This document shows positions 1-64,000 of a DNA stretch of 64,000 nt, one piece after another. Numbering within the stretch: position 1 is the first letter of the stretch; each line of letters starts with the position of its first letter. Made by a program: the position numbers and the translations under genes. The notes under the pieces were generated by a model that was not told the origin of the DNA, ran no database searches, and was given only the letters and a program-made list of their open reading frames with translations. The DNA comes from Sphaerisporangium sp. (GTDB lineage Bacteria; Actinomycetota; Actinomycetes; Streptosporangiales; Streptosporangiaceae), in contig JAOPYI010000192.1 of assembly GCA_025964675.1 (NCBI GenBank), positions 1-64,000 of the forward strand, read 5' to 3'.

Positions 1-390
1 CACCGAGCCGTTCGCCCCGTCACCGCTGCCGGTGATGCCCTGCGGGTACCACACGTTGGTGGAGTCGTCGCCGCTCGCCCAGCAGAAGCCTTTGACGGAG
101 GCGGACACGTGGAGGTCGGTGGCGTGGCAGATCGCCTGGGTCTGGTAGCCCCCGGAGACGACGTCCCCGAGGTTGGTCACCGCCAGCGGCCTGGATGAGG
201 CCTCCACGGCGTCGCGGTAGCCGGTGATGGTGGAGAAGCTGCCCTCATCGGTCAGCGGGCGTACGCCGCTGAGCTCCTGAGAGGTGATGACACCGCCGGT
301 GGCGGCGTTCACGGGGGCCGGCCACGCCAGCACGCTCGCCAGTACGAGCGCGAGGGCGGCGGCGAGCCGGGTCAAGCGTCCTACGTCCAT
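1..390 (-). CDS. Secreted protein of unknown function, 3' end outside window
   Basis: An open frame runs from an ATG at 390 to the window edge without a stop (130 codons visible). It is preceded by an AGGGAG ribosome site. Residues 1-35 form a signal peptide: DVGRLTRL, a hydrophobic Ala/Leu/Val core, then a likely cleavage near VNAAT. The mature part has two Cys (CHATD, KGFCWASG) and is rich in Gly, Ser and Thr. I do not recognise the family. It lies 174 bases downstream of the GH20 gene on the same strand, so it may be the last gene of the sugar operon or have its own promoter. Confidence 0.7.
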   Translation of the reverse strand, partial: MDVGRLTRLAAALALVLASVLAWPAPVNAATGGVITSQELSGVRPLTDEGSFSTITGYRDAVEASSRPLAVTNLGDVVSGGYQTQAICHATDLHVSASVKGFCWASGDDSTNVWYPQGITGSGDGANGSV

Positions 391-564
391 GTGTGACTCC
401 CTGGGGGTTGGAGGATGGCACGGAGGTGCTCGTGGGAATGCTCGCGATCAAGCGCGGAGGTGTCTCGGGACGGGGCGTGATCAGGCGGGAGGCGCCCGAG
501 CGCTCGGTCACAGGAGTGCGACACGTGATCGGAGGGCGGCCAGGTGGCAGGGGTGGGGGCTTCG

Positions 565-2241
565 TCACGCCTGGCCGCCGCGGATGTTGCCCGTCTCGAC
601 GGCCATGCGGGCGAGCCAGCGGTCGAGGTCCTCCGGGCGGCCGGGCACGCCGGGCCGGGTCTGCCAGGGCAGCGGGCCTTGCTCGCGCCGGTACTCCACC
701 CCGATCGCGTCCAGCCGTTCCAGGTGGGCGGAGAGCCGTACCAGGAACTCCTCGAAGTCGCGCTCGCCGCGGCACCACACGGCCTCCGCGAAGGCGGAGA
801 GCCGTGGAAAGGCCATGTAGTCGAGCCGCCGGGCCGAGTCGATCAGCTCGGTCCACAGGCAGCAGGAGGAGCCGATGACATGCCCTGCCTCGCCGGCGGT
901 GAGCTCCGCGGGCACGGGGTCGAACGCGTACACACCGGCGAGGGTGAGCACCGTGCCGAAGGGGACCGGCTCCTCGGGGCTCTCGGACTGCCGGTAGTCG
1001 AGGTACACCGAGGTGTTCACACAGTTGATCACGTCGTGGCCGGCGCGGGCTCCCGAGACCGCCCCGTCGACGCTTCGCCAGGACGCGACCACCGCCCCGG
1101 GCGCGAGCCCGCCCTCGAGGATCTCATCCCAGCCGACGAGCCGCCTGCCCCGCGCCGCGAGGTAGGCGTCGAACTGCCGGACGAACCAGCTCTGCAGCTC
1201 GTCCTCGTCACGCAGGCCGAGCTCGGCGATCCGCTGTCGCGCGGCGGTGCTGACCCGCCACTGGTCCTTGCGGCATTCGTCCCCGCCGACGCAGATGTAC
1301 GGGCTCGGGAAAAGCTCCAGCACCTCGTCGAACACGTTCTGGAAGAACTTGACCGTGCTGTCCTCGACGTTGAGGACGTTGTCGGAGACTCCCCAGGCCG
1401 TGGCCACATCCAGCGGGGTGTCGAGGTTGCCGAGCTCGGGATGAGCGGCGATCGCGGCCTGCGTGTGACCGGGGATGTCGATCTCCGGGACCACGGTGAC
1501 GTGCCGGGCCGCCGCGTAGGCCACGATCTCCTTGATGTCCTCCTGCGTGTAGAAGCCTCCGTGGGGCAGGCCGTCCTTCGGCCCGCGCCACCCGGTCTGG
1601 CTCTCCTGCCGCCAGGCACCGACCTCGGTGAGGCGGGGATACCGCTTGATCTCCAGGCGCCAGCCCTGGTCGTCGGTCAGGTGCAGGTGGAGCACGTTGA
1701 GCTTGTGCATGGCCAGCAGGTCGACGAAGCGCAGGACCTCCGCCTTGGGGATGAAATGCCGGGCCACGTCGAGCAGGCAGCCCCGCCAGGCGAAGCGGGG
1801 ACCGTCCTCGACCTGGACGGCGGGCAGGACCCAGGGCCCCGCGCCGAGGGGAGCGCTGCGGAACGCCTCGGCGGGGAGCAGCTGGCGAAGCGTCTGCGCG
1901 GCGTAGAACGCGCCGGCCGGTCCCGCCGCGTCGATGCGGACCGCCTCAGCGTCCACCGTAAGCCGGTAGTCCTCCAGCCCGAGATCACGACCCTGCCGCT
2001 CCCCGGCACCGTGCGCGGCACCCGGCTCGACATCTTGGCCGGGCTCCGCGAGGGCCAGGACGATCGTTCCGAGGCCCGGCCGGCCCGGAGGAAGGTCGTA
2101 GCCGGTCGCCGCTCCCAGCTCACCCCGTAGCCAGGCCGCCACGCCTGCCAGCGCGGGATGCGCCGCGATCCTGGTGTCCTGGTCGATGGTGAACGAGCCT
2201 GGGCGGTATTCCCGTCCTTCGGGCCTCGGGATGATCATCAT
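565..2241 (-). CDS. Beta-N-acetylhexosaminidase, glycoside hydrolase family 20
   Basis: 558 aa. GH20 enzymes remove terminal beta-linked GlcNAc or GalNAc by substrate-assisted catalysis. An N-terminal GH20b-like domain (about 10-140) precedes the TIM barrel. The barrel shows RGCLLDVARHF (153-163), HLHLTDDQGWR (185-195), PEIDIPGHT (252-260) and the catalytic Asp-Glu pair in CVGGDE (D321-E322). There is no signal peptide, so it should act in the cytoplasm on imported sugars. The ribosome site GAAAGGA overlaps the stop of the preceding GH27 gene with a gap of only 6 bases, which indicates translational coupling. It is a late gene of the operon led by the GH36 gene. Confidence 0.93.
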   Translation of the reverse strand: MMIIPRPEGREYRPGSFTIDQDTRIAAHPALAGVAAWLRGELGAATGYDLPPGRPGLGTIVLALAEPGQDVEPGAAHGAGERQGRDLGLEDYRLTVDAEAVRIDAAGPAGAFYAAQTLRQLLPAEAFRSAPLGAGPWVLPAVQVEDGPRFAWRGCLLDVARHFIPKAEVLRFVDLLAMHKLNVLHLHLTDDQGWRLEIKRYPRLTEVGAWRQESQTGWRGPKDGLPHGGFYTQEDIKEIVAYAAARHVTVVPEIDIPGHTQAAIAAHPELGNLDTPLDVATAWGVSDNVLNVEDSTVKFFQNVFDEVLELFPSPYICVGGDECRKDQWRVSTAARQRIAELGLRDEDELQSWFVRQFDAYLAARGRRLVGWDEILEGGLAPGAVVASWRSVDGAVSGARAGHDVINCVNTSVYLDYRQSESPEEPVPFGTVLTLAGVYAFDPVPAELTAGEAGHVIGSSCCLWTELIDSARRLDYMAFPRLSAFAEAVWCRGERDFEEFLVRLSAHLERLDAIGVEYRREQGPLPWQTRPGVPGRPEDLDRWLARMAVETGNIRGGQA

Positions 2242-2247
2242 GTCCTT

Positions 2248-4257
2248 TCAGTCGCAGGTGATCTTGGCGTCGGCGAAGTCGGCGTGGTCCCAATAGGCGT
2301 TGTCGACGCCGTTGGTGGCCACGAGGCGGATGTACGTCGCCCCCTTCACCGAGGCGGTGACCTTCTTCGCGGGCTGGTCGCCGGTGACGACGCCGGACCG
2401 GGCGGTGCGCTCGCCGTCCGCCCAGACCTGGAACTCCACCGACCCGTGCTTGGCCGCCGGCTCGTCGACCTCGTCGTCGACGCCGCCGAAGAACTCGACT
2501 GTGGAGCAGCGGCCCGCGGCGTAGAACTCGATGTCGGCGAGGGCATGGGCACCGAGGCCCTTGGCGTACGTGGTGCCCTGGACGGTGAGTGGACGTCCGT
2601 CCCCCGCGCCGCCGTCACCGTTGCTGCGGTCCCGCTCGACCGGCCCGAGGTGGTTGGTCATGGCGGTCCACGGCAGATCGCTCAGGTACGTCGTGCCGGA
2701 CGCGGGCGCCTTGGCCAGCAGCACGTCGGCGCCCGAGGTGACCTTGGGTCCTCCGTCCCAGGTGACCTCGCCGCCGACCTGGTACGTGCTCAGCTGGGCG
2801 TCGGCGGGCGGGGTGACCTCCCACGTCGTCTCGAAGGCGTCACCGGTGGCGAGGTTCTTCGGCGAGGCCGCTGCGGTGACCGCGGCCGCCTTCCAGCCAC
2901 CGGGCACGGTCAGCGAGACGGTCGCCTTCCTGAGCTTGTCGGTGCCGCCGGTGTTGGCGGCCCGGGTGATGATCCGGTTGGCCTTGCCCGGTTCGAGCAC
3001 CGTGGGGCGGTTGTTCCCGAGGAACGACGTGGGGTCGACCTCGAACGTCACCGCGGGCGGCGCGTCGGCCCCTCCGGCGCTGATGCGGTACATAAGGACG
3101 CCGTGCGGCGGCACGGCCGCGCCGATGTCCCCCTTGGTGAGGGTGACGGCGCCGGTCCACAGGTCCTCGACCCGGTACCTCGCGGCGTCCGGCAGCCTGA
3201 GCCGGGCGGCCGTCGCGGTGATGGTGGCGTACCGGTTGCTCTCGTTGAACAGCACCACCGCGTGGTCGCCGTTCTGCAGCGGCTTGTCGATGACGTGGTA
3301 CCAGCCGTTGGTGCTGGTGTAGTGCCCCTGCAGCCCGAGCGGGTCCTGGTCGACGGCGATCACCTTGGTGTTGCCGATGATGTCGCCGCTCAGCTTGGCG
3401 ACGTCGGCCTGGGCGACCAGCGGCGACGCCATGACGGCCCAGAGGCTGAACTGGGTCTGGTACTCCCTGGCCGTCATACCGCCCCGGCCCGCCTGGAGCA
3501 GGTCGGCGTCGTTCCAGCTGCCCGGCCCGGCGTACTCGCCGCGCAGCATGTTGGTCTCCCAGACGTCGACCATGTGCGCGTAGGCGTCGGTCAGCGGCTT
3601 GGTCACGACGTTCGTACGCCACGACGTTGCGACCTGCTTGCCCCAGAGCCATGGGACCGTGCTGCCGTCCTCGTTGTTCATGGCGAACGCGACCGAGTCG
3701 CCAAGCGCGTCCCGCATCGCCGGGTAGAGCGTCTGGGCGATCTGCTGGACATTCTTGCCGGGGAAGTCCGCGGTGGGGATCGAGCACCAGTCGTACTTGA
3801 GGTAGTCGACGCCCCAGATCGCGATCTGCGCGCCGTCGGCGGCCTCGTGCTTGTAGGCGCCAGGGCCCCTGCCGGAGCAGGCGGTGGTACCCGCCGAATG
3901 GCTGAGGCCGAGCTTGAGGCCCTTGCCGTGGACGTAGTCGGCGAGCGCCTTGATCCCGCCGGGGAAGCGGATGGCGTCGGCGACCAGACGTCCCTGCGGG
4001 TCCCGCTGCTTGGCGAGCCAGCAGCCGTCGACGATGACGTACTTGTAGCCCGCGGCGGCCAGGCCGTCGCCGGCCAGTGTGTCGGCGGCGTTCCTGACGG
4101 CCGCCTCGGAGACGGTGCACGCGAGGGTGCGGCTGTTCCAGCCCATCGGCGGAGCGCCGACCGTCGGCGGCGCGGTCCCGGTCTGGGCGGCGGACGCCAA
4201 CGGGACGGCGAGCATGCCGAGCAGGACCGCCGTGGCGGCGGCCGTTCGTCGATACAT
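2248..4257 (-). CDS. Secreted GH27-family (alpha-galactosidase-like) protein with C-terminal NPCBM domain
   Basis: 669 aa. A signal peptide (1-24, cleavage near ASAAQ) is followed by a GH27 barrel (about 33-390), a NEW3-like beta domain (about 400-510) and an NPCBM carbohydrate-binding domain (about 525-669). Barrel hallmarks are PPMGWNS, VDYLKYDWC (nucleophile position D156), AGPGSWNDADLL and FSLWAVMASPL. The canonical acid/base Asp in WRTTGDI (rice; D231 of human alpha-Gal A) aligns by eye with WRTNVVT (212-218), so that Asp appears to be missing. YDNC is also YDWC here. Substrate specificity is therefore uncertain. It may be an atypical hydrolase or a binding protein. It sits between phoD and the GH20 gene. 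Confidence 0.85.
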   Translation of the reverse strand: MYRRTAAATAVLLGMLAVPLASAAQTGTAPPTVGAPPMGWNSRTLACTVSEAAVRNAADTLAGDGLAAAGYKYVIVDGCWLAKQRDPQGRLVADAIRFPGGIKALADYVHGKGLKLGLSHSAGTTACSGRGPGAYKHEAADGAQIAIWGVDYLKYDWCSIPTADFPGKNVQQIAQTLYPAMRDALGDSVAFAMNNEDGSTVPWLWGKQVATSWRTNVVTKPLTDAYAHMVDVWETNMLRGEYAGPGSWNDADLLQAGRGGMTAREYQTQFSLWAVMASPLVAQADVAKLSGDIIGNTKVIAVDQDPLGLQGHYTSTNGWYHVIDKPLQNGDHAVVLFNESNRYATITATAARLRLPDAARYRVEDLWTGAVTLTKGDIGAAVPPHGVLMYRISAGGADAPPAVTFEVDPTSFLGNNRPTVLEPGKANRIITRAANTGGTDKLRKATVSLTVPGGWKAAAVTAAASPKNLATGDAFETTWEVTPPADAQLSTYQVGGEVTWDGGPKVTSGADVLLAKAPASGTTYLSDLPWTAMTNHLGPVERDRSNGDGGAGDGRPLTVQGTTYAKGLGAHALADIEFYAAGRCSTVEFFGGVDDEVDEPAAKHGSVEFQVWADGERTARSGVVTGDQPAKKVTASVKGATYIRLVATNGVDNAYWDHADFADAKITCD

Positions 4258-4271
4258 GGTGGGGGCTCCCG

Positions 4272-5837
4272 TCAGGCGGGGTTCAGGGTGGGGTTGCCGG
4301 GCTCGATGACGAAGGAGCCGGAGGTGTACGCGGGGGCGAACGGCTCGGAGACGTAGCCGAGGGAGCGGAAGTCGACCTTCATCTCCCGCTCGGAGAGCAC
4401 GGTGCGCACGTAGCCTCGCCGGCCGTTGAAGAACTTCACGTGCGGGTTCTCGGAGAGCAGGATCTGGGTGTTGGGGTACTCGTCCATACCGTCGCCCTCG
4501 GAGGTGACGGAGGTGGAGACCAACTCGACGGCCACGGACGGCGACCCGGGGTCGGCGTAGTCGCGCTTCACCTCACCCGCCCAGTGGGAATGGACGTCAC
4601 CGGTGAGCACGACACCGTTTCGCTTGTTGTCGGCGATGGCGGCGGCCACCCGGTTGCGACCGGCGGCATAGCCGTCCCAGCCCTCGTTGGAGTACTGGTG
4701 CTCGGGGCCGTTCTTCCAGTCCATCTGCATGAAGAACACCTGCTGGCCGAGCAGGTCCCACACGGCCTGCGACGTACGCAGCCGCTCGCCCAGCCAGGCC
4801 TCCTGCTCGGCGCCGAGGATCGTGCGGTTCGCAGCCAGCCGGTCGGTGCAGTCGTCGCCGACGAGCTGCGACTTGCCCGTGCAGGCGTACAGGTCGCGGT
4901 ACTGCCGGGTGTCGAGCATGTGCATGTTGGCGACCGCACCCCAGCGCAGCGTGTGGTAGAGCGCCATCTTGGGGCCGTCCGGTTTCTGCGACCGGCGCAG
5001 CGGCATGTTCTCCCAGAACGCCTGGAAGGCCGCCGCCTTCCGCGGCAGGAACGGCGGGTCGGGCTGCTCGGGCACGTCGCCGGCCCAGGCGTTCTCGATG
5101 TCGTGGTCGTCGAACACGATGGTCCACGGCGCGACGGCGTGTGCCATCTGCAGGTCGGGATCGGCCTTGTGCTGCGCGTGCCGCAGCCGGTATCCGGCCA
5201 GGTCGAAACACTCCCCACCCGCCTGGTCACGCACGGGGTACTTGTAGTCGCCGTACTCGTAGATGTAGTCGCCGAGGAAGGCGATCAGATCCGGGTGCTC
5301 CTCCGCCATCCGGCGGTACGGCGTGAACCATCCCTTCTGGTAGTCCGCGCACGAGGTGAAGGACAGGTGTAGGTCGCGCGTGCGGGTGCCCGGCGCGGGG
5401 GTGGTGAGGGTACGCCCCGTGGGCGACAGCTCGTTCTCCACCTTGAACCGGTAGAAGTACTCGGCGTCCGCGTCCAGGCCGCCCAGTTCGACGTGGACGC
5501 TGTGCGCCTCCTCGGGCCGGGCGACCTCGACGCCGTGCCGTACGACCTTGTTGAACTTCTCATCCTTGGCCACCTGCCACTGGACCGGCACCGGCCGGGC
5601 CGGCATGCCGCCGAGACCGTCGGGCGCGACCGGGTCCATGGCGAGACGGGTCCACAGGACCACGCCGCTCGGCTCCGGCTCGCCGGAGGCCACGCCGAGC
5701 TGGAACACGTCCGTCAGGGGGGTGGGGCGGCCGCGCGCCGCCCTGGCGGCCGCGGGCCCGGGCGAACCGAGCGCGACGGCGAGGCCGAGGCCGCCGGCCA
5801 TGAGGGAACGTCGGGAGATCCCCTTGGATGAGGGCAT
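4272..5837 (-). CDS. phoD: PhoD-family alkaline phosphatase/phosphodiesterase, Tat-exported
   Basis: 521 aa from the ATG at 5837, chosen because AAGGAGA lies just upstream and the Tat signal then begins at the N-terminus (SRRSLM, Arg-Arg at 9-10). An upstream in-frame start would add 24 residues ahead of the Tat motif. A fibronectin-like N-domain is followed by the metallophosphatase domain. Visible metal and active-site motifs are FTSCADY (160-166), GDYIYEYG (189-196), FDDHDIENAW and LTGDVHSHW. PhoD enzymes cleave phosphomonoesters and phosphodiesters, including teichoic acids, outside the cell. It lies inside the sugar operon, 14 bases upstream of the GH27 gene and 90 bases downstream of the binding protein gene, an unusual setting. 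Confidence 0.92.
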   Translation of the reverse strand: MPSSKGISRRSLMAGGLGLAVALGSPGPAAARAARGRPTPLTDVFQLGVASGEPEPSGVVLWTRLAMDPVAPDGLGGMPARPVPVQWQVAKDEKFNKVVRHGVEVARPEEAHSVHVELGGLDADAEYFYRFKVENELSPTGRTLTTPAPGTRTRDLHLSFTSCADYQKGWFTPYRRMAEEHPDLIAFLGDYIYEYGDYKYPVRDQAGGECFDLAGYRLRHAQHKADPDLQMAHAVAPWTIVFDDHDIENAWAGDVPEQPDPPFLPRKAAAFQAFWENMPLRRSQKPDGPKMALYHTLRWGAVANMHMLDTRQYRDLYACTGKSQLVGDDCTDRLAANRTILGAEQEAWLGERLRTSQAVWDLLGQQVFFMQMDWKNGPEHQYSNEGWDGYAAGRNRVAAAIADNKRNGVVLTGDVHSHWAGEVKRDYADPGSPSVAVELVSTSVTSEGDGMDEYPNTQILLSENPHVKFFNGRRGYVRTVLSEREMKVDFRSLGYVSEPFAPAYTSGSFVIEPGNPTLNPA

Positions 5838-5927
5838 GGGGGGCTGTTCTCCTTGCTGAGAGATCACCGGGGAGGGTGCCGGAGCGCTGTCCGGCGGCGC
5901 GGCGGTCACCGCGCCGCCGGAGGGGTG

Positions 5928-7256
5928 TCACCTGATGGAGGCGTTGCCCTCTTGGACGGCCTGGTCGGCGGCCGACTTCGGGGAGATCTTGCCGAGGTAC
6001 ATGTCGTTGAAGATCTGGTTCATCTTGGGCTCGAAGCCGGTGAAGCCGGTCACCACCGGCAGGTTGTACGTCTGACCCTTCGACTCCTCGAGGAACGGCG
6101 ACACGTCGAGCTTCTTGGAGTTCTTCCAGTAGTCGACGTAGCCCTGGTCGAGGCTGGAGATCGCCGGGAAGACGTACCCGGCGTCACCCATGATCTTCTG
6201 AGCTTCAGGAGAGGCGAGGAAGGCGGCCAGCTGCTGGGCCTCCTTCGGGTGCTTGGACTTGGAGTAGACGGCCTCCGACAGGCCGTTGATGTTGACCGAC
6301 CGCCCCTTCGGGCCCTCCGGCATGGCGGCGACCCCGATCTCGAAGTTGGACTCGGGCGCCACGAACGGCAGAAGCGCGTTGTTGGCGGGGAACATGGCCA
6401 CCTCTCCGCGCTCGAACATCGGCGTGACCTTGCCGGTCGGCGGGTTGGTCTGGGTGGCCGGGGGCGACACGTGGTACTTGTTCACGAGGTCGACGCCCCA
6501 CTGCAGCGCCTGTACCGAGGCGTCGTCGTTGAAGACGTACTTGCCGAACGGCCTGTCAATGAGCTTGCCGCCGTTGGAGTTCACCCAGTTCATCCACTGA
6601 GTCTGGTAGTGGTTCCAGGAGGCGAACCCCCACTGCTTGACCTTGCCGACGTCGAAGCCGCTCTCGTCCGGGTGCTTGCCGTTGGCGTCCACCGTGAGCT
6701 TGCGCGCGAGCTCCAGGAACGTGCCCGAGCCGTCAGGCGCCCAGGTCAGCTTGGCCGGCAGCTCGACGCCCGCCTTCTTGAAGGCGTCCTTGTTGTAAAG
6801 CATGCCGACGATGCCCCAGTCCTTGGGCACGCCGTAAAGCTTGCCCTGGTAGGTGTAGGAGTCGACGACGTTCTTGTTGTAGATGCTCGTGTCGAGCTTC
6901 AGCGGGCTGAGGTCGGCCAGGATGCCTTTGGTGACGAACTCGGGGAACTGCGAGCCCGTCATCCAGAAGACGTCAGGCGCGGTGCCCGCCACGGCGTCGG
7001 CCGTCATCTTGGTCCAGTACTGGTCGTACGGCAGCAGCTCGATGTTGACGTCGATGTTCGGGTGGCCCTTCTTGAAGGCGGCCACCACCTTCTCGAAGCC
7101 GACCTTCTGCTGGTCGTCCCAGAGCCGGTAGGTCAGAGTGACCTTGTCACCGGAGCCGGAGGCACCGGAGCCACTCGAGCCGCCGCAGGCCGCGGTGGCA
7201 GCGAGCAGTAGTGCGCCGAAAGCGGCGCCGGCCCAGCGAATTCGGGGGGATGTCAT
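5928..7256 (-). CDS. Sugar ABC transporter substrate-binding lipoprotein (family 1)
   Basis: 442 aa from the ATG at 7256, chosen for the GAAAGGTG site upstream and because it places the signal peptide at the start. A 15-residue-longer start is possible. The lipoprotein signal ends at a lipobox with Cys24 (ATAAC), followed by a Gly/Ser linker. The body has the UgpB/MalE-like fold signature: TYRLWDDQQK, AVAGTAPDVFWM, a GVPKDWGIVGMLYNK segment and a C-terminal NGLSEAVYSKSKHPKEA stretch. It should deliver an oligosaccharide or glycoside to the two permeases encoded just upstream in the operon. No cognate ATPase is present, so a shared MsiK-type ATPase encoded elsewhere is likely. Confidence 0.93.
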   Translation of the reverse strand: MTSPRIRWAGAAFGALLLAATAACGGSSGSGASGSGDKVTLTYRLWDDQQKVGFEKVVAAFKKGHPNIDVNIELLPYDQYWTKMTADAVAGTAPDVFWMTGSQFPEFVTKGILADLSPLKLDTSIYNKNVVDSYTYQGKLYGVPKDWGIVGMLYNKDAFKKAGVELPAKLTWAPDGSGTFLELARKLTVDANGKHPDESGFDVGKVKQWGFASWNHYQTQWMNWVNSNGGKLIDRPFGKYVFNDDASVQALQWGVDLVNKYHVSPPATQTNPPTGKVTPMFERGEVAMFPANNALLPFVAPESNFEIGVAAMPEGPKGRSVNINGLSEAVYSKSKHPKEAQQLAAFLASPEAQKIMGDAGYVFPAISSLDQGYVDYWKNSKKLDVSPFLEESKGQTYNLPVVTGFTGFEPKMNQIFNDMYLGKISPKSAADQAVQEGNASIR

Positions 7257-7377
7257 ATTCGCTGACACCTTTCTTTCGTGTCTTGCCTGTTCGGAGCTCA
7301 TGTCAGGCCGTCGGGGCCGCGTAGACCGTCGAGGCTGTCGGACCTGGGTGATGCCGTGGAGGTAGCCGGGGGGGAGG

Positions 7378-8187
7378 TCATTTGAGGCCCGTGAGGACCA
7401 CCGATCGCACGATGTAGCGCTGGAAGAAGATGAAGATCGCGACCATGGGGATGAGAGCGATCAGGCTGCCGGCCATCATCAAGGTGTCGTCCACGCCGAC
7501 GGCCCCCTTGAGACCGGAGAGCGCGACCGTGATCACCCTGGTGTCGTCGCCGCTCGTGATGATCAATGGCCACATGAAGTTGTTCCATGAGGAGATCACC
7601 GTGATGATCGCCAGCGTGCCGAGAGCGGGCCGGCTGAGCGGCAGGATGATCCGCCACAGGGTCGTGAGCGGCCCCGCCCCGTCTATGCGCGCCGCGTCCT
7701 CCAGCCCCGCCGGGATGCCCCGGAAGAACTGCCGCATCAGGAAGATCCCGTACGGCGTGCCGAGGAGGTACGGGACGAGCAGGCCGTACCAGGTGTTGAC
7801 CAGGTCGAGCTGGCGCATGATGAGGAACAGCGGGATGACCGTCACCGCGGTCGGCACCATCAGCGTGGCCATGTACAACCAGAACAGCGCCTCCCTGCCA
7901 CGGAACCGCATGCGCGCGAAGGCGTAGGCCGCGAAGGTCGTGAAGACCAGCTGGCCCGCCGTCAGCGCAGCCGTCATCACCAGCGTGTTGCCGAGAAAGT
8001 GCGGAAAGCCCGTGCCGAGCAACCGCTCGATGTTGCCGAGCGACGGCGGGAAGGCGGGCAGCCACGGCTTCGTCGCGTTGAGCTGGCCACGCGACTTGGA
8101 TGCGGTGAGCACCACGAGCAGGTACGGGAAGACCGATAGGAAGGCCCCGACGAGCAGAACCGCGTAGATCCCGAACTTCTTGAACAC
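7378..8187 (-). CDS. Carbohydrate ABC transporter permease, MalG type
   Basis: 269 aa, six predicted membrane helices starting near residue 8 (YAVLLVGAFLSVFPYL). The EAA loop that contacts the ATPase is clear (EDAARIDGAGP). The C-terminus ends on a short hydrophilic tail (VVLTGLK), as in other MalG/UgpE-like permeases. It follows the MalF-type gene after 12 bases and precedes the binding-protein gene after a 121-base gap that contains no gene. It forms the membrane channel with the MalF-type subunit. Confidence 0.94.
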   Translation of the reverse strand: MFKKFGIYAVLLVGAFLSVFPYLLVVLTASKSRGQLNATKPWLPAFPPSLGNIERLLGTGFPHFLGNTLVMTAALTAGQLVFTTFAAYAFARMRFRGREALFWLYMATLMVPTAVTVIPLFLIMRQLDLVNTWYGLLVPYLLGTPYGIFLMRQFFRGIPAGLEDAARIDGAGPLTTLWRIILPLSRPALGTLAIITVISSWNNFMWPLIITSGDDTRVITVALSGLKGAVGVDDTLMMAGSLIALIPMVAIFIFFQRYIVRSVVLTGLK

Positions 8188-8199
8188 CGATGCCCCCTC

Positions 8200-9150
8200 T
8201 CAGCTCAGGTCGTAGGTCGTGCGGCGGTTGAAGTAGCGCACCTGCACCAGCGTGACCGCCAGAATGATCACGAAGAGGATCACCGCCAGCGCCGACGCGT
8301 AGCCGAAGTCGAACTCCCTGAACGCGGTGGCGAAGATCTTGAAGTTGAACACCTCGGTGCCGTGGCTCGGCCCCCCGTCCGTCATCACGAAGACGGTGTC
8401 GAACACCTGGAAGGCCCCGATCATGTTCGTGACCAGCACGAAGAACATCGCCGGGTTCAGCAGTGGCAGGGTGATCGTGAAGAACCGCTGCCAGGACGTC
8501 GCGCCGTCCGTCGAAGCCGCGTCGTGCAGCTCCTTCGGGATCCCCTGCAGGCCCGCCAGGAAGAACAGCATGTTGTAGCCGGTGTGCTGCCAGATGTTGA
8601 CGAGCGCGACGGCGGGCAGGGCCCACGTGCTGTCCGAGAGCCACTCGGGGCCCTGGATGCCCACCACCGCCAGCGCGCTGTTGATGGCACCGTTGACCGG
8701 GTCGAAGATCCAGTCCCAGATGAGGCCCATCACGATCGGCGTGGCGATCCAGGGCACCACGAACAGGGCCCGGAAGACCTTCACGCCCTTCACTCGCTGG
8801 TTCAGCAGGACGGCGAGGCAGAGCGCCAGCACGGTCTGCAGGGGTACGCACAGCAGCACGTACAGCACGGTGACGCCGAGCGAGTGGCTCACCGACGGGT
8901 CGGCGACGAGCTTCCGGTAGTTGTCGAGGCCCGTGAACGTCGGGTCGGACAGCAACCGCCAGTTGAAGAAGCTGAGGGCCGCCACGATCAGCACGGGAAG
9001 CAGGAGGAAGGCCACCACGCCGAACAGGCTGGGTGCGACGAAGAGGTAGGGGTACCAGCTGGTGAGCCGGCGACGGCGCGGCGCGGCCGGGGCGGCCGTC
9101 CTGCCGGGCGCAGCCTCCGAGCCGGCGACCTCGACCTGGGCCCGGCTCAC
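8200..9150 (-). CDS. Carbohydrate ABC transporter permease, MalF type
   Basis: 316 aa from a GTG at 9150 that overlaps the stop of the GH36 gene by 4 bases (GTGA). Longer in-frame extensions run through the GH36 coding region and look like shadow sequence. The N-terminal tail is basic (RRRRLTSWYPY) and leads into the first of six membrane helices. The EAA loop is LHDAASTDGAT. The C-terminal helix is followed by QVRYFNRR. It pairs with the MalG-type permease to import the sugar substrate of this operon. Confidence 0.92.
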   Translation of the reverse strand: MSRAQVEVAGSEAAPGRTAAPAAPRRRRLTSWYPYLFVAPSLFGVVAFLLLPVLIVAALSFFNWRLLSDPTFTGLDNYRKLVADPSVSHSLGVTVLYVLLCVPLQTVLALCLAVLLNQRVKGVKVFRALFVVPWIATPIVMGLIWDWIFDPVNGAINSALAVVGIQGPEWLSDSTWALPAVALVNIWQHTGYNMLFFLAGLQGIPKELHDAASTDGATSWQRFFTITLPLLNPAMFFVLVTNMIGAFQVFDTVFVMTDGGPSHGTEVFNFKIFATAFREFDFGYASALAVILFVIILAVTLVQVRYFNRRTTYDLS

Positions 9151-10514
9151 GAGTTCTCCGGCCCGGTGCCACCCGACGACGGCAGCCGCGCCGGCCCGGC
9201 GGGTTCGGGGCGGGTGGGCGTCATTAGGCGCCGGGTGGTCGCGAGACCCCACTCGTCGAGGGCGGCGATGGGATCGCTCGCGCCCCGGAGGCCTCCGCTT
9301 GACTCGACGTGCGCGGCCCATTCCTCGCGGGTCTCGACCTCGGGCCGCGCGATGAGGCAGTCGGGGTCGTTCACCCACCACCGGGCGTGCAGGAACTCGC
9401 GGGCCTCGCCGGTGAGCCGGGCGCCGAGCTGGCTTGGCTGACTGATGTCCCCGGAGCGGGGGAGCCGCCTCGGGGCGGTGTCGGGGCTCACCCGCATGAT
9501 GTCGACGAGCCCGAGGCTCGGCAGCAGCGGCGCCCCGCAGCCGTGAACCACGGCCTCAGGGCCGGTCGCCTCCCGGATCAGCTCCAGGCCGCGCCGGTAG
9601 GCCGTGATCGGGTCGACGTCGTCGTGCCGGCGGCCGTGCATGGCGCCGGCGTAGCAGTAGTCGAGCTTGAAGTGCGTGATCCCGAGGGCGGTGAGCTCGC
9701 GGAACACGGTGGCCAGGTGCTCGGCGGCTGCCGGGTGGGTGACGTCCAGCACGGCGAGGTCCTGGTCCCACATGTGCCCGGCGCTGACGCCGGGGACTGT
9801 CCAGTCGGGATGCTCCTCGAAGAGGCGGCTGTGCCTTCCCACGAGGTACGGCGCGACCCAGATGCCGGTCTTCCTGCCGCTCGCCGCGATGGCGCCGACC
9901 GCCCGCTCCAGGGATCCGAAGGTGGGCCGGATGTCGAGCCAGTCGCCGATGCCGGTCTCGTAGCCGTCGTCGATCAGGAAGAGGTCGAGGTCGATGCCAT
10001 GGCGGTCGGCGAGGGCGAGGTTCTCGGTCACGTCGGTCTCGGTGACCTTGTCCCAGTACCCGTACCAGGTGCACCAGAGCGGAGGGATGACCGAGATCGT
10101 GGGATTGACGGGCCCGGCCATCGTGTCGGCCCATCCGGCGAGCACGGTGTCCAGCGCTCCCTCGACCTGCCAGTGCCGCACGGGGCCGTCGGCCGAGATC
10201 ACCAGGGTGCCGCCCACCCGCCGCGCCCTGATGGAGGGCACGGTGAGATGGCCGAGAGCGGACCAGACGTGCACCGGCCCCCCGTCGCCGGGGTCGACGG
10301 CGACCAGGCCCTCGCCCTGGAACACGCCGGGCGGCACCGGGCTCTCGGGCCGGTAGGCCAGGACCTGGATGTTGGCGTCGGCAGCCCGGGGTGGTGTCTC
10401 GTCGAGCCGGTAGGCACCGGACGGGCTCCACGACTGCCAGCCGTGTTCGAAGACCAGGGCGTGCCGTTCATCGCACACGACCTCGCCGACGTCCGTGAAA
10501 TCCGCTCGCGACAT
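9147..10514 (-). CDS. Alpha-galactosidase-like glycoside hydrolase family 36
   Basis: 455 aa from the ATG at 10514, which has GAGAGGA 8 bases upstream. A GTG two codons earlier is possible but would overlap that site. An N-terminal beta-sandwich (GWQSWSPSG near 25-34) precedes a melibiase barrel with FLIDDGYE, the nucleophile motif FKLDYC (D285) and the acid/base motif RVSPDTAP (D345). No signal peptide is present, so it acts inside the cell. It is the first gene of the operon, which implies the imported substrate carries a terminal alpha-galactoside or a related sugar. It is shorter than classical GH36 tetrameric enzymes (about 700 aa), as in several actinobacterial GH36 proteins. Confidence 0.9.
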   Translation of the reverse strand: MSRADFTDVGEVVCDERHALVFEHGWQSWSPSGAYRLDETPPRAADANIQVLAYRPESPVPPGVFQGEGLVAVDPGDGGPVHVWSALGHLTVPSIRARRVGGTLVISADGPVRHWQVEGALDTVLAGWADTMAGPVNPTISVIPPLWCTWYGYWDKVTETDVTENLALADRHGIDLDLFLIDDGYETGIGDWLDIRPTFGSLERAVGAIAASGRKTGIWVAPYLVGRHSRLFEEHPDWTVPGVSAGHMWDQDLAVLDVTHPAAAEHLATVFRELTALGITHFKLDYCYAGAMHGRRHDDVDPITAYRRGLELIREATGPEAVVHGCGAPLLPSLGLVDIMRVSPDTAPRRLPRSGDISQPSQLGARLTGEAREFLHARWWVNDPDCLIARPEVETREEWAAHVESSGGLRGASDPIAALDEWGLATTRRLMTPTRPEPAGPARLPSSGGTGPENS

Positions 10515-10558
10515 CAGCACATCCTCTCAAGCTGAGCCAGTTACGAAGGAGCCCATCA

Positions 10559-10594
10559 TTAGTAGCACTGAGCCGAAAGGGGGTCAACGGTCAA
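10559..10594 (-). promoter_or_regulatory. Promoter and tandem repeat upstream of the sugar operon
   Basis: On the minus strand a -35 TTGACC (10582-10587) is separated by 17 bases from a -10 TACTAA (10559-10564). This would start transcription about 38 bases before the GH36 ATG. GTTGACC occurs twice in direct repeat (10582-10595), overlapping the -35. It is a plausible operator for the divergent ROK regulator. No equally good promoter was found for the regulator itself, although TATATT lies just upstream of it. Confidence 0.65.
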
Positions 10595-10690
10595 CTTTTT
10601 CAGCAAAATGGGGGTTTTCCCGGTCTCCCACCCTTCGGTGATCGCTGTCATAATCGGGACTTAACGAGGAGACCTATATTAGGGACGCCC

Positions 10691-11890
10691 ATGTCGAATC
10701 CTCCGCCGAGCGGCGGCGACCTGTCACGGCTACGGCAGCTCAACTCCCTGGCCGCGATCAGGGCCCTGCGCGGCGCCGAGCCGCTCACGCTGTCGGTGCT
10801 CGCCGAGCGGACCGGCCTGTCCCGCCCGTCCACCAAGGACGTCATGGACGAGCTCGTCGGGCTGGGCTGGGTCGAGGAGGTCGCCCCGGTCGGAGGGACG
10901 ATGGGTCGCCCGGCGCGGCGCTACCGCTTCCGGGCCGACGGCGGCCATGTCGTGGGCATCGACATAGGAGCGCACAAGGTGCTGGCGGCCCTCGCCGACC
11001 TCGACGGCAACGTCCTCGCCGAGACCCGCCACACCGTCGACCCGGACACCCCGACGGAGGCACGGCTCGACGCCATCGACAAGGCCGTCTCCGGCTGCCT
11101 GGCCCTCGCGGGCCTGACCAGGGAGGACCTGTGGGCGGTAACCGCCGGCACCACGGGCCTCGTCGACCCGAAAGGCCGGATCGCGCTGTCGACGGCGATC
11201 CTCAACTGGTCCGGAGTGGACCTGGCGGGCCGGCTCGCCCGGATGTTCCCGTGCAGGGTCCTCGTGGAGAACGACAGCAAGCTGGCCGCGCTCGCGGAGT
11301 GGCAGCGCGGCGTGGCCCGTGGGGCGAGCGATGTGCTGTTCCTGCACGCGGGACGGCGTACGGGGGCGGGGCTGATCGTCGACGGCAAGCTGCACCGCGG
11401 GTTCGCCGGGTCGGCGGGCGAGATCAGCCTGCTCCCCCTCTCGCAGTGGTCCGCGGGCTCGGCGCCCCTCGACGACAGCCCCGTGGTCCCCAAGGGAACG
11501 CCGCCGCAGGACGCCGCGAGATACGTCCTGTCGGCGGCACGCGACGGGAACTCGGCCGCGATGGAGTCGGTCGAGCGCTACGTCGAGGTGCTCGCGCTCG
11601 GCGCCGCCATGATGGTGCTGACCGTCGACCCGGAGCTCGTCATCCTGGGCGGGAGCTTCTCCCGGGCCGCCGACGTGCTGCTGCCGCCACTGCGCCGCCG
11701 CCTGGCGGAGGTGTGCATGCGCCCCCCGGAGCTGCGCACCTCCACCCTCGGCGACGAGTGCGTGGTCCTCGGCGGCATCGGTCTCGCCATCAACCACCTG
11801 GACAGCCGGCTCTTCGGAGCCGAAGGTGGCTCCGCCACGCCGCTCCCCCAGCACGCCGACGCCAAGGTGACCTCCATCGCCTCGCGCTGA
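10691..11890 (+). CDS. ROK-family transcriptional regulator
   Basis: 399 aa. A winged helix-turn-helix occupies about residues 15-65 (LAAIRALRG, LAERTGLSRPST). It is followed by the ROK sugar-kinase-like domain (about 82-375) with GIDIGAHKV, the DxG loop DLDGNV, and NDSKLAA. The usual ROK zinc motif (CxCGxxGC) is absent: GSAGEISLLPLSQW stands where it would be expected. Divergent transcription from the GH36-ABC-PhoD-GH27-GH20 operon suggests it represses that operon and responds to a sugar derived from the substrate. Confidence 0.9.
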   Translation: MSNPPPSGGDLSRLRQLNSLAAIRALRGAEPLTLSVLAERTGLSRPSTKDVMDELVGLGWVEEVAPVGGTMGRPARRYRFRADGGHVVGIDIGAHKVLAALADLDGNVLAETRHTVDPDTPTEARLDAIDKAVSGCLALAGLTREDLWAVTAGTTGLVDPKGRIALSTAILNWSGVDLAGRLARMFPCRVLVENDSKLAALAEWQRGVARGASDVLFLHAGRRTGAGLIVDGKLHRGFAGSAGEISLLPLSQWSAGSAPLDDSPVVPKGTPPQDAARYVLSAARDGNSAAMESVERYVEVLALGAAMMVLTVDPELVILGGSFSRAADVLLPPLRRRLAEVCMRPPELRTSTLGDECVVLGGIGLAINHLDSRLFGAEGGSATPLPQHADAKVTSIASR

Positions 11891-11936
11891 GGCGGGACCG
11901 GCGGCCTTCATCCCCGTGGCGACACGCCGAGTGGAT

Positions 11937-11977
11937 ACTGGAAATCCCTGGAACCCATAGGAACCGCGCTGTAGATC
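11937..11977 (+). promoter_or_regulatory. 28-bp element, copy A, upstream of the kinase gene
   Basis: The block at 11937-11964 begins ACTGGAAATCC, then TGGAAC, CA and GGAAC. It matches a block at 13754-13781 ahead of the nuclease-helicase cluster at nearly every position. A TGGAAC (11949-11954) stands 17 bases from TAGATC (11972-11977), which resembles a -35/-10 pair. The kinase start is about 165 bases further on, so a long leader would be implied. Confidence 0.5.
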
Positions 11978-12139
11978 GCGTCCAGCTCACCGGCGGCAGG
12001 GGGACTTGGTGATGCCCACCGCGCGGTGGTCGCCTTCCCCCACCACCCTACGATCGCCGTGAAACCATGATCTATGCGGAACTAAGGGTGAGACTGTTCC
12101 GATAGTGTGCCGCTCGCAGACCGCGAGGGAGGTGGCAGG

Positions 12140-13675
12140 GTGACCGAACCCGGGGCGCCCGGAGTGCCGGGCTACGAGGTCCTCGGGATCCTCGGGCAGG
12201 GTGGCTTCGGCGTGGTCTACCGCGCCCGGCAGCTCGCCGTGCGCCGCGAGGTCGCGCTCAAGGTCGACAACCGCGTGCTGGTCTCCGAACGTGACCGGCG
12301 GCGGTTCATGCGGGAGGTCACCTCGGCCGGTGCCCTGTCCGGGCATCCCCACGTCGCCGACGTCTACGACGCCGGCGTTCTCGGCGACGGCCGGCCGTAC
12401 ATGGTGCTGGAGCTGTGCCCGGGCGGCTCGCTGGCCGACCGGCTGCGTGAGCGGGGCCCGCTGAGCCCTGACGAGGTACGCGACATCGGCGTGCGGATCG
12501 CCGACGCGCTGGCGGCCGCGCACGCCGCGGGGGTGCTCCACCGCGACGTCAAGCCGGCCAACATCCTGGTCAACGGCTACGGCATGGTCGCGCTGTCAGA
12601 CTTCGGACTGGCCACCACGGCGCACGCCGAGGGCGACATGTCGGTGACCCGCGAGTCGCTGACACCGGCCTTCGGCCCGCCGGAGGCGTTCGAGCTGGCG
12701 GAGCCGAGTCCCGCCGGTGACGTCTATTCGCTGTGCGCCACGCTCTACGCCCTGCTCAACGGCCGGCCGCCGCGCTTCCCCGAGGGCGGGGTGGTCAACA
12801 TCGCGATGATCATGGCGCTGCATCGCCGGCCGGTCCCGGAGATCCCCGGGGTGCCGCCGGAGCTGACCGCCGTCCTGCGGGCGGGGATGGCCAGCGATCC
12901 CCGCAGGCGCATCCCGTCCGCCGCGGCCCTGAGAGACGCGCTCTCGGCTATTGCCGCCTCGACGCTGTCGGGCTCGCGCGACGCGCCCGCGCCCGTACAC
13001 GCAACCGGCCCCGGTGCCCGGGCCGTGTCGGCGACGCAACCTCCGCCGGTGGCGAGGACGCATTCGCAGTCGGGGCTGTACATCGTGGCGGCCGGCCTGT
13101 TCGCCCTGCTGCTGACCGTCGGGGCGGCCATCATGTTCCACGAGGGCCAGAACTCCCCGATCATCGGCGTCGCCCCCGTGCCGAGCGGGCAGGTGAGCCA
13201 GGCCGGCCCCGTGAGCCCCTCAACCATCGCGACGGAGGTCTCCACGGGGCAGGTCAGGACCACCACCGCGAACTGCCCTGCGGCGGCGGTCGCCGGCGCG
13301 GAGGCCGCCTGCGGCCAGGAGGCCGAGTGCTGGGGCGGCATCGTGTCCATCGCGGGATCGGTCACGGTCAAGAGGCGCGGCTGCGAGGAGACCCACTCCT
13401 GGGAGACGTTCGCCGTGGCGAAGCTGCCCGTGGACACGATCACGTACGACATGAACGACCTCGAGGTGCATCCGGTGGTGAAGAAGCTCTGCTCGATGCC
13501 GGTCCTCATCCAGTCGAGGTACGGCACGGCCAAGGCCATCGCCCCCGGGAAGTGGATGATCTCCGTGCTGCCGCCCAGCCCGGAGGCGTTCAAGGAAGGC
13601 GTCCGGATCTACCGGTGCGTCGGCGGCGTGGTCGGCCGCGACCGCCCGGGCACGTACTTCAGGCCGCTGACCTGA
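12140..13675 (+). CDS. Membrane-anchored Ser/Thr protein kinase with extracytoplasmic Cys-rich domain
   Basis: 511 aa from the GTG at 12140, chosen because GGGAGG lies 7 bases upstream. The kinase domain (about 11-275) has the glycine loop GQGGFG (19-24), K41, HRDVKPAN (D136) and DFG (D154). A Pro/Ala linker leads to one membrane helix (about 313-336). The outer domain of about 175 residues has six Cys spread as NCP, ACG, ECW, GCE, LCS and RCV, suggesting disulfides. There are no PASTA repeats. It is a receptor-like kinase and its ligand is unknown. It precedes the split nuclease-helicase cluster on the same strand and shares an upstream element with it, so a functional link is possible. Confidence 0.9.
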   Translation: MTEPGAPGVPGYEVLGILGQGGFGVVYRARQLAVRREVALKVDNRVLVSERDRRRFMREVTSAGALSGHPHVADVYDAGVLGDGRPYMVLELCPGGSLADRLRERGPLSPDEVRDIGVRIADALAAAHAAGVLHRDVKPANILVNGYGMVALSDFGLATTAHAEGDMSVTRESLTPAFGPPEAFELAEPSPAGDVYSLCATLYALLNGRPPRFPEGGVVNIAMIMALHRRPVPEIPGVPPELTAVLRAGMASDPRRRIPSAAALRDALSAIAASTLSGSRDAPAPVHATGPGARAVSATQPPPVARTHSQSGLYIVAAGLFALLLTVGAAIMFHEGQNSPIIGVAPVPSGQVSQAGPVSPSTIATEVSTGQVRTTTANCPAAAVAGAEAACGQEAECWGGIVSIAGSVTVKRRGCEETHSWETFAVAKLPVDTITYDMNDLEVHPVVKKLCSMPVLIQSRYGTAKAIAPGKWMISVLPPSPEAFKEGVRIYRCVGGVVGRDRPGTYFRPLT

Positions 13676-13753
13676 GGGCGGCCACCGACCGGCGCGGAGG
13701 TCATCTCCATCATCCCCTGCCCGTATCCGATCACCGGGCGACCCGCCGTGAAC

Positions 13754-13793
13754 ACTGGAAATCCATGGAACTCAAGGGAACTGTTGGTACGAT
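13754..13793 (+). promoter_or_regulatory. 28-bp element copy B and -10 box for a leaderless transcript
   Basis: The block at 13754-13781 repeats the element found at 11937. It is followed by TACGAT (13788-13793), a good actinobacterial -10 (TAnnnT). TGGAAC at 13766-13771 lies 16 bases upstream in the -35 position. Six bases after the -10 comes the GTG at 13800, so transcription should begin on the start codon and give a leaderless mRNA. Confidence 0.65.
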
Positions 13794-13799
13794 CCGCGC

Positions 13800-14687
13800 G
13801 TGAGTGAAACGCTGGACGATCTCGAGGAGCGGATCAACGAGCTCCGTGGAGAGATCCGGCGGGCCGTGCGCGCCCGCGAGGGCATCCTCGCCAGGTCGCT
13901 CCGCGCCGAGCTGAGAACGGCCGAGCGGGCATGGGACCACGCCGTGGCCGCCAGCGAGCCTCCCGGCACCGACGAGCCGCCGCCCGGCTCCCTGCTTCCC
14001 GTACGCGAGCAGGTCCACCAGGCGCTCACCCTGCTGGGCGTGCCGGCCGCGGCCAAGATGATCGTGGCGGTGCACGGCGCGCTGCGCGCGGGCTCGCTCA
14101 AGGGCGCGCAGCTCACGAGCCTGCGCAGGGACGAGGAGCGCTCCTTCGGAACCTCGCCTTTCGCCCGGCCCTACTACCTCTGCGCCGCGCTCACCGACCG
14201 CCTCTCCGCCTCCCGCGGGCTGCTGGCGGTCAGCACGTGGCCGCTGGAGCAGCGCGTCGTCGGCCCCCTCAGCCCGCGCGTCGACTTCCTCACCACGGCC
14301 ATCCGCGTGGCCGAGCACATCCTCAGGCTCGCCGAGACCGGCGAGCAGGCCCCGCCGAGCGCCCAGCGGCTGCTGTCCAGGCTGGCGCAGAACATCCCCG
14401 GGGCCACGCCGTACGGCCACGGCACGCGACACCTCGCCACGGGTCTCACCCTCGCAGGCCCGGGCACGGCCTCGGGTGCGGGTGTGGCGGGAGGTTTCGC
14501 CGAGCCCGATCCGGCCGTCGTGGTCAAGGCGGCCCAGGCGGAGCTCGGCGTCCACGCCGCCGCCGACGCCGCGGCCCGCGCGGAGATCGCCGGTCGCGCC
14601 CGCGACCGGCTCCGTGACGCCGAGCGCCTGTTCGGCGGCACGATGCTGAGCCTGGCCCGCACCCGCGCGGCCGGCAGAGAGGTGTGA
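13800..14687 (+). CDS. Unknown coiled-coil protein, first gene of the split nuclease-helicase cluster
   Basis: 295 aa, GTG start with no ribosome site, consistent with a leaderless message. Residues 1-50 are strongly charged and heptad-like (LDDLEERINELRGEIRRAVR), a likely coiled coil. Residues about 70-165 (VREQVHQALTLLGV, RRDEERSFG, PYYLCAALT, then a short LAVSTWPLEQRVV strand) look like a winged-helix fold, which is inference only. The remainder is Ala-rich helix. I do not recognise the family. Its stop is one base from the next GTG, and the following two junctions overlap by 4 bases, so the four genes are surely co-transcribed. A DNA-binding or adaptor role for the complex is a guess. Confidence 0.85.
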   Translation: MSETLDDLEERINELRGEIRRAVRAREGILARSLRAELRTAERAWDHAVAASEPPGTDEPPPGSLLPVREQVHQALTLLGVPAAAKMIVAVHGALRAGSLKGAQLTSLRRDEERSFGTSPFARPYYLCAALTDRLSASRGLLAVSTWPLEQRVVGPLSPRVDFLTTAIRVAEHILRLAETGEQAPPSAQRLLSRLAQNIPGATPYGHGTRHLATGLTLAGPGTASGAGVAGGFAEPDPAVVVKAAQAELGVHAAADAAARAEIAGRARDRLRDAERLFGGTMLSLARTRAAGREV

Positions 14688-14688
14688 G

Positions 14689-15798
14689 GTGGACCGACTC
14701 GACCTGCTGCGCGGCCCGGTGCCGCCGCGCCCCCACGACGCCCGGGCCATCGCCGCCCTGGCGGCCAACCCCGGGTGCGCGCGCCGCGCCGTGCTGGACG
14801 CCGCCGGGATCGACAAGGACGCCACCGCCACCCACCTGGGATTTCCCGCGCCGTTCGGCCAGTCGCCCTTCGCCATCACCCGCGGCAACGTCTTCGAGTC
14901 GCTGGTCAAGGAGAGCGGCTGCGCGGAGCTGCTGAGGCTGCTCCGCGACATCCTCGACCTGCCGATCCCGCTCGCGGCGTACAACGACCTCGGCGACGTC
15001 GGCGGGAACCCTTCGGCCCACCTGCGCCACTCCCACACCCGCAAGCTCATCGACCGGGCGGCCCGCGACGCCGACGACGCGGGCACGCTGTACGACCATC
15101 CGCTTCTCAGGCTGGACATCGCCGGTCACAGCTCCTATCTGGAACCCGACGTCGTGGCGTTCCGGCTGGGCGGCCTGTTCCGCATCGTGGAGATCAAGTC
15201 GTTCGCCGTCGTCGACGGGCAGGCCGAGCCCGACAAGGTCGCGGCGGCCGCCCGCCAGGCCGCGGTGTACGTGCTGGCGCTCAGAAACCTGCTGCGGGAA
15301 CTCGGCCACGATCCGGGGCGCGTGTCCCACGACGTCGTGCTGGTGTGCCCGGAGAACTTCGCGAACCGGCCGACCGCGACGCTGGTGGACGTGCGCAGGG
15401 AGCTGGCCGTGCTGAAGAGGCAGCTCGCCCGCATGACCCGGGTGGGAACGATGGTGGACGCTCTCCCGCCGGAGCTGACCTTCGACCTGGCGCGCGACGC
15501 CGACGGCGTGCCGACCCGCCCGGTGGCGGAGCTGCGCGAGGCGGTGCGCGGCGTCGACGCCAGGTACGCCCCCGACTGCCTGTCGACCTGCGACCTGTGC
15601 TTCTTCTGCAGGGACGAAGCCTCGGCCGAGGGCTCCACCGACCTGCTGGGGCGGCAGGTCCGCGACGCGCTCGGCGGGGTGGCGACCGTGGCGGAGGCGC
15701 TGGGCCTCGCGGACGGCTCCCTCACCCCGGACGAGGGCCAGGAGGAGATCGCCCGCCTTCTCCGCCTCGCCGACCGCATCTACGCCGAGGTCTCGTGA
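14689..15798 (+). CDS. Cas4/RecB-like PD-(D/E)XK nuclease with probable Fe-S cluster
   Basis: 369 aa, GTG start with AGAGG upstream. The nuclease core reads EPDVVAF (D154), then VEIKSF (E168, K170), then RQAAVY (Q190), matching the D-(E)xK-Q pattern of RecB/Cas4-type nucleases. Cys30 near the N-terminus and a C-terminal cluster C297-x3-C301-x2-C304-x2-C307 resemble the split four-Cys 4Fe-4S clasp of Cas4, AddB and Dna2. It should cut single-stranded or flap DNA, in partnership with the helicase two genes downstream. No Cas genes or repeats are nearby, so a CRISPR adaptation role is unlikely. The stop overlaps the next start by 4 bases. Confidence 0.82.
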   Translation: MDRLDLLRGPVPPRPHDARAIAALAANPGCARRAVLDAAGIDKDATATHLGFPAPFGQSPFAITRGNVFESLVKESGCAELLRLLRDILDLPIPLAAYNDLGDVGGNPSAHLRHSHTRKLIDRAARDADDAGTLYDHPLLRLDIAGHSSYLEPDVVAFRLGGLFRIVEIKSFAVVDGQAEPDKVAAAARQAAVYVLALRNLLRELGHDPGRVSHDVVLVCPENFANRPTATLVDVRRELAVLKRQLARMTRVGTMVDALPPELTFDLARDADGVPTRPVAELREAVRGVDARYAPDCLSTCDLCFFCRDEASAEGSTDLLGRQVRDALGGVATVAEALGLADGSLTPDEGQEEIARLLRLADRIYAEVS

Positions 15799-17264
15799 GC
15801 ACGCTCGCCGCCCTGGCGCGCCTGCGCGCCCTCCAGACCGGTACGGCGAAGCGGCTCGCCACGGTGCGCCACTGCCACCTGTCCGAGCGGCCCATGGTCT
15901 TCATCCCGCTCCGGCTGGCGGGCGAGGCCGCCGCGCCGCTGGCCGCGATGGCGGGCACCGACCCCGCCCGTCCCCGGCTGCTCGTGGTGCCCCAGCCGCG
16001 CGACCGTGACCTGCGGTTCGCCTTCACCGCCGAGCTGGCTGAGATCCTCCTGCCCTACGTCGAAGGCCTGCAGAAGGCGACGGAGACGGTGGAGCGGCGC
16101 GGCGCCGAGCCGTACGAGCGCTGCCTGGACGCCCCGCAGCTCATCGTCCCCAACCGCGGCGCGGTGGCGTTCGTCCACATGCTGGGACGCTCGACCCGGT
16201 TCCGCCGCGCCGAGGGGCCGTACGCCGTGCACCCGTCGGTGCCCGTGCTGGGCCGCTGGCTCACCTTCCTCGCCCAGCGGGCGCAGTACCCCGGGTCGGC
16301 GGTGCTGCTCGCGGCCACCGAGGCGCTGTCCCTGCACTGGGCCACCGGGCAGAGCATGCTGGAGGACGCGAACCTCGCGTCCCTTTTAGGGTGGATCGAC
16401 CCGCCTGCCGGCATGACCGGGGCGAGCGCCGCCCGGGAGGCGGAGGACCCTCTGGTCTGGCCGCCCGCCGGGCCCGCGACCGACCCGGGCTTCGACACCG
16501 AGGTCCTCGTGCCCGCCATCCGGGCGTACGAGCAGAGGCCGACCGAGCGGGCCGCCGCCCGCGTGGGCGAGGCGGTGCGAACCCAGCTCGAGCCGACCTG
16601 GGGGCTGATGTGGCGGGCCATCGATCTACTCGGCGGGCTGCCCGCCGGCCCCGGGACCGCCGCCCGCTGGGAGGCCGATCGGGCGTCGTTCACGAACTTC
16701 ACCGCGCAACTCGCCGAGGGCGGGCCGCCCCAGCCGAAGCGGGACGGCGCGGTCGGCGCGGCCTCGCGGCTGGCCCGCATGGAACGCGCGCAGGCCTCGT
16801 ACGACGCCCAGCGGGCCTACGACGATCCCCTGGTCATGGCGGGCCACCGCCTGACGGGCGAGGCGTTCACCGGCACGGTCGTGGCCACCGACCCCGACCA
16901 CACCGAGGGTGAGGGCAGGGGGCGCAAGCTCCGGCCACTGCTCACGATCCGCACTACCGACCCGGCACGGCTCGCGCCCGGCGCGCGGCTCGGCACGCCC
17001 GAGCGGCGCGGCCAGCAGGCCGAGGTCGTCGAGATCGCCGGTGGGCTTGTCACACTGAAGATCATCAAGGGGATGGGGCGCGGCAAGGCGGCGACGCCCG
17101 GCGCGGTGCCGGAGGTCGGCGAGCGCGTGTGCTACGCCGCGCTCAGCGACGAGTTCCAGCCGCCGGCGAGCCTGCCCGCTCCCGAGGACACCCCGTGGAC
17201 GCACGGCGGTCCCCCGCCTGAGCACGTCCCCGCCGACGAGGATCCGGAGGAGGAGTGGTCATGA
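15795..17264 (+). CDS. Unknown 489-aa protein with C-terminal beta-barrel-like region (split Dna2-like cluster)
   Basis: GTG start at 15795 overlaps the nuclease stop by 4 bases. Longer frames upstream are shadows of the nuclease gene. Residues 1-330 are unrecognised. They include RHCHLSERPMVFIPLRLAGE near 24-43, probably a folded domain, and long Ala/Arg helices. Residues about 353-455 (GTVVATD, RPLLTIRTTD, LAPGARLG, VVEIAGGLVTLKII, VGERVCYAAL) alternate like the barrel inserted in SF1B helicases such as Dna2 and Upf1. The tail is acidic (DEDPEEEWS). Codon 198 is TTA, very rare in this DNA and in Streptomyces a sign of bldA-dependent translation. It may hold DNA or join nuclease and helicase. 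Confidence 0.82.
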   Translation: MSTLAALARLRALQTGTAKRLATVRHCHLSERPMVFIPLRLAGEAAAPLAAMAGTDPARPRLLVVPQPRDRDLRFAFTAELAEILLPYVEGLQKATETVERRGAEPYERCLDAPQLIVPNRGAVAFVHMLGRSTRFRRAEGPYAVHPSVPVLGRWLTFLAQRAQYPGSAVLLAATEALSLHWATGQSMLEDANLASLLGWIDPPAGMTGASAAREAEDPLVWPPAGPATDPGFDTEVLVPAIRAYEQRPTERAAARVGEAVRTQLEPTWGLMWRAIDLLGGLPAGPGTAARWEADRASFTNFTAQLAEGGPPQPKRDGAVGAASRLARMERAQASYDAQRAYDDPLVMAGHRLTGEAFTGTVVATDPDHTEGEGRGRKLRPLLTIRTTDPARLAPGARLGTPERRGQQAEVVEIAGGLVTLKIIKGMGRGKAATPGAVPEVGERVCYAALSDEFQPPASLPAPEDTPWTHGGPPPEHVPADEDPEEEWS

Positions 17265-18583
17265 CAGCGCCCATGACGGGGAAGGACGTCTCTCCGGGGC
17301 TCGAGGCGGCGACCGTGGTCGACGCCGTGCTCGCCGACCTTCCGCGGCACCGTGGCGTGGTCGTCGACTCGCCACCGGGCGCGGGCAAGTCCACGCTGGT
17401 GGTACGGGCCGCCGGGCACCTGGCCGCCGCCGGCGAACCACTGATGATCATCGCTCAGACCAACGAGCAGGTCGACGACCTCATCGTCCGGCTGGCGGCC
17501 GAGCATCCCGGCCTGCCGATCGGGCGGCTCTCCGCCGCCGACTACCTCGTGCCGGAGAGGGTCATGGGCAAGGCGAGCGTCGGCACCAAGCTCCCCGAGC
17601 TCGGGGACCCCGCTGTGGTGGTCGCCACCGCGGACAAGTGGGCCTGGGTCGGCGACCGCAGGTGGCCGTGGGCCATCGTGGACGAGGCCTACCAGATGCG
17701 CTCGGACAAGCTGCTGCGCATCGCCGGGCTGTTCGAGCGGGCGCTGTTCGTCGGCGACCCCGGCCAGCTCGACCCGTTCTCGATCGTGGAGGGCGAGCGC
17801 TGGGCGGGCCTGTCGTGGGACCCGCTCCAGAGCGCGGTGGCGGTGCTGCTGCGCCACAACCCCGGCCTGCCCGTGCACCGGCTCCCGGTCTCCTGGAGGC
17901 TGCCCGCCACGGCCGCCCCCGTGGTGTCGGAGGCGTTCTACCCCTTCACCGGGTTCAAGGCCGGCACCGGGCCCGGCGAGCGGCGCCTGTCGTTCGCGGT
18001 GCAGGGCATGCGCACGGCGTACGACCTCGCTCTGGAGGAGGCGGCGGCCTCCGGCTGGGCGCTGTACGAGCTGCCGAGCCGGCACACCGTGCGCACGGAC
18101 GCCGAGGCCGTACAGGCCGTGGCCGTGCTGGCCACGCGACTCCTGCAGAGGGCGCCCCTCACGTTCTCCGAGCGGGGCGAGCGGCCGGTCACCCCCGAGC
18201 GCATCGCCGTCGGCGCGGCGCACCGCGACCAGGTGGCGGCGATCCAGGCCGCCGGGCTGCCCGCCGGCGTCACCGTGGACACCGCGAACCGCCTGCAGGG
18301 CCGGGAGTACGACGTCACGATCATCCTGCACCCCCTGTCGGGACGCAGGGACGCCACCGCGTTCCACCTGGAGTCGGGACGGCTGTGCGTGCTCACCTCG
18401 CGGCACCGGCACGCCTGCGTCGTGGTCGCCCGCGCGGGGATCCCCGAACTGCTCGACGCCCACCCGTCTGCCGACTCGGTGCAGCTGAACGTGCCGGTGA
18501 AGTTCCCCGACGGGTGGGAGGCCAACCAGGCCGTGCTCGCCCACCTCGCCAAGCACCGCGTCGAGGCGGCGCCGTTCCGCTGA
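17261..18583 (+). CDS. Superfamily 1B DNA helicase (Dna2/Upf1-like ATPase)
   Basis: 440 aa from the ATG at 17261, which overlaps the previous stop (ATGA) and has GGAGGAGG just upstream. Helicase motifs in order: I SPPGAGKST (37-45), Ia AQTNEQVD, II IVDEA (D141-E142), III VGDPGQLDP (164-172), SWRLP near 210, V TANRLQGREYD and VI TSRHRHA. The protein is compact and lacks the accessory barrel usually found in this class, which may be supplied by the preceding gene. ATP-driven unwinding would feed DNA to the Cas4-like nuclease encoded upstream. It ends the cluster. Confidence 0.88.
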   Translation: MTAPMTGKDVSPGLEAATVVDAVLADLPRHRGVVVDSPPGAGKSTLVVRAAGHLAAAGEPLMIIAQTNEQVDDLIVRLAAEHPGLPIGRLSAADYLVPERVMGKASVGTKLPELGDPAVVVATADKWAWVGDRRWPWAIVDEAYQMRSDKLLRIAGLFERALFVGDPGQLDPFSIVEGERWAGLSWDPLQSAVAVLLRHNPGLPVHRLPVSWRLPATAAPVVSEAFYPFTGFKAGTGPGERRLSFAVQGMRTAYDLALEEAAASGWALYELPSRHTVRTDAEAVQAVAVLATRLLQRAPLTFSERGERPVTPERIAVGAAHRDQVAAIQAAGLPAGVTVDTANRLQGREYDVTIILHPLSGRRDATAFHLESGRLCVLTSRHRHACVVVARAGIPELLDAHPSADSVQLNVPVKFPDGWEANQAVLAHLAKHRVEAAPFR

Positions 18584-18687
18584 TCCTTCCCGTCACGCGG
18601 CGGTTTCGCCGAACCGGCGGGTCGGGGGCCACCGCCGGGCGAGAATCGTGCGGAGCCCGGCGGGCGGCCCCTTCGGGAGGCTCCGGG

Positions 18688-19074
18688 TTACCCTTCACCC
18701 CTGATGACGGCGGCGCGGCCGTCCCACTGGCCCACCACCGCGCGGTTGTCCCGCCGTCCCTGACCGTGGCGGCTCCCCGGCTCCGCGGCCGCAGGCCGGC
18801 CATACAGCCGCCCCGCGACGGGACGGCCTTCCGGCCTGCCGCCCGCCACGTGGCCTTCCGGCCTGAGGGCCGTCGCCATGGGGGCTTGCGGCCGACCGGC
18901 TGCCGCCGGAAGGCTCCCCGGCCGGAGGGCCGTGCCGATCTCCGGCTCCGGACTGGTGGACGAGGCCATCAGCGCCAGGCCGATCAGCGCCAGCACCGCG
19001 ATCAGTATCAGGGCGAGTCCCGTGAGCATCAGAACGACCAGCAGGGTGTAGGCCGCGCCGATGAGCGCCATCAT
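18688..19074 (-). CDS. Small membrane protein with Arg/Pro/Gly-rich tail
   Basis: 128 aa from the ATG at 19074, with GAGGAGG 7 bases upstream. Residues 1-38 are almost entirely hydrophobic and could form one or two membrane helices. The tail repeats TALRP twice and is rich in GRP units. At DNA level GGCCTTCCGGCCTG recurs at 18825-18838 and 18852-18865 with further related palindromes, so part of the tail may have grown by duplication. Function unknown. It faces the helicase gene convergently with 104 bases between the stops. Confidence 0.5.
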   Translation of the reverse strand: MMALIGAAYTLLVVLMLTGLALILIAVLALIGLALMASSTSPEPEIGTALRPGSLPAAAGRPQAPMATALRPEGHVAGGRPEGRPVAGRLYGRPAAAEPGSRHGQGRRDNRAVVGQWDGRAAVIRGEG

Positions 19075-19219
19075 CGCCCATCCTCCTCTTCTGTTGTCGC
19101 GGTGGGACACGTGCCCCGGATGGGCACGCTCACACGCAGGTGAAACTATTGATTCTCCTGTATGTCAAAGGCGATTGACACGCTTGCGGGCCTGCTGTGA
19201 CGCGGGGGACGCCGGTGGC

Positions 19220-20152
19220 TCAGGCCCCCGGCATGCTGTCGAGGCGGCGCAGGATCACACCCTCGCGCAGCGCCCAGGGGCAGATCTCCAGCTCGCGCAG
19301 GTCGAACAGGTCCATCGTGGCGTCGGCAACGACGGCGCCCGCGAGCAGCTGCGGCGCGCGCCCCACCGAGACACCTGGCAACCCGGCACGCTGGGACTTG
19401 CTCATCGTGGTGAGACGCTCGGTCCAACGTGACAGATCGTCGTGGCCCAGCACCCGCTTGACGTGTGCCCCCTCCCCCGACGGAGCGGCGCCGGCGATCC
19501 TGGCGAGCTGCTTGAACGTCTTGGACGTGGCCACGGCGTGGTCCGCGCGGCCGTACCTCACCACATCACCGACGACCCTGCCGATCTCCGCCCGCACCTG
19601 CCGGCGCATGCCCCGTACCTCCTCGGCGGGAGGTGGGTCTGCGCTGAACCACTCGCGGGTCATGCGCCCGGCGCCGAGGGGAAGGGAGACCGCCACGTCC
19701 GGCGCCTCCTCCACGCCCGAGGCGATCTCCAGGGAGCCGCCGCCGATGTCCAGCACCAGCAGCCGCCCGGACGACCACCCGAACCAGCGTCGCACCGCGA
19801 GAAACGTCAGCCGCGCCTCGTCCTGCCCGGAGAGCACCTGGACGTCCACCTCCGTGGCGGACCGCAGGCGGGCGAGGACCTCCTCGCCGTTGACAGCCTC
19901 GCGCACGGCTGAGGTGGCGAAGGCCATGATGTCCTCCACGCCTTTGTCCTCGGCGATCCGCAGCGACTCCTCGACGAACCGCCGCAGCTCGCGCTCGCCC
20001 CCGGATGACAGTTTGTTGCCGTCGTGCATGTGCTCCGCCAGCCGAAGCTCGGCCTTGTGCGAGTACGCCGGCAACGGCTGAGCGCCCCTGTGGGCATCCA
20101 CCACCAGAAGATGCACCGTGTTGGAGCCAATGTCGAGGACACCGAGTCGCAT
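19220..20152 (-). CDS. Ppx/GppA-family phosphatase (exopolyphosphatase-like)
   Basis: 310 aa. The ASKHA fold signature is present: [13 protein letters not shown] (phosphate 1), then SAVREAVNG and SGQDEARL, then [10 protein letters not shown] (phosphate 2) and LPLGAGRMT. It hydrolyses polyphosphate or pppGpp. At 310 residues it has only the two-domain core found in actinobacterial Ppx1 and Ppx2 proteins. The ATG is followed at once by the conserved RLGVLDIGS, which fixes the start. It is apparently monocistronic. Confidence 0.93.
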
Positions 20153-20327
20153 GAGCCGACGCTACTACCTGCCGGGAATCACCCGGAAAGATCCCTGCTC
20201 AGCTTCAGGCGGTTGTGGCCGCCCTTACGGGCCGTCGCGACCACGCCGGACCAGGCGGCGGGGAGGTGGTTCCCAGCTGGTCCGCGAGTTGAAGGTAGCG
20301 TTGACCAGGGAAGGCTGCCCGGGTGCC

Positions 20328-20741
20328 TCAGGCGCCGAGGGCCACCACGGCGATCGAGACCGTCAGTAGTACCGCGCCGACGCCCGCGAAGACCGCGCCG
20401 ATGCCGGTTCCGCCACCCCAGAAGCTGTCCACGCGCATGCGAGCCGGATCGGCCGGGTCGTACAGCACCGGCACCTGGCCGCCGACCGGGGCCACCGGCG
20501 GGTTGCTCCCGAAGTTGGGCTCGGCCTCGACCTGCTGGCCGTTCAGCGTGGTGAACCTGATGGTCGGGTAGTAGACCGTGCCGTTGTCGCCGCGGCTCGG
20601 GCGCAGCCGTACCACGTGGCCGGAGACCCGCTGCGCGATCCGGCGGAAGTCGCGGGTGGACATCAGCAGGCCGGTGCCGATCCCGCCGAAGACGAGTGCG
20701 GCGAGGCCGAAGCCGAGCACGATCCAGGCGCTGGTGGACAC
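20328..20741 (-). CDS. DUF3592-like small membrane protein
   Basis: 137 aa, GTG start with AAGGAG upstream. Two membrane helices (about 6-27 and 112-134) flank an extracytoplasmic beta domain with GTVYYPTIRFTT, VPVLYDPADPARMRV and DSFWGG. This pattern of variable-sugar-like DUF3592 proteins is common in actinobacteria. Function unknown. It is separated from ppx (175 bases) and from the MFS gene (188 bases) and may be transcribed alone. Confidence 0.75.
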   Translation of the reverse strand: MSTSAWIVLGFGLAALVFGGIGTGLLMSTRDFRRIAQRVSGHVVRLRPSRGDNGTVYYPTIRFTTLNGQQVEAEPNFGSNPPVAPVGGQVPVLYDPADPARMRVDSFWGGGTGIGAVFAGVGAVLLTVSIAVVALGA

Positions 20742-20929
20742 GCGGACTCCTTGTTCGCAGGGGGTGCGCCCACACTAGGGGCCCGGGCTTGCGGACGGCT
20801 TGCCGTGCCCTTGACGCGGCCTGCCCGCCCTCGAGACCGAACGGGCCCGCGCGCCTGAGCCGGGACGCGGCGACGGCCGTGACCACGTTGGTGATCACGG
20901 CCGCCGGCGTGAAGCGGGAAGGCCGGGCG

Positions 20930-22543
20930 TCAGTCCAAGGCGCCCACGGCCGCCGTGGCCTTGGTCGAGTCGTCTTCGGGCCCGGACTCCTCGCCCGGAG
21001 CGGCGGGGCCGCCCCGCAGCGGGATCTCCTTGACGAAGGCGGCCAGCACCGGCACCAGGACCGCGAAGAAGATCGCCCAGAAGAACACGCTGGAGATGGA
21101 CGAGGCCAGCGAGTCCAGGAAGCCGTTCCTCACCTGGGCGGGAAGCTGGGACAGCGCGGCGGGGTCGAGCCGGCCGCCACCGCCCTCCGCCATCTGCGCG
21201 GCCTGCGGCCCGAGCTTGTCGGTCAGGTTGGACGTGAGCTGGCGGTTGAAGATCGCTCCGAAGAGCGACACCCCGAACGATCCGCCGATGGACCGGAAGA
21301 ACGTGGAGGCGCTGCTCGCCACGCCGAGGTCCTTCTGCTCGACGCTGTTCTGCGCGATCAGCATGGTGGTCTGCATGAGACCGCCCATGCCGAGGCCCAG
21401 GACGGCGATGAACACGCCGGTCTCCCAGCGGGCGGTGTGGAGGTCCTGGAGAGAGAGGAGCCACATGGCGAGAGCCATGAGCACGCCGCCGGCGATCGGG
21501 AAGATCTTGTACTTCCCGGTCTTGGTGATCGCCTGCCCGACGAAGAGCGAGACCACCATCGCGGCCGCCATCATCGGGAGCAGCAGCAGGCCCGAGTTGG
21601 TCGCCGAGGCGCCCTGGACCGTCTGCTGGAACAGCGGCAGGAAGTTGATCGCGCCGAACATGGCGAAACCGAGCAGGAAGCCGATCAGCGAGATGAGCGT
21701 GAAGTTGCGGTTGGCGAACACGTGCAACGGCATGATCGGCTCGGCGACCCGGCGCTCCACCGGGACGAAGATCGCGAGCGAGATCACCGCGACCGCCACC
21801 AGGCCGAGGATCTGCCAGGAGCCCCACGCGTACTGGTTGCCGCCCCACGTGGTGATGAGGACGAGCGCGGTGATGCCCACGGCAAGCAGGCCCGCGCCGA
21901 GCCAGTCGATGCGGTGCTCGGTGCGGTACTTCGGCAGGTGCAGCCGGAAGACCAGGAGCACGAATGCCACGGCACCGACGGGCAGGTTGACGTAGAAGGC
22001 CCAGCGCCAGTTCAGGTGGTCGGTGATGAAGCCGCCGACCAGCGGGCCGGCGATCATCGCCAGCGACATCATCGCGGCCATGATGCCCTGGTAGCGGCCA
22101 CGCTCGCGGGGCGGCACCAGGTCCCCGATGATCGCCATGGCGTTCACCATCAGACCGCCCGCTCCGAGGCCCTGGACGGCGCGGAAGGCGATGAGCTCAC
22201 CCATGCCGCCGGAGGTTCCGCCGAACAGCTCGGAACCGGCCATGCCGCATAGGACCGAGCCGAGCATGAAGATGGCGATCGACGCGAGGAAGATGGCCTT
22301 GCGGCCGTAAAGGTCGCCGATCTTGCCCCAGATCGGCGTCGAGACCGTGGTCCCCAGAACGTACGCGGTGACCACCCAGGAGAGGTGGGCCAGGCCGCCG
22401 AGCTCGCCGACGATGCGAGGCATCGCGGTACCGACGATCATGTTGTCGAGCATGGCCAGGATCATCGCGAGCATCAGCCCTGGCAGGACGACCATGACCT
22501 CTCGCCGGCGACCCGGAACGGCCTCAGCCGCGGTCTCCGTCAT
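20930..22543 (-). CDS. MFS multidrug exporter, DHA2 (14-TMS) family
   Basis: 537 aa, about 14 membrane helices. Motif A reads GKIGDLYGRK, with DNMIVGTAMPRI in helix 1 and motif C-like GPLVGGFITDHLNW, as in EmrB/QacA exporters. The C-terminal tail is acidic and Pro-rich. It exports toxic compounds using the proton gradient. AAGGGGG precedes the ATG. It is divergent from a TetR gene 126 bases away, with palindromic operators in between, so it is probably repressed by that regulator and induced by a substrate. Confidence 0.93.
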   Translation of the reverse strand: MTETAAEAVPGRRREVMVVLPGLMLAMILAMLDNMIVGTAMPRIVGELGGLAHLSWVVTAYVLGTTVSTPIWGKIGDLYGRKAIFLASIAIFMLGSVLCGMAGSELFGGTSGGMGELIAFRAVQGLGAGGLMVNAMAIIGDLVPPRERGRYQGIMAAMMSLAMIAGPLVGGFITDHLNWRWAFYVNLPVGAVAFVLLVFRLHLPKYRTEHRIDWLGAGLLAVGITALVLITTWGGNQYAWGSWQILGLVAVAVISLAIFVPVERRVAEPIMPLHVFANRNFTLISLIGFLLGFAMFGAINFLPLFQQTVQGASATNSGLLLLPMMAAAMVVSLFVGQAITKTGKYKIFPIAGGVLMALAMWLLSLQDLHTARWETGVFIAVLGLGMGGLMQTTMLIAQNSVEQKDLGVASSASTFFRSIGGSFGVSLFGAIFNRQLTSNLTDKLGPQAAQMAEGGGGRLDPAALSQLPAQVRNGFLDSLASSISSVFFWAIFFAVLVPVLAAFVKEIPLRGGPAAPGEESGPEDDSTKATAAVGALD

Positions 22544-22569
22544 TGTTTTACGCCCCCTTGAGGAAAGGT

Positions 22570-22639
22570 TACTTACTTGTCGACCGGTTAGTGACTACAC
22601 TGCCACGGTAGAGGCCTTACTTGTCGGCCGTCAAGTAAG
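22570..22639. promoter_or_regulatory. TetR operators and exporter promoter
   Basis: A perfect inverted repeat CTTACTTG / CAAGTAAG (22616-22623 and 22632-22639, 8-base spacer) is followed on the exporter side by a second, looser copy starting ACTTACTTGTCG (22571-22594). The exporter promoter on the minus strand can be read as -35 TTGACG (22629-22634) and -10 TACCGT (22605-22610) with an 18-base spacer. The first palindrome therefore covers the -35 and spacer, as expected for repression by the adjacent TetR. Confidence 0.75.
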
Positions 22640-22669
22640 TTAGGGGATCCAGGGAGCGTCTGAGGAGCC

Positions 22670-23236
22670 ATGAGGGAACACACCGACACGCGGGCCCGCA
22701 TCCAGGAGGTCGCTCTCAAGCTCTTCACCGAGCAAGGCTACGAGGCGACGTCGCTGCGGGAGATCGCCGAGGCCCTCGGAGTGACCAAGGCGGCGCTCTA
22801 CTATCACTTCAGGACCAAGGACGACATCGTCGCGGGCCTCGCCGAGGACCACCGGGCCACCATGGAACACCTCATCAAGTGGGCCCAGGACCAGCCTTCC
22901 ACGCTCGAGACGAAGCGCGAGTTCATCCGGCGCTACACCGACGAGCTCTTCGGCAGCCACCACCACGCGTTCATGAGGTTCATGGAGCGCAACCAGACCG
23001 CGCTGCGCGACCACCCGAAGGTCGAGAGGATGCGCTCCCTCATGACCAGGCTCGTAGGGGTCCTGTGGGACGAGGACGCCACCACCGCGCAGCGCCTCAG
23101 GAGCTCGATGGCGATCTTCACGCTGCACGCGAGCTGGTTCGTGCTGAAAGACGACAAGATCAGCGACGAGGAGCGCAAGGCGGCGGCCCTGCAGATCGCC
23201 CTGGAGCTCATCGAGCCCCCTCCGTCCCCCCGCTGA
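22670..23236 (+). CDS. TetR-family repressor of the adjacent exporter
   Basis: 188 aa. The N-terminal helix-turn-helix is textbook (ARIQEVALKLF, TSLREIAEALGVTKAALYYHF). The C-terminal ligand domain (about 60-180) is unassigned. Divergent position, the shared operator region and the exporter next door indicate that it represses the MFS gene and itself, and responds to the drug that the pump exports. Confidence 0.92.
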   Translation: MREHTDTRARIQEVALKLFTEQGYEATSLREIAEALGVTKAALYYHFRTKDDIVAGLAEDHRATMEHLIKWAQDQPSTLETKREFIRRYTDELFGSHHHAFMRFMERNQTALRDHPKVERMRSLMTRLVGVLWDEDATTAQRLRSSMAIFTLHASWFVLKDDKISDEERKAAALQIALELIEPPPSPR

Positions 23237-23311
23237 CCCGCCCTGCCCGCGGACGCCGCCCGGTCCACCCGGCGACGACGGGGACCCGTCTCCCAGCCTA
23301 AGATCGGAGGC

Positions 23312-24046
23312 ATGTACCGGGGGACGATCGGCGACCTCTATCGCTGGCCGGTGAAGTCACTGCGCGGCGAGCGGGTGACCACCGCGCTGCTGGACCATCG
23401 CGGCATGGCAGGCGACCGGGCGTTCTCCCTGGTCGACGAGCGGCCCGGCCGCGCGGGCGACCGGCTCACCGTACGCCAGACGCCGAGGATGCTCGCGTGG
23501 GAGGCCGCCTACCCCGCCACCTGCGACGGCTCCCCCGAGCCGCCCGGCGACCCCGTGCTGTACTCCGAGGGCGGCGCGTGGGCCTGGGACGACCCCGGCC
23601 TCCCCGCCGCGCTGGCGGAGGCGTACGGCATCCCGCTGTCGTTGCGCGCCGCGGACGGGCAGCAGGATCGCGGGCCCACGGTGCTGGTCACCTTCGAGGC
23701 GTCGCGCCGGGCCCTCGCCGAGGAGCTGGGGTCGGAGGTCGACCTGCTGCGCTTCCGGCCCAACGTCCACCTCGACCTGGACGCCCCCGCGTTCGCGGAG
23801 GAGTCCTTCGGCGGCGAACTCACGATCACCGCCGGAGAGGCCGTGCTCGGCCTGACGGGTGACGACACCGGGCCCTGCGTCCGGTGCGCGGTGCCGAGCT
23901 GGGATCGGTACGGGCGCGAGCGCTGGCCCCTGCTGCGGAAGCACCTCATCGCCGAGCACGCGAACACGTTCGGTCTGATCATGCGGGTGGTCCGGCCCGG
24001 CACCGTCCGCGTCGGCGACCCCGCCTCGATCCAGGCGGGCGTGTAG
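23312..24046 (+). CDS. MOSC domain protein
   Basis: 244 aa; GGAGG stands 5 bases before the ATG. An N-terminal MOSC_N beta-barrel (LYRWPVKSLRGE, GDRAFSLVD) leads to the MOSC domain with FRPNVHLD and the conserved cysteine motif GPCVRCAVP. MOSC proteins bind molybdenum cofactor or sulfur at this Cys (YiiM and mARC-like). The substrate is unknown. No partner ferredoxin or reductase gene is adjacent. Confidence 0.9.
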   Translation: MYRGTIGDLYRWPVKSLRGERVTTALLDHRGMAGDRAFSLVDERPGRAGDRLTVRQTPRMLAWEAAYPATCDGSPEPPGDPVLYSEGGAWAWDDPGLPAALAEAYGIPLSLRAADGQQDRGPTVLVTFEASRRALAEELGSEVDLLRFRPNVHLDLDAPAFAEESFGGELTITAGEAVLGLTGDDTGPCVRCAVPSWDRYGRERWPLLRKHLIAEHANTFGLIMRVVRPGTVRVGDPASIQAGV

Positions 24047-24056
24047 GGGCGGCCGC

Positions 24057-24290
24057 TCAGAGCGCGGGTGGTCTGCCGCCCGCTCCGAAGTGGGTCTCGT
24101 GGCTCCACAGGTGGGTACATCCCGGGCACTGCACGTGCAGGACGCTTCCGGTGGTGCTCAGCAGGTAACGCCAGTGATCCCGGCAGTTGCGGCCCGAGCC
24201 GCAGTCCGCGCAGTTCCTGTCGTCACGGCATCGGGGGCAGGAGATCCAGGCGCGGCGGGCGATGTCGGCGTGGGGGTCAATCGGAAGCAC
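24057..24290 (-). CDS. Small zinc-ribbon-like protein
   Basis: 77 aa from a GTG at 24290 with AGAGG upstream. It overlaps the end of the preceding small gene by 14 bases. Seven Cys are arranged as CPRC (18-21), C27, C30, C36 and CPGC (55-58), with nearby His, which suggests one or two zinc sites. Function unknown. Probably translated with the gene upstream as a pair. A longer frame through the neighbouring gene is unlikely to be used. Confidence 0.6.
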   Translation of the reverse strand: MLPIDPHADIARRAWISCPRCRDDRNCADCGSGRNCRDHWRYLLSTTGSVLHVQCPGCTHLWSHETHFGAGGRPPAL

Positions 24291-24525
24291 GGCCTGCCTC
24301 TCGTCGCGGGAGCACGCCTGCCGCCACGAGCATGTCGTAGGTCTCTCGCTGCCCCTCGTCCAGATCGGAGTAGAGCAGGTCGTACGCCTGTTGCTCGGCC
24401 CGCATGACCGCCAGGGGATCCCAGTCCGCACCGAGGGCGGCGACCACCTCGGCACGCCTGCGTGCCTCGTGGAGCGAGAGATCCATCTCGAAGACGATGT
24501 GCGCGCGACCGCTGTCGTGGCTCAT
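24277..24525 (-). CDS. Small helical protein of unknown function
   Basis: 82 aa from the ATG at 24525, preceded by GGGAAG. It begins with HIVFEMDLSLHEARRRAEVV and continues as charged helices (DLDEGQRETYDMLVAAG). Conserved-looking small actinobacterial protein, family not named with confidence. It overlaps the zinc-ribbon gene, so the two products may act together. Confidence 0.6.
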   Translation of the reverse strand: MSHDSGRAHIVFEMDLSLHEARRRAEVVAALGADWDPLAVMRAEQQAYDLLYSDLDEGQRETYDMLVAAGVLPRREAGRASD

Positions 24526-24867
24526 GACGCGACTTCCCGTAGAACGATGAACGGATGAGACGTGGTCTGCGAGAGCGACGGAGCCCCCGCTCGTGACCAC
24601 TCAGGCTTCCTTGGGGAAGGAAGACCTCACACGGACGCTTATTTGCCCGTTTATATACCTTATGTCGTTTTAGGGCCGTCGTCATCACCCGCCCCGCGGA
24701 GATCGATCACCGCCCGGCACTGACACGCGAGGACCGCCAAACGATGGCCGGCGCTCCCATAGGGGACCGGTGCTCCCGCCGGCGAAACCCCGGGCACGGG
24801 TTCCGCTTGCTTACTAGGACGTCCTACAATTTAGTAGGACGTCCTAGTAACTGCCTGAGGAGCGCCG
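24526..24867. other. Intergenic region between small-gene pair and icmF
   Basis: 342 bases without a credible gene. An A+T-rich patch (24640-24670, including TATATA) may hold the promoter of the minus-strand pair. The icmF side holds the large palindrome described separately. Confidence 0.6.
24811..24850. promoter_or_regulatory. Large perfect palindromic operator upstream of icmF
   Basis: Two 16-base arms (24811-24826 and 24835-24850) are perfect reverse complements around an 8-base spacer. Each arm contains its own palindrome TAGGACGTCCTA (24815-24826 and 24835-24846), centred 20 bases apart, so two dimers could bind side by side. TACAAT (24825-24830) in the spacer is a good -10 box, so bound protein would cover the promoter. 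The regulator, probably a TetR-type protein of acyl-CoA metabolism, is not encoded next to it. Confidence 0.75.
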
Positions 24868-27800
24868 GTGCACGTACCTGCCAATCCCGTTCGCGTCGTG
24901 ACCGCGGCGGCGCTGTTCGACGGGCACGACGCCGCGATCAACATCATGCGGCGCATCCTGCAGGCCCAGGGCGCGGAGGTGATCCATCTCGGCCACGACC
25001 GGTCGGTGGACGAGATCGTCACCGCCGCCGTCCAGGAGGACGCGCAGGGAGTGGCGATCAGCTCCTACCAGGGCGGTCACGTCGAGTTCTTCACCTACCT
25101 GGTCGACCTGCTGCGTGAGCGGGGCGCCGGGCACGTCAAGGTGTACGGGGGCGGCGGCGGGGTCATCGTCCCCGACGAGATCGCCGCCCTGGAGCGCCAC
25201 GGAGTGGCGAGGATCTTCTCCCCCGAGGACGGCCAGCGCCTCGGCCTCACCGGGATGATCAACAGCGTGGTCGAGTCGTGCGACGTCGACCTGACCGAGG
25301 GCGCCGAGCCCCCCGCGGTGCCGGGAGGCGACCAGCGGGCGGTGGCGAGGGCGATCACCTACGTGGAGGCCGGGCGGGCCGGGCGGCCGTACCTCGATGC
25401 GGTCCGCGCGACCGCCCAGGGACGCCACGTGCCGGTGCTCGGCATCACCGGGACCGGCGGGTCGGGCAAGTCCTCTCTCACCGACGAGCTGATCCGCCGG
25501 CTGCGCATCGACTACGAGGACAAGCTGCGCGTCGCGGTGGTCGCGGTGGACCCGACCCGCCGCAGAGGCGGCGGCGCGCTGCTCGGCGACCGGATCCGGA
25601 TGAACAGCCTCGGCGACCGTGTGTTCTTCCGCTCCATGGCCACGCGCGGGTCGCACGAGCTTCCCGAGCACCTCGACGACGTGATCGCGGTGTGCCGGGC
25701 GGCCGGGAACGACCTCGTGATCGTCGAGACCCCGGGCATCGGGCAGGGCGATGCCGCGATCGTGCCGTTCAGCGACGTGTCGCTCTATGTCATGACTCCG
25801 GAGTTCGGTGCGGGCTCCCAGCTCGAGAAGATCGACATGCTTGACTTCGCCGACGTGGTGGCGATCAACAAGTTCGACCGGCGCGGCGCCGAGGACGCGC
25901 TGCGCGACGTGCGTCGGCAGATGGTGCGCAACCGCGAGGCCTTCGGGACCGCCCCGGAGGAGATGCCCGTCTACGGCACCGTGGCCGCGCGGTTCAACGA
26001 CGACGGCGTCAGCGCCCTCTACCACTGGCTGCGCGGGCTGCTCAGCGAGAATGGCTTGCCGCGGAGCCCGGGCCTGCTTCCCGAGACGACCGTGAAGACC
26101 TCAAGCCTGGGCGCCGCCATCGTGCCGCCGGCCCGGGTCCGGTACCTGGCCGAGATCGCGGAGACCGTACGGGACTACCACAAGGACACCGAGCGGCAGG
26201 CGGAGACGGCTCGCCGCCGCCAGCAGCTGGCGGCGGTACGCGAGCTGCTGGCCGGGGAAGGCGGGGACGCCTCCGGGCTAGAGGCGCTGCACGACCGTGC
26301 CGACGCGGAGCTGCCGCCCGCGAGCCGCGCCCTGCTGGACGGGTGGCCCGCGACGGTCGCGGCCTACTCCGCCGACGAGCTGGTGGTGACCGTCCGGGGC
26401 AAGGAGCTGCGCACGCCGCTGTGGCGCGCCTCGCTGTCGGGCAGCCGCGTCCCTCGCGTGGCGCTGCCGAGGTACACCGACCACGGCGAGCTGCTGCGGT
26501 TCCTGCGCTCGGAGAACCTGCCCGGGCGGTTCCCCTTCACCGCCGGGGTGTTCCCGTTCAAGCGGGCCGACGAGGACCCGATCCGGATGTTCGCCGGCGA
26601 GGGCGACCCGTTCCGTACCAACCGGCGCTTCAAGATGCTGTCGGACGGGCAGCCCGCCGTGCGCCTGTCGACGGCGTTCGACTCGGTCACGCTGTACGGC
26701 AACGACCCGGCGGAGCGGCCGGACGTGTACGGCAAGGTCGGCACCTCAGGGGTCTCGATCGCCACGCTCGACGACATGAAGGCGCTGTACGACGGCTTCG
26801 ACCTCGCCTCGCCGGACACCTCGGTGTCGATGACTATCAACGGGCCGGCCCCGACGATCCTGGCGTTCTTCCTGCACACCGCGATCGATCAGGCCATGGA
26901 GCGCCTCAGGGCCGGCAGCGGCCGCGAGCCGGATCCCGAGGAGGCCGCGGACGTCAGGAAGGCCACGCTCGCCACCGTTCGCGGCACGGTGCAGGCCGAC
27001 ATCCTGAAAGAGGACCAGGGCCAGAACACCTGCATCTTCTCGACCGACTTCAGCCTGCGGATGATGGCCGACGTGCAGGAGTGGTTCATCGCCAACGAGG
27101 TGAGGAACTTCTACTCGGTGTCCATCTCCGGCTACCACATCGCCGAGGCCGGGGCCAACCCGATCACACAGCTGGCCTTCACGCTGGCCAACGGCTTCAC
27201 CTACGTCGAGGCGTACCTCGCCCGGGGCATGGCGGTCGACGACTTCGCGCCGAGCCTGTCGTTCTTCTTCTCCAACGGCATGGACCCGGAGTACAGCGTG
27301 CTCGGCCGGGTGGCCCGCCGCGTGTGGGCGGTCGCCATGCGGGACAGGTACGGCGCGGGCGAGCGGTCGCAGAAGCTGAAGTACCACATCCAGACCTCGG
27401 GCCGGTCGCTGCACGCGCAGGAGATGAACTTCAACGACATCCGCACCACCCTGCAGGCGCTGATCGCGATCTACGACAACTGCAACAGCCTCCACACCAA
27501 CGCCTTCGACGAGGCGGTCACCACCCCGAGCCCTGAGTCCGTACGCCGGGCGATGGCGATCCAGATGATCATCAACAGGGAGTGGGGCCTGGCGGCCAAC
27601 GAGAACCCGCTCCAGGGGTCGTTCGTCATCGACGACCTCACCGACCTGGTCGAGGAGGCCGTCCTCGCGGAGTTCGAGCGGCTCTCCGACCGGGGCGGTG
27701 TACTCGGCGCGATGGAGACCGGCTATCAGCGCGGGCGGATCCAGGACGAGTCCATGCTGTACGAGACCCGCAAGCACGACGGGTCGCTGCCGATCATCGG

Positions 27801-28080
27801 GGTCAACACCTTCCGCAACCCCGATGGGGCGACCGAGCACGGCACGCTGGAGCTGGCCCGGGGCACCGAGGACGAGAAGCGGAGCCAGCTCGCGCGGCTC
27901 AGGGCATTCCAGCAGGAGCACGCGGCGGAGGCGCCCGAGGCGCTGCGGCGGCTCAGGGAGACGGCGATGTCCGAGCGCAACGCCTTCTCCGCGCTGATGG
28001 ACGCCGCCCGGGTGTGCTCCCTCGGCCAGATCACCGAGGCCCTCTTCGAGGCCGGAGGCCAGTACCGGCGCAATGTGTGA
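24868..28080 (+). CDS. icmF: Fused isobutyryl-CoA mutase IcmF (B12-dependent)
   Basis: 1070 aa, GTG start with GAGGAG 8 bases upstream. Three fused parts can be seen. The B12-binding domain (about 8-140) carries DGHDAA (18-23), the DxHxxG-type cobalamin motif. The MeaI-like G-protein chaperone (about 190-420) carries GTGGSGKSS and NKFD. The mutase barrel (about 510-1070) includes YGKVGTSGVS, STDFSLRMM and SGYHIAEAGANP. It interconverts isobutyryl-CoA and n-butyryl-CoA, linking valine and fatty-acid catabolism. The fusion and full length identify IcmF rather than methylmalonyl-CoA mutase. Regulation is likely through the upstream palindrome. Confidence 0.95.
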   Translation: MHVPANPVRVVTAAALFDGHDAAINIMRRILQAQGAEVIHLGHDRSVDEIVTAAVQEDAQGVAISSYQGGHVEFFTYLVDLLRERGAGHVKVYGGGGGVIVPDEIAALERHGVARIFSPEDGQRLGLTGMINSVVESCDVDLTEGAEPPAVPGGDQRAVARAITYVEAGRAGRPYLDAVRATAQGRHVPVLGITGTGGSGKSSLTDELIRRLRIDYEDKLRVAVVAVDPTRRRGGGALLGDRIRMNSLGDRVFFRSMATRGSHELPEHLDDVIAVCRAAGNDLVIVETPGIGQGDAAIVPFSDVSLYVMTPEFGAGSQLEKIDMLDFADVVAINKFDRRGAEDALRDVRRQMVRNREAFGTAPEEMPVYGTVAARFNDDGVSALYHWLRGLLSENGLPRSPGLLPETTVKTSSLGAAIVPPARVRYLAEIAETVRDYHKDTERQAETARRRQQLAAVRELLAGEGGDASGLEALHDRADAELPPASRALLDGWPATVAAYSADELVVTVRGKELRTPLWRASLSGSRVPRVALPRYTDHGELLRFLRSENLPGRFPFTAGVFPFKRADEDPIRMFAGEGDPFRTNRRFKMLSDGQPAVRLSTAFDSVTLYGNDPAERPDVYGKVGTSGVSIATLDDMKALYDGFDLASPDTSVSMTINGPAPTILAFFLHTAIDQAMERLRAGSGREPDPEEAADVRKATLATVRGTVQADILKEDQGQNTCIFSTDFSLRMMADVQEWFIANEVRNFYSVSISGYHIAEAGANPITQLAFTLANGFTYVEAYLARGMAVDDFAPSLSFFFSNGMDPEYSVLGRVARRVWAVAMRDRYGAGERSQKLKYHIQTSGRSLHAQEMNFNDIRTTLQALIAIYDNCNSLHTNAFDEAVTTPSPESVRRAMAIQMIINREWGLAANENPLQGSFVIDDLTDLVEEAVLAEFERLSDRGGVLGAMETGYQRGRIQDESMLYETRKHDGSLPIIGVNTFRNPDGATEHGTLELARGTEDEKRSQLARLRAFQQEHAAEAPEALRRLRETAMSERNAFSALMDAARVCSLGQITEALFEAGGQYRRNV

Positions 28081-28100
28081 CGCACTCTGAGACACGGAAA

Positions 28101-28131
28101 ACGGACCCGGGCGGGGAACGCCCGGGTCCGT
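28101..28131. terminator. Strong hairpin between convergent genes
   Basis: A perfect 13-base stem (28101-28113 with 28119-28131) with a 5-base GGGAA loop lies between the stops of icmF and the DUF1206 gene. There is no T-run, as is usual in high-GC genomes. It probably terminates from both sides. Confidence 0.8.
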
Positions 28132-28144
28132 GTCCGGAGTCTGG

Positions 28145-28966
28145 TCAGGTCCTGCGCCAGCGGGCCTCGCAGAAGCAGTAGGCCGCGAAGACGACCAGAC
28201 CCAGGGCGACCACGACGAGCAGCCACGGGCCGAGCGGGGTGTCGGCCAACGCGCGGAGCGTGGAGTCGATCCCCTTGGCCTCCTTGGGATCGTAGGTGAT
28301 CGCCGCGTGCACCAGGAAGACGCCCGTCGCCACCGCGATCACGCCGCGCGCGGAGTACCCCACCATGCCGAGTTTCTCGACGACGCCGCGGGTCCGCGGC
28401 GACATCTCACCGGTGCGCAGGTACTCGCAGAACTTCTTGGTCACGCCGTCGTAGATCCAGTACAGGCCCAGCGCGACGACGCCGAGGCCGACGGCGCCCA
28501 CGATGAACTGCCCGCCGGGCCAGGCCATCACGGTGGCGGTCAGGTCCTTGGAGCTCTGGTCGCTCGACTGGCCGGTGGTGCCACGCAGGAGGAAGCTCAG
28601 GATGGTCCCGACGACCAGGGTGTAGACCACGGTGCGGGAGACCGCCTCGACCCGGTGCTTGACGTCCAGGCCACCGATCAGCGCCTCGGAGAGCTGCCAC
28701 AGCGCCAGCGCCACGAAGCCGACGGCGAGCAGCCACAGCAGGACGGTGCCGAACGGCTGCTCGGCCACCGTTCGCACGGCGCCGGTCTTGTCGGCCTCCT
28801 TTCCCCCTCCCCCGAAGGCGATCTGCAACGCCAAGATGCCGATGAGGGCATAGAGAACTCCCCGGCACGCCATCCCGAACCGTGCCAACCGGTCGAAGGT
28901 CCGGCTGTTGGTCGCTTGCCGCGCGGTTCCCCGCGCTTGGTGACCGGCTGAGGCCACGGAATTCAT
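28145..28966 (-). CDS. DUF1206 membrane protein
   Basis: 273 aa, ATG with AGAGGAGC upstream. Three repeated units of two membrane helices each start with an F/Y-x-x-RG pattern (RFGMACRGVLYALIG, YTLVVGTILS, MVGYSARGVIAVATG). This is the DUF1206 arrangement. Function unknown. The C-terminus keeps the FAAYCFCEARWR ending common in the family. Confidence 0.9.
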   Translation of the reverse strand: MNSVASAGHQARGTARQATNSRTFDRLARFGMACRGVLYALIGILALQIAFGGGGKEADKTGAVRTVAEQPFGTVLLWLLAVGFVALALWQLSEALIGGLDVKHRVEAVSRTVVYTLVVGTILSFLLRGTTGQSSDQSSKDLTATVMAWPGGQFIVGAVGLGVVALGLYWIYDGVTKKFCEYLRTGEMSPRTRGVVEKLGMVGYSARGVIAVATGVFLVHAAITYDPKEAKGIDSTLRALADTPLGPWLLVVVALGLVVFAAYCFCEARWRRT

Positions 28967-29126
28967 GGGCCTGCTCCTCTCGATTCGTCCCCCCCTCTAC
29001 ACATCTGGGCGGAACATAAACTTCTCCGTCCCCAGGCCGGGAGTCCCGAAGCGGCTTCTCGGGGATGAAAGCGACATGAGGGGATTGACAATCACAAGAC
29101 GGAGACCGAAGGACACAGACCACCGC

Positions 29127-29921
29127 ATGCTCCCGGACGGAGCGTGCGGTGTTCCCGTGATCCTGGCGGTCCCCGCGGCGATCGGCCTGGCGTTCCTAGT
29201 GCTGCCGCTCACCGCCCTGCTGGTCCGGGCTCCGTGGCGGACCCTCGCAGCCCGCCTGGCCGAGCCCCACGTCCTGGAGGCGCTCAGGCTGTCGCTGCTG
29301 ACCTCCTCGGCCGCCACCGCGGCGTGCCTGTTGCTGGGGGTGCCGCTGGCCTGGATGCTGGCCCGCGTGGCCTTCCGCGGGAGGCGGTTCGTCAGAGCCC
29401 TCGTCACGGCGCCGCTGGTCCTGCCGCCCGTGGCCGGCGGCCTGGCCCTGCTGCTGGTGCTGGGGAACGGCGGCCTGGTAGGCGCCTGGCTGGAGCCGGT
29501 CCTCGGCGTCAGGCTGCCCCTCACCACCACGGCAGTCGTGCTCGCGGAGGCCTTCGTGGCGATGCCCTTCCTGGTCCTCAGCGTGGAAGGCGCCCTCAGG
29601 GCCTCCGACGCGCGATTCGAGGAGGCCGCGGCCATCCTGGGCGCCTCACGCTGGACGGTCTTCCGCCGGGTGACCCTCCCCCTGGTGGCCCCGGGGATCG
29701 CCGCCGGAGCCGTGCTGTGCTGGGCGCGGGCCCTCGGAGAGTTCGGCGCGACGATCACCTTCGCGGGGAACCTCCCCGGGCGGACGCAGACCATGCCGCT
29801 GGCCGTCTACCTCACCCTGCGGAAGGACCCGGAGGCCGCCATCGTTCTCAGCCTGGTCCTGCTCGTGGTGTGCGCCGCCGTGCTCGTCTGCCTTCGCGAC
29901 CGCTGGGTCCGCACCTCATGA
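29127..29921 (+). CDS. modB: Molybdate ABC transporter permease ModB
   Basis: 264 aa from the ATG at 29127, chosen because the first membrane helix then starts near residue 8. An ATG at 29076 in frame is an alternative with a similarly weak ribosome site. The permease has five or six helices, LVLPPVAGGLALL and the EAA loop FEEAAAILGASR, followed by ARALGEFGATITFAGN, which is typical of molybdate and sulfate permeases. Its stop overlaps the start of modC. No modA binding-protein gene is found on either side, an unusual arrangement. Confidence 0.9.
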   Translation: MLPDGACGVPVILAVPAAIGLAFLVLPLTALLVRAPWRTLAARLAEPHVLEALRLSLLTSSAATAACLLLGVPLAWMLARVAFRGRRFVRALVTAPLVLPPVAGGLALLLVLGNGGLVGAWLEPVLGVRLPLTTTAVVLAEAFVAMPFLVLSVEGALRASDARFEEAAAILGASRWTVFRRVTLPLVAPGIAAGAVLCWARALGEFGATITFAGNLPGRTQTMPLAVYLTLRKDPEAAIVLSLVLLVVCAAVLVCLRDRWVRTS

Positions 29922-30997
29922 TGGACGCCCACCTGATCGTCGAGCGCCCGCGCTTCCGGCTCGACGTCAGCCTCCGCGTGGCCCCGGGAGAGGTCGTCGC
30001 GCTGCTCGGGCCGAGCGGCGCCGGCAAGACCACCGCCCTCAGGGCCCTGGCCGGTCTCACCCCGCTCTCGGGCGGGCACATCGCGCTCGACGGGGCGGCC
30101 GTGCACGCCCGTACGGTCGACCGCCGGCGCGTCGGCATGGTCCTGCAGGACCACCTATTGTTCCCCCACATGAGCGTGCTGGACAACGTCGCCTTCGGGC
30201 CCCGGTGCCTTGGAGCGACCAGGGCCGAGGCCCGCCGCGCGGCGACGGTCTGGCTGGAGCGCGCCGGCCTCGGCGGGCACCTCCGGGCCAGGCCTCGTGA
30301 GCTGTCCGGCGGCCAGGCGCGGCGGGTGGCGCTGGCCCGCTCTCTCGTCGTACGGCCCCGCGTGCTGCTCCTGGACGAGCCGCTGGCCGCCCTGGACGCG
30401 CACACCCGCCTCTCGGCCCGTGCGGTGCTCCGGCACCACCTGTCCGGCTTCGCCGGCGCCTGCGTCCTCGTCACCCACGACCCTCTGGAGGCCGTCGCGC
30501 TGGCGGACCGGCTCATCGTGATCGAGGACGGCGCCCTCGTCCAGGAGGGCACGCCCGCGGAGGTCGCCCGCCACCCGCGTACCGACTACGTCGCCCGCCT
30601 GTTCGGGCTGAACCTCTACCGTGGCGACGCCCGGGGACGCGAGGTGTCCGTCGACGGCTTCCCTGACGACGAGGACGGCTCCTTCACCGGTGGCGGGCCG
30701 ACCTTCAGCGTGGCGGAGGACCTCAAGGGGCCCGTGTTCCTCGCCTTCCCACCGTCGGCCGTCACCCTCTACCGGACGCGGCCGGAGGGAAGGCCCCGCA
30801 ACCTGTGGCACGCCGGTGTCGAGGGGCTCGTGCGGCATGGGGATCACGTCCGCGTCCACCTGGACGGCCCGATCACCGCGGCGGCCGACGTCACGCCCGC
30901 CGCGGTGGCGGAGCTCGGCCTCTCCCCCGGCCAGAGGGTGTGGGCCGTCGTCAGGACCACCGAGACGCACGCCTACCCCGCCCCCGCGCCGGAATGA
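29918..30997 (+). CDS. modC: Molybdate ABC transporter ATP-binding protein ModC
   Basis: 359 aa; the ATG at 29918 overlaps the modB stop (ATGA), with a second ATG directly after. Walker A is GPSGAGKTT (31-39), the Q-loop VLQDHLLFPHM, the signature LSGGQARR, Walker B LLLDEPLAALD, and the switch His VTHD. Residues about 235-359 form a TOBE/Mop-like oxyanion domain, expected in ModC. It powers the permease encoded upstream. Confidence 0.92.
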   Translation: MMDAHLIVERPRFRLDVSLRVAPGEVVALLGPSGAGKTTALRALAGLTPLSGGHIALDGAAVHARTVDRRRVGMVLQDHLLFPHMSVLDNVAFGPRCLGATRAEARRAATVWLERAGLGGHLRARPRELSGGQARRVALARSLVVRPRVLLLDEPLAALDAHTRLSARAVLRHHLSGFAGACVLVTHDPLEAVALADRLIVIEDGALVQEGTPAEVARHPRTDYVARLFGLNLYRGDARGREVSVDGFPDDEDGSFTGGGPTFSVAEDLKGPVFLAFPPSAVTLYRTRPEGRPRNLWHAGVEGLVRHGDHVRVHLDGPITAAADVTPAAVAELGLSPGQRVWAVVRTTETHAYPAPAPE

Positions 30998-31196
30998 GCG
31001 CCCGCACGACGGCGTCTGCACACGCCGTAAGGCGGTGCCTTACTGTAGATCATCGGAAGGTCACGTAGCCTGATAGGACCGTTTGTGCTTGCCAGGACGG
31101 TGTGTGGGCAGAGGTATGAGGCTGGGATCGCGACGGACATTCCCCGCATCCCCTCACGCCCGCGCACGGACCCACTACGGAAGGGAGCGGTCGCCG

Positions 31197-31352
31197 ATGC
31201 CGAGGCAGATCGCCGCATACCAGCCCCCCAGCTCCGTCGAACTGGAGGCGCGGGTCCACACCCTCGAGCTCCAGGTGGCATCCCTCACCGAGGCGGTGCG
31301 CTCGCTTGCCGGACGGGCGACCGAAGCCGGCTCCACGCAGCCCGCGGACTGA
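31197..31352 (+). CDS. Small coiled-coil protein
   Basis: 51 aa from the ATG at 31197, with GGAAGGGAG upstream. The second half (VELEARVHTLELQVASLTEAV) is an ideal heptad pattern. Function unknown. Similar tiny helical proteins are common in actinobacteria. It stands alone between modC and the transposase remnant. Confidence 0.5.
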   Translation: MPRQIAAYQPPSSVELEARVHTLELQVASLTEAVRSLAGRATEAGSTQPAD

Positions 31353-31487
31353 CCGAGGCCCCTGCCAGCCCCCGCCGCAAGCCTCGCCTGCCCGTGTGGT
31401 GACTCGAGGCCGACGGCAATCCGGCCCGGCCCCGGCGCTGCTGATCGGCGCAAGAGAGGACCCCTTTCGTGAACAGCCGGTCCGGCG

Positions 31488-31896
31488 TTACGGCGCTGGT
31501 GATGCGGCGGTAGGAGTGCGGAGTGGGCGGTGACCGGTGGGGTCGAGTTGGGCGAGTTTGTGGTCGATGTCGACGGTGATGGTGCCGGTCAGCCCGACGT
31601 TGTCCGACTGGGCCGGAGACAGATGGGCCAGCAGTGTGTCGTCGACGACCCGGCCTCGGGAACGCAGCTGTTCAACGGCCAAGCCGAGGTGCTCGATAGT
31701 CCAGGCGGTGATCGCGTTCGCCGTGAGGGTCGAGCACCAGGCCTGGTCGTTCTGCTGTTGCAGGTGACAGCGTTCGGATCGCGCCCTCGTGGGTGTGAAA
31801 CACGTCCCGGCGTAGCGCATGCATGCTCTCGCCCTTGTTGAGCTGGCGGCTGATCTTGCGGCCGTGGCGACCGCGGCGACCGCGGCCGGTGCCCAC
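31488..31896 (-). pseudogene. Tn3-family transposase C-terminal remnant, frameshifted
   Basis: Two frames together read like the end of a Tn3-family DDE transposase. The first (31896 down to about 31780) gives ISRQLNKGESMHALRRDVF and HTHEGAIR. The second continues with HLQQQNDQAWCSTLTANAI, HLGLAVEQLRSRGR, VVDDTLLAHLSPA and TITVDIDHKLAQLDPTGHRP. A single frame change is needed around 31770-31790. Only about 130 of nearly 1000 residues remain, and no terminal repeats or resolvase were seen, so it is a dead fragment. It marks the left side of an accessory-looking stretch. Confidence 0.8.
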
Positions 31897-31933
31897 CAGC
31901 GCCGGGAGCCAGGAGCCGGGTGCTGTGGTGTCA

Positions 31934-32350
31934 CTAGAACATGCCGTTCTGGTTGACGGCGTCTTCCGGTATGGGCTGCATGACGTCCCAGTGTTCGACG
32001 ATCTTGCCTTGCTCGAGCTTGAAGATGTCGACGATGGCCGTGCCGCGCTGTCCGGGCACGCGTATTCCGTGGACGTGGGCGATGACGAAGTCGCCGTCGG
32101 CGAAGATGCTCTTGATCTCCGCGCGGAGCTTGGGGAACGTTTCCTTGAGGTAGGCGAGGAAGGCCGCGAAGCCTCCGATGCCGTCGGCGATCAGGGGGTT
32201 GTGCTGCACGTATCGCGGGCCGATGAGCTTGGATGCGGCGTCGAAGTCCTTGTTGTTGAGGCCGGTTTCGTAGAAGGCCAGGACGGTCTGCTTGTTGGAC
32301 TCCAGCTTCGGGTCCGGCGTGGTCGCGTGGGTGTCGTGCGGAAGCGTCAT
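31934..32350 (-). CDS. SnoaL-like (NTF2-fold) protein
   Basis: 138 aa, ATG with AGGGGA upstream. The cone-shaped NTF2 fold shows as KQTVLAFYETGLNNKDF, GPRYVQHNP, FAAFLAYLKETFP, FADGDFVIAHVHG and IVDIFKLEQGKIVEHWDV. SnoaL-like proteins include polyketide cyclases and many uncharacterised hydrolase-like or stress proteins. Substrate unknown. It is divergent from a TetR gene 74 bases away, which probably controls it. Confidence 0.88.
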   Translation of the reverse strand: MTLPHDTHATTPDPKLESNKQTVLAFYETGLNNKDFDAASKLIGPRYVQHNPLIADGIGGFAAFLAYLKETFPKLRAEIKSIFADGDFVIAHVHGIRVPGQRGTAIVDIFKLEQGKIVEHWDVMQPIPEDAVNQNGMF

Positions 32351-32372
32351 GGTGTCCCCTCGTTACTGAACA

Positions 32373-32416
32373 ACTGTAGCGCTACGACTGTAGTGCGACG
32401 AGTGTTCCAATACAAT
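32373..32416. promoter_or_regulatory. Operator and leaderless promoter in the SnoaL/TetR divergent region
   Basis: GTAGCGCTAC (32376-32385) is a perfect palindrome inside a repeated ACTGTAG(C/T)GC unit (starts 32373 and 32387). TACAAT (32411-32416) is a good -10 for the TetR gene. Its ATG at 32425 lies 8 bases beyond, so that transcript should be leaderless or nearly so. Autoregulation by the TetR protein is likely. Confidence 0.65.
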
Positions 32417-32424
32417 GGCGGATC

Positions 32425-33072
32425 ATGGACGTGACTTCCTCGCCCCGGGGCCGCAACCGGCGAGGCCAGGGCGAGCGGCTGCGCGAGGACATCGTTGCCG
32501 CCGCTCTCCGGCTGCTCGACGAGCTCGCGGACGACCAGGCGCTGTCCCTGCGCGCCGTGGCGCGGGAGATCGGCATCGCCGCGACGTCCGTGTACATCCA
32601 TTTCGCCGACCGGGACGCGCTCGTGCTCGCCGCCTTGGAGCGGTGCCATCGTGACCTGCTGCATGCCGTCGACGAGGCCGAGGCCGTCTCGGCCGACCCG
32701 GTGGTCAAGCTGCGCGCCCGTACCTTGCTGCTGGGCCGGTGGGCCCATCAGCATCCGGGCCTGTACAAGGTGCTTCACGAGAGCACCCTCAACCGGCGGA
32801 ATGACATGTCGTTCAAGGAGGAGCTGTCCGAACGCACCACCATCGCGGTCCGGCGGTGCATGGACGCGGGGCTGGCGCCCGCCGGCGACGCCGCGGTGGT
32901 CTCGTTCGATCTGAGGGCGGCCGTGCACGGCACGGTTTCGATGCGTGTCAACCAGCCGGATCATCCGTGGCCGCCGCTGGAGGAGCAGGTGGATCGGTTC
33001 CTTATCAAGCTCGTCGGTGTCCCGCCCGAGTCCCCCGGCTCCGGGGATCAATGGAACCGTGGTTGGCGCTGA
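32425..33072 (+). CDS. TetR-family regulator
   Basis: 215 aa. The helix-turn-helix is LSLRAVAREIGIAATSVYIHF (about 47-67, YIHF rather than the common YYHF). A TetR_C ligand domain follows, with WAHQHPGLYKVLHES and ERTTIAVRRCMDAG. It is divergent from the SnoaL-like gene and is probably its repressor. Ligand unknown. Confidence 0.9.
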   Translation: MDVTSSPRGRNRRGQGERLREDIVAAALRLLDELADDQALSLRAVAREIGIAATSVYIHFADRDALVLAALERCHRDLLHAVDEAEAVSADPVVKLRARTLLLGRWAHQHPGLYKVLHESTLNRRNDMSFKEELSERTTIAVRRCMDAGLAPAGDAAVVSFDLRAAVHGTVSMRVNQPDHPWPPLEEQVDRFLIKLVGVPPESPGSGDQWNRGWR

Positions 33073-33087
33073 GATTGATCTTGCTGA

Positions 33088-33429
33088 CTACTCGGCGTAG
33101 ACACCGATGATGCCCAGATGCCCGGTCGGGTTGACCAGCCGGGCGAGATCGCTGATGACCTGAGTCGGGTTCTCCACGCCAGGCTCCAGGCGGTCGTGAG
33201 ACTGGAACCCCACCGCGTCGATGCCTACCTGGACCCCGCTCATCGCCGCCTCACCGGGCGCCAGGCCACCAGCCCGGCGAAGCTCGCAGATCTGGTCCAC
33301 GGGATCCGCCAGCCGGTAGTCGACGGGAACGGCGCCGATCTCCCCGGCCTTGTCCAGCCGTTCGGGTACCGCATCAACGACGTAGACCTCGGCGGCACCC
33401 TTCAGCAGGGAACTGTAGGCCGGGATCCC
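33088..33429 (-). pseudogene. Decayed zinc-dependent alcohol (formaldehyde-type) dehydrogenase fragment
   Basis: An open frame of 114 codons without a start encodes only the C-terminal half of the NAD-binding domain. It reads SSLLKGAAEVYVVDAVPERL, IGAVPVDYRLADPVDQI, GIDAVGFQSHD and LVNPTGHLGIIGVYAE, followed by a stop. The intact enzyme at 51464-52612 has the matching KSASKIMVVDRHPDRL, CECVGYQAHD and FTGGIGVVGVFIPEDP, so this copy ends early at VYAE. The catalytic zinc domain and the GxGPVG loop are missing upstream, where a stop closes the frame. It was probably truncated by rearrangement in the accessory stretch. Confidence 0.75.
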
Positions 33430-33432
33430 TCA

Positions 33433-34144
33433 GGGCCGGCGCGCGCTCAGTGCCGCAGCCGGGCCGGGCCGTGCGCCGCAGGCCGCGGTAATGCACGGAG
33501 ACCCGCTGTGCGACGAACTGGGACTGGCCGAGGAGCGACCGCCGGCCCGTGTCCAGTGCCGCTGCACCAAGGGATGGCGCCTGTCGTCCGGCGCGGTGAC
33601 TGTTGGACCGCGCGACGAAGCAGGGCAACTCGTGGAGGCTCGCATCAAGGGCGACCGCCCTAGCATGTTGCGCATTGAGGGACCGGCGAGCACGGCACGC
33701 CCACGACGGCCGGCTCGACTTCGGGATGACGAGCATAGCGCTCCCGTTGAACGGAGCCGTCAGGATTCCACCGAGGCCCGGGGTCGCGTACATGGTGCGC
33801 AAAGCCGTTCCCCAAGATGGCCACGGCCTCGACCTCGGTCTCCAGGACCGATATGCATGCGTAGCGGATCCTCTGGCGGGTGTCGATACAGCACGACAGC
33901 TTTTGCGGTAATTGTGCAGCCACATTCGTGCTCATTTCTCAGGATACGAAACCGATAAAGTCCGATTTATGAGAGAATTCGTCGTTTCTGGTTATGCTGC
34001 CTTCTATTTGCTCACTTGTGGGACGGCTTTCCGCGTCGGTATCCGGAGGCGCGGGTATTCGTGCCTCGAACCCTCTGGCTCCCATCTCTGGGTGTACGAG
34101 CCGATTGCAGGTTTATCGGATGTCGACCTGGACGGGAAAAGTAA
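33433..34144. other. Gene-poor region with low-GC end, before the NRAMP gene
   Basis: 712 bases without a recognisable gene. Open frames exist on both strands at 33374-33960 but none has a clear ribosome site, family or conserved motif, and they probably represent degraded sequence. From about 33930 the base composition becomes clearly A+T-richer. A possible 59-codon leader frame (33969-34148, starting MREFVVSGYAAFYLL) overlaps the NRAMP start by 4 bases (GTGA) and could couple translation. It is not recognised as a protein. Confidence 0.5.
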
Positions 34145-35446
34145 GTGATCGTTCGTAATACCATCGGCCATGACGCCATCTCGGGCGCCTCGGCCGTTTC
34201 GGCGGACTTCAGCGTCTCGGGGGGTGAGGGCCGTCGTTCGCGGATTGCACCGATATTGGGTCCGGCGTTCGTGGCGGCCATCGCCTACGTCGACCCAGGC
34301 AACGTCGCCACCAATCTCACGGCCGGCGCCACGCACGGATATTTGCTCGTGTGGGTGGTCGTGGTCGCCAGCCTCGTGGCCATCCTCGTCCAGTTCCAGG
34401 CCGCCAAGCTGGGGATGGCGACCGGCCAGAGTCTGCCGCGACTGTGCCGCGAGCGACTCCCGCGGTGGGGGACCCGACTCCTGTGGGCCCAGGCCGAGAT
34501 CGTCGTGCTCGCGACTGACTTGGCCGAGTTCGTCGGCGCGGCGATCGGCATGCGGCTGCTGTTCGGGATGCCCGCAGCTCTCTCCGCCGCGGTGACGGCC
34601 GCGGTGTCGCTCCTGCTGCTACAACTGCGGCGGCAGGGCCGTACCCGCCCGTTCGAGCTGATGAGCGCGGCCGCACTCGTGCTAGTGGGCGCGGGCGTCT
34701 GCTATGACATTGTCGCGGTGGGCCACCAGTCAGCCGCCGGGCTCGCGGCCGGGCTCATCCCGGGCTTTGACGGCTCGGGCTCGCTGGTCCTGGCGATGGG
34801 AATCGTCGGCGCCACGGTCATGCCGCATGCGGTCTATCTGCACTCCGCGCTGGTCCAGGGCCGAGGGATGCCGGCCGACGCCGCGCGCAGGCAGCCCGGG
34901 CTTATACGTCGTGCACTGCGCCTCGACTGCGTGCTCGCCCTAGGCATCGCCACCGGCGTCAACGTGTCGATGATCGCCCTGGGTGCCGGGTTCGGTGCCG
35001 CGACGGGCGGGACGTGGACCGGCGACCTTATCGACGCACACTCCGAGCTGGCCGGCCGGGTCGGCGGCTTCGCCGCCCTGGCGTTCGCCGTGGCCCTACT
35101 GTCTTCCGGGATCTCGTCGGCCGGGGTCGGCACGTTGGCGGGAGATGTGGTCATGCACGGATTCCTCGGCTGGCGGGTGTCCCCCCACGTGCGCAGGATC
35201 GTGACGATGGCGCCGTCCGTGCTGGCGTTGAGCATCGGCGTGCCCCTCACCGGCTTGCTGATCGCGAGCCAGGTGGTGATCTCGCTGGGGGTACCGGTGG
35301 CGTTGTTCCTCCTCGTCTGGTTCTGCCGGGACCGGGCGTTGATGGGCCCGCTCGTCAACGCCCCGCTCACCACGCGGGTCGCCGGGGTGACGGGCGCGAT
35401 TGTGGCCGCGCTCGGCGTCTGTCTGCCGTTCACGCTCCTTTTCTGA
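34145..35446 (+). CDS. NRAMP-family Mn2+/Fe2+ transporter (MntH-like)
   Basis: 433 aa, GTG start with GGGAA about 10 bases upstream. The metal-binding helices carry DPGN (50-53) in helix 1 and MPH (226-228) in helix 6, the residues that select divalent transition metals. About 11 membrane helices are predicted. It imports Mn2+ or Fe2+ with protons. It is followed after 105 bases by an oxalate decarboxylase gene on the same strand, whose product needs Mn, suggesting metal supply for that enzyme. The N-terminal 30 residues are variable, so a later start cannot be excluded. Confidence 0.9.
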   Translation: MIVRNTIGHDAISGASAVSADFSVSGGEGRRSRIAPILGPAFVAAIAYVDPGNVATNLTAGATHGYLLVWVVVVASLVAILVQFQAAKLGMATGQSLPRLCRERLPRWGTRLLWAQAEIVVLATDLAEFVGAAIGMRLLFGMPAALSAAVTAAVSLLLLQLRRQGRTRPFELMSAAALVLVGAGVCYDIVAVGHQSAAGLAAGLIPGFDGSGSLVLAMGIVGATVMPHAVYLHSALVQGRGMPADAARRQPGLIRRALRLDCVLALGIATGVNVSMIALGAGFGAATGGTWTGDLIDAHSELAGRVGGFAALAFAVALLSSGISSAGVGTLAGDVVMHGFLGWRVSPHVRRIVTMAPSVLALSIGVPLTGLLIASQVVISLGVPVALFLLVWFCRDRALMGPLVNAPLTTRVAGVTGAIVAALGVCLPFTLLF

Positions 35447-35551
35447 AGCCCCCGTGCACTTCCGAGACAGCACGGAAGTCGCTGCCAGTCGCCCCTATGT
35501 CATTCACCCGCGTCATTTGTGCATCACACCGATACAAAGGAATGAGCTCAC

Positions 35552-36700
35552 ATGCGCAACCATACGTACAGGAACATTCCGCAGCCCCAACGAGACGGCC
35601 AGGGAGGCGTCGACACGGGCCCCCGGAACATCGAGTTGGACATTCAGAATCCGAACCTGCTCACGCCGCCGGTCACCGACCACGGCACCCTGCCCAACAT
35701 GAAATTCTCCTTCTCCATGGCGCACACCCGGATCGAGGAGGGCGGATGGACCAGGGAGGTCACCGCGCGCGAGTTGCCGATCGCCACCACGCTGGCCGGC
35801 GTCGACATGCACCTCAACCCAGGCGCCTACCGTGAACTGCACTGGCACAAGGAGGCGGAGTGGGCCTACGTACTGGAGGGCAGCTGCCGGATCGGCGCCG
35901 TCGACCAGGAGGGCTGCAACTTCCTCGACGACGTGCAGAAGGGCGACCTGTGGTTCTTCCCTAAGGGCGTGCCGCACTACATCCAGGCGCTCGAGGAGGG
36001 TGTGGAGTTCCTGCTGGTCTTCGATGACGGATCGTTCTCCGAGAACTCCACATTTATGATCAGTGACTTCTTCGCGCACACGCCGAAGAGCGTCCTGGCG
36101 AAGAATTTCGGCTGGACGCTCGAGCAGATGGAGAACATGCCGGAGAAGGAGAAGTACATCTTCCGAGGCCAGGTGCCGCCTCCCCTGGAGTCCGACCGGG
36201 TGGTCAGCCCCACGGGTGACGTGCCGCGGACGTTCAAGCACCGGATGCACGCACAGGAGCCAATCCGGTTCGACGGCGGCACGGTGCGGATCGTCGACTC
36301 GAGGACCTTCGCGGCGGCCACCACCATCTCGGCCGCCCTCGTGGAGGTGGAGCCGGGCGGTCTGCGTGAGCTGCACTGGCACCCGACCGACGACGAATGG
36401 CAGTACTGGATCTCCGGGTTCGGCCGGATGGGCGTATTCGCCAGCTCGGGCCTGGCGCGGACGTTCAACTTCCAGGCCGGTGACGTCGGCTATGTGCCGT
36501 TCGCTTACGGGCACTACATCGAGAACCTCGGGAACGAGCCACTGGTCTTCCTCGAGATGTTCCGCAATCCGCTCTTCGAGGACATTTCAGCGATGCAGTG
36601 GATGGCCAACACTCCGCCGCAAGTCAGCGCCGATACGCTCAACGTTCCGAGGTCGATGATCGAGGCACTCCCGAAGACCAAGCATAGCGTCGTCAGATGA
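35552..36700 (+). CDS. oxdC: Oxalate decarboxylase (bicupin, Mn-dependent)
   Basis: 382 aa; AAAGGA precedes the ATG. Two cupin domains each have the Mn site: HWHKEAE (H97, H99, E103) with H142, and HWHPTDDE (H275, H277, E282). The N-terminal lid sequence is SENS (163-166), with the Glu that distinguishes oxalate decarboxylase from oxalate oxidase. It converts oxalate to formate and CO2 and so raises pH. No signal peptide is present. Upstream NRAMP suggests an operon for oxalate resistance with Mn supply. Base composition of its ends is lower in GC than surrounding genes. Confidence 0.95.
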   Translation: MRNHTYRNIPQPQRDGQGGVDTGPRNIELDIQNPNLLTPPVTDHGTLPNMKFSFSMAHTRIEEGGWTREVTARELPIATTLAGVDMHLNPGAYRELHWHKEAEWAYVLEGSCRIGAVDQEGCNFLDDVQKGDLWFFPKGVPHYIQALEEGVEFLLVFDDGSFSENSTFMISDFFAHTPKSVLAKNFGWTLEQMENMPEKEKYIFRGQVPPPLESDRVVSPTGDVPRTFKHRMHAQEPIRFDGGTVRIVDSRTFAAATTISAALVEVEPGGLRELHWHPTDDEWQYWISGFGRMGVFASSGLARTFNFQAGDVGYVPFAYGHYIENLGNEPLVFLEMFRNPLFEDISAMQWMANTPPQVSADTLNVPRSMIEALPKTKHSVVR

Positions 36701-37013
36701 TCTCGTTACATCGGATGTCTCTGCTGAGGCCGGGACGACGCCAGTCGAGCCGTCCCGGCGGGTTTGGCTGAGGTCAGAACTGGGGCGGCGGCTGGTGCGG
36801 CGCCGAACTCTGGGAATTCCTGCCCGGTCTGCCCGCGCCCTTCCTGTGACCATGACCGAGGAACAGGACCCCGCCAGTCGAGACGAACCCAAGGGTCCAC
36901 AACTAGTATTTGCGATCAAGGCGGATGATCTTGCTATCGCTCGGCAGATACCTTAGTAGTCCCTTAGCGACGCCTGAGCGTGGGCTTATCGTGCTGACGT
37001 CGACTCTGGGCAC
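36701..37013. other. Intergenic region after oxdC
   Basis: 313 bases. A hairpin with a 9-base perfect stem stands at 36729-36759 (listed separately). A 34-codon frame at 36852-36956 (starts MTEEQDPASRD, ends AIARQIP) lacks a ribosome site and is not recognised. No other gene is seen. Confidence 0.5.
36729..36759 (+). terminator. Terminator hairpin downstream of oxdC
   Basis: GCCGGGACG (36729-36737) pairs perfectly with CGTCCCGGC (36751-36759) across a 13-base loop, about 30 bases after the oxdC stop. It is followed by GGGTTTGG. A likely factor-independent terminator of the NRAMP-oxdC unit. Confidence 0.65.
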
Positions 37014-37391
37014 ATGGCAAACACACCACGCATCAGTAAGGCGAAGAAACTGACTCTCGCGGCGGCCGCATCGGCCGCACTCCTCGCCCTGGCGGCCACG
37101 AGCACCGCCGTCGCGAGCCCGCAGGCCACACCGGCGGCGGCGGAGACCATAAGCGTCACGTCCTCGATCACCGCGACCCCCACGCCGACCGAGAGCCCAC
37201 GCGCCGACCGCGGCGGGGTCGATGACCGCGGTCGTGATGACAACGGTGGGAAGGATTATCGCGGCGGGGTCGATGACCGCGGTCGTGATGACCAAGGCGT
37301 CCGCGACGACCGCGGCGGGCACGGTGGCTTCGATGACCGTGGAGGGCGGGACGACCACAGTGGGAAGGACGACCGCGGCGGGCACGACTAG
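37014..37391 (+). CDS. Secreted DDRG-repeat low-complexity protein
   Basis: 125 aa. A signal peptide (1-36: KAKKLTLAAAASAALLALA, cleavage near AVAS) is followed by a Thr/Pro linker. Residues 62-125 are then built almost only from Asp, Arg, Gly and His in repeats of the form DDRG[R/G/H]. The tract is charged but close to neutral overall, so it should be disordered, able to bind metal or coacervate. No ribosome site is obvious. Function unknown. The frame is supported by the signal peptide and by the DNA repeats keeping it open. Confidence 0.65.
   Translation: MANTPRISKAKKLTLAAAASAALLALAATSTAVASPQATPAAAETISVTSSITATPTPTESPRADRGGVDDRGRDDNGGKDYRGGVDDRGRDDQGVRDDRGGHGGFDDRGGRDDHSGKDDRGGHD
37209..37292 (+). 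repeat. 33-bp exact direct repeat inside the DDRG gene
   Basis: The 33 bases at 37209-37241 recur exactly at 37260-37292, an offset of 51 bases (17 codons). Each copy encodes a RGGVDDRGRDD unit. The gene apparently grew by recent in-frame duplication. Confidence 0.85.
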
Positions 37392-37443
37392 CTCGATGTG
37401 ACCTGGGCGAAGAGCCGCGCTCGGCCGCTTTTCTGACGTCTTC

Positions 37444-37487
37444 AGGGAGAGCACCTGCGGCGCGCGCCTGGTGCTGCGCCTCTCCCT
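37444..37487. terminator. Stem-loop between convergent DDRG and LanC-like genes
   Basis: AGGGAGAG (37444-37451) pairs with CTCTCCCT (37480-37487). An inner CACC/GGTG extends the stem. Its location between two convergent stops suggests a bidirectional terminator. Confidence 0.55.
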
Positions 37488-37549
37488 CGCCCCGCAGGCG
37501 TGCGGGGACCACTGAGACGCCCTGCACCTGGGGCGGCCGGCGTCCGGGC

Positions 37550-38893
37550 TCAGTTGGACCGGCGCAGGGCCGAGGCCGGCACCGGGATGGCCGGGAACGG
37601 GTTGTCCGGGAGCAGGATGAGCCGGCGGGTCTCGCCGACCGGCTCTGCCGCCTCCAGATGGAGGAGCGCGGAGCCGATCCCGGCGGCGCCGATCATGTAG
37701 CCGGTGTCTGCCGTCACCTCCCAGGGCCGCAGCCGCCGGTACGCCTGGTACCACCGGTAGCCGGCGTCGTCGTGGCCCGTGGCGCGGCCGATCAGGTTGT
37801 CGGCGAGGGTGCGGGCGAAGTCGAGGTAGGGCTCCTCGCCCGTCGCGGCCCACAGCCCCACGAACAGCTCCAGCAGGCCCGCCGCGCCGCAGCACTGGCA
37901 GGCGACGTTCCAGAAACCTGGGGTCTGGCGTCGGGGGACACCGCTGCACACGATGCCGGCGGCGAGCCGCTTGACCCAGTCGAGGTCGCCCTGGTCGCCC
38001 GTCACGCGGTAGAGCTCGTAGAACATGCGGGCCACCCCGGCCGATCCTGAGCAGAGGCCGAGGTAGTGCAGCCCTCGCCCCTGGGGGACGTGGTGCGGCA
38101 CGAGGGCGTGCTTGTCGGTCACCGTGCTCACCGTGCGGACGAAGTCGGCACCCCTGCGCGCCGCCTCGAGGAACCGCCTGTCGCGCGTCACGCCGTACAG
38201 CCGGGCGAGCAGAAAGGCAGTGCCGGCCGTGCCGGACAGGAAGCCGGGCGTGACGGCGTCCTCCGGAAGGTCGGGGCAGCCCTTCTCGCCGAACTTGTGG
38301 CCCGGCACCACCTGCCCGGCGACGCGTTCCCCGGCCTCGATCGCGACCTCCTCGTAGGCCGAGACCCCGAGGATGCCCGAGGCGTGCAGCAGTCCGAGGA
38401 TGATGCCGCCGTCGCCCCGCTGCGCGGGGTCGCCCGTCCAGCCGACGCCGCCGCCGGTCCTGCGCAGGCTGCGCACGACGCGGTCGGCCCCTGCTCTGGC
38501 CGCGATTTCGAACGACTCGTCGCCGGTCGCCCACCCGGCCTCCGCCAGGGCGAAGACCATGCCGGTGAGGCCGTGGTAGAGGGAGAGGTCGGGCTCGTCC
38601 TGCCAGGTGGCGGCGAGATAGCGCGCGCCCTCCCTGGCGTCTTGCAGGTAGGCCTCGTGGCCGGTCGCCGCGGCGAGCTCCAGGAAGAACAGCACGATGC
38701 CGGCGGCCCCGGCGTACAGCGAGCCCGGCTGGCCCGACCGGGCCGAATGGCGCTGGGGATCGGGGTTGGCGCGCCAGTGGCGCCCACGCTCGTCGTCCAC
38801 CGCCGCCGACCGGATCCAGCGCCCGGCCTTGATCGCCGCGGTGAAGGGGGTCTCGGCGCGTGGCCACGACGGGTGACTCCGGTCCGGGCTCAT
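37550..38893 (-). CDS. LanC-like lanthionine-synthetase cyclase family protein
   Basis: 447 aa from the ATG at 38893, with GAGGAGG upstream. The alpha-toroid repeats of the family are present: GQPGSLYAGAAGIVLF, YHGLTGMVFAL, GFLSGTAGTAFLL, LGLCSGSAGVARMFYEL and ACQCCGAAGLLELFVGLW. LanC enzymes bind zinc through Cys and Cys-His. Here the candidates are C281 and C334-C335, a CCG variant like that reported for some LanM cyclase domains. No dehydratase or lanthipeptide precursor is seen nearby, so it is an orphan. It may act on a distant precursor or on another thiol substrate. Confidence 0.88.
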   Translation of the reverse strand: MSPDRSHPSWPRAETPFTAAIKAGRWIRSAAVDDERGRHWRANPDPQRHSARSGQPGSLYAGAAGIVLFFLELAAATGHEAYLQDAREGARYLAATWQDEPDLSLYHGLTGMVFALAEAGWATGDESFEIAARAGADRVVRSLRRTGGGVGWTGDPAQRGDGGIILGLLHASGILGVSAYEEVAIEAGERVAGQVVPGHKFGEKGCPDLPEDAVTPGFLSGTAGTAFLLARLYGVTRDRRFLEAARRGADFVRTVSTVTDKHALVPHHVPQGRGLHYLGLCSGSAGVARMFYELYRVTGDQGDLDWVKRLAAGIVCSGVPRRQTPGFWNVACQCCGAAGLLELFVGLWAATGEEPYLDFARTLADNLIGRATGHDDAGYRWYQAYRRLRPWEVTADTGYMIGAAGIGSALLHLEAAEPVGETRRLILLPDNPFPAIPVPASALRRSN

Positions 38894-39273
38894 GTCGCCT
38901 CCTCTGCGCGCCCAGTATCCCACGAATTTGGTAGGAAAACTAGGCAATTGCTGAAGCATCCGGTTGCGGCACACGGCTGACCCCGTTATCCGCCGCACCA
39001 GAACAATCTCACAAACGACCCGCCCGCGGGACCTTCCGTACGCACCGCCAACGGCACAATCCCGTGCGGGGCAGGGCTCCGCGACGCTGACGGAAAGCCT
39101 ACTTTGCAGATCGGAAAGGGGTAGATATGCTCGCTTACCTCGGGGGCTTTTACCCTGATAGGTGGATTTGCCACGCTGATCGCCCTGGTTCTCGTGCGGC
39201 AGCGGCGGCGAGGACGGCGGCCCGAGGCGGGCACTCTGGAATCCGACACGGTCCACGCGGAAGGGATAGCCCG
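38894..39273. other. Divergent intergenic region between lanC-like and mtnA
   Basis: 380 bases. No SAM or other known riboswitch consensus could be matched ahead of mtnA. A frame from about 39129 ending at 39276 would encode a single membrane helix followed by a basic then acidic tail (AFTLIGGFATLIALVLVR and onward). It has no start codon unless a frame change at GGGGG (39142-39146) joins it to the ATG at 39127. It may be a decayed or frameshifted small membrane protein. Confidence 0.5.
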
Positions 39274-40341
39274 GTGAGTGACACCAGGAACGTACCTGTA
39301 CTGGCCGACTCGGTGCGGACGACCGCGCACGGGGTGGAGATCCTCGATCGCCGCGTCTACCCGTTCGAGCGCCGATGGGTGCACTGCGCGACGATGGAGG
39401 ACGTCGCGGTGGCCATCGAGCAGATGGTCACGCAGAGCTCGGGGCCGCTGTTCGCCACGACCGCCGGCATGACGCTGGCCGCCCGGGAGGCGCGGAACGC
39501 CGCGCCCGGGGACGCGGCCGGCCGGCTGCGCGCCGCCGGCCGCAGGCTGATCGCCACCCGGCCGACCAACAACCACATCCGCGACGCCGTACACGCGATC
39601 CTCTCGGCCACCGTCGACGGCCCCCTCGCCGAGGCGCCAGGGGAGGAGCTCGTCGCCGCCGTGGCGAAGGCGGCTGCCGAGCACGACGCGGGCTACCGCT
39701 CTGGAGCCGAGGCCCTCGGCCGGTACGCCGCGGAACTGCTGGAGGACGGCGCGCGCGTGCTCACCCATTGCTGGGGCGACGCCTACCTGATCGGCGCCGT
39801 GCGAGCCGCCGAGGAGATGGGCAAGCGGCTGGAGTTCGTCTGCACCGAGACCCGGCCCTACCTCCAGGGGGCGAGGCTCACCGCCGCGACGCTGGTCGAG
39901 ATGGGCTACCGGCCCACCGTCATCACCGACGGCATGGTCCCGGCCGCGCTCGCCGACGGGCTGGCGGACGTGGCGCTGGTCGCCTCCGACCGCGTGACCA
40001 TGGACGGCCACGTGGTGAACAAGGTGGGCACGCTGGCGGTCGCGCTGGCCGCGCAGGCGTTCGGCGTGCCGTTCTACGTGCTGTCCCACGCCCCCGACCC
40101 GCTCTCACCCGGGATCGAGGACGTCGAGATCGAGCACCGCGACGGCGACGAGGTCCTGCGCGTGCTCGGCACGCGCAGCGCGGCCGAGGGGGCGCGAGGC
40201 TACTACCCGGCCTTCGACGCCACACCGCCCCACCTGGTGACCCGGATCGTCACCGCGCACGGCGCCTTCGAGCCCGCGCGCGTATCGGACCACTTCAGGT
40301 CCAGCACTGATCTTGACAATGAGGAGCAACCCGCGCGATGA
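39274..40341 (+). CDS. mtnA: Methylthioribose-1-phosphate isomerase family protein (eIF-2B-like)
   Basis: 355 aa from the GTG at 39274, with GGAAGGGAT upstream. MtnA/eIF-2B hallmarks are RPTNNHI, the catalytic Cys in LTHCWGDAY, ETRPYLQGARLTA, VITDGMVPA and the catalytic Asp in VASDRV, followed by NKVGT. It isomerises 5-methylthioribose-1-phosphate to the ribulose form in methionine salvage. THC-W replaces the THC-N of most MtnA proteins, so a relaxed or related substrate such as 5-deoxyribose-1-phosphate is possible. The mtnC, mtnB, mtnK and mtnD genes nearby favour the salvage role. The stop overlaps the next gene. Confidence 0.85.
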   Translation: MSDTRNVPVLADSVRTTAHGVEILDRRVYPFERRWVHCATMEDVAVAIEQMVTQSSGPLFATTAGMTLAAREARNAAPGDAAGRLRAAGRRLIATRPTNNHIRDAVHAILSATVDGPLAEAPGEELVAAVAKAAAEHDAGYRSGAEALGRYAAELLEDGARVLTHCWGDAYLIGAVRAAEEMGKRLEFVCTETRPYLQGARLTAATLVEMGYRPTVITDGMVPAALADGLADVALVASDRVTMDGHVVNKVGTLAVALAAQAFGVPFYVLSHAPDPLSPGIEDVEIEHRDGDEVLRVLGTRSAAEGARGYYPAFDATPPHLVTRIVTAHGAFEPARVSDHFRSSTDLDNEEQPAR

Positions 40342-41297
40342 GCAAGGCCCGCCGCGTCGTCGTCGACACCGACGCCGGGATCGACGACGCCCACACGCTG
40401 CTCTACCTGGCCGGACGCCCGGACGCGGAGATCGTGGCCGTGACCTCGGTGTTCGGCAACTGCGTGGAGGAGGACGCGGTACGCAACATCGGGTACGTCA
40501 ACCGGCTGCTCGGGCTCTCCGTACCCATCGCGCGCGGTGCGGCCGAGCCGCTGTCCGGCACCGCGCGCATCGCCCGGTACGTCCACGGCCATGACGGCCT
40601 CGGGGATCGCGGCTACGACCGCCCGATCCCTCCCGTGGCCGCCGAGACGGCCGCCGAGCTTCTCGTACGGCTGGCGAACGAGCAGCCGGGCGAGCTGGAC
40701 CTGCTGGCGCTCGGCCCGCTGACCAACCTGGGCCTGGCGTTGCGCCTCGATCCTGAGCTCTTTACAAAGTATCGTTCGGTCGTGCTGATGGGCGGCTCCG
40801 GGCCGTACGCCGACCCCGGCAAGATGCTCATGATCGACGCCAACGTCCACAACGACCCCGTGGCGGCGCGGGCGGTCTTCTCCGCCCCGCGAGGCGAGCT
40901 GGTGATGGTGGGGGTGAACGTCACCGCCGTGACGATCCTTTCGGAACCGGCCATCGCCGCCCTGCGCGCGACCGACACCCCGGTCGCGCGGTTCGCCACC
41001 GAGATCCTCGACTCCTACCTGGACTTCTACCAGAGGGAGTGGGGCCGGCGGATCATCCCGCTGCACGACCCGCTGGCGGCGGGCATCCTGCTCGACCCTG
41101 GGTTCGCCACCGCCGCCACGCTGGGGCCGGTCAACGTCGTCGGCGACGGGTTCCTCTGGCGGGCCCGCCTGATGCGGACCGCCGAGGGACTGCCCCCGTC
41201 GTTCCCGTACGAGCCGGCGCCGGACACCCGTGTGATCACGGCGGTCGACTCGGCGAGGTTCGTCAACGACTTCGTCAAGACCCTGACCCGGCCATGA
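40338..41297 (+). CDS. Nucleoside hydrolase (IunH family), probable methylthioadenosine-cleaving member
   Basis: 319 aa; the ATG overlaps the mtnA stop (ATGA). The calcium-binding active-site motif is VVVDTDAGIDD (7-17). Further family signatures are LALGPLTNLGLAL, VVLMGGSG, NVHNDPVAARAVF and the late HDPLAAG. The family hydrolyses N-ribosidic bonds of nucleosides. Its place inside a methionine-salvage operon, and the lack of an MTA nucleosidase or phosphorylase gene here, suggest it releases methylthioribose from methylthioadenosine. This is inference. Confidence 0.9.
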   Translation: MSKARRVVVDTDAGIDDAHTLLYLAGRPDAEIVAVTSVFGNCVEEDAVRNIGYVNRLLGLSVPIARGAAEPLSGTARIARYVHGHDGLGDRGYDRPIPPVAAETAAELLVRLANEQPGELDLLALGPLTNLGLALRLDPELFTKYRSVVLMGGSGPYADPGKMLMIDANVHNDPVAARAVFSAPRGELVMVGVNVTAVTILSEPAIAALRATDTPVARFATEILDSYLDFYQREWGRRIIPLHDPLAAGILLDPGFATAATLGPVNVVGDGFLWRARLMRTAEGLPPSFPYEPAPDTRVITAVDSARFVNDFVKTLTRP

Positions 41298-41394
41298 GCC
41301 GTACCCTCCCCAGCGGCTCCCGCCTGGCGGCTCCCCCGGAGCGCGTACGAAGGACCGGACGCCCTGGCCGGGCTGATCAGAGAGAGGTGATGAC

Positions 41395-42108
41395 GTGGCG
41401 GACACGACGCCCGCGTGGATCGTGCTGGACATCGAGGGCACCACGAGCTCGACGAGTTCGGTGCACTCCGGTTTGTACGACTACGCGCGGCCCCGGCTCG
41501 CGGTGTGGATCGACACCCACCCCGGCGACCCCGAGGTCCAGGACGCTGTGGCCCAGGTGCGCGCGGAGGCGGGGTTGCCGGAGGGCGCCACCACCGCCGA
41601 CGTGGTGCGGGTGCTGCGCGGCTGGATGGACGGCGACGTCAAGGCGACGCCGCTGAAGACCTTGCAGGGGCAGATCTGGGCCACCGGTTTCGCCGAGGGG
41701 GACCTGATCGCCCACTTCTTCCCCGACGTGCCGCCCGCGCTGCGCTCCTGGCACGCCGGGAGGATCAAGCTCGCGGTGTTCTCCTCCGGGTCGGTGCGTA
41801 GCCAGCAGCCGTGGTTCCGGCACAGCGACGCGGGGGACCTCGCCATCCTCGTCGAGGAGTACTTCGACACCGTCAACGCCGGTCCGAAACGCGAGGCCGC
41901 CTCGTACCACCGCATCGCCGAGGCCCTGGGCGCCTCCGGCGACCGTCTGCTGTTCCTGTCCGACGTCCCGGCCGAGCTCGACGCGGCCTCGGCCGCGGGC
42001 TGGCGTACGACCGGCGTGCGACGGCCGGGCGAACCCAGCGAGAACGCCGGCTTCGGCGCCCACCCCACGATCGCCTCTTTCGGCGAACTGACCTTCAAGG
42101 AGTCCTGA
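41395..42108 (+). CDS. mtnC: Enolase-phosphatase E1 (MtnC)
   Basis: 237 aa, GTG start with GAGAGAGGTG upstream. It is a HAD enzyme with VLDIEGTTSS (nucleophile Asp at residue 9-10), KLAVFSSGSVRSQ (motif II), AGPKREAASY (Lys) and LFLSDVPAELDAA (motif IV). The sequence DIEGTT is diagnostic of MtnC. It enolises and dephosphorylates diketomethylthiopentyl-1-phosphate to acireductone. A 97-base gap separates it from the hydrolase gene, and its stop overlaps the mtnB start (TGATG). Confidence 0.95.
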   Translation: MADTTPAWIVLDIEGTTSSTSSVHSGLYDYARPRLAVWIDTHPGDPEVQDAVAQVRAEAGLPEGATTADVVRVLRGWMDGDVKATPLKTLQGQIWATGFAEGDLIAHFFPDVPPALRSWHAGRIKLAVFSSGSVRSQQPWFRHSDAGDLAILVEEYFDTVNAGPKREAASYHRIAEALGASGDRLLFLSDVPAELDAASAAGWRTTGVRRPGEPSENAGFGAHPTIASFGELTFKES

Positions 42109-42728
42109 TGACCCAGCTGACCCCGGCCCGCGTCCTCTCGGCCGGTGGCAGGCTGGCCGCGGAGTCGGCCCGGTTCGCCTCGTACGGCTGGATGCGCGGC
42201 ACCTCCGGCAACATCTCCGAGGTCGTCGCCCGCGGGCCCCTGCGCCTGGCCGTGACCGCCGGCGGGCTGGACAAGGGCGAGCTGACCGCCGCCGACGTCG
42301 CCGTCGTGGACACCAAGGGAGAGCCCGTCGAGGTCGAGGGCGTCGCACCGCTCCGGCCCTCGGCCGAGGCGGGCCTGCACGCCCGCGTGGCCGCCCTGAC
42401 CGGCGCGGACGCCGTCGTCCACGTCCACGCGCTCAACGCCGTGCTCGCCGGGCACCGCTGGCCGGGGGGCGTCCATCTGCGCGACGTCGAGACGCTCAAG
42501 GGCATCGGGCGGCTCGCGCACGACGACGAGGTGATCTTCCCGGTGATCGCCAACAGCCAGGACATGGGCGAGTTGGGCGACCGGTTCGAGGCCGTGTACG
42601 ACCCCCGCACCCCCGCGGTGATCGTCGCCGGTCACGGCCTCTACACCTGGGGGATCGACCTCGTACGAGCCCGCCACGTCACCGAATGCGTCGAATGGCT
42701 CCTGGCCTACGCCCTCGCGACCGCGTGA
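42108..42728 (+). CDS. mtnB: Methylthioribulose-1-phosphate dehydratase (MtnB)
   Basis: 206 aa, class II aldolase fold. It shows MRGTSGNIS (phosphate loop), the base-containing RPSAEAGLH, the zinc ligands HVHALN and the later GHGLYTWG. The YTWG motif separates MtnB from sugar-phosphate aldolases. It dehydrates methylthioribulose-1-phosphate. It is the last gene of the plus-strand salvage operon. Confidence 0.95.
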   Translation: MTQLTPARVLSAGGRLAAESARFASYGWMRGTSGNISEVVARGPLRLAVTAGGLDKGELTAADVAVVDTKGEPVEVEGVAPLRPSAEAGLHARVAALTGADAVVHVHALNAVLAGHRWPGGVHLRDVETLKGIGRLAHDDEVIFPVIANSQDMGELGDRFEAVYDPRTPAVIVAGHGLYTWGIDLVRARHVTECVEWLLAYALATA

Positions 42729-42734
42729 GGCCGG

Positions 42735-42968
42735 TCAGCCGGCGCCGGCCGAGAGGCGGCCGAACAGGGCGAGCGCGGCGTCGCGCACCTCCGCGGGGGT
42801 GACGCCGCCCAGGGCGGCCCGGGCCTCGGAGACGTCACGAGTGGTGGCGCAGGTGATGGCCACCGACGTGGCGGCGGCGTGGCTGAGCGATCCCGCGGGC
42901 GCGTTGTCCGCCATCTCCCTGGCGGTCGTGGCGAGATCGAGGTTGTCTGTCCTTGGCGCGCTGGTCAA
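42735..42968 (-). CDS. Small Ala-rich protein of unknown function
   Basis: 77 aa from a TTG at 42968 with GAGGAGA 6 bases upstream. The sequence is mostly helix (LDLATTAREMADNA, DVSEARAALGGVTPAEVRDAALALFGRL). No family recognised. It lies between the two salvage operons, convergent with mtnB. The TTG start and composition make it a modest call. Confidence 0.45.
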   Translation of the reverse strand: MTSAPRTDNLDLATTAREMADNAPAGSLSHAAATSVAITCATTRDVSEARAALGGVTPAEVRDAALALFGRLSAGAG

Positions 42969-43099
42969 CGGGTTCTCCTCGCGGTAGCGGATGTGGTCTT
43001 GTGCCGGTACTTAGGTGGTCGCAGGGGAGCTGATCGAGGGGTGGTCCGGCGACGGGCGGCCACTCGCGGAAGCGACCAGAAGTGCAGGTAAAACGCCTA

Positions 43100-44389
43100 T
43101 CATCTGAGGATACCTAGGGAACCCGGCGTCGCGCTCCCCACGTCGGGAGCACTCGCCGCGTCCGACAGGACGTGGCCGACGCGGTCGAAGAGGCCGGGGA
43201 CCCCAGGCGGCCGCTCCACCAGCGGCGCCCCCTCCACCAGCAGCAGCCTCGCCGCGCGCAGCACGCCACGGGCGGCGGCGGCGCGCGGCTCCTCGGGCAG
43301 GGTCTCGATGTCGGACACCTTGGCGAAGCCGATGATCCGGCGGGCGGCCTCGGCCCCGGCGACCGCCACGGCGTCCCGGCGCACCTTGGCGAGGAACCGC
43401 TCGAGCACGGCGTCGCCGAACACCCGGGGATCGGCCCGGTCGGGCCACAGCTCCGTGAACTGCCCGTGGAACGCCCGCCAGGTCTCGTCGGCCTGCGCGA
43501 GCACCCACGTGGCGTGCCGCTGGTCGCCCAGCGCCAGCGCCCGGGCCGCCGCGAGGACGTAGTTGGCCCACAACGCGCCCACGTCGAAGCCGACCGGACC
43601 GTAGAACGCGAACTCGACGTCGAACGCCCTCGTCGAGCGCGGCTCCCCCGCCCGCACCAGCACCGAGCCGGTGTGCAGGTCGCCGTGTATCAGCGCCTCG
43701 GCGTGGGTCATGAAGGTCAGCTTGGCGGCGCCGACGGCGGCGAGCACGTCAGGATCTCGGGCGTACGCGGCCACGTCGGCCTCGTTCGCCTGCAGCACCC
43801 TGTTGTGCTCATGCCGGACGTACGGCTCGGTGAACACCAGGTCCTCGGTGATCTGGCACAGCTGGGCGTTCACCGAGGAGGCGAGCGCCGCCTTCTGCTC
43901 CAGCGCGCCGAGCCCGAACACCGACGTCCCGAAGGCCACCCGGGCGGCGTAGCGGCCGAGGTCGGCCGCGGCGCCCTCGTGCCGCGCCCCATCGTTGAGC
44001 TCACCGCGCCAGACCCGGTGGTCGGAGAGGTCCTCGATCGCGATGACATGACGTGCGGTGTCCTCGTCGTAGATGGCGGGGACGTACGCCCCGGCCACGG
44101 CACCGTGGGCGCGCAGCGCCCGGGCCTCGGACCCGTTGCGGTCGGGCGTCATGGGCCAGGCCGGGTCGGTCCTGACATACGGGAGGGACTGCTTGAGCAC
44201 CAGGCCGGGCGCTCCGGCGGCCTCGACGACGAAGACCAGGTTCAGGTTGCCGTCCCCGACCTCCCGCACGCCCGTGACGAGCGCCGGGTCCAGCCGGCTC
44301 ACGAGCGCGGGCCGGCCGGCGATGTGGGCGGGCACGCTGCCGGCCGTGAGCAATGCGTACGACTGCCCGGCGCCGATCATGGCGGTCAT
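43100..44389 (-). CDS. mtnK: S-methyl-5-thioribose kinase (MtnK)
   Basis: 429 aa; the ATG at 44389 overlaps the stop of the permease gene (ATGA) with GGGAG upstream. It is a choline-kinase-like fold with GDGNLNLVFVV (nucleotide loop), LVLKQSLPYVR (Lys), MTHAEALIHGDLHTGSVLV (catalytic Asp in HGDLH) and AFDVEFAFYGPVGFDVG (metal Asp). It phosphorylates methylthioribose for MtnA. Co-transcription with an ABC importer suggests uptake of methylthioribose or its nucleoside followed by immediate phosphorylation. Confidence 0.94.
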   Translation of the reverse strand: MTAMIGAGQSYALLTAGSVPAHIAGRPALVSRLDPALVTGVREVGDGNLNLVFVVEAAGAPGLVLKQSLPYVRTDPAWPMTPDRNGSEARALRAHGAVAGAYVPAIYDEDTARHVIAIEDLSDHRVWRGELNDGARHEGAAADLGRYAARVAFGTSVFGLGALEQKAALASSVNAQLCQITEDLVFTEPYVRHEHNRVLQANEADVAAYARDPDVLAAVGAAKLTFMTHAEALIHGDLHTGSVLVRAGEPRSTRAFDVEFAFYGPVGFDVGALWANYVLAAARALALGDQRHATWVLAQADETWRAFHGQFTELWPDRADPRVFGDAVLERFLAKVRRDAVAVAGAEAARRIIGFAKVSDIETLPEEPRAAAARGVLRAARLLLVEGAPLVERPPGVPGLFDRVGHVLSDAASAPDVGSATPGSLGILR

Positions 44390-45411
44390 CGTCGTCTCCC
44401 TGGGGTCAGCGTGTAGCTCATGACCAGCGAGCCGACGAGCAGCGCGCCCTGGACGAAGGTCTGCGTGTAGTACGGGGCGTTCAGCATGGTCAGGCCGCTG
44501 ATCATCACACCGACGAACACCGCGCCGACGACGGTCCCGAGCGCGTTCGGCTTGTTGGCGCCCAGCACGGCGAACCCGATCAGCGCCGCCGCGACCGACT
44601 GCAGGAGGTAGGGGTCCCCCGCGCCCACGTCGCCGCGGCCGAGCCGGGCGGACAGCAGGATGCCGCCGACGGCGGCGCACAGGCCCGACACGGCGTACGC
44701 CAGGGCGCGGTAGCGGCCGACACGGATGCCCGCCAGGCGGGAGGCCCGGGGGTTGCCGCCTATGGCGTACAGCGCGCGGCCCCACCGGGTGTGGCCCAGG
44801 AACACGTACGCCGCGGCGGCCAGCAGGGCCATGACGATCACGGGGACGGGGACCGACGCGACCGTGCCGGCGCCGAGCCACACGAAGCCGCTGGTGTACT
44901 TCCCTGGGGCGGTGACGCCGTCGGTGGTCATGCCGGCCGACACCGACTGGCCGGAGGTGATGATGAGCGCCAGCCCCTGGAACAGGAACATGGTGCCGAG
45001 CGTCGCCACCAGGTCGGGGACCTTGGCGACCACGATGAGCAGCACGTTCACCCCGGCCACCAGCAGGCCGGCCAGCAGCCCCGCCGCGATCGCGGTGGGG
45101 CCCGTGAGGTTGAAGCGGACCATGGCCGAGGCGGTGACCATCACGACGAACCCGACGTTGGCCCCGGCCGACAGGTCGAACCCCCCGGCGGCCATCGACA
45201 CGGTCACGCCGAGCGCCACCACCGCGACGATGGCGACGGACTGCAACACGATCAGCGCGTTGCCGAACGTCCCGAAAGCCGGCCTCGCGAGCGAGAAGAC
45301 GACGACCATCACCGCGAGGACGGCCAGCAGGCCGTACCTGTACCCGATGGAGGCCGCCCGGTCGAGGAGGGGCACCTGCTCCCCCACCTGGGGCTTCACC
45401 GTCGTCGTCAT
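44386..45411 (-). CDS. Ribose-type ABC transporter permease
   Basis: 341 aa from the ATG at 45411, which overlaps the ATPase stop (ATGA). It is an RbsC/BPD_transp_2 permease of about nine or ten helices with AAGGFDLSAGANVG, ALYAIGGNPRASRLAGI (coupling loop) and LGTVVGAVFVGVMISGL. A longer in-frame reading runs through the ATPase gene and is a shadow. It works with the ATPase and lipoprotein to import a pentose-like compound, likely methylthioribose. Confidence 0.93.
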   Translation of the reverse strand: MTTTVKPQVGEQVPLLDRAASIGYRYGLLAVLAVMVVVFSLARPAFGTFGNALIVLQSVAIVAVVALGVTVSMAAGGFDLSAGANVGFVVMVTASAMVRFNLTGPTAIAAGLLAGLLVAGVNVLLIVVAKVPDLVATLGTMFLFQGLALIITSGQSVSAGMTTDGVTAPGKYTSGFVWLGAGTVASVPVPVIVMALLAAAAYVFLGHTRWGRALYAIGGNPRASRLAGIRVGRYRALAYAVSGLCAAVGGILLSARLGRGDVGAGDPYLLQSVAAALIGFAVLGANKPNALGTVVGAVFVGVMISGLTMLNAPYYTQTFVQGALLVGSLVMSYTLTPGRRR

Positions 45412-46910
45412 CGGCCCTCCCCCGCCATGAGCGCGGCGAGCCGCTCGGCCGTGACCTCGCCTGCCCGGAGTTCTCCTGTCACGGTCCCCTCGTACAGGAC
45501 GAGAACCCGGTCGGCCACCTGAAGCACCTCCTGCGGATCGGACGACGCGACGACCACGCCCGTCGTCGTGGAAATCTCCCGAAGTACGCGGGAGATGTCG
45601 GCCCGCGCGCCCACGTCCACCCCGCGGAACGGCTCGTCGAGCAGCATCAGGCGGAACGCCCCCTCCATCCAGCGGCCGACGACGACCTTCTGCTGGTTGC
45701 CGCCCGACAGCGCCTCGATGCCGGCTTCCGGCCCCGGCCCGCGTACCCCGAACCGCTCGATGACACGGCGGGCCGAGCCGGTCTCCGCGCGGCGCGACAG
45801 CAGCCCCGTGCGGCTGTGCGCGCGCAGGCGGGGAAGCGTGACGTGCGCCCGTACCGACCAGCCCGGCAGCGTGGCCTGGGCCGCGCGCTCCTCCGCGACG
45901 AACGCGACGCCCGCCCCGATGGCCGCGTGCGGGTCGCGCGGACGGTACGGCCGGTCGCCCAGCGTGAGCGCGCCGGACACCAGTGGCCGAGCGCCGTAGA
46001 TCTGTTCCAGTAGCTCGGTCTTGCCCGACCCGATCAGCCCTGTCACGCCGAGGACCTCGCCGGGCGACACGCGAAGGTCGAACGGCTCCGCGCCCGGCCG
46101 CGTCCGCATCCCCTCGCCCAGCAGGATGGGCTCGCCGACCGGCCTGGCCTCGTGCCGGGTGGCCTCGATCTCGTCGCCGAGCATGGCCGTCACCAGGCTC
46201 GGGCCGTCGACCGGCGTGGTGAAGACCCGCTGGATCGTGCCGTCGCGCAGCACGGCGACCCGGTCGCACAGGTCCTGGATCTCGCTGAGGCGGTGGGAGA
46301 CGAACAGCACGGCGACACCGCTCGCGGCCATCCGCCGCACGGCCGTGAGGAGGACGGCGGACTCGGTTGCCGAGAGCGTGGAGGTGGGCTCGTCGAGGAT
46401 GAGCAGGCGCGGGTTCCTGGACAACGCCCTGGCGATGACGATCTGCTGGCGCGCGCTGGCGGGAAGCGCCTCGACGGGGGCGTCCAGCGGGACGCTGAGC
46501 CGCGCGGCCTCGGCGATCTCCCGCGCCGCCTCCCGCGTGCGCGCCCGGGTGGTGAACCATCCGGCGCCCCGGCGGGCGAGGGAGTCGAGCGTGAGGTTCT
46601 CGGCGACCGTGGTGCCGAACACCACGCCGTCGTCGATGTTCTGGTGGACGGTCTGCACGCCCGCGTCCTGGGCCTCGAGCGGGCCCGACAGCTCGACCGT
46701 ACGGCCGCGCAGGCGGATCTCCCCGGAGGTGGGCCGGGTCACCCCGGACAGCACGTTGATCAGGGTGGACTTTCCGGCCCCGTTGGTGCCGATGAGGCCG
46801 AGCACCTCACCCGGCCGCAGCTCCAGCGTGACGTCGCGCAGCGCCCGTGTGGCGCCGTACCGCTTTGACACGCGGGACACCGACACCACCGGTCCGGCGG
46901 TCTGGGTCAC
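45408..46910 (-). CDS. Ribose-type ABC transporter ATPase with two nucleotide-binding domains
   Basis: 500 aa, GTG start 10 bases after the lipoprotein stop. The first domain has Walker A GTNGAGKST and LILDEPTSTL. The second has GLIGSGKTELL, the signature ALSGGNQQKVVVGR and LLLDEPFRGVD. This RbsA-like tandem is typical of monosaccharide importers. The first-domain signature is degenerate (LPASARQQ), as is common in RbsA. It energises the permease encoded downstream. Confidence 0.94.
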   Translation of the reverse strand: MTQTAGPVVSVSRVSKRYGATRALRDVTLELRPGEVLGLIGTNGAGKSTLINVLSGVTRPTSGEIRLRGRTVELSGPLEAQDAGVQTVHQNIDDGVVFGTTVAENLTLDSLARRGAGWFTTRARTREAAREIAEAARLSVPLDAPVEALPASARQQIVIARALSRNPRLLILDEPTSTLSATESAVLLTAVRRMAASGVAVLFVSHRLSEIQDLCDRVAVLRDGTIQRVFTTPVDGPSLVTAMLGDEIEATRHEARPVGEPILLGEGMRTRPGAEPFDLRVSPGEVLGVTGLIGSGKTELLEQIYGARPLVSGALTLGDRPYRPRDPHAAIGAGVAFVAEERAAQATLPGWSVRAHVTLPRLRAHSRTGLLSRRAETGSARRVIERFGVRGPGPEAGIEALSGGNQQKVVVGRWMEGAFRLMLLDEPFRGVDVGARADISRVLREISTTTGVVVASSDPQEVLQVADRVLVLYEGTVTGELRAGEVTAERLAALMAGEGR

Positions 46911-46920
46911 GAGGGCCCCG

Positions 46921-48033
46921 TCAGCCCGTGGACGGCGCGGCCCACGCCACCCGCGCGACGTCGGGCGTCGACAGGGCCGGGATCGCCTGGACCAGCTGCT
47001 GGACGTTGGCGATGCCGCCCTGGCGCAGCCGATCCTGGGTGATCAGCGCGGGCGGCACCTTCAGCGCGTGGTCGACCTGCTGGCCTGCGACGAGCAGCGC
47101 GGCGGCCCGTACGGCGATCCGGCCGACGTTGGAGGGGTCGGTGGCCGCGGTGGCCACCCAGGGGCTGTTCGCCTCCGTGATCACGCCGATGTCGGCGGTG
47201 GAGATGTCCGCTCCGTAGATCTTGACCTTGCCCTGCAGGCCCAGCTCCTTGACCGCGAGGGCCGCGCCCTTGGCGAACTCGTCGTAGGGCGCGAAGATCG
47301 CCGTGACCCCCGGGTTGGCCTGGAGGGCGGCCTTGGCCTGGTCGGCGACCGCGGCGGCCGTGGAGCTGTTCACCACGCCGATCCGCGCGGCCTGGGTGAT
47401 GCCGGGGTTGTCCTTCTTGAACTGTGTCCAGGTCTCGTCGCGCCGGTCCAGCGGGGCGAAGCCCGCGACGTACACGTAGAGGACCTTGGCGGTGCCGCCG
47501 GTGTCCTTCTTCAGCGCGCCGAGCGACTGCTCGGCGATCTGGTGGTCGTCCTGGTCGATCGTGACGGCGTCCGGCGTGCCGGGGTCGACGTCGAAGGCCA
47601 CGACCGGGATCCCGGCGCTCGTGGCCTTCTTGATCGCCGGCTGGACGGTCTGGGCGAACCCGTGGTCGACGATGACGGCGGAGGCCTTCTGGTTCACCGC
47701 CTGCTCCAGGTTGAGCGCCTGCTTGTCGTTGTTTCCCTCCCCGCTGGAGACGTCCAGGGTGACGCCGATCGCCTTGGCCTCGGCCTGCGCCCCGGCCAGC
47801 CACTGCTCGAAGTAGTCGCCGGAGGACAGCTGCCTCACCAGCGAGACGTGCACAGCGCCGCCGGCGAAGGCAGCCGGCGGGGTGGCCGTGGGGGCCGGGG
47901 CCGCGGGCGTCTTCGGCGCCGCGCTCGGGGCCGCGGTGGTGGAGGGACCCTGGGAGCAGCCGGCCATGAGCACGGCCGCCAGGGCGGCGACGGCGACCCC
48001 GAGGGAGCTGGGAGTGGAGCGCAAGATGATCAC
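46921..48033 (-). CDS. Ribose-type ABC transporter substrate-binding lipoprotein
   Basis: 370 aa, GTG start. A lipoprotein signal ends at LMAGC and is followed by an Ala/Pro/Thr linker. The periplasmic-binding fold (VSLVRQLSSGDYFEQWLAGA, ASAVIVDHG, IPVVAFDVDP, AIFAPYDEFAKGAA, KIYGADIS) is that of RbsB/LuxP-like proteins. It is the first gene of the minus-strand unit binding protein, ATPase, permease, mtnK, and is divergent from mtnD. The ligand is presumably methylthioribose or a related nucleoside, by context only. Confidence 0.92.
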   Translation of the reverse strand: MIILRSTPSSLGVAVAALAAVLMAGCSQGPSTTAAPSAAPKTPAAPAPTATPPAAFAGGAVHVSLVRQLSSGDYFEQWLAGAQAEAKAIGVTLDVSSGEGNNDKQALNLEQAVNQKASAVIVDHGFAQTVQPAIKKATSAGIPVVAFDVDPGTPDAVTIDQDDHQIAEQSLGALKKDTGGTAKVLYVYVAGFAPLDRRDETWTQFKKDNPGITQAARIGVVNSSTAAAVADQAKAALQANPGVTAIFAPYDEFAKGAALAVKELGLQGKVKIYGADISTADIGVITEANSPWVATAATDPSNVGRIAVRAAALLVAGQQVDHALKVPPALITQDRLRQGGIANVQQLVQAIPALSTPDVARVAWAAPSTG

Positions 48034-48094
48034 GTCATTCGTATGAGAGCCGGAGGCGGGCGCGCTCGACGGCGGGGGTTCGCGCGGTATCGGG

Positions 48095-48124
48095 ATGCTA
48101 TGCCGGGGCGTCCCTTATTGTCCA
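48095..48124 (-). promoter_or_regulatory. Promoter of the transporter-mtnK operon
   Basis: On the minus strand TGGACA (48119-48124) is separated by 18 bases from TAGCAT (48095-48100), a fair match to -35 and -10 boxes. Transcription would start about 55 bases before the lipoprotein GTG. Confidence 0.5.
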
Positions 48125-48148
48125 CTTTTCATGCAGGGATAAGGTGAT

Positions 48149-48177
48149 TTGCCGATTCGCGCACGCGGGCGGACAAT
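48149..48177 (+). promoter_or_regulatory. Promoter of mtnD, probably leaderless
   Basis: TTGCCG (48149-48154), a 17-base spacer and GACAAT (48172-48177) stand 7 bases before the mtnD ATG at 48185. This spacing predicts a transcript starting at or next to the start codon. There is no ribosome-binding site. Confidence 0.6.
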
Positions 48178-48184
48178 TCAGGGC

Positions 48185-48778
<594 letters not shown>

Positions 48779-48789
48779 AGCCTCGGCCG

Positions 48790-48933
48790 TCAGGCGGCGG
48801 AGCGCAGATGCCCCTCCTGGAGCGGGCCGTGCCTGTTGAAGATCACGTCCGCGGTGGAGTCCCACAGCTCCCGGGCGAGCCGCAGGAACTCGGCGGCGCG
48901 GCTGCGGTCCGCCGTCTCGGCGAGGTGGCGCAA
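48790..48933 (-). CDS. Possible small protein or C-terminal gene remnant
   Basis: A 47-codon frame from a TTG (48933) reads LRHLAETADRSRAAEFLRLA, then RELWDSTADVIFNRHGPLQ and ends SAA. The amphipathic helical character and codon use look protein-coding, but there is no ribosome site and a stop lies six codons upstream. It may be the tail of a decayed gene. The rest of the 48779-49139 gap holds no gene. GCTAGC at 49004-49009 is a small palindrome upstream of the desaturase. Confidence 0.3.
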   Translation of the reverse strand: MRHLAETADRSRAAEFLRLARELWDSTADVIFNRHGPLQEGHLRSAA

Positions 48934-49139
48934 GGAGGAGAACGACTGTCAACCTTTCGTGATCACGGAACCGCGTAGGGCCACTTCACGGTGGGGCTAG
49001 CACTACCATGGGCGGGAGTGTTACCTGGATGTCGCGGCCGTGGTGATCCGGACAGTCTTGGAAAGCCACCTCCAACCCGCACGCCGCGCTTCACGGGGTT
49101 GGCGGGGTTCCATCGATCCGCCACCACGTGAGGAGACCC

Positions 49140-50198
49140 GTGACCAGCTCAATCACGATCGACGCCGCGGAACAGGAGACGCGCGGCAGCGACTTCGCGC
49201 GCCTCTCCCGCCGGATAGCCAAGGCCGGGCTGCTGGACAGGCGGCCCGGTTACTACACGCTACGGCTGGGCCTCGCCGGCGGCCTGTTCGCAGGCGGGTG
49301 GGCCGCGTTCCTCGCGGTGGGCGACTCCTGGTACCAGGTCCTGGTCGCGGCGTTCCTCGCGCTGGTCTTCGCGCAGATCGCCCTCGTCGCCCACGACCTG
49401 GCCCACCGGCAGGTCTTCAGGTCCAGGCGCTCCAGCGAGATCGCGGGGTGGCTGGCCGGCAACGTCGGCGTCGGCATGAGCTACGGCTGGTGGATGGACA
49501 AGCACACCCGGCACCACGCCAACCCCAACCACGAGGACCACGATCCCGACGTCTCCCCCGGCGTCCTCGTCTGGTCGCAGGGGCAGGCCGCCGCCAGCCG
49601 GGGCGTCGCGAGGTTCATCGGCGGAAGGCAGGCGTTCCTGTTCTTCCCGCTGCTGACCCTGGAGGGCATGAACCTGCACGTGTCCAGCTTCCGGGCGCTC
49701 GGGCGGTCCTCGCTCAAGCACCGGTGGGTGGAGGCCATGCTGCTGGTCGCCCACGTCGTGGCGTACTTCGCCGTGGTCTTCGCTGTGTTGCCGCTCGGCA
49801 AGGGGCTGGTCTTCGTAGCCGTGCACCAGGCGATCTTCGGGGTGTACCTCGGCTGCACGTTCGCGCCCAACCACAAGGGCATGCCCATGATGACCGGCGA
49901 CGACCGCCTCGACTTCCTGAGGCGCCAGGTGCTCACCTCCCGTGACGTGCGGGGCGGCTGGGCGGTCGACCTGGCCCTCGGCGGGCTCAACTACCAGATC
50001 GAGCACCACCTTTTCCCCAGCATGCCGACGCCCAACCTGCGCAAGGCCCAGCCGATCGTCCGGGCGTACTGCGCCGAACTGGGCATCCCCTACCTCGAGA
50101 GCGGTCTGGTCAGCTCGTACGCCCAGGCCCTGCGTCACATGCACGCCGCGGGCGCGCCGCTCCGAGTTCGGGGGGCATCCGAGGGTGGTGAGCGGTGA
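49140..50198 (+). CDS. Membrane fatty acid desaturase
   Basis: 352 aa from a GTG at 49140 with GAGGAG 6 bases upstream. The three histidine boxes are HDLAH (85-89), HTRHH (122-126) and QIEHH (about 286-290). The last has the Q-x-x-HH form of front-end or acyl-lipid (DesA3/delta-6-like) desaturases. Four membrane helices in two pairs are expected. It introduces a cis double bond into an acyl-lipid or acyl-CoA using a ferredoxin-type donor, which is not encoded next to it. Confidence 0.93.
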   Translation: MTSSITIDAAEQETRGSDFARLSRRIAKAGLLDRRPGYYTLRLGLAGGLFAGGWAAFLAVGDSWYQVLVAAFLALVFAQIALVAHDLAHRQVFRSRRSSEIAGWLAGNVGVGMSYGWWMDKHTRHHANPNHEDHDPDVSPGVLVWSQGQAAASRGVARFIGGRQAFLFFPLLTLEGMNLHVSSFRALGRSSLKHRWVEAMLLVAHVVAYFAVVFAVLPLGKGLVFVAVHQAIFGVYLGCTFAPNHKGMPMMTGDDRLDFLRRQVLTSRDVRGGWAVDLALGGLNYQIEHHLFPSMPTPNLRKAQPIVRAYCAELGIPYLESGLVSSYAQALRHMHAAGAPLRVRGASEGGER

Positions 50199-50241
50199 GT
50201 AGCGAATACTGAGGTCACAGGACCAGCGACGGGGGCGACGC

Positions 50242-51399
50242 ATGATCACTACAGAGACGATCGACCGGATCATCCGGTTCAACGGGGGCGATGTCCCCGT
50301 GGTGTCCTTGTACGTCGGCGTGGGCCAGGACGGCCCCACCGCGCTTTCCACCCAGGTCAACAGCCTGCTCCACGAGATCCGCCCCCTAGGGCAGGACAGC
50401 TCGCTCGGCCGCCAGGCACGCCTTTCGATACGTGCCGACATCGAGCGAATCGAGAGCCTCGAAGGCCTGGAACGGGTCGAGACCGGCGCCGTGGCCGTCT
50501 TCTCGTGCACCGAGGGCGACCTGTTCGAGCAGCTCGTCCTGCCGCGCCCCGTGCGGGACCGGGTCATGGTCGACGCGACGCCGTGGGTCCGCCCGATGCT
50601 GGCGGTGCTGGACGAATACCACCGGAGCTGCGTCCTGGTCGTCGACAGGCGGTCGGCCGAGGTGTGGGAGCTGTACCAGGACGAGATGCGCGAGATCGGC
50701 AACGTGCAGGACCCGGCCCTGCGGAAGCCCAACTTCGCCGGGTGGTACGGGCTCACGGAGCACCGGGTGCGCAACCGCGCCGACGACCTGACCAAACGTC
50801 ACTTCCGCAACGCCGTACGACTGCTGGACGAGCTGTTCCGCACCGGCGACCACGAGCTGCTGATCATCGGCGGCCACCCGGAGGAGGTGCCGATCTTCAT
50901 GGATTTCCTCCCCCACCATCTGCGGCCGAAGGTCGCGGGCACCTTCACCGTCGACCCCCGGACGGCCACGCCCGCAGACATCCGCCACAGCGCCGAGCGC
51001 ATCCTCGAGCAGTACGAGCGCGACGAGGAGCGCCGGTGGGTCGCCGACGTCCTCGAGAGGGCCGCCACCCGCCGTCCGGCCGCCATCGGCCTGGACGACT
51101 GCCTGTGGGCCGGGTCCGTCGCCGCCGTGCAGACCCTGCTGGTCCAGGACGGCGCGACGGCCCCCGGAGTCGTGTGCGACGAGTCCGGCTGGCTGGCCGC
51201 CTCCGGGGACATGTGCCCGCTGTGCGGCCGGGCGACCCGGCACACGCCGGACGTCATCGACGAGCTGGCCGACACCGTGATCGAGGAGGGCGGCTCGGTC
51301 GAGCACGTGCTCGCCGAGACCGAGCTCAAGGATCACATCACGGCCGCCTCGCTGCGCTTCCCCCTGCCTCCGCGCCCCCCGCTGGGGACGCCGGCCTGA
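50242..51399 (+). CDS. Vms1/eRF1-like (baeRF family) protein
   Basis: 385 aa. The order N-domain, central RNase-H-like domain and C-terminal L7Ae-like domain is suggested by VVSLYVGVG, VLVVDRRSAEVWEL, HRVRNRADDLTKRHFRNAV, LLIIGGHPEEVPIF and VQTLLVQDG. A zinc-finger-like CPLCG starts at C325. Relatives of archaeal and eukaryotic release factor eRF1 and of Vms1 hydrolyse peptidyl-tRNA in ribosome rescue. Bacterial members have also been linked to ribosome hibernation. It has its own unit followed by a hairpin at 51421. Confidence 0.8.
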   Translation: MITTETIDRIIRFNGGDVPVVSLYVGVGQDGPTALSTQVNSLLHEIRPLGQDSSLGRQARLSIRADIERIESLEGLERVETGAVAVFSCTEGDLFEQLVLPRPVRDRVMVDATPWVRPMLAVLDEYHRSCVLVVDRRSAEVWELYQDEMREIGNVQDPALRKPNFAGWYGLTEHRVRNRADDLTKRHFRNAVRLLDELFRTGDHELLIIGGHPEEVPIFMDFLPHHLRPKVAGTFTVDPRTATPADIRHSAERILEQYERDEERRWVADVLERAATRRPAAIGLDDCLWAGSVAAVQTLLVQDGATAPGVVCDESGWLAASGDMCPLCGRATRHTPDVIDELADTVIEEGGSVEHVLAETELKDHITAASLRFPLPPRPPLGTPA

Positions 51400-51420
51400 T
51401 CGCGCGGGACGTACGGCCAA

Positions 51421-51450
51421 GAGGCCCCTCCGGATGTTCGGAGAGGCCTC
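51421..51450. terminator. Hairpin between convergent genes
   Basis: GAGGCC plus CTCCG pair with CGGAG plus GGCCTC around a GATGTT loop with one mismatch. It lies between the stops of the eRF1-like gene and the dehydrogenase gene and should terminate both. Confidence 0.7.
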
Positions 51451-51463
51451 GTCGTGGGACCGG

Positions 51464-52612
51464 TCACCCGAGGCCGGGCTTGAGGGTGACCTTGGTCCAG
51501 CCGGGCTCACGCTTGTCGAAGTGGGCGTAGGCGTCCGGAGCGTCCCGGAGCGGCAGCTCGTGCGAGAGGATGTACGACGGCTCCACCTTGCCGGTGTGGA
51601 TGAGGTTGCGCAGGTGGCGGTCGTACCGCTTGACCGGGCACTGGCCGCTGCCGATCGTCTGGCCCTTGAACCAGTGGAGCCCGTACTCCAGCGGCACCCG
51701 CCCGTGCCTGGCGAGCTCGTCCGGGCCTCCAGGGTCCTCCGGGATGAAGACGCCGACGACGCCGATGCCGCCGGTGAAGCGCACGCACTCGACCAGCTTG
51801 TTCAGCGTGTCGTCGGGGTGCTCGCGGCCCTGCGGGTCGTGGGCCTGGTATCCCACGCACTCACAGCCCCGGTCGGCTCCCTCGCCGTTGGTGAGCTCCA
51901 TCACCTGCTCGACGGGCGAGACCTTGGAGTCGTCGATCGCGATGGCGCCGATCTTCTCGGCCAGGGCGAGTCGGTCGGGGTGGCGGTCCACCACCATGAT
52001 CTTGCTGGCGCTCTTGAGCACGGCCGAGAGCGCGGCCATGAGCCCCACCGGGCCCGCGCCCATGATGACGACGGACTCGCCGGGACGGAGCCCGGCCAGC
52101 TCGGTGGAGTGGTAGCCGGTGGGGAAGATGTCCGAGCACATGACGTAGTCGTTCTGCTTCTCGCGACCGTCCTCGGGCATCTTGCAGCAGTTGAAGTCCG
52201 CCCAGGGCACGCGGAGGAACTCGGCCTGCCCGCCCTGCCAGGGCCCCATGTCGGCGAAGCCGTACGCCCCGCCGGCGAGCCTTGGATAGTCGTTCGCCCT
52301 GATGCAGTAGTTGGTGAACCCTGCGTTGCAGTTCTTGCAGGAACCGCAGGCGACGTTGAACGGGATGGAGACGATGTCCCCTACGTGGATCCGCTCCACG
52401 GCGTCGCCGGTTTCGATCACCTCGCCGAAGTTCTCGTGCCCGAGGACCCTGCCCGGCTCCATGTCCGTACGGCCCTCGTACATGTGGAGGTCCGACCCGC
52501 AGATGTTCGTGGTGATGATCTTGATGATGGCGTCGCTTGGGGTCTCTATCCTGGGATCAGGTACATCGTCCACGCTGACGTCGCGAGGTCCGTGGTAAAC
52601 AAGTGCCTTCAT
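51464..52612 (-). CDS. Zinc-dependent dehydrogenase, glutathione-independent formaldehyde dehydrogenase type
   Basis: 382 aa, ATG with GGAGGA upstream. Catalytic zinc ligands C38, H59/E60 (LGHENFGE) and a structural zinc site with C89, C92, C95 and C103 are present. The Rossmann loop is MGAGPVGLMAA. The CVGYQAHD and GVFIPEDPG segments are typical of PFDH-like enzymes of this MDR branch. It oxidises formaldehyde or another small aldehyde or alcohol with NAD. A decayed relative lies at 33088-33429. A small HAD gene is divergent from it. Confidence 0.92.
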   Translation of the reverse strand: MKALVYHGPRDVSVDDVPDPRIETPSDAIIKIITTNICGSDLHMYEGRTDMEPGRVLGHENFGEVIETGDAVERIHVGDIVSIPFNVACGSCKNCNAGFTNYCIRANDYPRLAGGAYGFADMGPWQGGQAEFLRVPWADFNCCKMPEDGREKQNDYVMCSDIFPTGYHSTELAGLRPGESVVIMGAGPVGLMAALSAVLKSASKIMVVDRHPDRLALAEKIGAIAIDDSKVSPVEQVMELTNGEGADRGCECVGYQAHDPQGREHPDDTLNKLVECVRFTGGIGVVGVFIPEDPGGPDELARHGRVPLEYGLHWFKGQTIGSGQCPVKRYDRHLRNLIHTGKVEPSYILSHELPLRDAPDAYAHFDKREPGWTKVTLKPGLG

Positions 52613-53064
52613 TGTGCGTCCTCCTGAAGTCCGGCGCGGGCGAGACCATGCTTCTGCCTCCCACCCGTGGGCGGGCAGGTCACGACCTCGGAATCACCCT
52701 GCCTCCGACCCCCTCGCCGTCCCCTTTCCCTGCGAGGGCCCGGCCCGTGACGGCCAGGTGAATGGAACCCCACGGTCTCGCGTCTCCGTACGACCATGAC
52801 CCCGCCTCCCGGCATGCCACATCCCCCATCCAGGTAGAGCGGCCCGGAGCGAGGAGCTCCGGCGCGGCTCACGCCGCCCGGGCGGGGGGCGCCGCTCGCC
52901 GAGGCCTGGGACCGGGCCGAGGCAGGAGTCCAGGCTCCCGAGGGGCCGGCAGATCTCACGGCGTAAGGCAGCGTGGCCAGGGCGGTGTCCCGTCACGGGA
53001 GTTGGAAGACTGGGCCATGGTGACGGCATCATGGCATCCAGCACCGACGACCGAGGAGAGGCAC
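52613..53064. other. Intergenic region between dehydrogenase and HAD genes
   Basis: 452 bases between divergent starts. Frames exist but none has a ribosome site plus a recognisable product. No clear palindrome or promoter pair stood out. Confidence 0.5.
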
Positions 53065-53598
53065 GTGACCAAGCGTCCCCTTGTACTGCTGGACGTGGAC
53101 GGGGTGCTCAACCCCGCCCGGCGGCACACGCTGCGGCTCCGGCACCACGAGTGCGTCCTCGACGGCCAGACGTACAGGATCCTGCTGAACCGCCGGCACG
53201 GCCGGCAGCTCGCCGCGCTCGCCCGCGACACCGGATCCGAGCTGGCCTGGGCCACCACCTGGGAACAGCACGCCAACGTCGAGATCGGCCCGCGCATCGG
53301 CCTGCCGCCTCTTCCGGTGATCGCCGTCAACGGCGACCCCGGCACCCGCGCGGGCGAGCACTTCAAGACCCGGCACGTCGCGGAGTACGTCACCCGCCGC
53401 CCGTTCGTGTGGTTCGACGACAGCCTCGGCGCCGCCGACTGGCAGTACCTGAAGGATCACCCCGGCGTCGACGAGTTCCTGCTGGTGGACGTGGATCCCC
53501 GCACGGGCCTCACTGACGGCCATCTGGCCAGGGCGCGCGAGTGGCTGGCCAAGCGGGCCGCACCTGACCTCGACGGAGCCGGCGCGCCGGCTCCGTGA
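53065..53598 (+). CDS. HAD-like hydrolase, small single-domain type
   Basis: 177 aa from a GTG at 53065 with GAGGAG upstream. The HAD motif I is LLDVDGVLN (Asp10, Asp12). Motif II-like TTWEQHAN and motif IV FVWFDDSLG complete the site. This resembles the HAD domain family found in RNA-repair (Swiss-army-knife) proteins, here standing alone. Substrate unknown, phosphatase activity likely. Confidence 0.8.
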   Translation: MTKRPLVLLDVDGVLNPARRHTLRLRHHECVLDGQTYRILLNRRHGRQLAALARDTGSELAWATTWEQHANVEIGPRIGLPPLPVIAVNGDPGTRAGEHFKTRHVAEYVTRRPFVWFDDSLGAADWQYLKDHPGVDEFLLVDVDPRTGLTDGHLARAREWLAKRAAPDLDGAGAPAP

Positions 53599-54096
53599 CG
53601 TCGCGGTCGTGGTGGCGTACGCCCCTTTGACTGTTCTCGCTGAAAGTGGACGGGGTCTCTTCTTCGACGCCCTGGGGACCGGTGTCGACGATGCCGATGT
53701 CGTCTCGGCGGCTCCTGTTATGAGGCTAGATCACCTTGTTTGAGTCGATCGTCCCCTTTGTGCTTCGTGTGGCGAGATGCCGGGTACGAGTTGCTTAAGC
53801 AAACGCCGCGGCGATTCGGAAGCTCGGAGGTCTGCTGGCGCTTAGTGCATCCCACCTGGTCGATCGATCTCGCCGAAGCCGCCACCCCGGCCCGGCGACC
53901 ACGTGCCCGCGAGCCTGAGGCTTCGCGGGGTGGCATCGGTGGCACGAGCCTTCACCCATCCATCACGCGAGCTGACGCCCGCCACCGGGCGGCGGCCGTC
54001 CGCCGCGCCCTCATGTCACGCCGGCGTCCATGCCCTCGCGAAATCGGGAGGTCCCACAGCTCTGCCGACCGTACACACCTCAGCGTAGGAGGGTCC
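53599..54096. other. Intergenic region upstream of the ergothioneine operon
   Basis: 498 bases without a recognisable gene. Part of it (53700-53830) is less GC-rich than its surroundings. The open frame that continues into egtA from 53740 has no ribosome site and is not conserved-looking, so it is probably leader sequence holding the egt promoter. Confidence 0.5.
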
Positions 54097-55329
54097 ATGA
54101 TCGGTACGGAGAAAAGCGACGCGCGAGTCCGCGACCTGGCGGACGTGGAGGGGTTCGCGCAGCGGTGCTTCCAGGGCACCCCCGGTGACAGGATAGGCGT
54201 CGAGCTGGAGTTCCTCGTCTTCGACCGCGCCGAGCCGTCCCGGCAGGTCACGGTGGCGCAGATCACCGCCGCCCTTCCCCCGCTGCGCGGCGGCAGCGCC
54301 GTCACCTTCGAACCCGGAGGCCAGCTCGAGCTCTCCGGCCCCCCCGGCCCCCTCCCGCGAACCCTCTCCGACCTCGCCACCGACGTGGACACCGTCCGCC
54401 GGGCTTTGAACGACGACGGGCTCTTGCTCGCCGGGATGGGCCTGGACCCGCTGCGGCCGCCCCTGCGCCAGCTCCGGGAGCCCCGGTACGAGGCGATGGC
54501 CGAGCTGCTGGGCGTGCCCTACGGGCCGATGATGATGTGCCTGACGGCGTCCATCCAGGTCAACCTGGACTTCGGCGCACGGCCGGCCACCCGCTGGGAG
54601 CGCGCGAACCGCCTCGGCCCGGTGCTCAACGCCGCGTTCGCCAACTCCCCCATGGTCGGTTCGCGCCCCTGCGGGTGGATGTCGGGTCGTCAGGCCGTAT
54701 GGCTGCACCTCGACCCCACACGGACCCGCCCCCTGGTGTGGGACGGCGACCCGGCTGCGGCGTGGGCGAAGTACCTGATGAACGCCCGCCTCATGATGGC
54801 CGGCGAGAAGGAAGCGCGCCGCCGCACCCCGCCGAGCAGGGCCACGTTCGGCGACTGGTTGAGCGACCCGGCCCTGGGCGGACGCGAGGCCACGGCGCGT
54901 GACCTGGCCTACCACGCCACCACGGTGTTCCCGCCGGTGCGCCCGCGAGGATGGCTGGAGATCCGCTACCTCGACGCGCTGCACCCCACCATGTGGCCGG
55001 TGTGCGTGGCGGTGACCTCCGCGCTGATGCTGGACGACCGCGCCGCCGACACCGCGCTCTCCTCGGCAGAGCCCTTCGCCGATCGCTGGTGGCAGGCGGC
55101 GCACATGGGACTCGAGGACGCCCGGCTGCGGAAGGCCGCCGAGGACTGCTTCCGCGCCGCCGCCGAGGCGCTGCCCCGGCTCGGCGCGCGGCCCGGGCTG
55201 GTCGCGGACGTGGAGGCGTTCACCGACCGCCACGTCGCCGCCGGCCGCTCCCCCGCCGCCGACCTGCTGCGGGCGCTCGAATCCGGCTCCGACCTGCCCG
55301 CCTGGCTCGGTGAGGAGGTCCCGGCATGA
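54097..55329 (+). CDS. egtA: Glutamate-cysteine ligase EgtA
   Basis: 410 aa from the ATG at 54097, with AGGAGG 5 bases upstream. The GCS2-type ligase fold shows as GVELEFLVFD (metal Glu residues), FEPGGQLELSGPP, MMMCLTASIQVNLDFG and WLEIRYLDALHP. It makes gamma-glutamylcysteine, the sulfur donor for EgtB. It is the first of four overlapping genes; the egtB ATG overlaps its stop. Confidence 0.93.
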   Translation: MIGTEKSDARVRDLADVEGFAQRCFQGTPGDRIGVELEFLVFDRAEPSRQVTVAQITAALPPLRGGSAVTFEPGGQLELSGPPGPLPRTLSDLATDVDTVRRALNDDGLLLAGMGLDPLRPPLRQLREPRYEAMAELLGVPYGPMMMCLTASIQVNLDFGARPATRWERANRLGPVLNAAFANSPMVGSRPCGWMSGRQAVWLHLDPTRTRPLVWDGDPAAAWAKYLMNARLMMAGEKEARRRTPPSRATFGDWLSDPALGGREATARDLAYHATTVFPPVRPRGWLEIRYLDALHPTMWPVCVAVTSALMLDDRAADTALSSAEPFADRWWQAAHMGLEDARLRKAAEDCFRAAAEALPRLGARPGLVADVEAFTDRHVAAGRSPAADLLRALESGSDLPAWLGEEVPA

Positions 55330-56627
55330 CGGGCCTGAAGGAACGGATCGCCGCCGAGCTGGAACGGGGACGGAGCAGGTCGCTGGCCTACACCGACGCC
55401 GACGACGAGGTGCTGGTGCGCCAGCACTCCACGCTCATGTCACCGCTGGTGTGGGACCTGGCGCACGTCGGCAACTACGAGGAGCTGTGGGTGCTGCGGG
55501 AGGTCGGCGGGCTGACCCCGCTGCGTCCCGAGATCGACACGATGTACGACGCCTTCGCCCATCCGCGCGGTGACCGCCCGGCCCTGCCGCTGCTCGGCCC
55601 GGCCGAGGCCCGCGCCTACATATCCGGGGTGCGCGGTCGCGTGCTGGACGTGCTCGACGCGGTGGACCTGGACGATCCGCACCCGCTGCGGTCGGGCGGA
55701 TTCGTGTTCGGGCTGGTCCTGCAGCACGAGCACCAGCATGACGAGACGATGCTCGCGACGCTGCAGCTGTCCAAGGAACCGGACCTGGTCCAGGACGGCG
55801 AGCTGCCCCCGGGGCGGCCCTGCGGCGCGGGCGAGGTGCTCGTCCCCGCCGGGCCGTTCGCGGCCGGGACCTCCACCCGGCCCTGGGCATACGACAACGA
55901 GAGGCCCGCGCACCGGGTCGACCTGCCCTCCTACTGGATCGACCGGTTCCCGGTGTCCAACGGCGCTTACGTGGACTTCATCGAGGACGGCGGGTATGCC
56001 GACCCGCGCTGGTGGACCGCCGAGGGCCGGCGCTGGCGCGCCAGGAAGGCCGTGGCCGCCCCGCTGTTCTGGACCCGGGACGGCGGAACGTGGTGGCGTA
56101 CCCGCTTCGGCCGGGTGGAGCCGGTGCCCATGGCGGAGCCCGTACAGCACGTGAGCTGGTATGAGGCGGACGCCTACGCGCGCTGGGCGGGCAGGAGGCT
56201 GCCCAGCGAGGCCGAGTGGGAGAAGGCCTGTGGCTGGGACCCCGCGACCCGCCGGGCGCGCGCGTACCCGTGGGGCGACGCCGACCCGCAGCCGTGGCAC
56301 GCCAACCTGGGGCACCGGGCGTCGCGGCCCGCGCCGGTGGGTGCCTTCCCCCGCGGGGCGGGCCCGTACGGCGCCGAGCAGATGATCGGGGACGTCTGGG
56401 AGTGGACCGGTTCGTGGTTCAAGCCCTATCCCGGCTTCCGAGGCTTCCCCTACCGCGAGTACAGCGAGGTCTTCTTCGGCGGGAGCTACAGGGTGCTGCG
56501 CGGCGGATCGTGGGCCACTCACCCTGCGGCGATCCGCGCGACGTTCCGCAACTGGGACCGTCCGGCACGCCGGCAGATCTTCGCGGGGTTCCGCTGCGCG
56601 CGCCCCGCGTCGCCGGAGGAGTGCTAG
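55326..56627 (+). CDS. egtB: Hercynylcysteine sulfoxide synthase EgtB
   Basis: 433 aa. The N-terminal DinB-like domain provides the iron site, with H47 in AHVGNYEE and HEHQHDE (H134, H138). The C-terminal FGE-sulfatase domain (about 170-430) contains YWIDRFPVSNGAYVDF, VSWYEADAYARWAGRRLPSE and the ending RNWDRPARRQIFAGFRCA. It joins gamma-glutamylcysteine to hercynine with oxygen. Its stop abuts the egtC start. Confidence 0.95.
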   Translation: MTGLKERIAAELERGRSRSLAYTDADDEVLVRQHSTLMSPLVWDLAHVGNYEELWVLREVGGLTPLRPEIDTMYDAFAHPRGDRPALPLLGPAEARAYISGVRGRVLDVLDAVDLDDPHPLRSGGFVFGLVLQHEHQHDETMLATLQLSKEPDLVQDGELPPGRPCGAGEVLVPAGPFAAGTSTRPWAYDNERPAHRVDLPSYWIDRFPVSNGAYVDFIEDGGYADPRWWTAEGRRWRARKAVAAPLFWTRDGGTWWRTRFGRVEPVPMAEPVQHVSWYEADAYARWAGRRLPSEAEWEKACGWDPATRRARAYPWGDADPQPWHANLGHRASRPAPVGAFPRGAGPYGAEQMIGDVWEWTGSWFKPYPGFRGFPYREYSEVFFGGSYRVLRGGSWATHPAAIRATFRNWDRPARRQIFAGFRCARPASPEEC

Positions 56628-57341
56628 GTGTGCCGCCACGCGGCGTGGCTGGGCGCGCGCCGGACGCTGGCGTCGCTGCTCGAGGACCCCGGGCACGGGC
56701 TGCTCCGCCAGTCCTACGCGCCGCTCCTGCAGCGGTGCGGCGCCGTCAACGCCGACGGCTTCGGCGTCGGCTGGTACGACGCGCGGCGGCGGGAACCGGT
56801 GCGTTACCGCCGGTCCATCCCGATCTGGGCGGACGCGAACCTGCCCGGGATCGCCGCCGTCGCCCGGTCGGGCTGCCTGGTGGCGGCCGTGCGCTCCGCG
56901 AGCCCCGGCATGCCGATAGAGGAGTCTGCCACCGCGCCGTTCACCGAGGGGCGGTGGCTGCTCAGCCACAACGGGCGGGTGGCGCGCAAGGCGGTCAGGC
57001 CCCTCGCCGACGGCCGCGAGCCCGAGAGCACGTGCGACTCGGCGTGGCTCGCGGCCGCGGTGTTCGCGCGGCTGGGCGCGGGGCAGCCGCTGCGCGACGC
57101 GGTGGCCGAGGTGGTGGCCCGCGCCGGGCGGGACGACCCGGGCGCCCGGCTCAACCTGCTCGTCGCCGACGGCGGCGCGGTCGCCGCCACCGCCTGGAAC
57201 GAGACCCTGTTCCTCCATCTCGACGAGGGCGTGCTCCTCGCGAGCGAGCCGCTGGACGACCGGCCGGGCTGGGACCTCGTGCCCGACCGCCACCTGGCCT
57301 TGGCCACTCCCGACGGCGTGCTCATCGAACCACTGGGGTGA
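56628..57341 (+). CDS. egtC: Gamma-glutamyl-hercynylcysteine sulfoxide hydrolase EgtC
   Basis: 237 aa, GTG start directly after the egtB stop with GGAGGA upstream. It is an Ntn-type glutamine amidotransferase whose nucleophile is Cys2 (MCRHAAWLG). NADGFGVGWYD, VRSASPGMPIEES and LSHNGRV are the family motifs. It removes the glutamyl group during ergothioneine synthesis. Confidence 0.94.
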   Translation: MCRHAAWLGARRTLASLLEDPGHGLLRQSYAPLLQRCGAVNADGFGVGWYDARRREPVRYRRSIPIWADANLPGIAAVARSGCLVAAVRSASPGMPIEESATAPFTEGRWLLSHNGRVARKAVRPLADGREPESTCDSAWLAAAVFARLGAGQPLRDAVAEVVARAGRDDPGARLNLLVADGGAVAATAWNETLFLHLDEGVLLASEPLDDRPGWDLVPDRHLALATPDGVLIEPLG

Positions 57342-57413
57342 CCGCCGTTCATCGCCGGGGTTCCGCTCGCCGCCACCGATCCACCAGTTCCACCGTCACA
57401 CCAGGAGGCCCGC

Positions 57414-58490
57414 GTGTCCGTCACACAGATTCCGCTGCCGTTCCTGTACACGGTCAACTACCTCGGCCCCGACCACCTCCGCAAGGCCCTCGCGTACGAC
57501 GTCCGTACGGGGCTCACTTCGACGCCCAAGTGGCTGCCGCCGAAGTGGTTCTACGACGCCACGGGAAGCGAGCTGTTCTCGCAGATCACCAAGCTGCCCG
57601 AGTACTACCCCACGAGGCGGGAGCTCGCGATCCTGCGCGAGCACGCCGCCGAGATCGCCCGGATCTCCGGCGCGGAGACGCTGGTCGAGCTCGGCTCGGG
57701 CACCAGTGAGAAGACCGTCCTGCTCCTGGACGCGCTCAGCGCCGCGGGAACGCTCAAGACCTACTCGCCGGTCGACGTGGATTCGACGACCCTGGAGGCC
57801 GCGGCCCTGCGCATCGCCGGCGCCTACCCCGGCATCGCCATCTGGGCGGTCTGCGCCGACTTCGAACAGCACCTCGCCCGGCTGCCCCGCGTCGGCAAGA
57901 GGCTCGTGGCCTTCCTCGGCGGGACCGTCGGCAACCTGGACCACGAGGCCCGTGCGTCCTTCCTCGCCGAGCTGCGGGGCACCCTCTCCCCCGGCGACAG
58001 CCTGCTGCTCGGGGCCGACCTGGTGAAGGACACCGGACGGCTCGTGGCTGCGTACGACGACGCCGCCGGGGTGACGGCCGCGTTCAACCGCAACGTCCTG
58101 AACGTGATGAACCGCGAGCTCGGCGCGGACTTCGTTCCCCAGGCCTTCGAGCATGTGGCGCTGTACGACGGGAAGCTGCACCGGATCGAGATGCGGCTGC
58201 GGGCCGGCCGTCCCATGCGGGTCCGGTTGGGTGAGCTCGACCTGACCGTCTCCTTCAAGGCGGGCGAGGAGATGCGTACCGAGATCAGCTCGAAGTTCTA
58301 CCGGTACCGCCTGGAGGGCGAGCTGGCCCGCAGCGGGTTCGAGGTCAGCCGCTGGTACACCGATCCGGCCAAGGACTTCGCCCTGGTGCTGGCGTCGGTC
58401 CCGGAGAACGGGCGCGCCGGCGGGGCGCCGGTCTCGGAACTCCGGGATCTCCGCCGTCCGCGCCGTGGCACGCGTGGCAGGGCCGGGTGA
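57414..58490 (+). CDS. egtD: Histidine N-alpha-methyltransferase EgtD
   Basis: 358 aa, GTG start with AGGAGG upstream. It is a SAM-dependent enzyme with PKWLPPKWFYDATGSELF, the SAM loop LVELGSGTSEKT, YSPVDVDSTTL and FLGGTVGN. The C-terminal histidine-binding part ends with the FEVSRWYTDPAKDFALVL signature. It makes hercynine from histidine. The extra C-terminal tail (about 335-358) is basic. No egtE gene follows, so the last lyase step must come from elsewhere. Confidence 0.95.
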   Translation: MSVTQIPLPFLYTVNYLGPDHLRKALAYDVRTGLTSTPKWLPPKWFYDATGSELFSQITKLPEYYPTRRELAILREHAAEIARISGAETLVELGSGTSEKTVLLLDALSAAGTLKTYSPVDVDSTTLEAAALRIAGAYPGIAIWAVCADFEQHLARLPRVGKRLVAFLGGTVGNLDHEARASFLAELRGTLSPGDSLLLGADLVKDTGRLVAAYDDAAGVTAAFNRNVLNVMNRELGADFVPQAFEHVALYDGKLHRIEMRLRAGRPMRVRLGELDLTVSFKAGEEMRTEISSKFYRYRLEGELARSGFEVSRWYTDPAKDFALVLASVPENGRAGGAPVSELRDLRRPRRGTRGRAG

Positions 58491-59176
58491 CCAGCCCTGC
58501 CGAATCCCGCCGGCTGATCCGTTAGGGACGGCACGTAACCCGGATATGTAGTCAGCACTCGTGTAGGCGTGGCGTTTATATAATGTCAGCTACATTACCG
58601 GGCTTGCCTTCATCTCATCGTTAACGTGGAGGGAAAGACTTCGATCTTGGCCGAGGAGGCCGTGACCGCGTGGGCGGTCCTTGAATCGGCGTGCGTCCCT
58701 TGAATGCGCGCACCGCCTTCGGAATTCGAAGCCACGGGTGGAATGGGCAATTGGAGAATCCCGGCCACTCCCATTTACCGGCCCGGCTCCGGCGGCCGTC
58801 CGGATCCGGCGCGGCATGCCGCCCTGCCGCCGCCACGTCTGTGGAGCGCTCCCGCGTGCGGCCACGTCACCGGGTGGACCTGTCCAAAGAGGGGACCACG
58901 CGCCTGCGAGGCGCCATGAGCGCGGCCCCCTGTGAGATTTATCCGTTTATTACCGTTGATTCCTATTCACCGGCCGTTTCCCGCTCGCACAGCCACCTCT
59001 ATCCGGGCACCGTGAAAAGGTGAGAACCTCGTTCCCCACCATGAACGGGCACTGCGGGGCGGCAACCCCATGAAGACCGCTACCTGCCCGAGATATATGC
59101 TTTGGAGATCAATATGGCTTTTGCCGTAGATATCCCCGCTACGTGTGAACCGCGACGCTGATCAAGGAGGTTCCAG
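58491..59176. other. 686-base region with promoter-like island and tiny frames
   Basis: An A+T-rich island holds a consensus TATAAT (58579-58584), followed by a near-perfect palindrome AATGTCAGCTACATT (58582-58596). Two tiny frames follow. One is a 25-codon frame from a GTG at 58626 (starts VEGKTSILAEEAV, ends ESACVP). The other is 35 codons from an ATG at 58916 (starts MSAAPCEIYPFITVD). Neither has a strong ribosome site and neither is recognised. The TPR-like gene starts at the right edge. Confidence 0.5.
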
Positions 59177-61333
59177 GTGTCGGCGCAGGAAAGACGGCTC
59201 TCGGCGATCGGGGAGGCCGCGGCAGGGGTCCTCCGCCACACCGATTACCACCTCGTCAGAGCGGAGGACGTCGCGGCGGCCGTGCGGCTCTCCAGGGAGG
59301 GCCAGAGCGGGCGGCGAAGCGCGGTCTGGCTCTACAACGAGGTCAAGAGCCGCAGGGTCCTGGTCGCCCTCGCGCTGCACCACGCCTTCGTCGAGTTCGC
59401 GGAGCGGAGCGGCCCTCCGGAGGAGCCGGCGGCCCCGGGCAGCCTCGTCGAGGCGCGCGACCTCGTCACCCAGGCGCTTCTCCTGGTGGCCCGGTTCCAC
59501 CGGGCCGAGGCGTTCCTGACCCAGCAGGTGCAGCTGGGCATCGGTGACATCGCGACGTCGGAGAAACGCCAGTCCGCGCCACAGGGCCCGCCGAGCTGGC
59601 CGGACAGCGCCATGGGCCGGGCCGCCTCAGCCGGGTGGGCGGGCCGCGTCGTCGCCTACGCCGACCACCTCGCCCCCGTGATCTCGGCGGCGGCGCACGC
59701 CGTGTGCCTCCCGCCCCCCGGCTGGGCGCGTGCGTGCGCGGAGAAGCTCTCCGACCTCGCCTTCGACGCGCTGACCGACGACCCGGACGGCCCCGTCGAC
59801 CGCCAGGCGGCCGCTCTGAGCGCGCACTGGTACGAAAGGCACCTCATCCCGCTCGCCGGGACCTGGATCAACGACCTGGACGTGGCGGAGCGGGCACGCG
59901 ACGTGGTGCGGCGGTCCGGTGCCGGCACGCGGGCCGAGGCCGACGCCCAGGCCGGCGTGCTCGGGTCGCTCCTCGACACCGGCGTCCTGCTGGAGCGGGC
60001 CGCCCGCGAGGCCGGGGAGCTCTTACGCCTGCTCTCGCTCCCGGACGGCACCGAGACCGATCCGCGCTCCATATGCGACGTGCAGAGCCGCAGAGGGCTG
60101 GCGCTGCTGAGGTACGGCGACCTGGAAGCCGCCCGCACCGGCTTCGAGGCCGCCCTCGAGATCGCCGAGAACGACGTCAAGCTCCACGACCCGGACGACG
60201 CGGCGTCGTACGCCGCGCGGGCGCGCCACAACCTCGGAGAGGTGCTGGTGGAGGCCGGCCGCCCGGTCGAGGGCGAGCGGCTCGTCAAGGAGGCCAGGTC
60301 GGCGCGTGAAGGCGGCGCGGGCAAGGCGGCGGGCGTCTCGCCCGCGTGGCGGCGCTTCACCTTGACCGCCCAGGCCGAGGCCCGCTCGGCCGTCCGCACC
60401 GGCAAGGTGGTGGACGGCGTGCGCCTCGCAGAGGAGGTCGTGGCCGACCGGCAGCACCGCCTCGGCGACCCAGGCGACATCAACGTCGTGGCCGCGCGCG
60501 TGTCCCTCGGCGAGGCCCTGCTGGAGGCCGGCCAGCCCATCGAGGCACGTCACCTGCTCCAGGAAGCCGGGCGGCAGCGCGCGGACCTCCTCCAGCCGAC
60601 CGCCTACTGGCCCAACCACGACACGGTGCGGATGGCCCAGGTCGAGCTGGTGCTGGGCGACCCGAGCGCCGTCCTGCGGCTGCTCGAGCGGACGCCGGTG
60701 CTGGACGACTGGTTCGCCGGGCGCGTCTCGTTGCGCCTGTGGGCGGAGGCCCGTGTCGCACACGCGGCGGCGATGGCCCTCTCAGGCGACGCCGCCATGG
60801 CGCTGAGCGCGCTGCAGGAGCTCGCGGACCTGCTCGCGGCGGCGCCCGCCGACGGCCTCGTGCTGTCGGTGCGGCGCGCGCTCGCCGAGGTCCAGCTCCG
60901 AAGCTCCGACCCCGTCTCGGCGGCCGCCACCCTGAAGGCGGTCCAGGCCGCCGAGACCGGCCCCGGCGACCCGCCGGGACGGGCGCGGACGCTGCTGCTG
61001 GCCGCACGGGTCGCGGACGCGCGCGGCGACGACGAGGCCGCCGGACGCCACCGCGCCGCCCTGGCCGGCCTGACCGCGAGCGGGCTCGACGCCCGGCACC
61101 CACTGCTGCTCGAAGGGTGCTATGACGAGGCCGCCCGCCGGTTCGAGACGGGCCGGTTCGACGGGCTGGACGACCTGCTCGCCCCCTTGCTGGACCGCGA
61201 GCCCCTGCCTCACGGCCGCCCGGCCCTCGGGGACGGGCATCCGCTGCTCCTCGACGCCGTCGCCCTGGCCGACCGCAGCGGTGCCGTCCACCGCCCCCGC
61301 GCACCTCGCCAGGTCCTCTGGGAGGACGCCTGA
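59177..61333 (+). CDS. Large helical protein with TetR-like N-terminus and TPR-like repeats
   Basis: 718 aa, GTG start with GGAGGT 8 bases upstream. Residues about 8-80 resemble a TetR DNA-binding domain: IGEAAAGVLRH, then RAEDVAAAVRLS, GRRSAVWLYNEVKSRRVL and LHHAFVEFAE. Residues about 280-690 are a series of paired helices of TPR type (RRGLALLRYGDLEAARTGFE, YAARARHNLGEVLVEAGRP, VSLGEALLEAGQPIEA). No kinase, nuclease or membrane segment is seen. Codon 283 is TTA, rare in this DNA. Function unknown; a transcription regulator with a TPR sensor half is one possibility. Confidence 0.78.
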   Translation: MSAQERRLSAIGEAAAGVLRHTDYHLVRAEDVAAAVRLSREGQSGRRSAVWLYNEVKSRRVLVALALHHAFVEFAERSGPPEEPAAPGSLVEARDLVTQALLLVARFHRAEAFLTQQVQLGIGDIATSEKRQSAPQGPPSWPDSAMGRAASAGWAGRVVAYADHLAPVISAAAHAVCLPPPGWARACAEKLSDLAFDALTDDPDGPVDRQAAALSAHWYERHLIPLAGTWINDLDVAERARDVVRRSGAGTRAEADAQAGVLGSLLDTGVLLERAAREAGELLRLLSLPDGTETDPRSICDVQSRRGLALLRYGDLEAARTGFEAALEIAENDVKLHDPDDAASYAARARHNLGEVLVEAGRPVEGERLVKEARSAREGGAGKAAGVSPAWRRFTLTAQAEARSAVRTGKVVDGVRLAEEVVADRQHRLGDPGDINVVAARVSLGEALLEAGQPIEARHLLQEAGRQRADLLQPTAYWPNHDTVRMAQVELVLGDPSAVLRLLERTPVLDDWFAGRVSLRLWAEARVAHAAAMALSGDAAMALSALQELADLLAAAPADGLVLSVRRALAEVQLRSSDPVSAAATLKAVQAAETGPGDPPGRARTLLLAARVADARGDDEAAGRHRAALAGLTASGLDARHPLLLEGCYDEAARRFETGRFDGLDDLLAPLLDREPLPHGRPALGDGHPLLLDAVALADRSGAVHRPRAPRQVLWEDA

Positions 61334-61349
61334 CCCTGGCGGGCGGGGC

Positions 61350-62234
61350 TCACAGCGAAGGGCGGCCCGCGGGGCCGAAGGGCCGGTCGCCGCGCAGGGT
61401 GATGCGGTGCATCACACGGTGCGCCGACCCGTAGTCCCGGTTGGCGTAGTGGGCCGTGCTCCGGTTGTCCCACATGGCGACGTCACCGGCCCGCCACCTG
61501 TGGCGCACGATGTGCTCGGGTTTGGTCAGGTGGGCGTAGAGCAGGTCGAGGATGGCACGGCTCTCGGCGTCGGACACCCCGGTGATGTGGGAGGTGAACC
61601 CCGGGTTCACGAAGATCCCCTTGCGCCCGGTCTCCGGGTGCACGCGGATGACGGGATGCTCCACCGGGTCGAGCCGGGTGACGGTCTCGCCCTCCCAGAC
61701 ATTGCCCTTGCCGCCTCGGCGCTGGGCCAGGTAGTAGCCGAACTCACGGTTGCCGTCGTGCACCGCGGTGAGCCGGTCCACCATGTCCCGCACGGGCGCG
61801 GACAGGGAGTCGTACGCGAGCTGGCTGTCGGCCCAGCTGGTGTCCCCACCCGAGATCGGCAGGCTCACGGCGCGAAGGATCGAGCCCATCGGCGGGCGGG
61901 GCATGAACGTGACGTCGGTGTGCCACACGTCGGCGAAGCCGTTGTCGGCGCTGTCGATGGCGTAGATCTCCGGGTGCGCGGCGTCCACGCCTCCGACGAC
62001 GGGGTGGGACGCGGTCAGCTCGCCGAGGCGCCGCCCGAGCGTCACCTGGCCGTCCTCGTCGAGGTTCTGCCCCCGGAAGAACAGCACCTTGCGGTCGACG
62101 AGCGCGGCACGGACCGCGGCCAGCTCCGCGCCGTTCGCGGCCGCCAGGTCCAGCCCGACGATCTCCGCGCCGAAGGCCGGGCCCAGCGGGTCGAGCGTCA
62201 GGCCGGTGATCGCGTGTTCGGACGTGTAGGTCAT
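61350..62234 (-). CDS. tauD: Taurine/alpha-ketoglutarate dioxygenase TauD
   Basis: 294 aa from the ATG at 62234, with GGAGGA upstream. The iron site is HTD (H105, D107) with the distal His in STAHYANRDY (H262), and the 2-oxoglutarate Arg in HRVMHRITL. Substrate-side segments DRKVLFFRGQ and VNPGFTSHI match TauD/AtsK proteins. It releases sulfite from taurine or another alkylsulfonate or sulfate ester. It follows tauB by 44 bases in one operon. Confidence 0.93.
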   Translation of the reverse strand: MTYTSEHAITGLTLDPLGPAFGAEIVGLDLAAANGAELAAVRAALVDRKVLFFRGQNLDEDGQVTLGRRLGELTASHPVVGGVDAAHPEIYAIDSADNGFADVWHTDVTFMPRPPMGSILRAVSLPISGGDTSWADSQLAYDSLSAPVRDMVDRLTAVHDGNREFGYYLAQRRGGKGNVWEGETVTRLDPVEHPVIRVHPETGRKGIFVNPGFTSHITGVSDAESRAILDLLYAHLTKPEHIVRHRWRAGDVAMWDNRSTAHYANRDYGSAHRVMHRITLRGDRPFGPAGRPSL

Positions 62235-62278
62235 GTCGGTCCTCCGGTCTCGGCCGATCAGGTGATCGGTGGTCGTGT

Positions 62279-63088
62279 TCAGGCGGCCGCGCGGACGGCG
62301 TGGCCGATCTCGGCTCGCAGGGAGGCGTACTCGGGAAGGGCGCGCAACTCGTCGGGCCCCAGGCCTGTGCGAGGGAGGCCGAGGTCGATGTCGAGCGCGA
62401 CCCGCCCGGGGCGCCGGGTCAGCACGACCACGCGGCTGCCGAGGAACACAGCCTCCTCGACGCTGTGGGTGACGAACACCGACGTGCGCCCGGTCTCCGC
62501 GCTCACCTGGCGCAGGTCCTCCTGCAGCCGCTCGCGGGTGAGAGCGTCTAGGGCGGCGAACGGCTCGTCGAGCAGCAGCAGCGGATCGTCCCCGGCCAAA
62601 GCCCTGGCCATGGCCACGCGTTGCTGCTGGCCTCCGGAGATCTGCCAGATCCTGCGATCGGCGACGTCGTGCAGTCCGACCCGTTCCAGCAGCTCGGGGA
62701 CCCTTCGCGGGCGCTGCTGGCGTGGCACCCCGGCGTAGCGCAGGGCCAGCTCGACGTTGCCGCCGACGGTCTTCCATGGGAAGAGACGGGGCTGCTGGAA
62801 GACGACCCCTGCGCCCTTGCCCGGGACCGGTTCCACTCCGCCGATGCGCACGGATCCGGACGTGGGCCGCTCGAAACCGGCGATGAGGCGCAGCAGGGTG
62901 CTCTTGCCGCATCCCGACGCCCCTACGAGCACCAGGAACGCGCCCTCGGGGACGGTCAGGGAAACCGGTCCGAGGGCGGTGACGGCGCCGGGGCCCCGGC
63001 CGTAGACGTGTTCCACCTCGCGCACGTCCACGGCGGCGGGCACCTCCGGCGCCCGGGTCGAGGAGTCCGCGATGTCAGGAGAGGGCAC
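62279..63088 (-). CDS. tauB: Sulfonate ABC transporter ATP-binding protein (TauB/SsuB)
   Basis: 269 aa from a GTG at 63088 that overlaps the tauA stop by 14 bases. Motifs are Walker [11 protein letters not shown]-loop [13 protein letters not shown], signature ISGGQQQRV, Walker [15 protein letters not shown] and switch VTHSVEEA. The FPW and ALDALTR residues are typical of nitrate/sulfonate/taurine ATPases. No permease (tauC) gene lies between it and tauA or after it. Confidence 0.93.
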
Positions 63089-64000
63089 TGGGAAGCCCCT
63101 TGTTGTAGATGGCCTTCCGCACGGTCGCGAGGTCGGGCACCGCGTCGATCTTCTGCTGTCTCTTGAGGAACTCGGCGGCGCTGACGAGGTTCTGAGCGAG
63201 CCCGCCCACCTTGCCGGGCGTGCCGAGCCACTCCGGCCCGGCCAGGGCGGCGGGCGGGAGGAACACGCCTTGGCTCAGCTGGTTCCCCGCGTCCGCCGGG
63301 CTGATGTTGAGCTCCGCGCCCACGGCGGTCGCCGCGGCGTCCCGGTCGCTCGCGATCAGCGTGAGCGCCTTGGCCTCCACCTTGCGCCAGGCGTCGACGG
63401 CGTCGGGATGCGCGGCGACGAAGGCGGTGGACACCACGCCGAGGTCCAGCGTCGGCTTGCCCGCCGTGGCCAGCTCGCGGCTGGAGATGAGCACCTTGCC
63501 GTTCTTCTTGAGGGTGTCGAGCGCCGGCAGCCACACGTACGCCGCGTCGATGTCGCCGCGCGTCCAGGCCGCCAGGATGTCCTGCGGCTCCAGGTCCACG
63601 ATGGTCAGGTCCGACTCGGGGATCTTGGCCCTGTCCAGGGCCGCGAGCAGGCTGTAGTGCGAGGTGGAGGCGAACGGGCTGGCCACCTTCTTCCCCCGCA
63701 GGTCCGCGATCGACGAGATGCCGCTGCCGTCGCGGGCGACCAGCGCCTCGTTGTCACCGGCCACGTCGAGGACGAACGCCACCTGGTAGGGGATGTTCAG
63801 CGGCGCCGACAGCCCGCGTGCCACCGGGCTCGAGCCGATGGCGGCGATGTCGACGCTCCGCGCGACGAAGGCGGTGTTGATGCTGGCGCCGGAGTCGAAC
63901 TTGGTCCAGGTGATGCGGTAGTCCGGGAGGGCGTCCTCCAGCCAGTGCTTGTTCTTGACGATGAGGTCTCCGCTGGGGAACGCCTGGTAGGCGACGCGGA
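63075..64000 (-). CDS. tauA: Taurine/sulfonate-binding protein TauA, N-terminus outside window
   Basis: The open frame continues to the window edge without a start, so about 308 codons of the C-terminal portion are visible. It has the NMT1/SsuA fold: VAYQAFPSGDLIVKNKHWLE, SVDIAAIGSSPVARGL, IADLRGKKVASPFASTSHY, TIVDLEPQDILAAW and DAAYVWLPALDTL. It binds the sulfonate outside the cell for import. The signal peptide is not visible. Confidence 0.92.
   Translation of the reverse strand, partial: RVAYQAFPSGDLIVKNKHWLEDALPDYRITWTKFDSGASINTAFVARSVDIAAIGSSPVARGLSAPLNIPYQVAFVLDVAGDNEALVARDGSGISSIADLRGKKVASPFASTSHYSLLAALDRAKIPESDLTIVDLEPQDILAAWTRGDIDAAYVWLPALDTLKKNGKVLISSRELATAGKPTLDLGVVSTAFVAAHPDAVDAWRKVEAKALTLIASDRDAAATAVGAELNISPADAGNQLSQGVFLPPAALAGPEWLGTPGKVGGLAQNLVSAAEFLKRQQKIDAVPDLATVRKAIYNKGLPSALS

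Follow-up and report, generated by a model that had tools for sequence, protein, structure and literature searches.

The four adjacent genes A, B, C and D of the window (the whole stretch of 64,000 nucleotides of Sphaerisporangium sp. DNA that was analysed; Table 1) probably encode one multi-subunit machine for DNA-end processing, which would normally be a chromosomal gene set and in some genomes have been taken up into defence loci. In Dna2, an Fe-S nuclease, a barrel and an SF1B motor are joined in one polypeptide. The preliminary description proposed that the four genes re-create this machine as separate subunits; the separate and linked genes for an Fe-S nuclease and an SF1B motor support part of this, while no link of the strand-rich end of C to the Dna2 barrel was obtained in the searches described below.

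Table 1. Coordinates of the four genes in the window.
Gene	Position	Strand	Product
A	13800..14687	+	295 aa; optional member of the set
B	14689..15798	+	369 aa; predicted Cas4/RecB/Dna2-type Fe-S PD-(D/E)XK nuclease
C	15795..17264	+	489 aa; member of no known family; motor partner
D	17261..18583	+	SF1B Upf1/Dna2-like helicase motor

The ORF coordinates agree with the tight four-gene layout described earlier, as A and B are separated by 1 base, B and C overlap by 4 bases, and C and D overlap by 4 or 10 bases, according to the choice of the D start. The reading frame of D is open from 17255, and the ATG at 17261, which forms an ATGA overlap with the stop codon of C, is the probable start.

A match to B is present in 48 of the 296 genomes searched within the class, and the scan with C gave at least 556 related stretches. 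Every one of the loci retrieved with B has C as its neighbour (39/39), while 37/39 contain D and 13/39 contain A; among the 80 loci from a separate scan with C, B lies beside C in 80/80 (one cut by a contig end), and 67/80 contain D and 59/80 contain A. The two sets have some genomes in common. The presence of B in 48/296 genomes and the invariable B-C adjacency indicate that the gene set is not due to chance. The homologues travel together and are not, as in the refuting case set out in the preliminary description, always found as unlinked housekeeping genes. A is an optional member, absent from part of the fetched loci. In the 12 loci of Micromonospora, D is not beside B-C, which counts against a single machine; in two of these genomes the distance was determined, and it is 37 and 50 kb. 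A protein cluster ("cluster 3") considered as a replacement of D there was rejected because it reads, from its sequence, as a GGDEF-EAL-type protein and D was located elsewhere.

B carries D154, E168-x-K170, Q190 and Y194, which includes all the nuclease motifs noted earlier, and its core fold together with the D, ExK and Q motifs places it in the RecB-like PD-(D/E)XK superfamily. C30, C297, C301 and C307 are kept in 66/66 aligned B sequences. The position of C304 is Cys in only 16/66, so the conserved set is 1+3 instead of the 1+4 first proposed: Cys30 stands, and the C-terminal cysteines are reduced to three. B thus shares with Dna2 a PD-(D/E)XK nuclease with the four cysteines of a predicted Fe-S cluster. 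The top Foldseek matches of the B model are Cas4 SSO0001 (9.2e-4), MGME1, RecE, AdnA, EXO5, Cas4-Cas1-Cas2 and Dna2, so that the suggested comparison with Cas4 and Dna2 found both; the predicted fold also matches the Argonaute-associated Cas4 (ACE1). B differs from Cas4 in sequence, where the profile comparison by hhalign was not significant (prob 1.3, E 0.039) and no Pfam match, Cas_Cas4 included, was obtained for B. PDDEXK_1 matches appear in 11/66 B members, the best at 0.0013, and only two designed proteins were matched in the PDB by sequence profile. D154, E168 and/or Q190 are missing in 8/66 B sequences, which indicates that nuclease activity is not always needed.

The D profile matches SMUBP2 (6.3e-12), DNA2 (3.6e-11) and UPF1 (1.8e-6). 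Of 13 motif residues examined, 12 are kept in 29/29 sequences and the remaining one varies between S (26 sequences) and T (3), confirming the earlier assignment of D as an SF1B helicase with intact motifs; D thereby has the Upf1-like SF1B motor of Dna2. The match to PLuB_AAA of NCBIfam was dropped, since it occurs in 278/296 genomes, as expected of SF1 helicases generally. Because SMUBP2 and UPF1 are matched as well as DNA2, the substrate of D could be RNA and the set an RNA-processing complex. This reading is very improbable, as Fe-S PD-(D/E)XK nucleases like B act on DNA and the neighbours of the accessory copies cut DNA.

Only about 40 residues of D come ahead of Walker A, where motors of the Upf1/Dna2 type have a stalk and a barrel; D has neither. 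The C model (mean pLDDT 89.2) consists of helices at 231-353 followed by strands at 357-448, so the strand-rich end noted for C is found in a confident model. These long helices and the strand-rich region are encoded ahead of gene D, a position like that of the stalk and barrel relative to the helicase in Dna2. The absence of a stalk and barrel in D and the helices and strand-rich part at the end of C make a "split Dna2" layout plausible on the sequences and models. According to the structural report on mouse Dna2, that enzyme combines an Fe-S nuclease, a stalk and barrel, and an Upf1-like 1A/2A motor some 450 residues long (PMC4716839), close to the 442 residues of D. The operon differs from eukaryotic Dna2 in its separate genes and the extra protein A, and C is a candidate, not an established, holder of the barrel.

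The searches with C gave no link to the Dna2 barrel by fold or sequence. Neither the Foldseek structures (best 0.051) nor the viral structures gave a match under 0.001, and the comparison with the part of 13 fused enzymes that precedes Walker A gave an E of 0.099, against 0.11-0.45 for the controls, which indicates no link. PDB sequence searches with A, B and C returned nothing usable. A distant homologue, C', matches C by profile (prob 96, E 3.5e-9; controls about 0.4) and lies near a D homologue, D', in 11/11 fetched loci, mostly on plasmids. Since the annotated parts of the plasmid C'-D' loci contain no B-like gene and C showed no Dna2 link by fold or sequence, C-D could be a helicase pair unrelated to Dna2, with another type of barrel at the end of C and B as an occasional partner. 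We consider this rather unlikely: B adjoins C in every locus of both sets, the order of nuclease, C and motor is that of Dna2, and in another family a B-like domain is fused ahead of a D homologue (N-terminus matching B at prob 95.6, E 1.3e-8, preceding a D homologue in 5/5 loci).

A has an N-terminal coiled-coil-like stretch, in agreement with the coiled-coil character first ascribed to it, followed by a conserved domain with SLRRDEERSF...RPYYLCAALT, possibly a winged helix to judge from its sequence.

In the multi-subunit machine favoured here, D would be the motor, moving 5'-3' as its family suggests. C may bind D and complete the motor by providing the missing stalk and barrel, and may also guide the single strand. 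B would cut the displaced strand, or merely clamp it where its catalytic residues are lost, and A might be an optional DNA-binding loader. We know of no SF1B helicase in which the barrel and stalk are supplied in trans from another gene. If the reading is correct, a widespread operon of soil actinobacteria is a DNA2-like machine in parts, whose motor, clamp and nuclease are separable for study.

The claim that no named system has this composition is supported: with a limit of E up to 1, searches of Pfam, NCBIfam and PADLOC gave A, B and C no name, the defence systems listed in the last included, and returned a single sub-threshold Pfam match of C (DUF3239, 0.14). Among the open-access papers that literature searches listed, none describes the gene set, as judged by title or abstract start. 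The closest named relative is Bad of Geobacillus stearothermophilus, compared by description only, which is a single-chain DNA2-like enzyme with a 5'-3' ssDNA motor and an endonuclease (PMC7430649). Bad resembles the operon in its four-Cys Fe-S RecB-type nuclease and its SF1B helicase at the end; its central part is unlike eukaryotic DNA2, which was counted, by description only, as a further likeness; and its neighbour is, according to its authors, a type III methyltransferase (PMC7430649), as type III genes also lie beside operon relatives at L226, L270 and L054. Bad is one chain, whereas the operon has three or four. No single ORF in the fetched loci matched two of the four profiles, so the single-polypeptide trait of Dna2 and Bad is absent. 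The TM0106-type RecB nuclease-helicase fusions (L225, L227 and chromosomal kin) combine a nuclease with an SF1 motor that matches the D profile; unlike the operon, they are single chains (about 1,135-1,170 aa in the two read), and neither B nor C matched them. AdnAB, AddAB and RecBCD share the idea of an end-resecting nuclease-helicase, and the AdnA nuclease is among the fold matches of B; the operon differs in having one Upf1-type SF1B motor and no UvrD-like motor subunit.

To evaluate the role in defence, 115 loci were each scored by the fraction of their flanking genes that recur in at least 3 loci. A first cut (<0.2; 12 loci) was dropped because it excluded loci that share SbcCD. The cut used (<0.45 accessory, >0.5 core) was fixed before both scans, but after the defence neighbours of some loci were known; 11 loci belonged to neither class or were excluded (L055 as a near copy of L054). 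Counted by family and not by protein, the flanks of accessory loci (112 of 289 eligible proteins scanned) match 86 PADLOC families at 1e-20, and those of core loci (125 of 774) match 2, mad3 with four members and mad2 with one. No Cas family is among the 25 of the 86 accessory families and the 2/2 core families listed. The accessory copies lie in islands of genes against plasmids and phages, with pPIWI-RE, restriction-modification (type I/III/IV restriction) and Wadjet. The window gene order is common to the Sphaerisporangium corydalis locus (L073), and the window copy, with the chromosomal surroundings usual in the genus, resembles an ordinary chromosomal gene set. The proposed defence role is thus supported for the accessory relatives in other genomes, by their neighbours, but not for the window copy, whose gene order is the one found in the genus. 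A-B-C-D might still be a dedicated anti-phage/anti-plasmid system in the window too, its conserved position marking an old, fixed defence locus; the islands, the patchy presence among the 296 genomes and the loss of catalytic residues in B, as can occur in fast-evolving defence genes, agree with this. It appears doubtful in view of the shared gene order in S. corydalis, the two families at the core flanks and the Streptomyces core locus, whose neighbours are common to many genomes. The 50,697 phage records and the viral contig scan contained no relative of C, which is neutral on defence. The window set, inherited with the genus, most likely resects broken ends.

A kinase-like ORF lies at 12107-13675, just upstream of A, and D has matches to MkoA (1.7e-5) and MkoC (1.3e-4), so that a Mokosh-like defence set including the kinase could be supposed. 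This is extremely unlikely, because the match is weak and limited to the shared helicase core, giving no MkoA/MkoB membership, and the kinase cluster immediately precedes A in the same orientation in only 3/80 loci (L073, L075 and L081), kinase and operon being apart in most loci.

The link with SbcCD and Wadjet is the surprising part. SbcCD adjoins the operon in 9/122 loci, and Wadjet types I-III lie near it in 7 loci, one of them weak. Accessory copies beside SbcCD, and beside Wadjet and restriction enzymes, which cut foreign DNA, would likely resect or destroy the DNA ends that arise from this cutting. A tentative and less probable extension is that A-B-C-D-SbcD-SbcC with Wadjet forms a bacterial counterpart of Mre11-Rad50 plus DNA2, where Wadjet would open circular plasmids, SbcCD would open the ends and the operon would resect and destroy the linear DNA, with the barrel and stalk acting in trans. 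The repeated placement beside SbcCD and three Wadjet types hints at the fate of a plasmid once Wadjet has opened it, and would link repair-type end resection to plasmid defence.

In the operon-bearing genomes, most Wadjet genes are not beside the operon, which counts against a Wadjet link: JetA2 occurs at 23 places in 13/28 genomes, 2 of them within operon loci, and JetC3 occurs in 9/28 genomes, with 2 of its places within operon loci. An assignment of JetC3 at L107 was withdrawn because the sequences did not match; that locus carries unclassified ORFs after SbcC.

The four ORFs (A to D) of the preliminary description were recovered at the coordinates listed in the table below; the first junction is a gap of 1 base and the other two are short overlaps. 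The expectation that these genes travel together was borne out by the neighbourhood survey. B was matched in 48 of the 296 genomes of the class. The 39 loci fetched via B all contain C, 37 contain D (counting L071, where D is broken) and 13 contain A; the 80 loci fetched via C, which are the best 80 of at least 556 and all from Actinomycetota, contain B in 80, D in 67 and A in 59 cases. B and C overlap by 4 bases in 19 and by 10 bases in 13 of the 39 loci, and 19 of the 37 C/D junctions are 4 bases long. Among the best 80 of at least 556, the C-D distance exceeds 300 bases in 5 of the 67 loci with D, and 12 loci with B-C only belong to Micromonospora and its kin, where D is separated from B-C by 37 and 50 kb in the two genomes checked; L140 runs out at the contig end.

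Coordinates of the operon genes and of nearby or related features
Feature	Sequence	Position	Strand	Description
A	window	13800..14687	+	optional, 295 aa
B	window	14689..15798	+	Fe-S nuclease, 369 aa
C	window	15795..17264	+	489 aa
D	window	17261..18583	+	SF1B helicase motor, 442 aa; start probable
Kinase-like ORF	window	12107-13675		membrane segment; immediately upstream of A
ORFs resembling sugar ABC permeases, alpha-galactosidase, ROK-type regulator	window	7298-11890		by eye
C piece	L072 (contig C72)	near 10066-10482	minus	C-terminal part
D piece	L072 (contig C72)	7818-8330	minus	N-terminal part
Transposase-like ORF	L072 (contig C72)	8413-9705		between the pieces; IS110-like by eye
PrimPol-like ORF	L058	14621-15208		PF09250, 3.7e-7; two genes past D

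The pieces at L072, a locus of the window's own genome, are the remains of a second C-D copy. In L098 and L102, an ORF of 765-778 aa lies between C and D, and that of L098 matches GmrSD_N (1.1e-22).

Sequence searches gave B no family of its own; its profile did not match Cas4 significantly (prob 1.3), and the PDB sequence-profile search matched two designed proteins. The AlphaFold model (mean pLDDT 89.7) matched the structures of Cas4 SSO0001, MGME1, RecE, AdnA, EXO5, lambda exonuclease, ACE1, Cas4-Cas1-Cas2 and Dna2, one of them below 0.001. The proposed Cas4/RecB-type nuclease fold therefore stands on the model and the motifs, but not on a Cas4 profile match. As for the proposed cysteines, C30, C297, C301 and C307 are conserved in all 66 aligned sequences, whereas C304 is retained in 16. 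In eight of the 66 (L052, L054, L096, L099, L100, L108, L132 and L142), D154, E168 and/or Q190 are missing while the four Fe-S cysteines are kept, which suggests that B may at some loci bind DNA without cleaving it.

The assignment of D as an SF1B helicase was confirmed by Pfam matches (AAA_11, AAA_30 and AAA_12) and by profile matches to solved structures of SMUBP2 (6.3e-12), DNA2 (3.6e-11) and UPF1 (1.8e-6). No family was found for C or A in Pfam, NCBIfam or PADLOC. The predicted structure of C (pLDDT 89.2) has long helices at 231-353 followed by strands at 357-448, and Foldseek gave weak matches only (best E 0.051), to barrel proteins such as those of the F1-ATPase type. Weak matches suggest that A starts with a coiled coil, and it may contain a winged helix. 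No copy of A was found, in a search run without a positive control, in 22 genomes assigned from their kin to Streptomyces or to the Frankia and Micromonospora types. On a quickly built tree of 92 C sequences, which carries long-branch warnings, the presence of A requires at least seven changes.

D has no more than about 40 residues ahead of Walker A, whereas a stalk and a barrel are located there in Dna2 and Ighmbp2, according to PMC4716839; C would serve as barrel and stalk in trans. The nearest named enzyme, compared by published description only, is Bad, the single-chain DNA2-like helicase-nuclease of Geobacillus stearothermophilus, whose iron-staple nuclease and SF1B motor flank a central region whose fold is unknown (PMC7430649). 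Because Dna2 and Bad are single chains, whereas the operon consists of separate genes, it is classed as a member of neither but, by predicted function, as working like them. The four products would form a physical complex in which A acts as loader and the motor moves 5'-3', with end resection as the putative task. The study of Bad places it next to a type III methyltransferase in Geobacilli and reports a further class from mycobacteria and Rhodococcus, to which the fused proteins that the survey found in that family may correspond.

Distant homologues of C (C', 388-404 aa) precede D homologues (D') on plasmids of Rhodococcus, Mycobacterium, Mycolicibacterium, Xylanimonas and Cellulosimicrobium, in the order VWA-like gene, small ORF, C', D' (L221, L222, L224, L259, L261 and L262); the VWA-like gene is usually preceded by an AAA or MoxR ATPase. 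C'-D' also occurs on a Euzebya plasmid, and in Arthrobacter and Pseudarthrobacter C' lies near a D homologue on the opposite strand. Over 250 columns, the C profile aligns with that of C' at prob 96 and E 3.5e-9, against control values of about 0.4; without the Euzebya member, the match drops to prob 56 and E 1.1e-4. This match, together with the position of C' beside D homologues, identifies C and the motor, on the evidence of gene neighbourhood, as the pair that is conserved; no B-like gene was found in the annotated stretches of the plasmid modules. A second family (L226, L264-L267) resembles B at its N-terminus (prob 95.6, E 1.3e-8) and, weakly, C in its C-terminal part (E 0.024; pooled profile 0.0026). 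It adjoins a D homologue in 5/5 loci, two of which have type III genes and another two type IIG-like genes alongside. In these loci and in L270-L273, the B-like protein, about 900 aa long, is encoded ahead of a D homologue, with restriction genes of type III or type IIG alongside; a ZacC-like gene lies near the L270 pair.

The proposed clustering with defence genes held for accessory loci, in which the share of flanking genes that recur in three or more loci is <0.45, but not for core loci (share >0.5): sampled flanking proteins matched 86 PADLOC families at 1e-20 in the former and 2 in the latter, where the sample includes L073, L074 and L075, close kin of the window, whose own flanks lie outside it. 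Neighbouring genes place the accessory copies in a defence setting. SbcCD is beside the operon in 9 of the 122 loci searched (including L072 and some repeated genomes), in line after D in some and divergent from A in others. Wadjet genes occur near it in seven loci: type II (L041, L051), type III (L039, L144), a weak type I (L136) and two Streptomyces plasmids with annotated JetD and DUF3375, which we read as type I (on Wadjet and Rad50, see PMC10586767 and PMC12624138). On these plasmids SbcCD, A-B-C-D and JetABCD adjoin one another, with SbcCD fragmented in L190. pPIWI-RE adjoins L054, and type IV, GmrSD-type and type I restriction genes occur at L098 and L101.

The gene order of the window (kinase, A-D, three reverse ORFs, transporter, regulator) recurs in order and sizes in Sphaerisporangium corydalis (L073), and the Streptomyces loci have a different, equally steady neighbourhood. 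In only 3 of the best 80 of at least 556 loci does the kinase-like ORF immediately precede A on the same strand. The PrimPol-like ORF of L058 has kin in the Streptomyces core locus and may reflect mere shared synteny.
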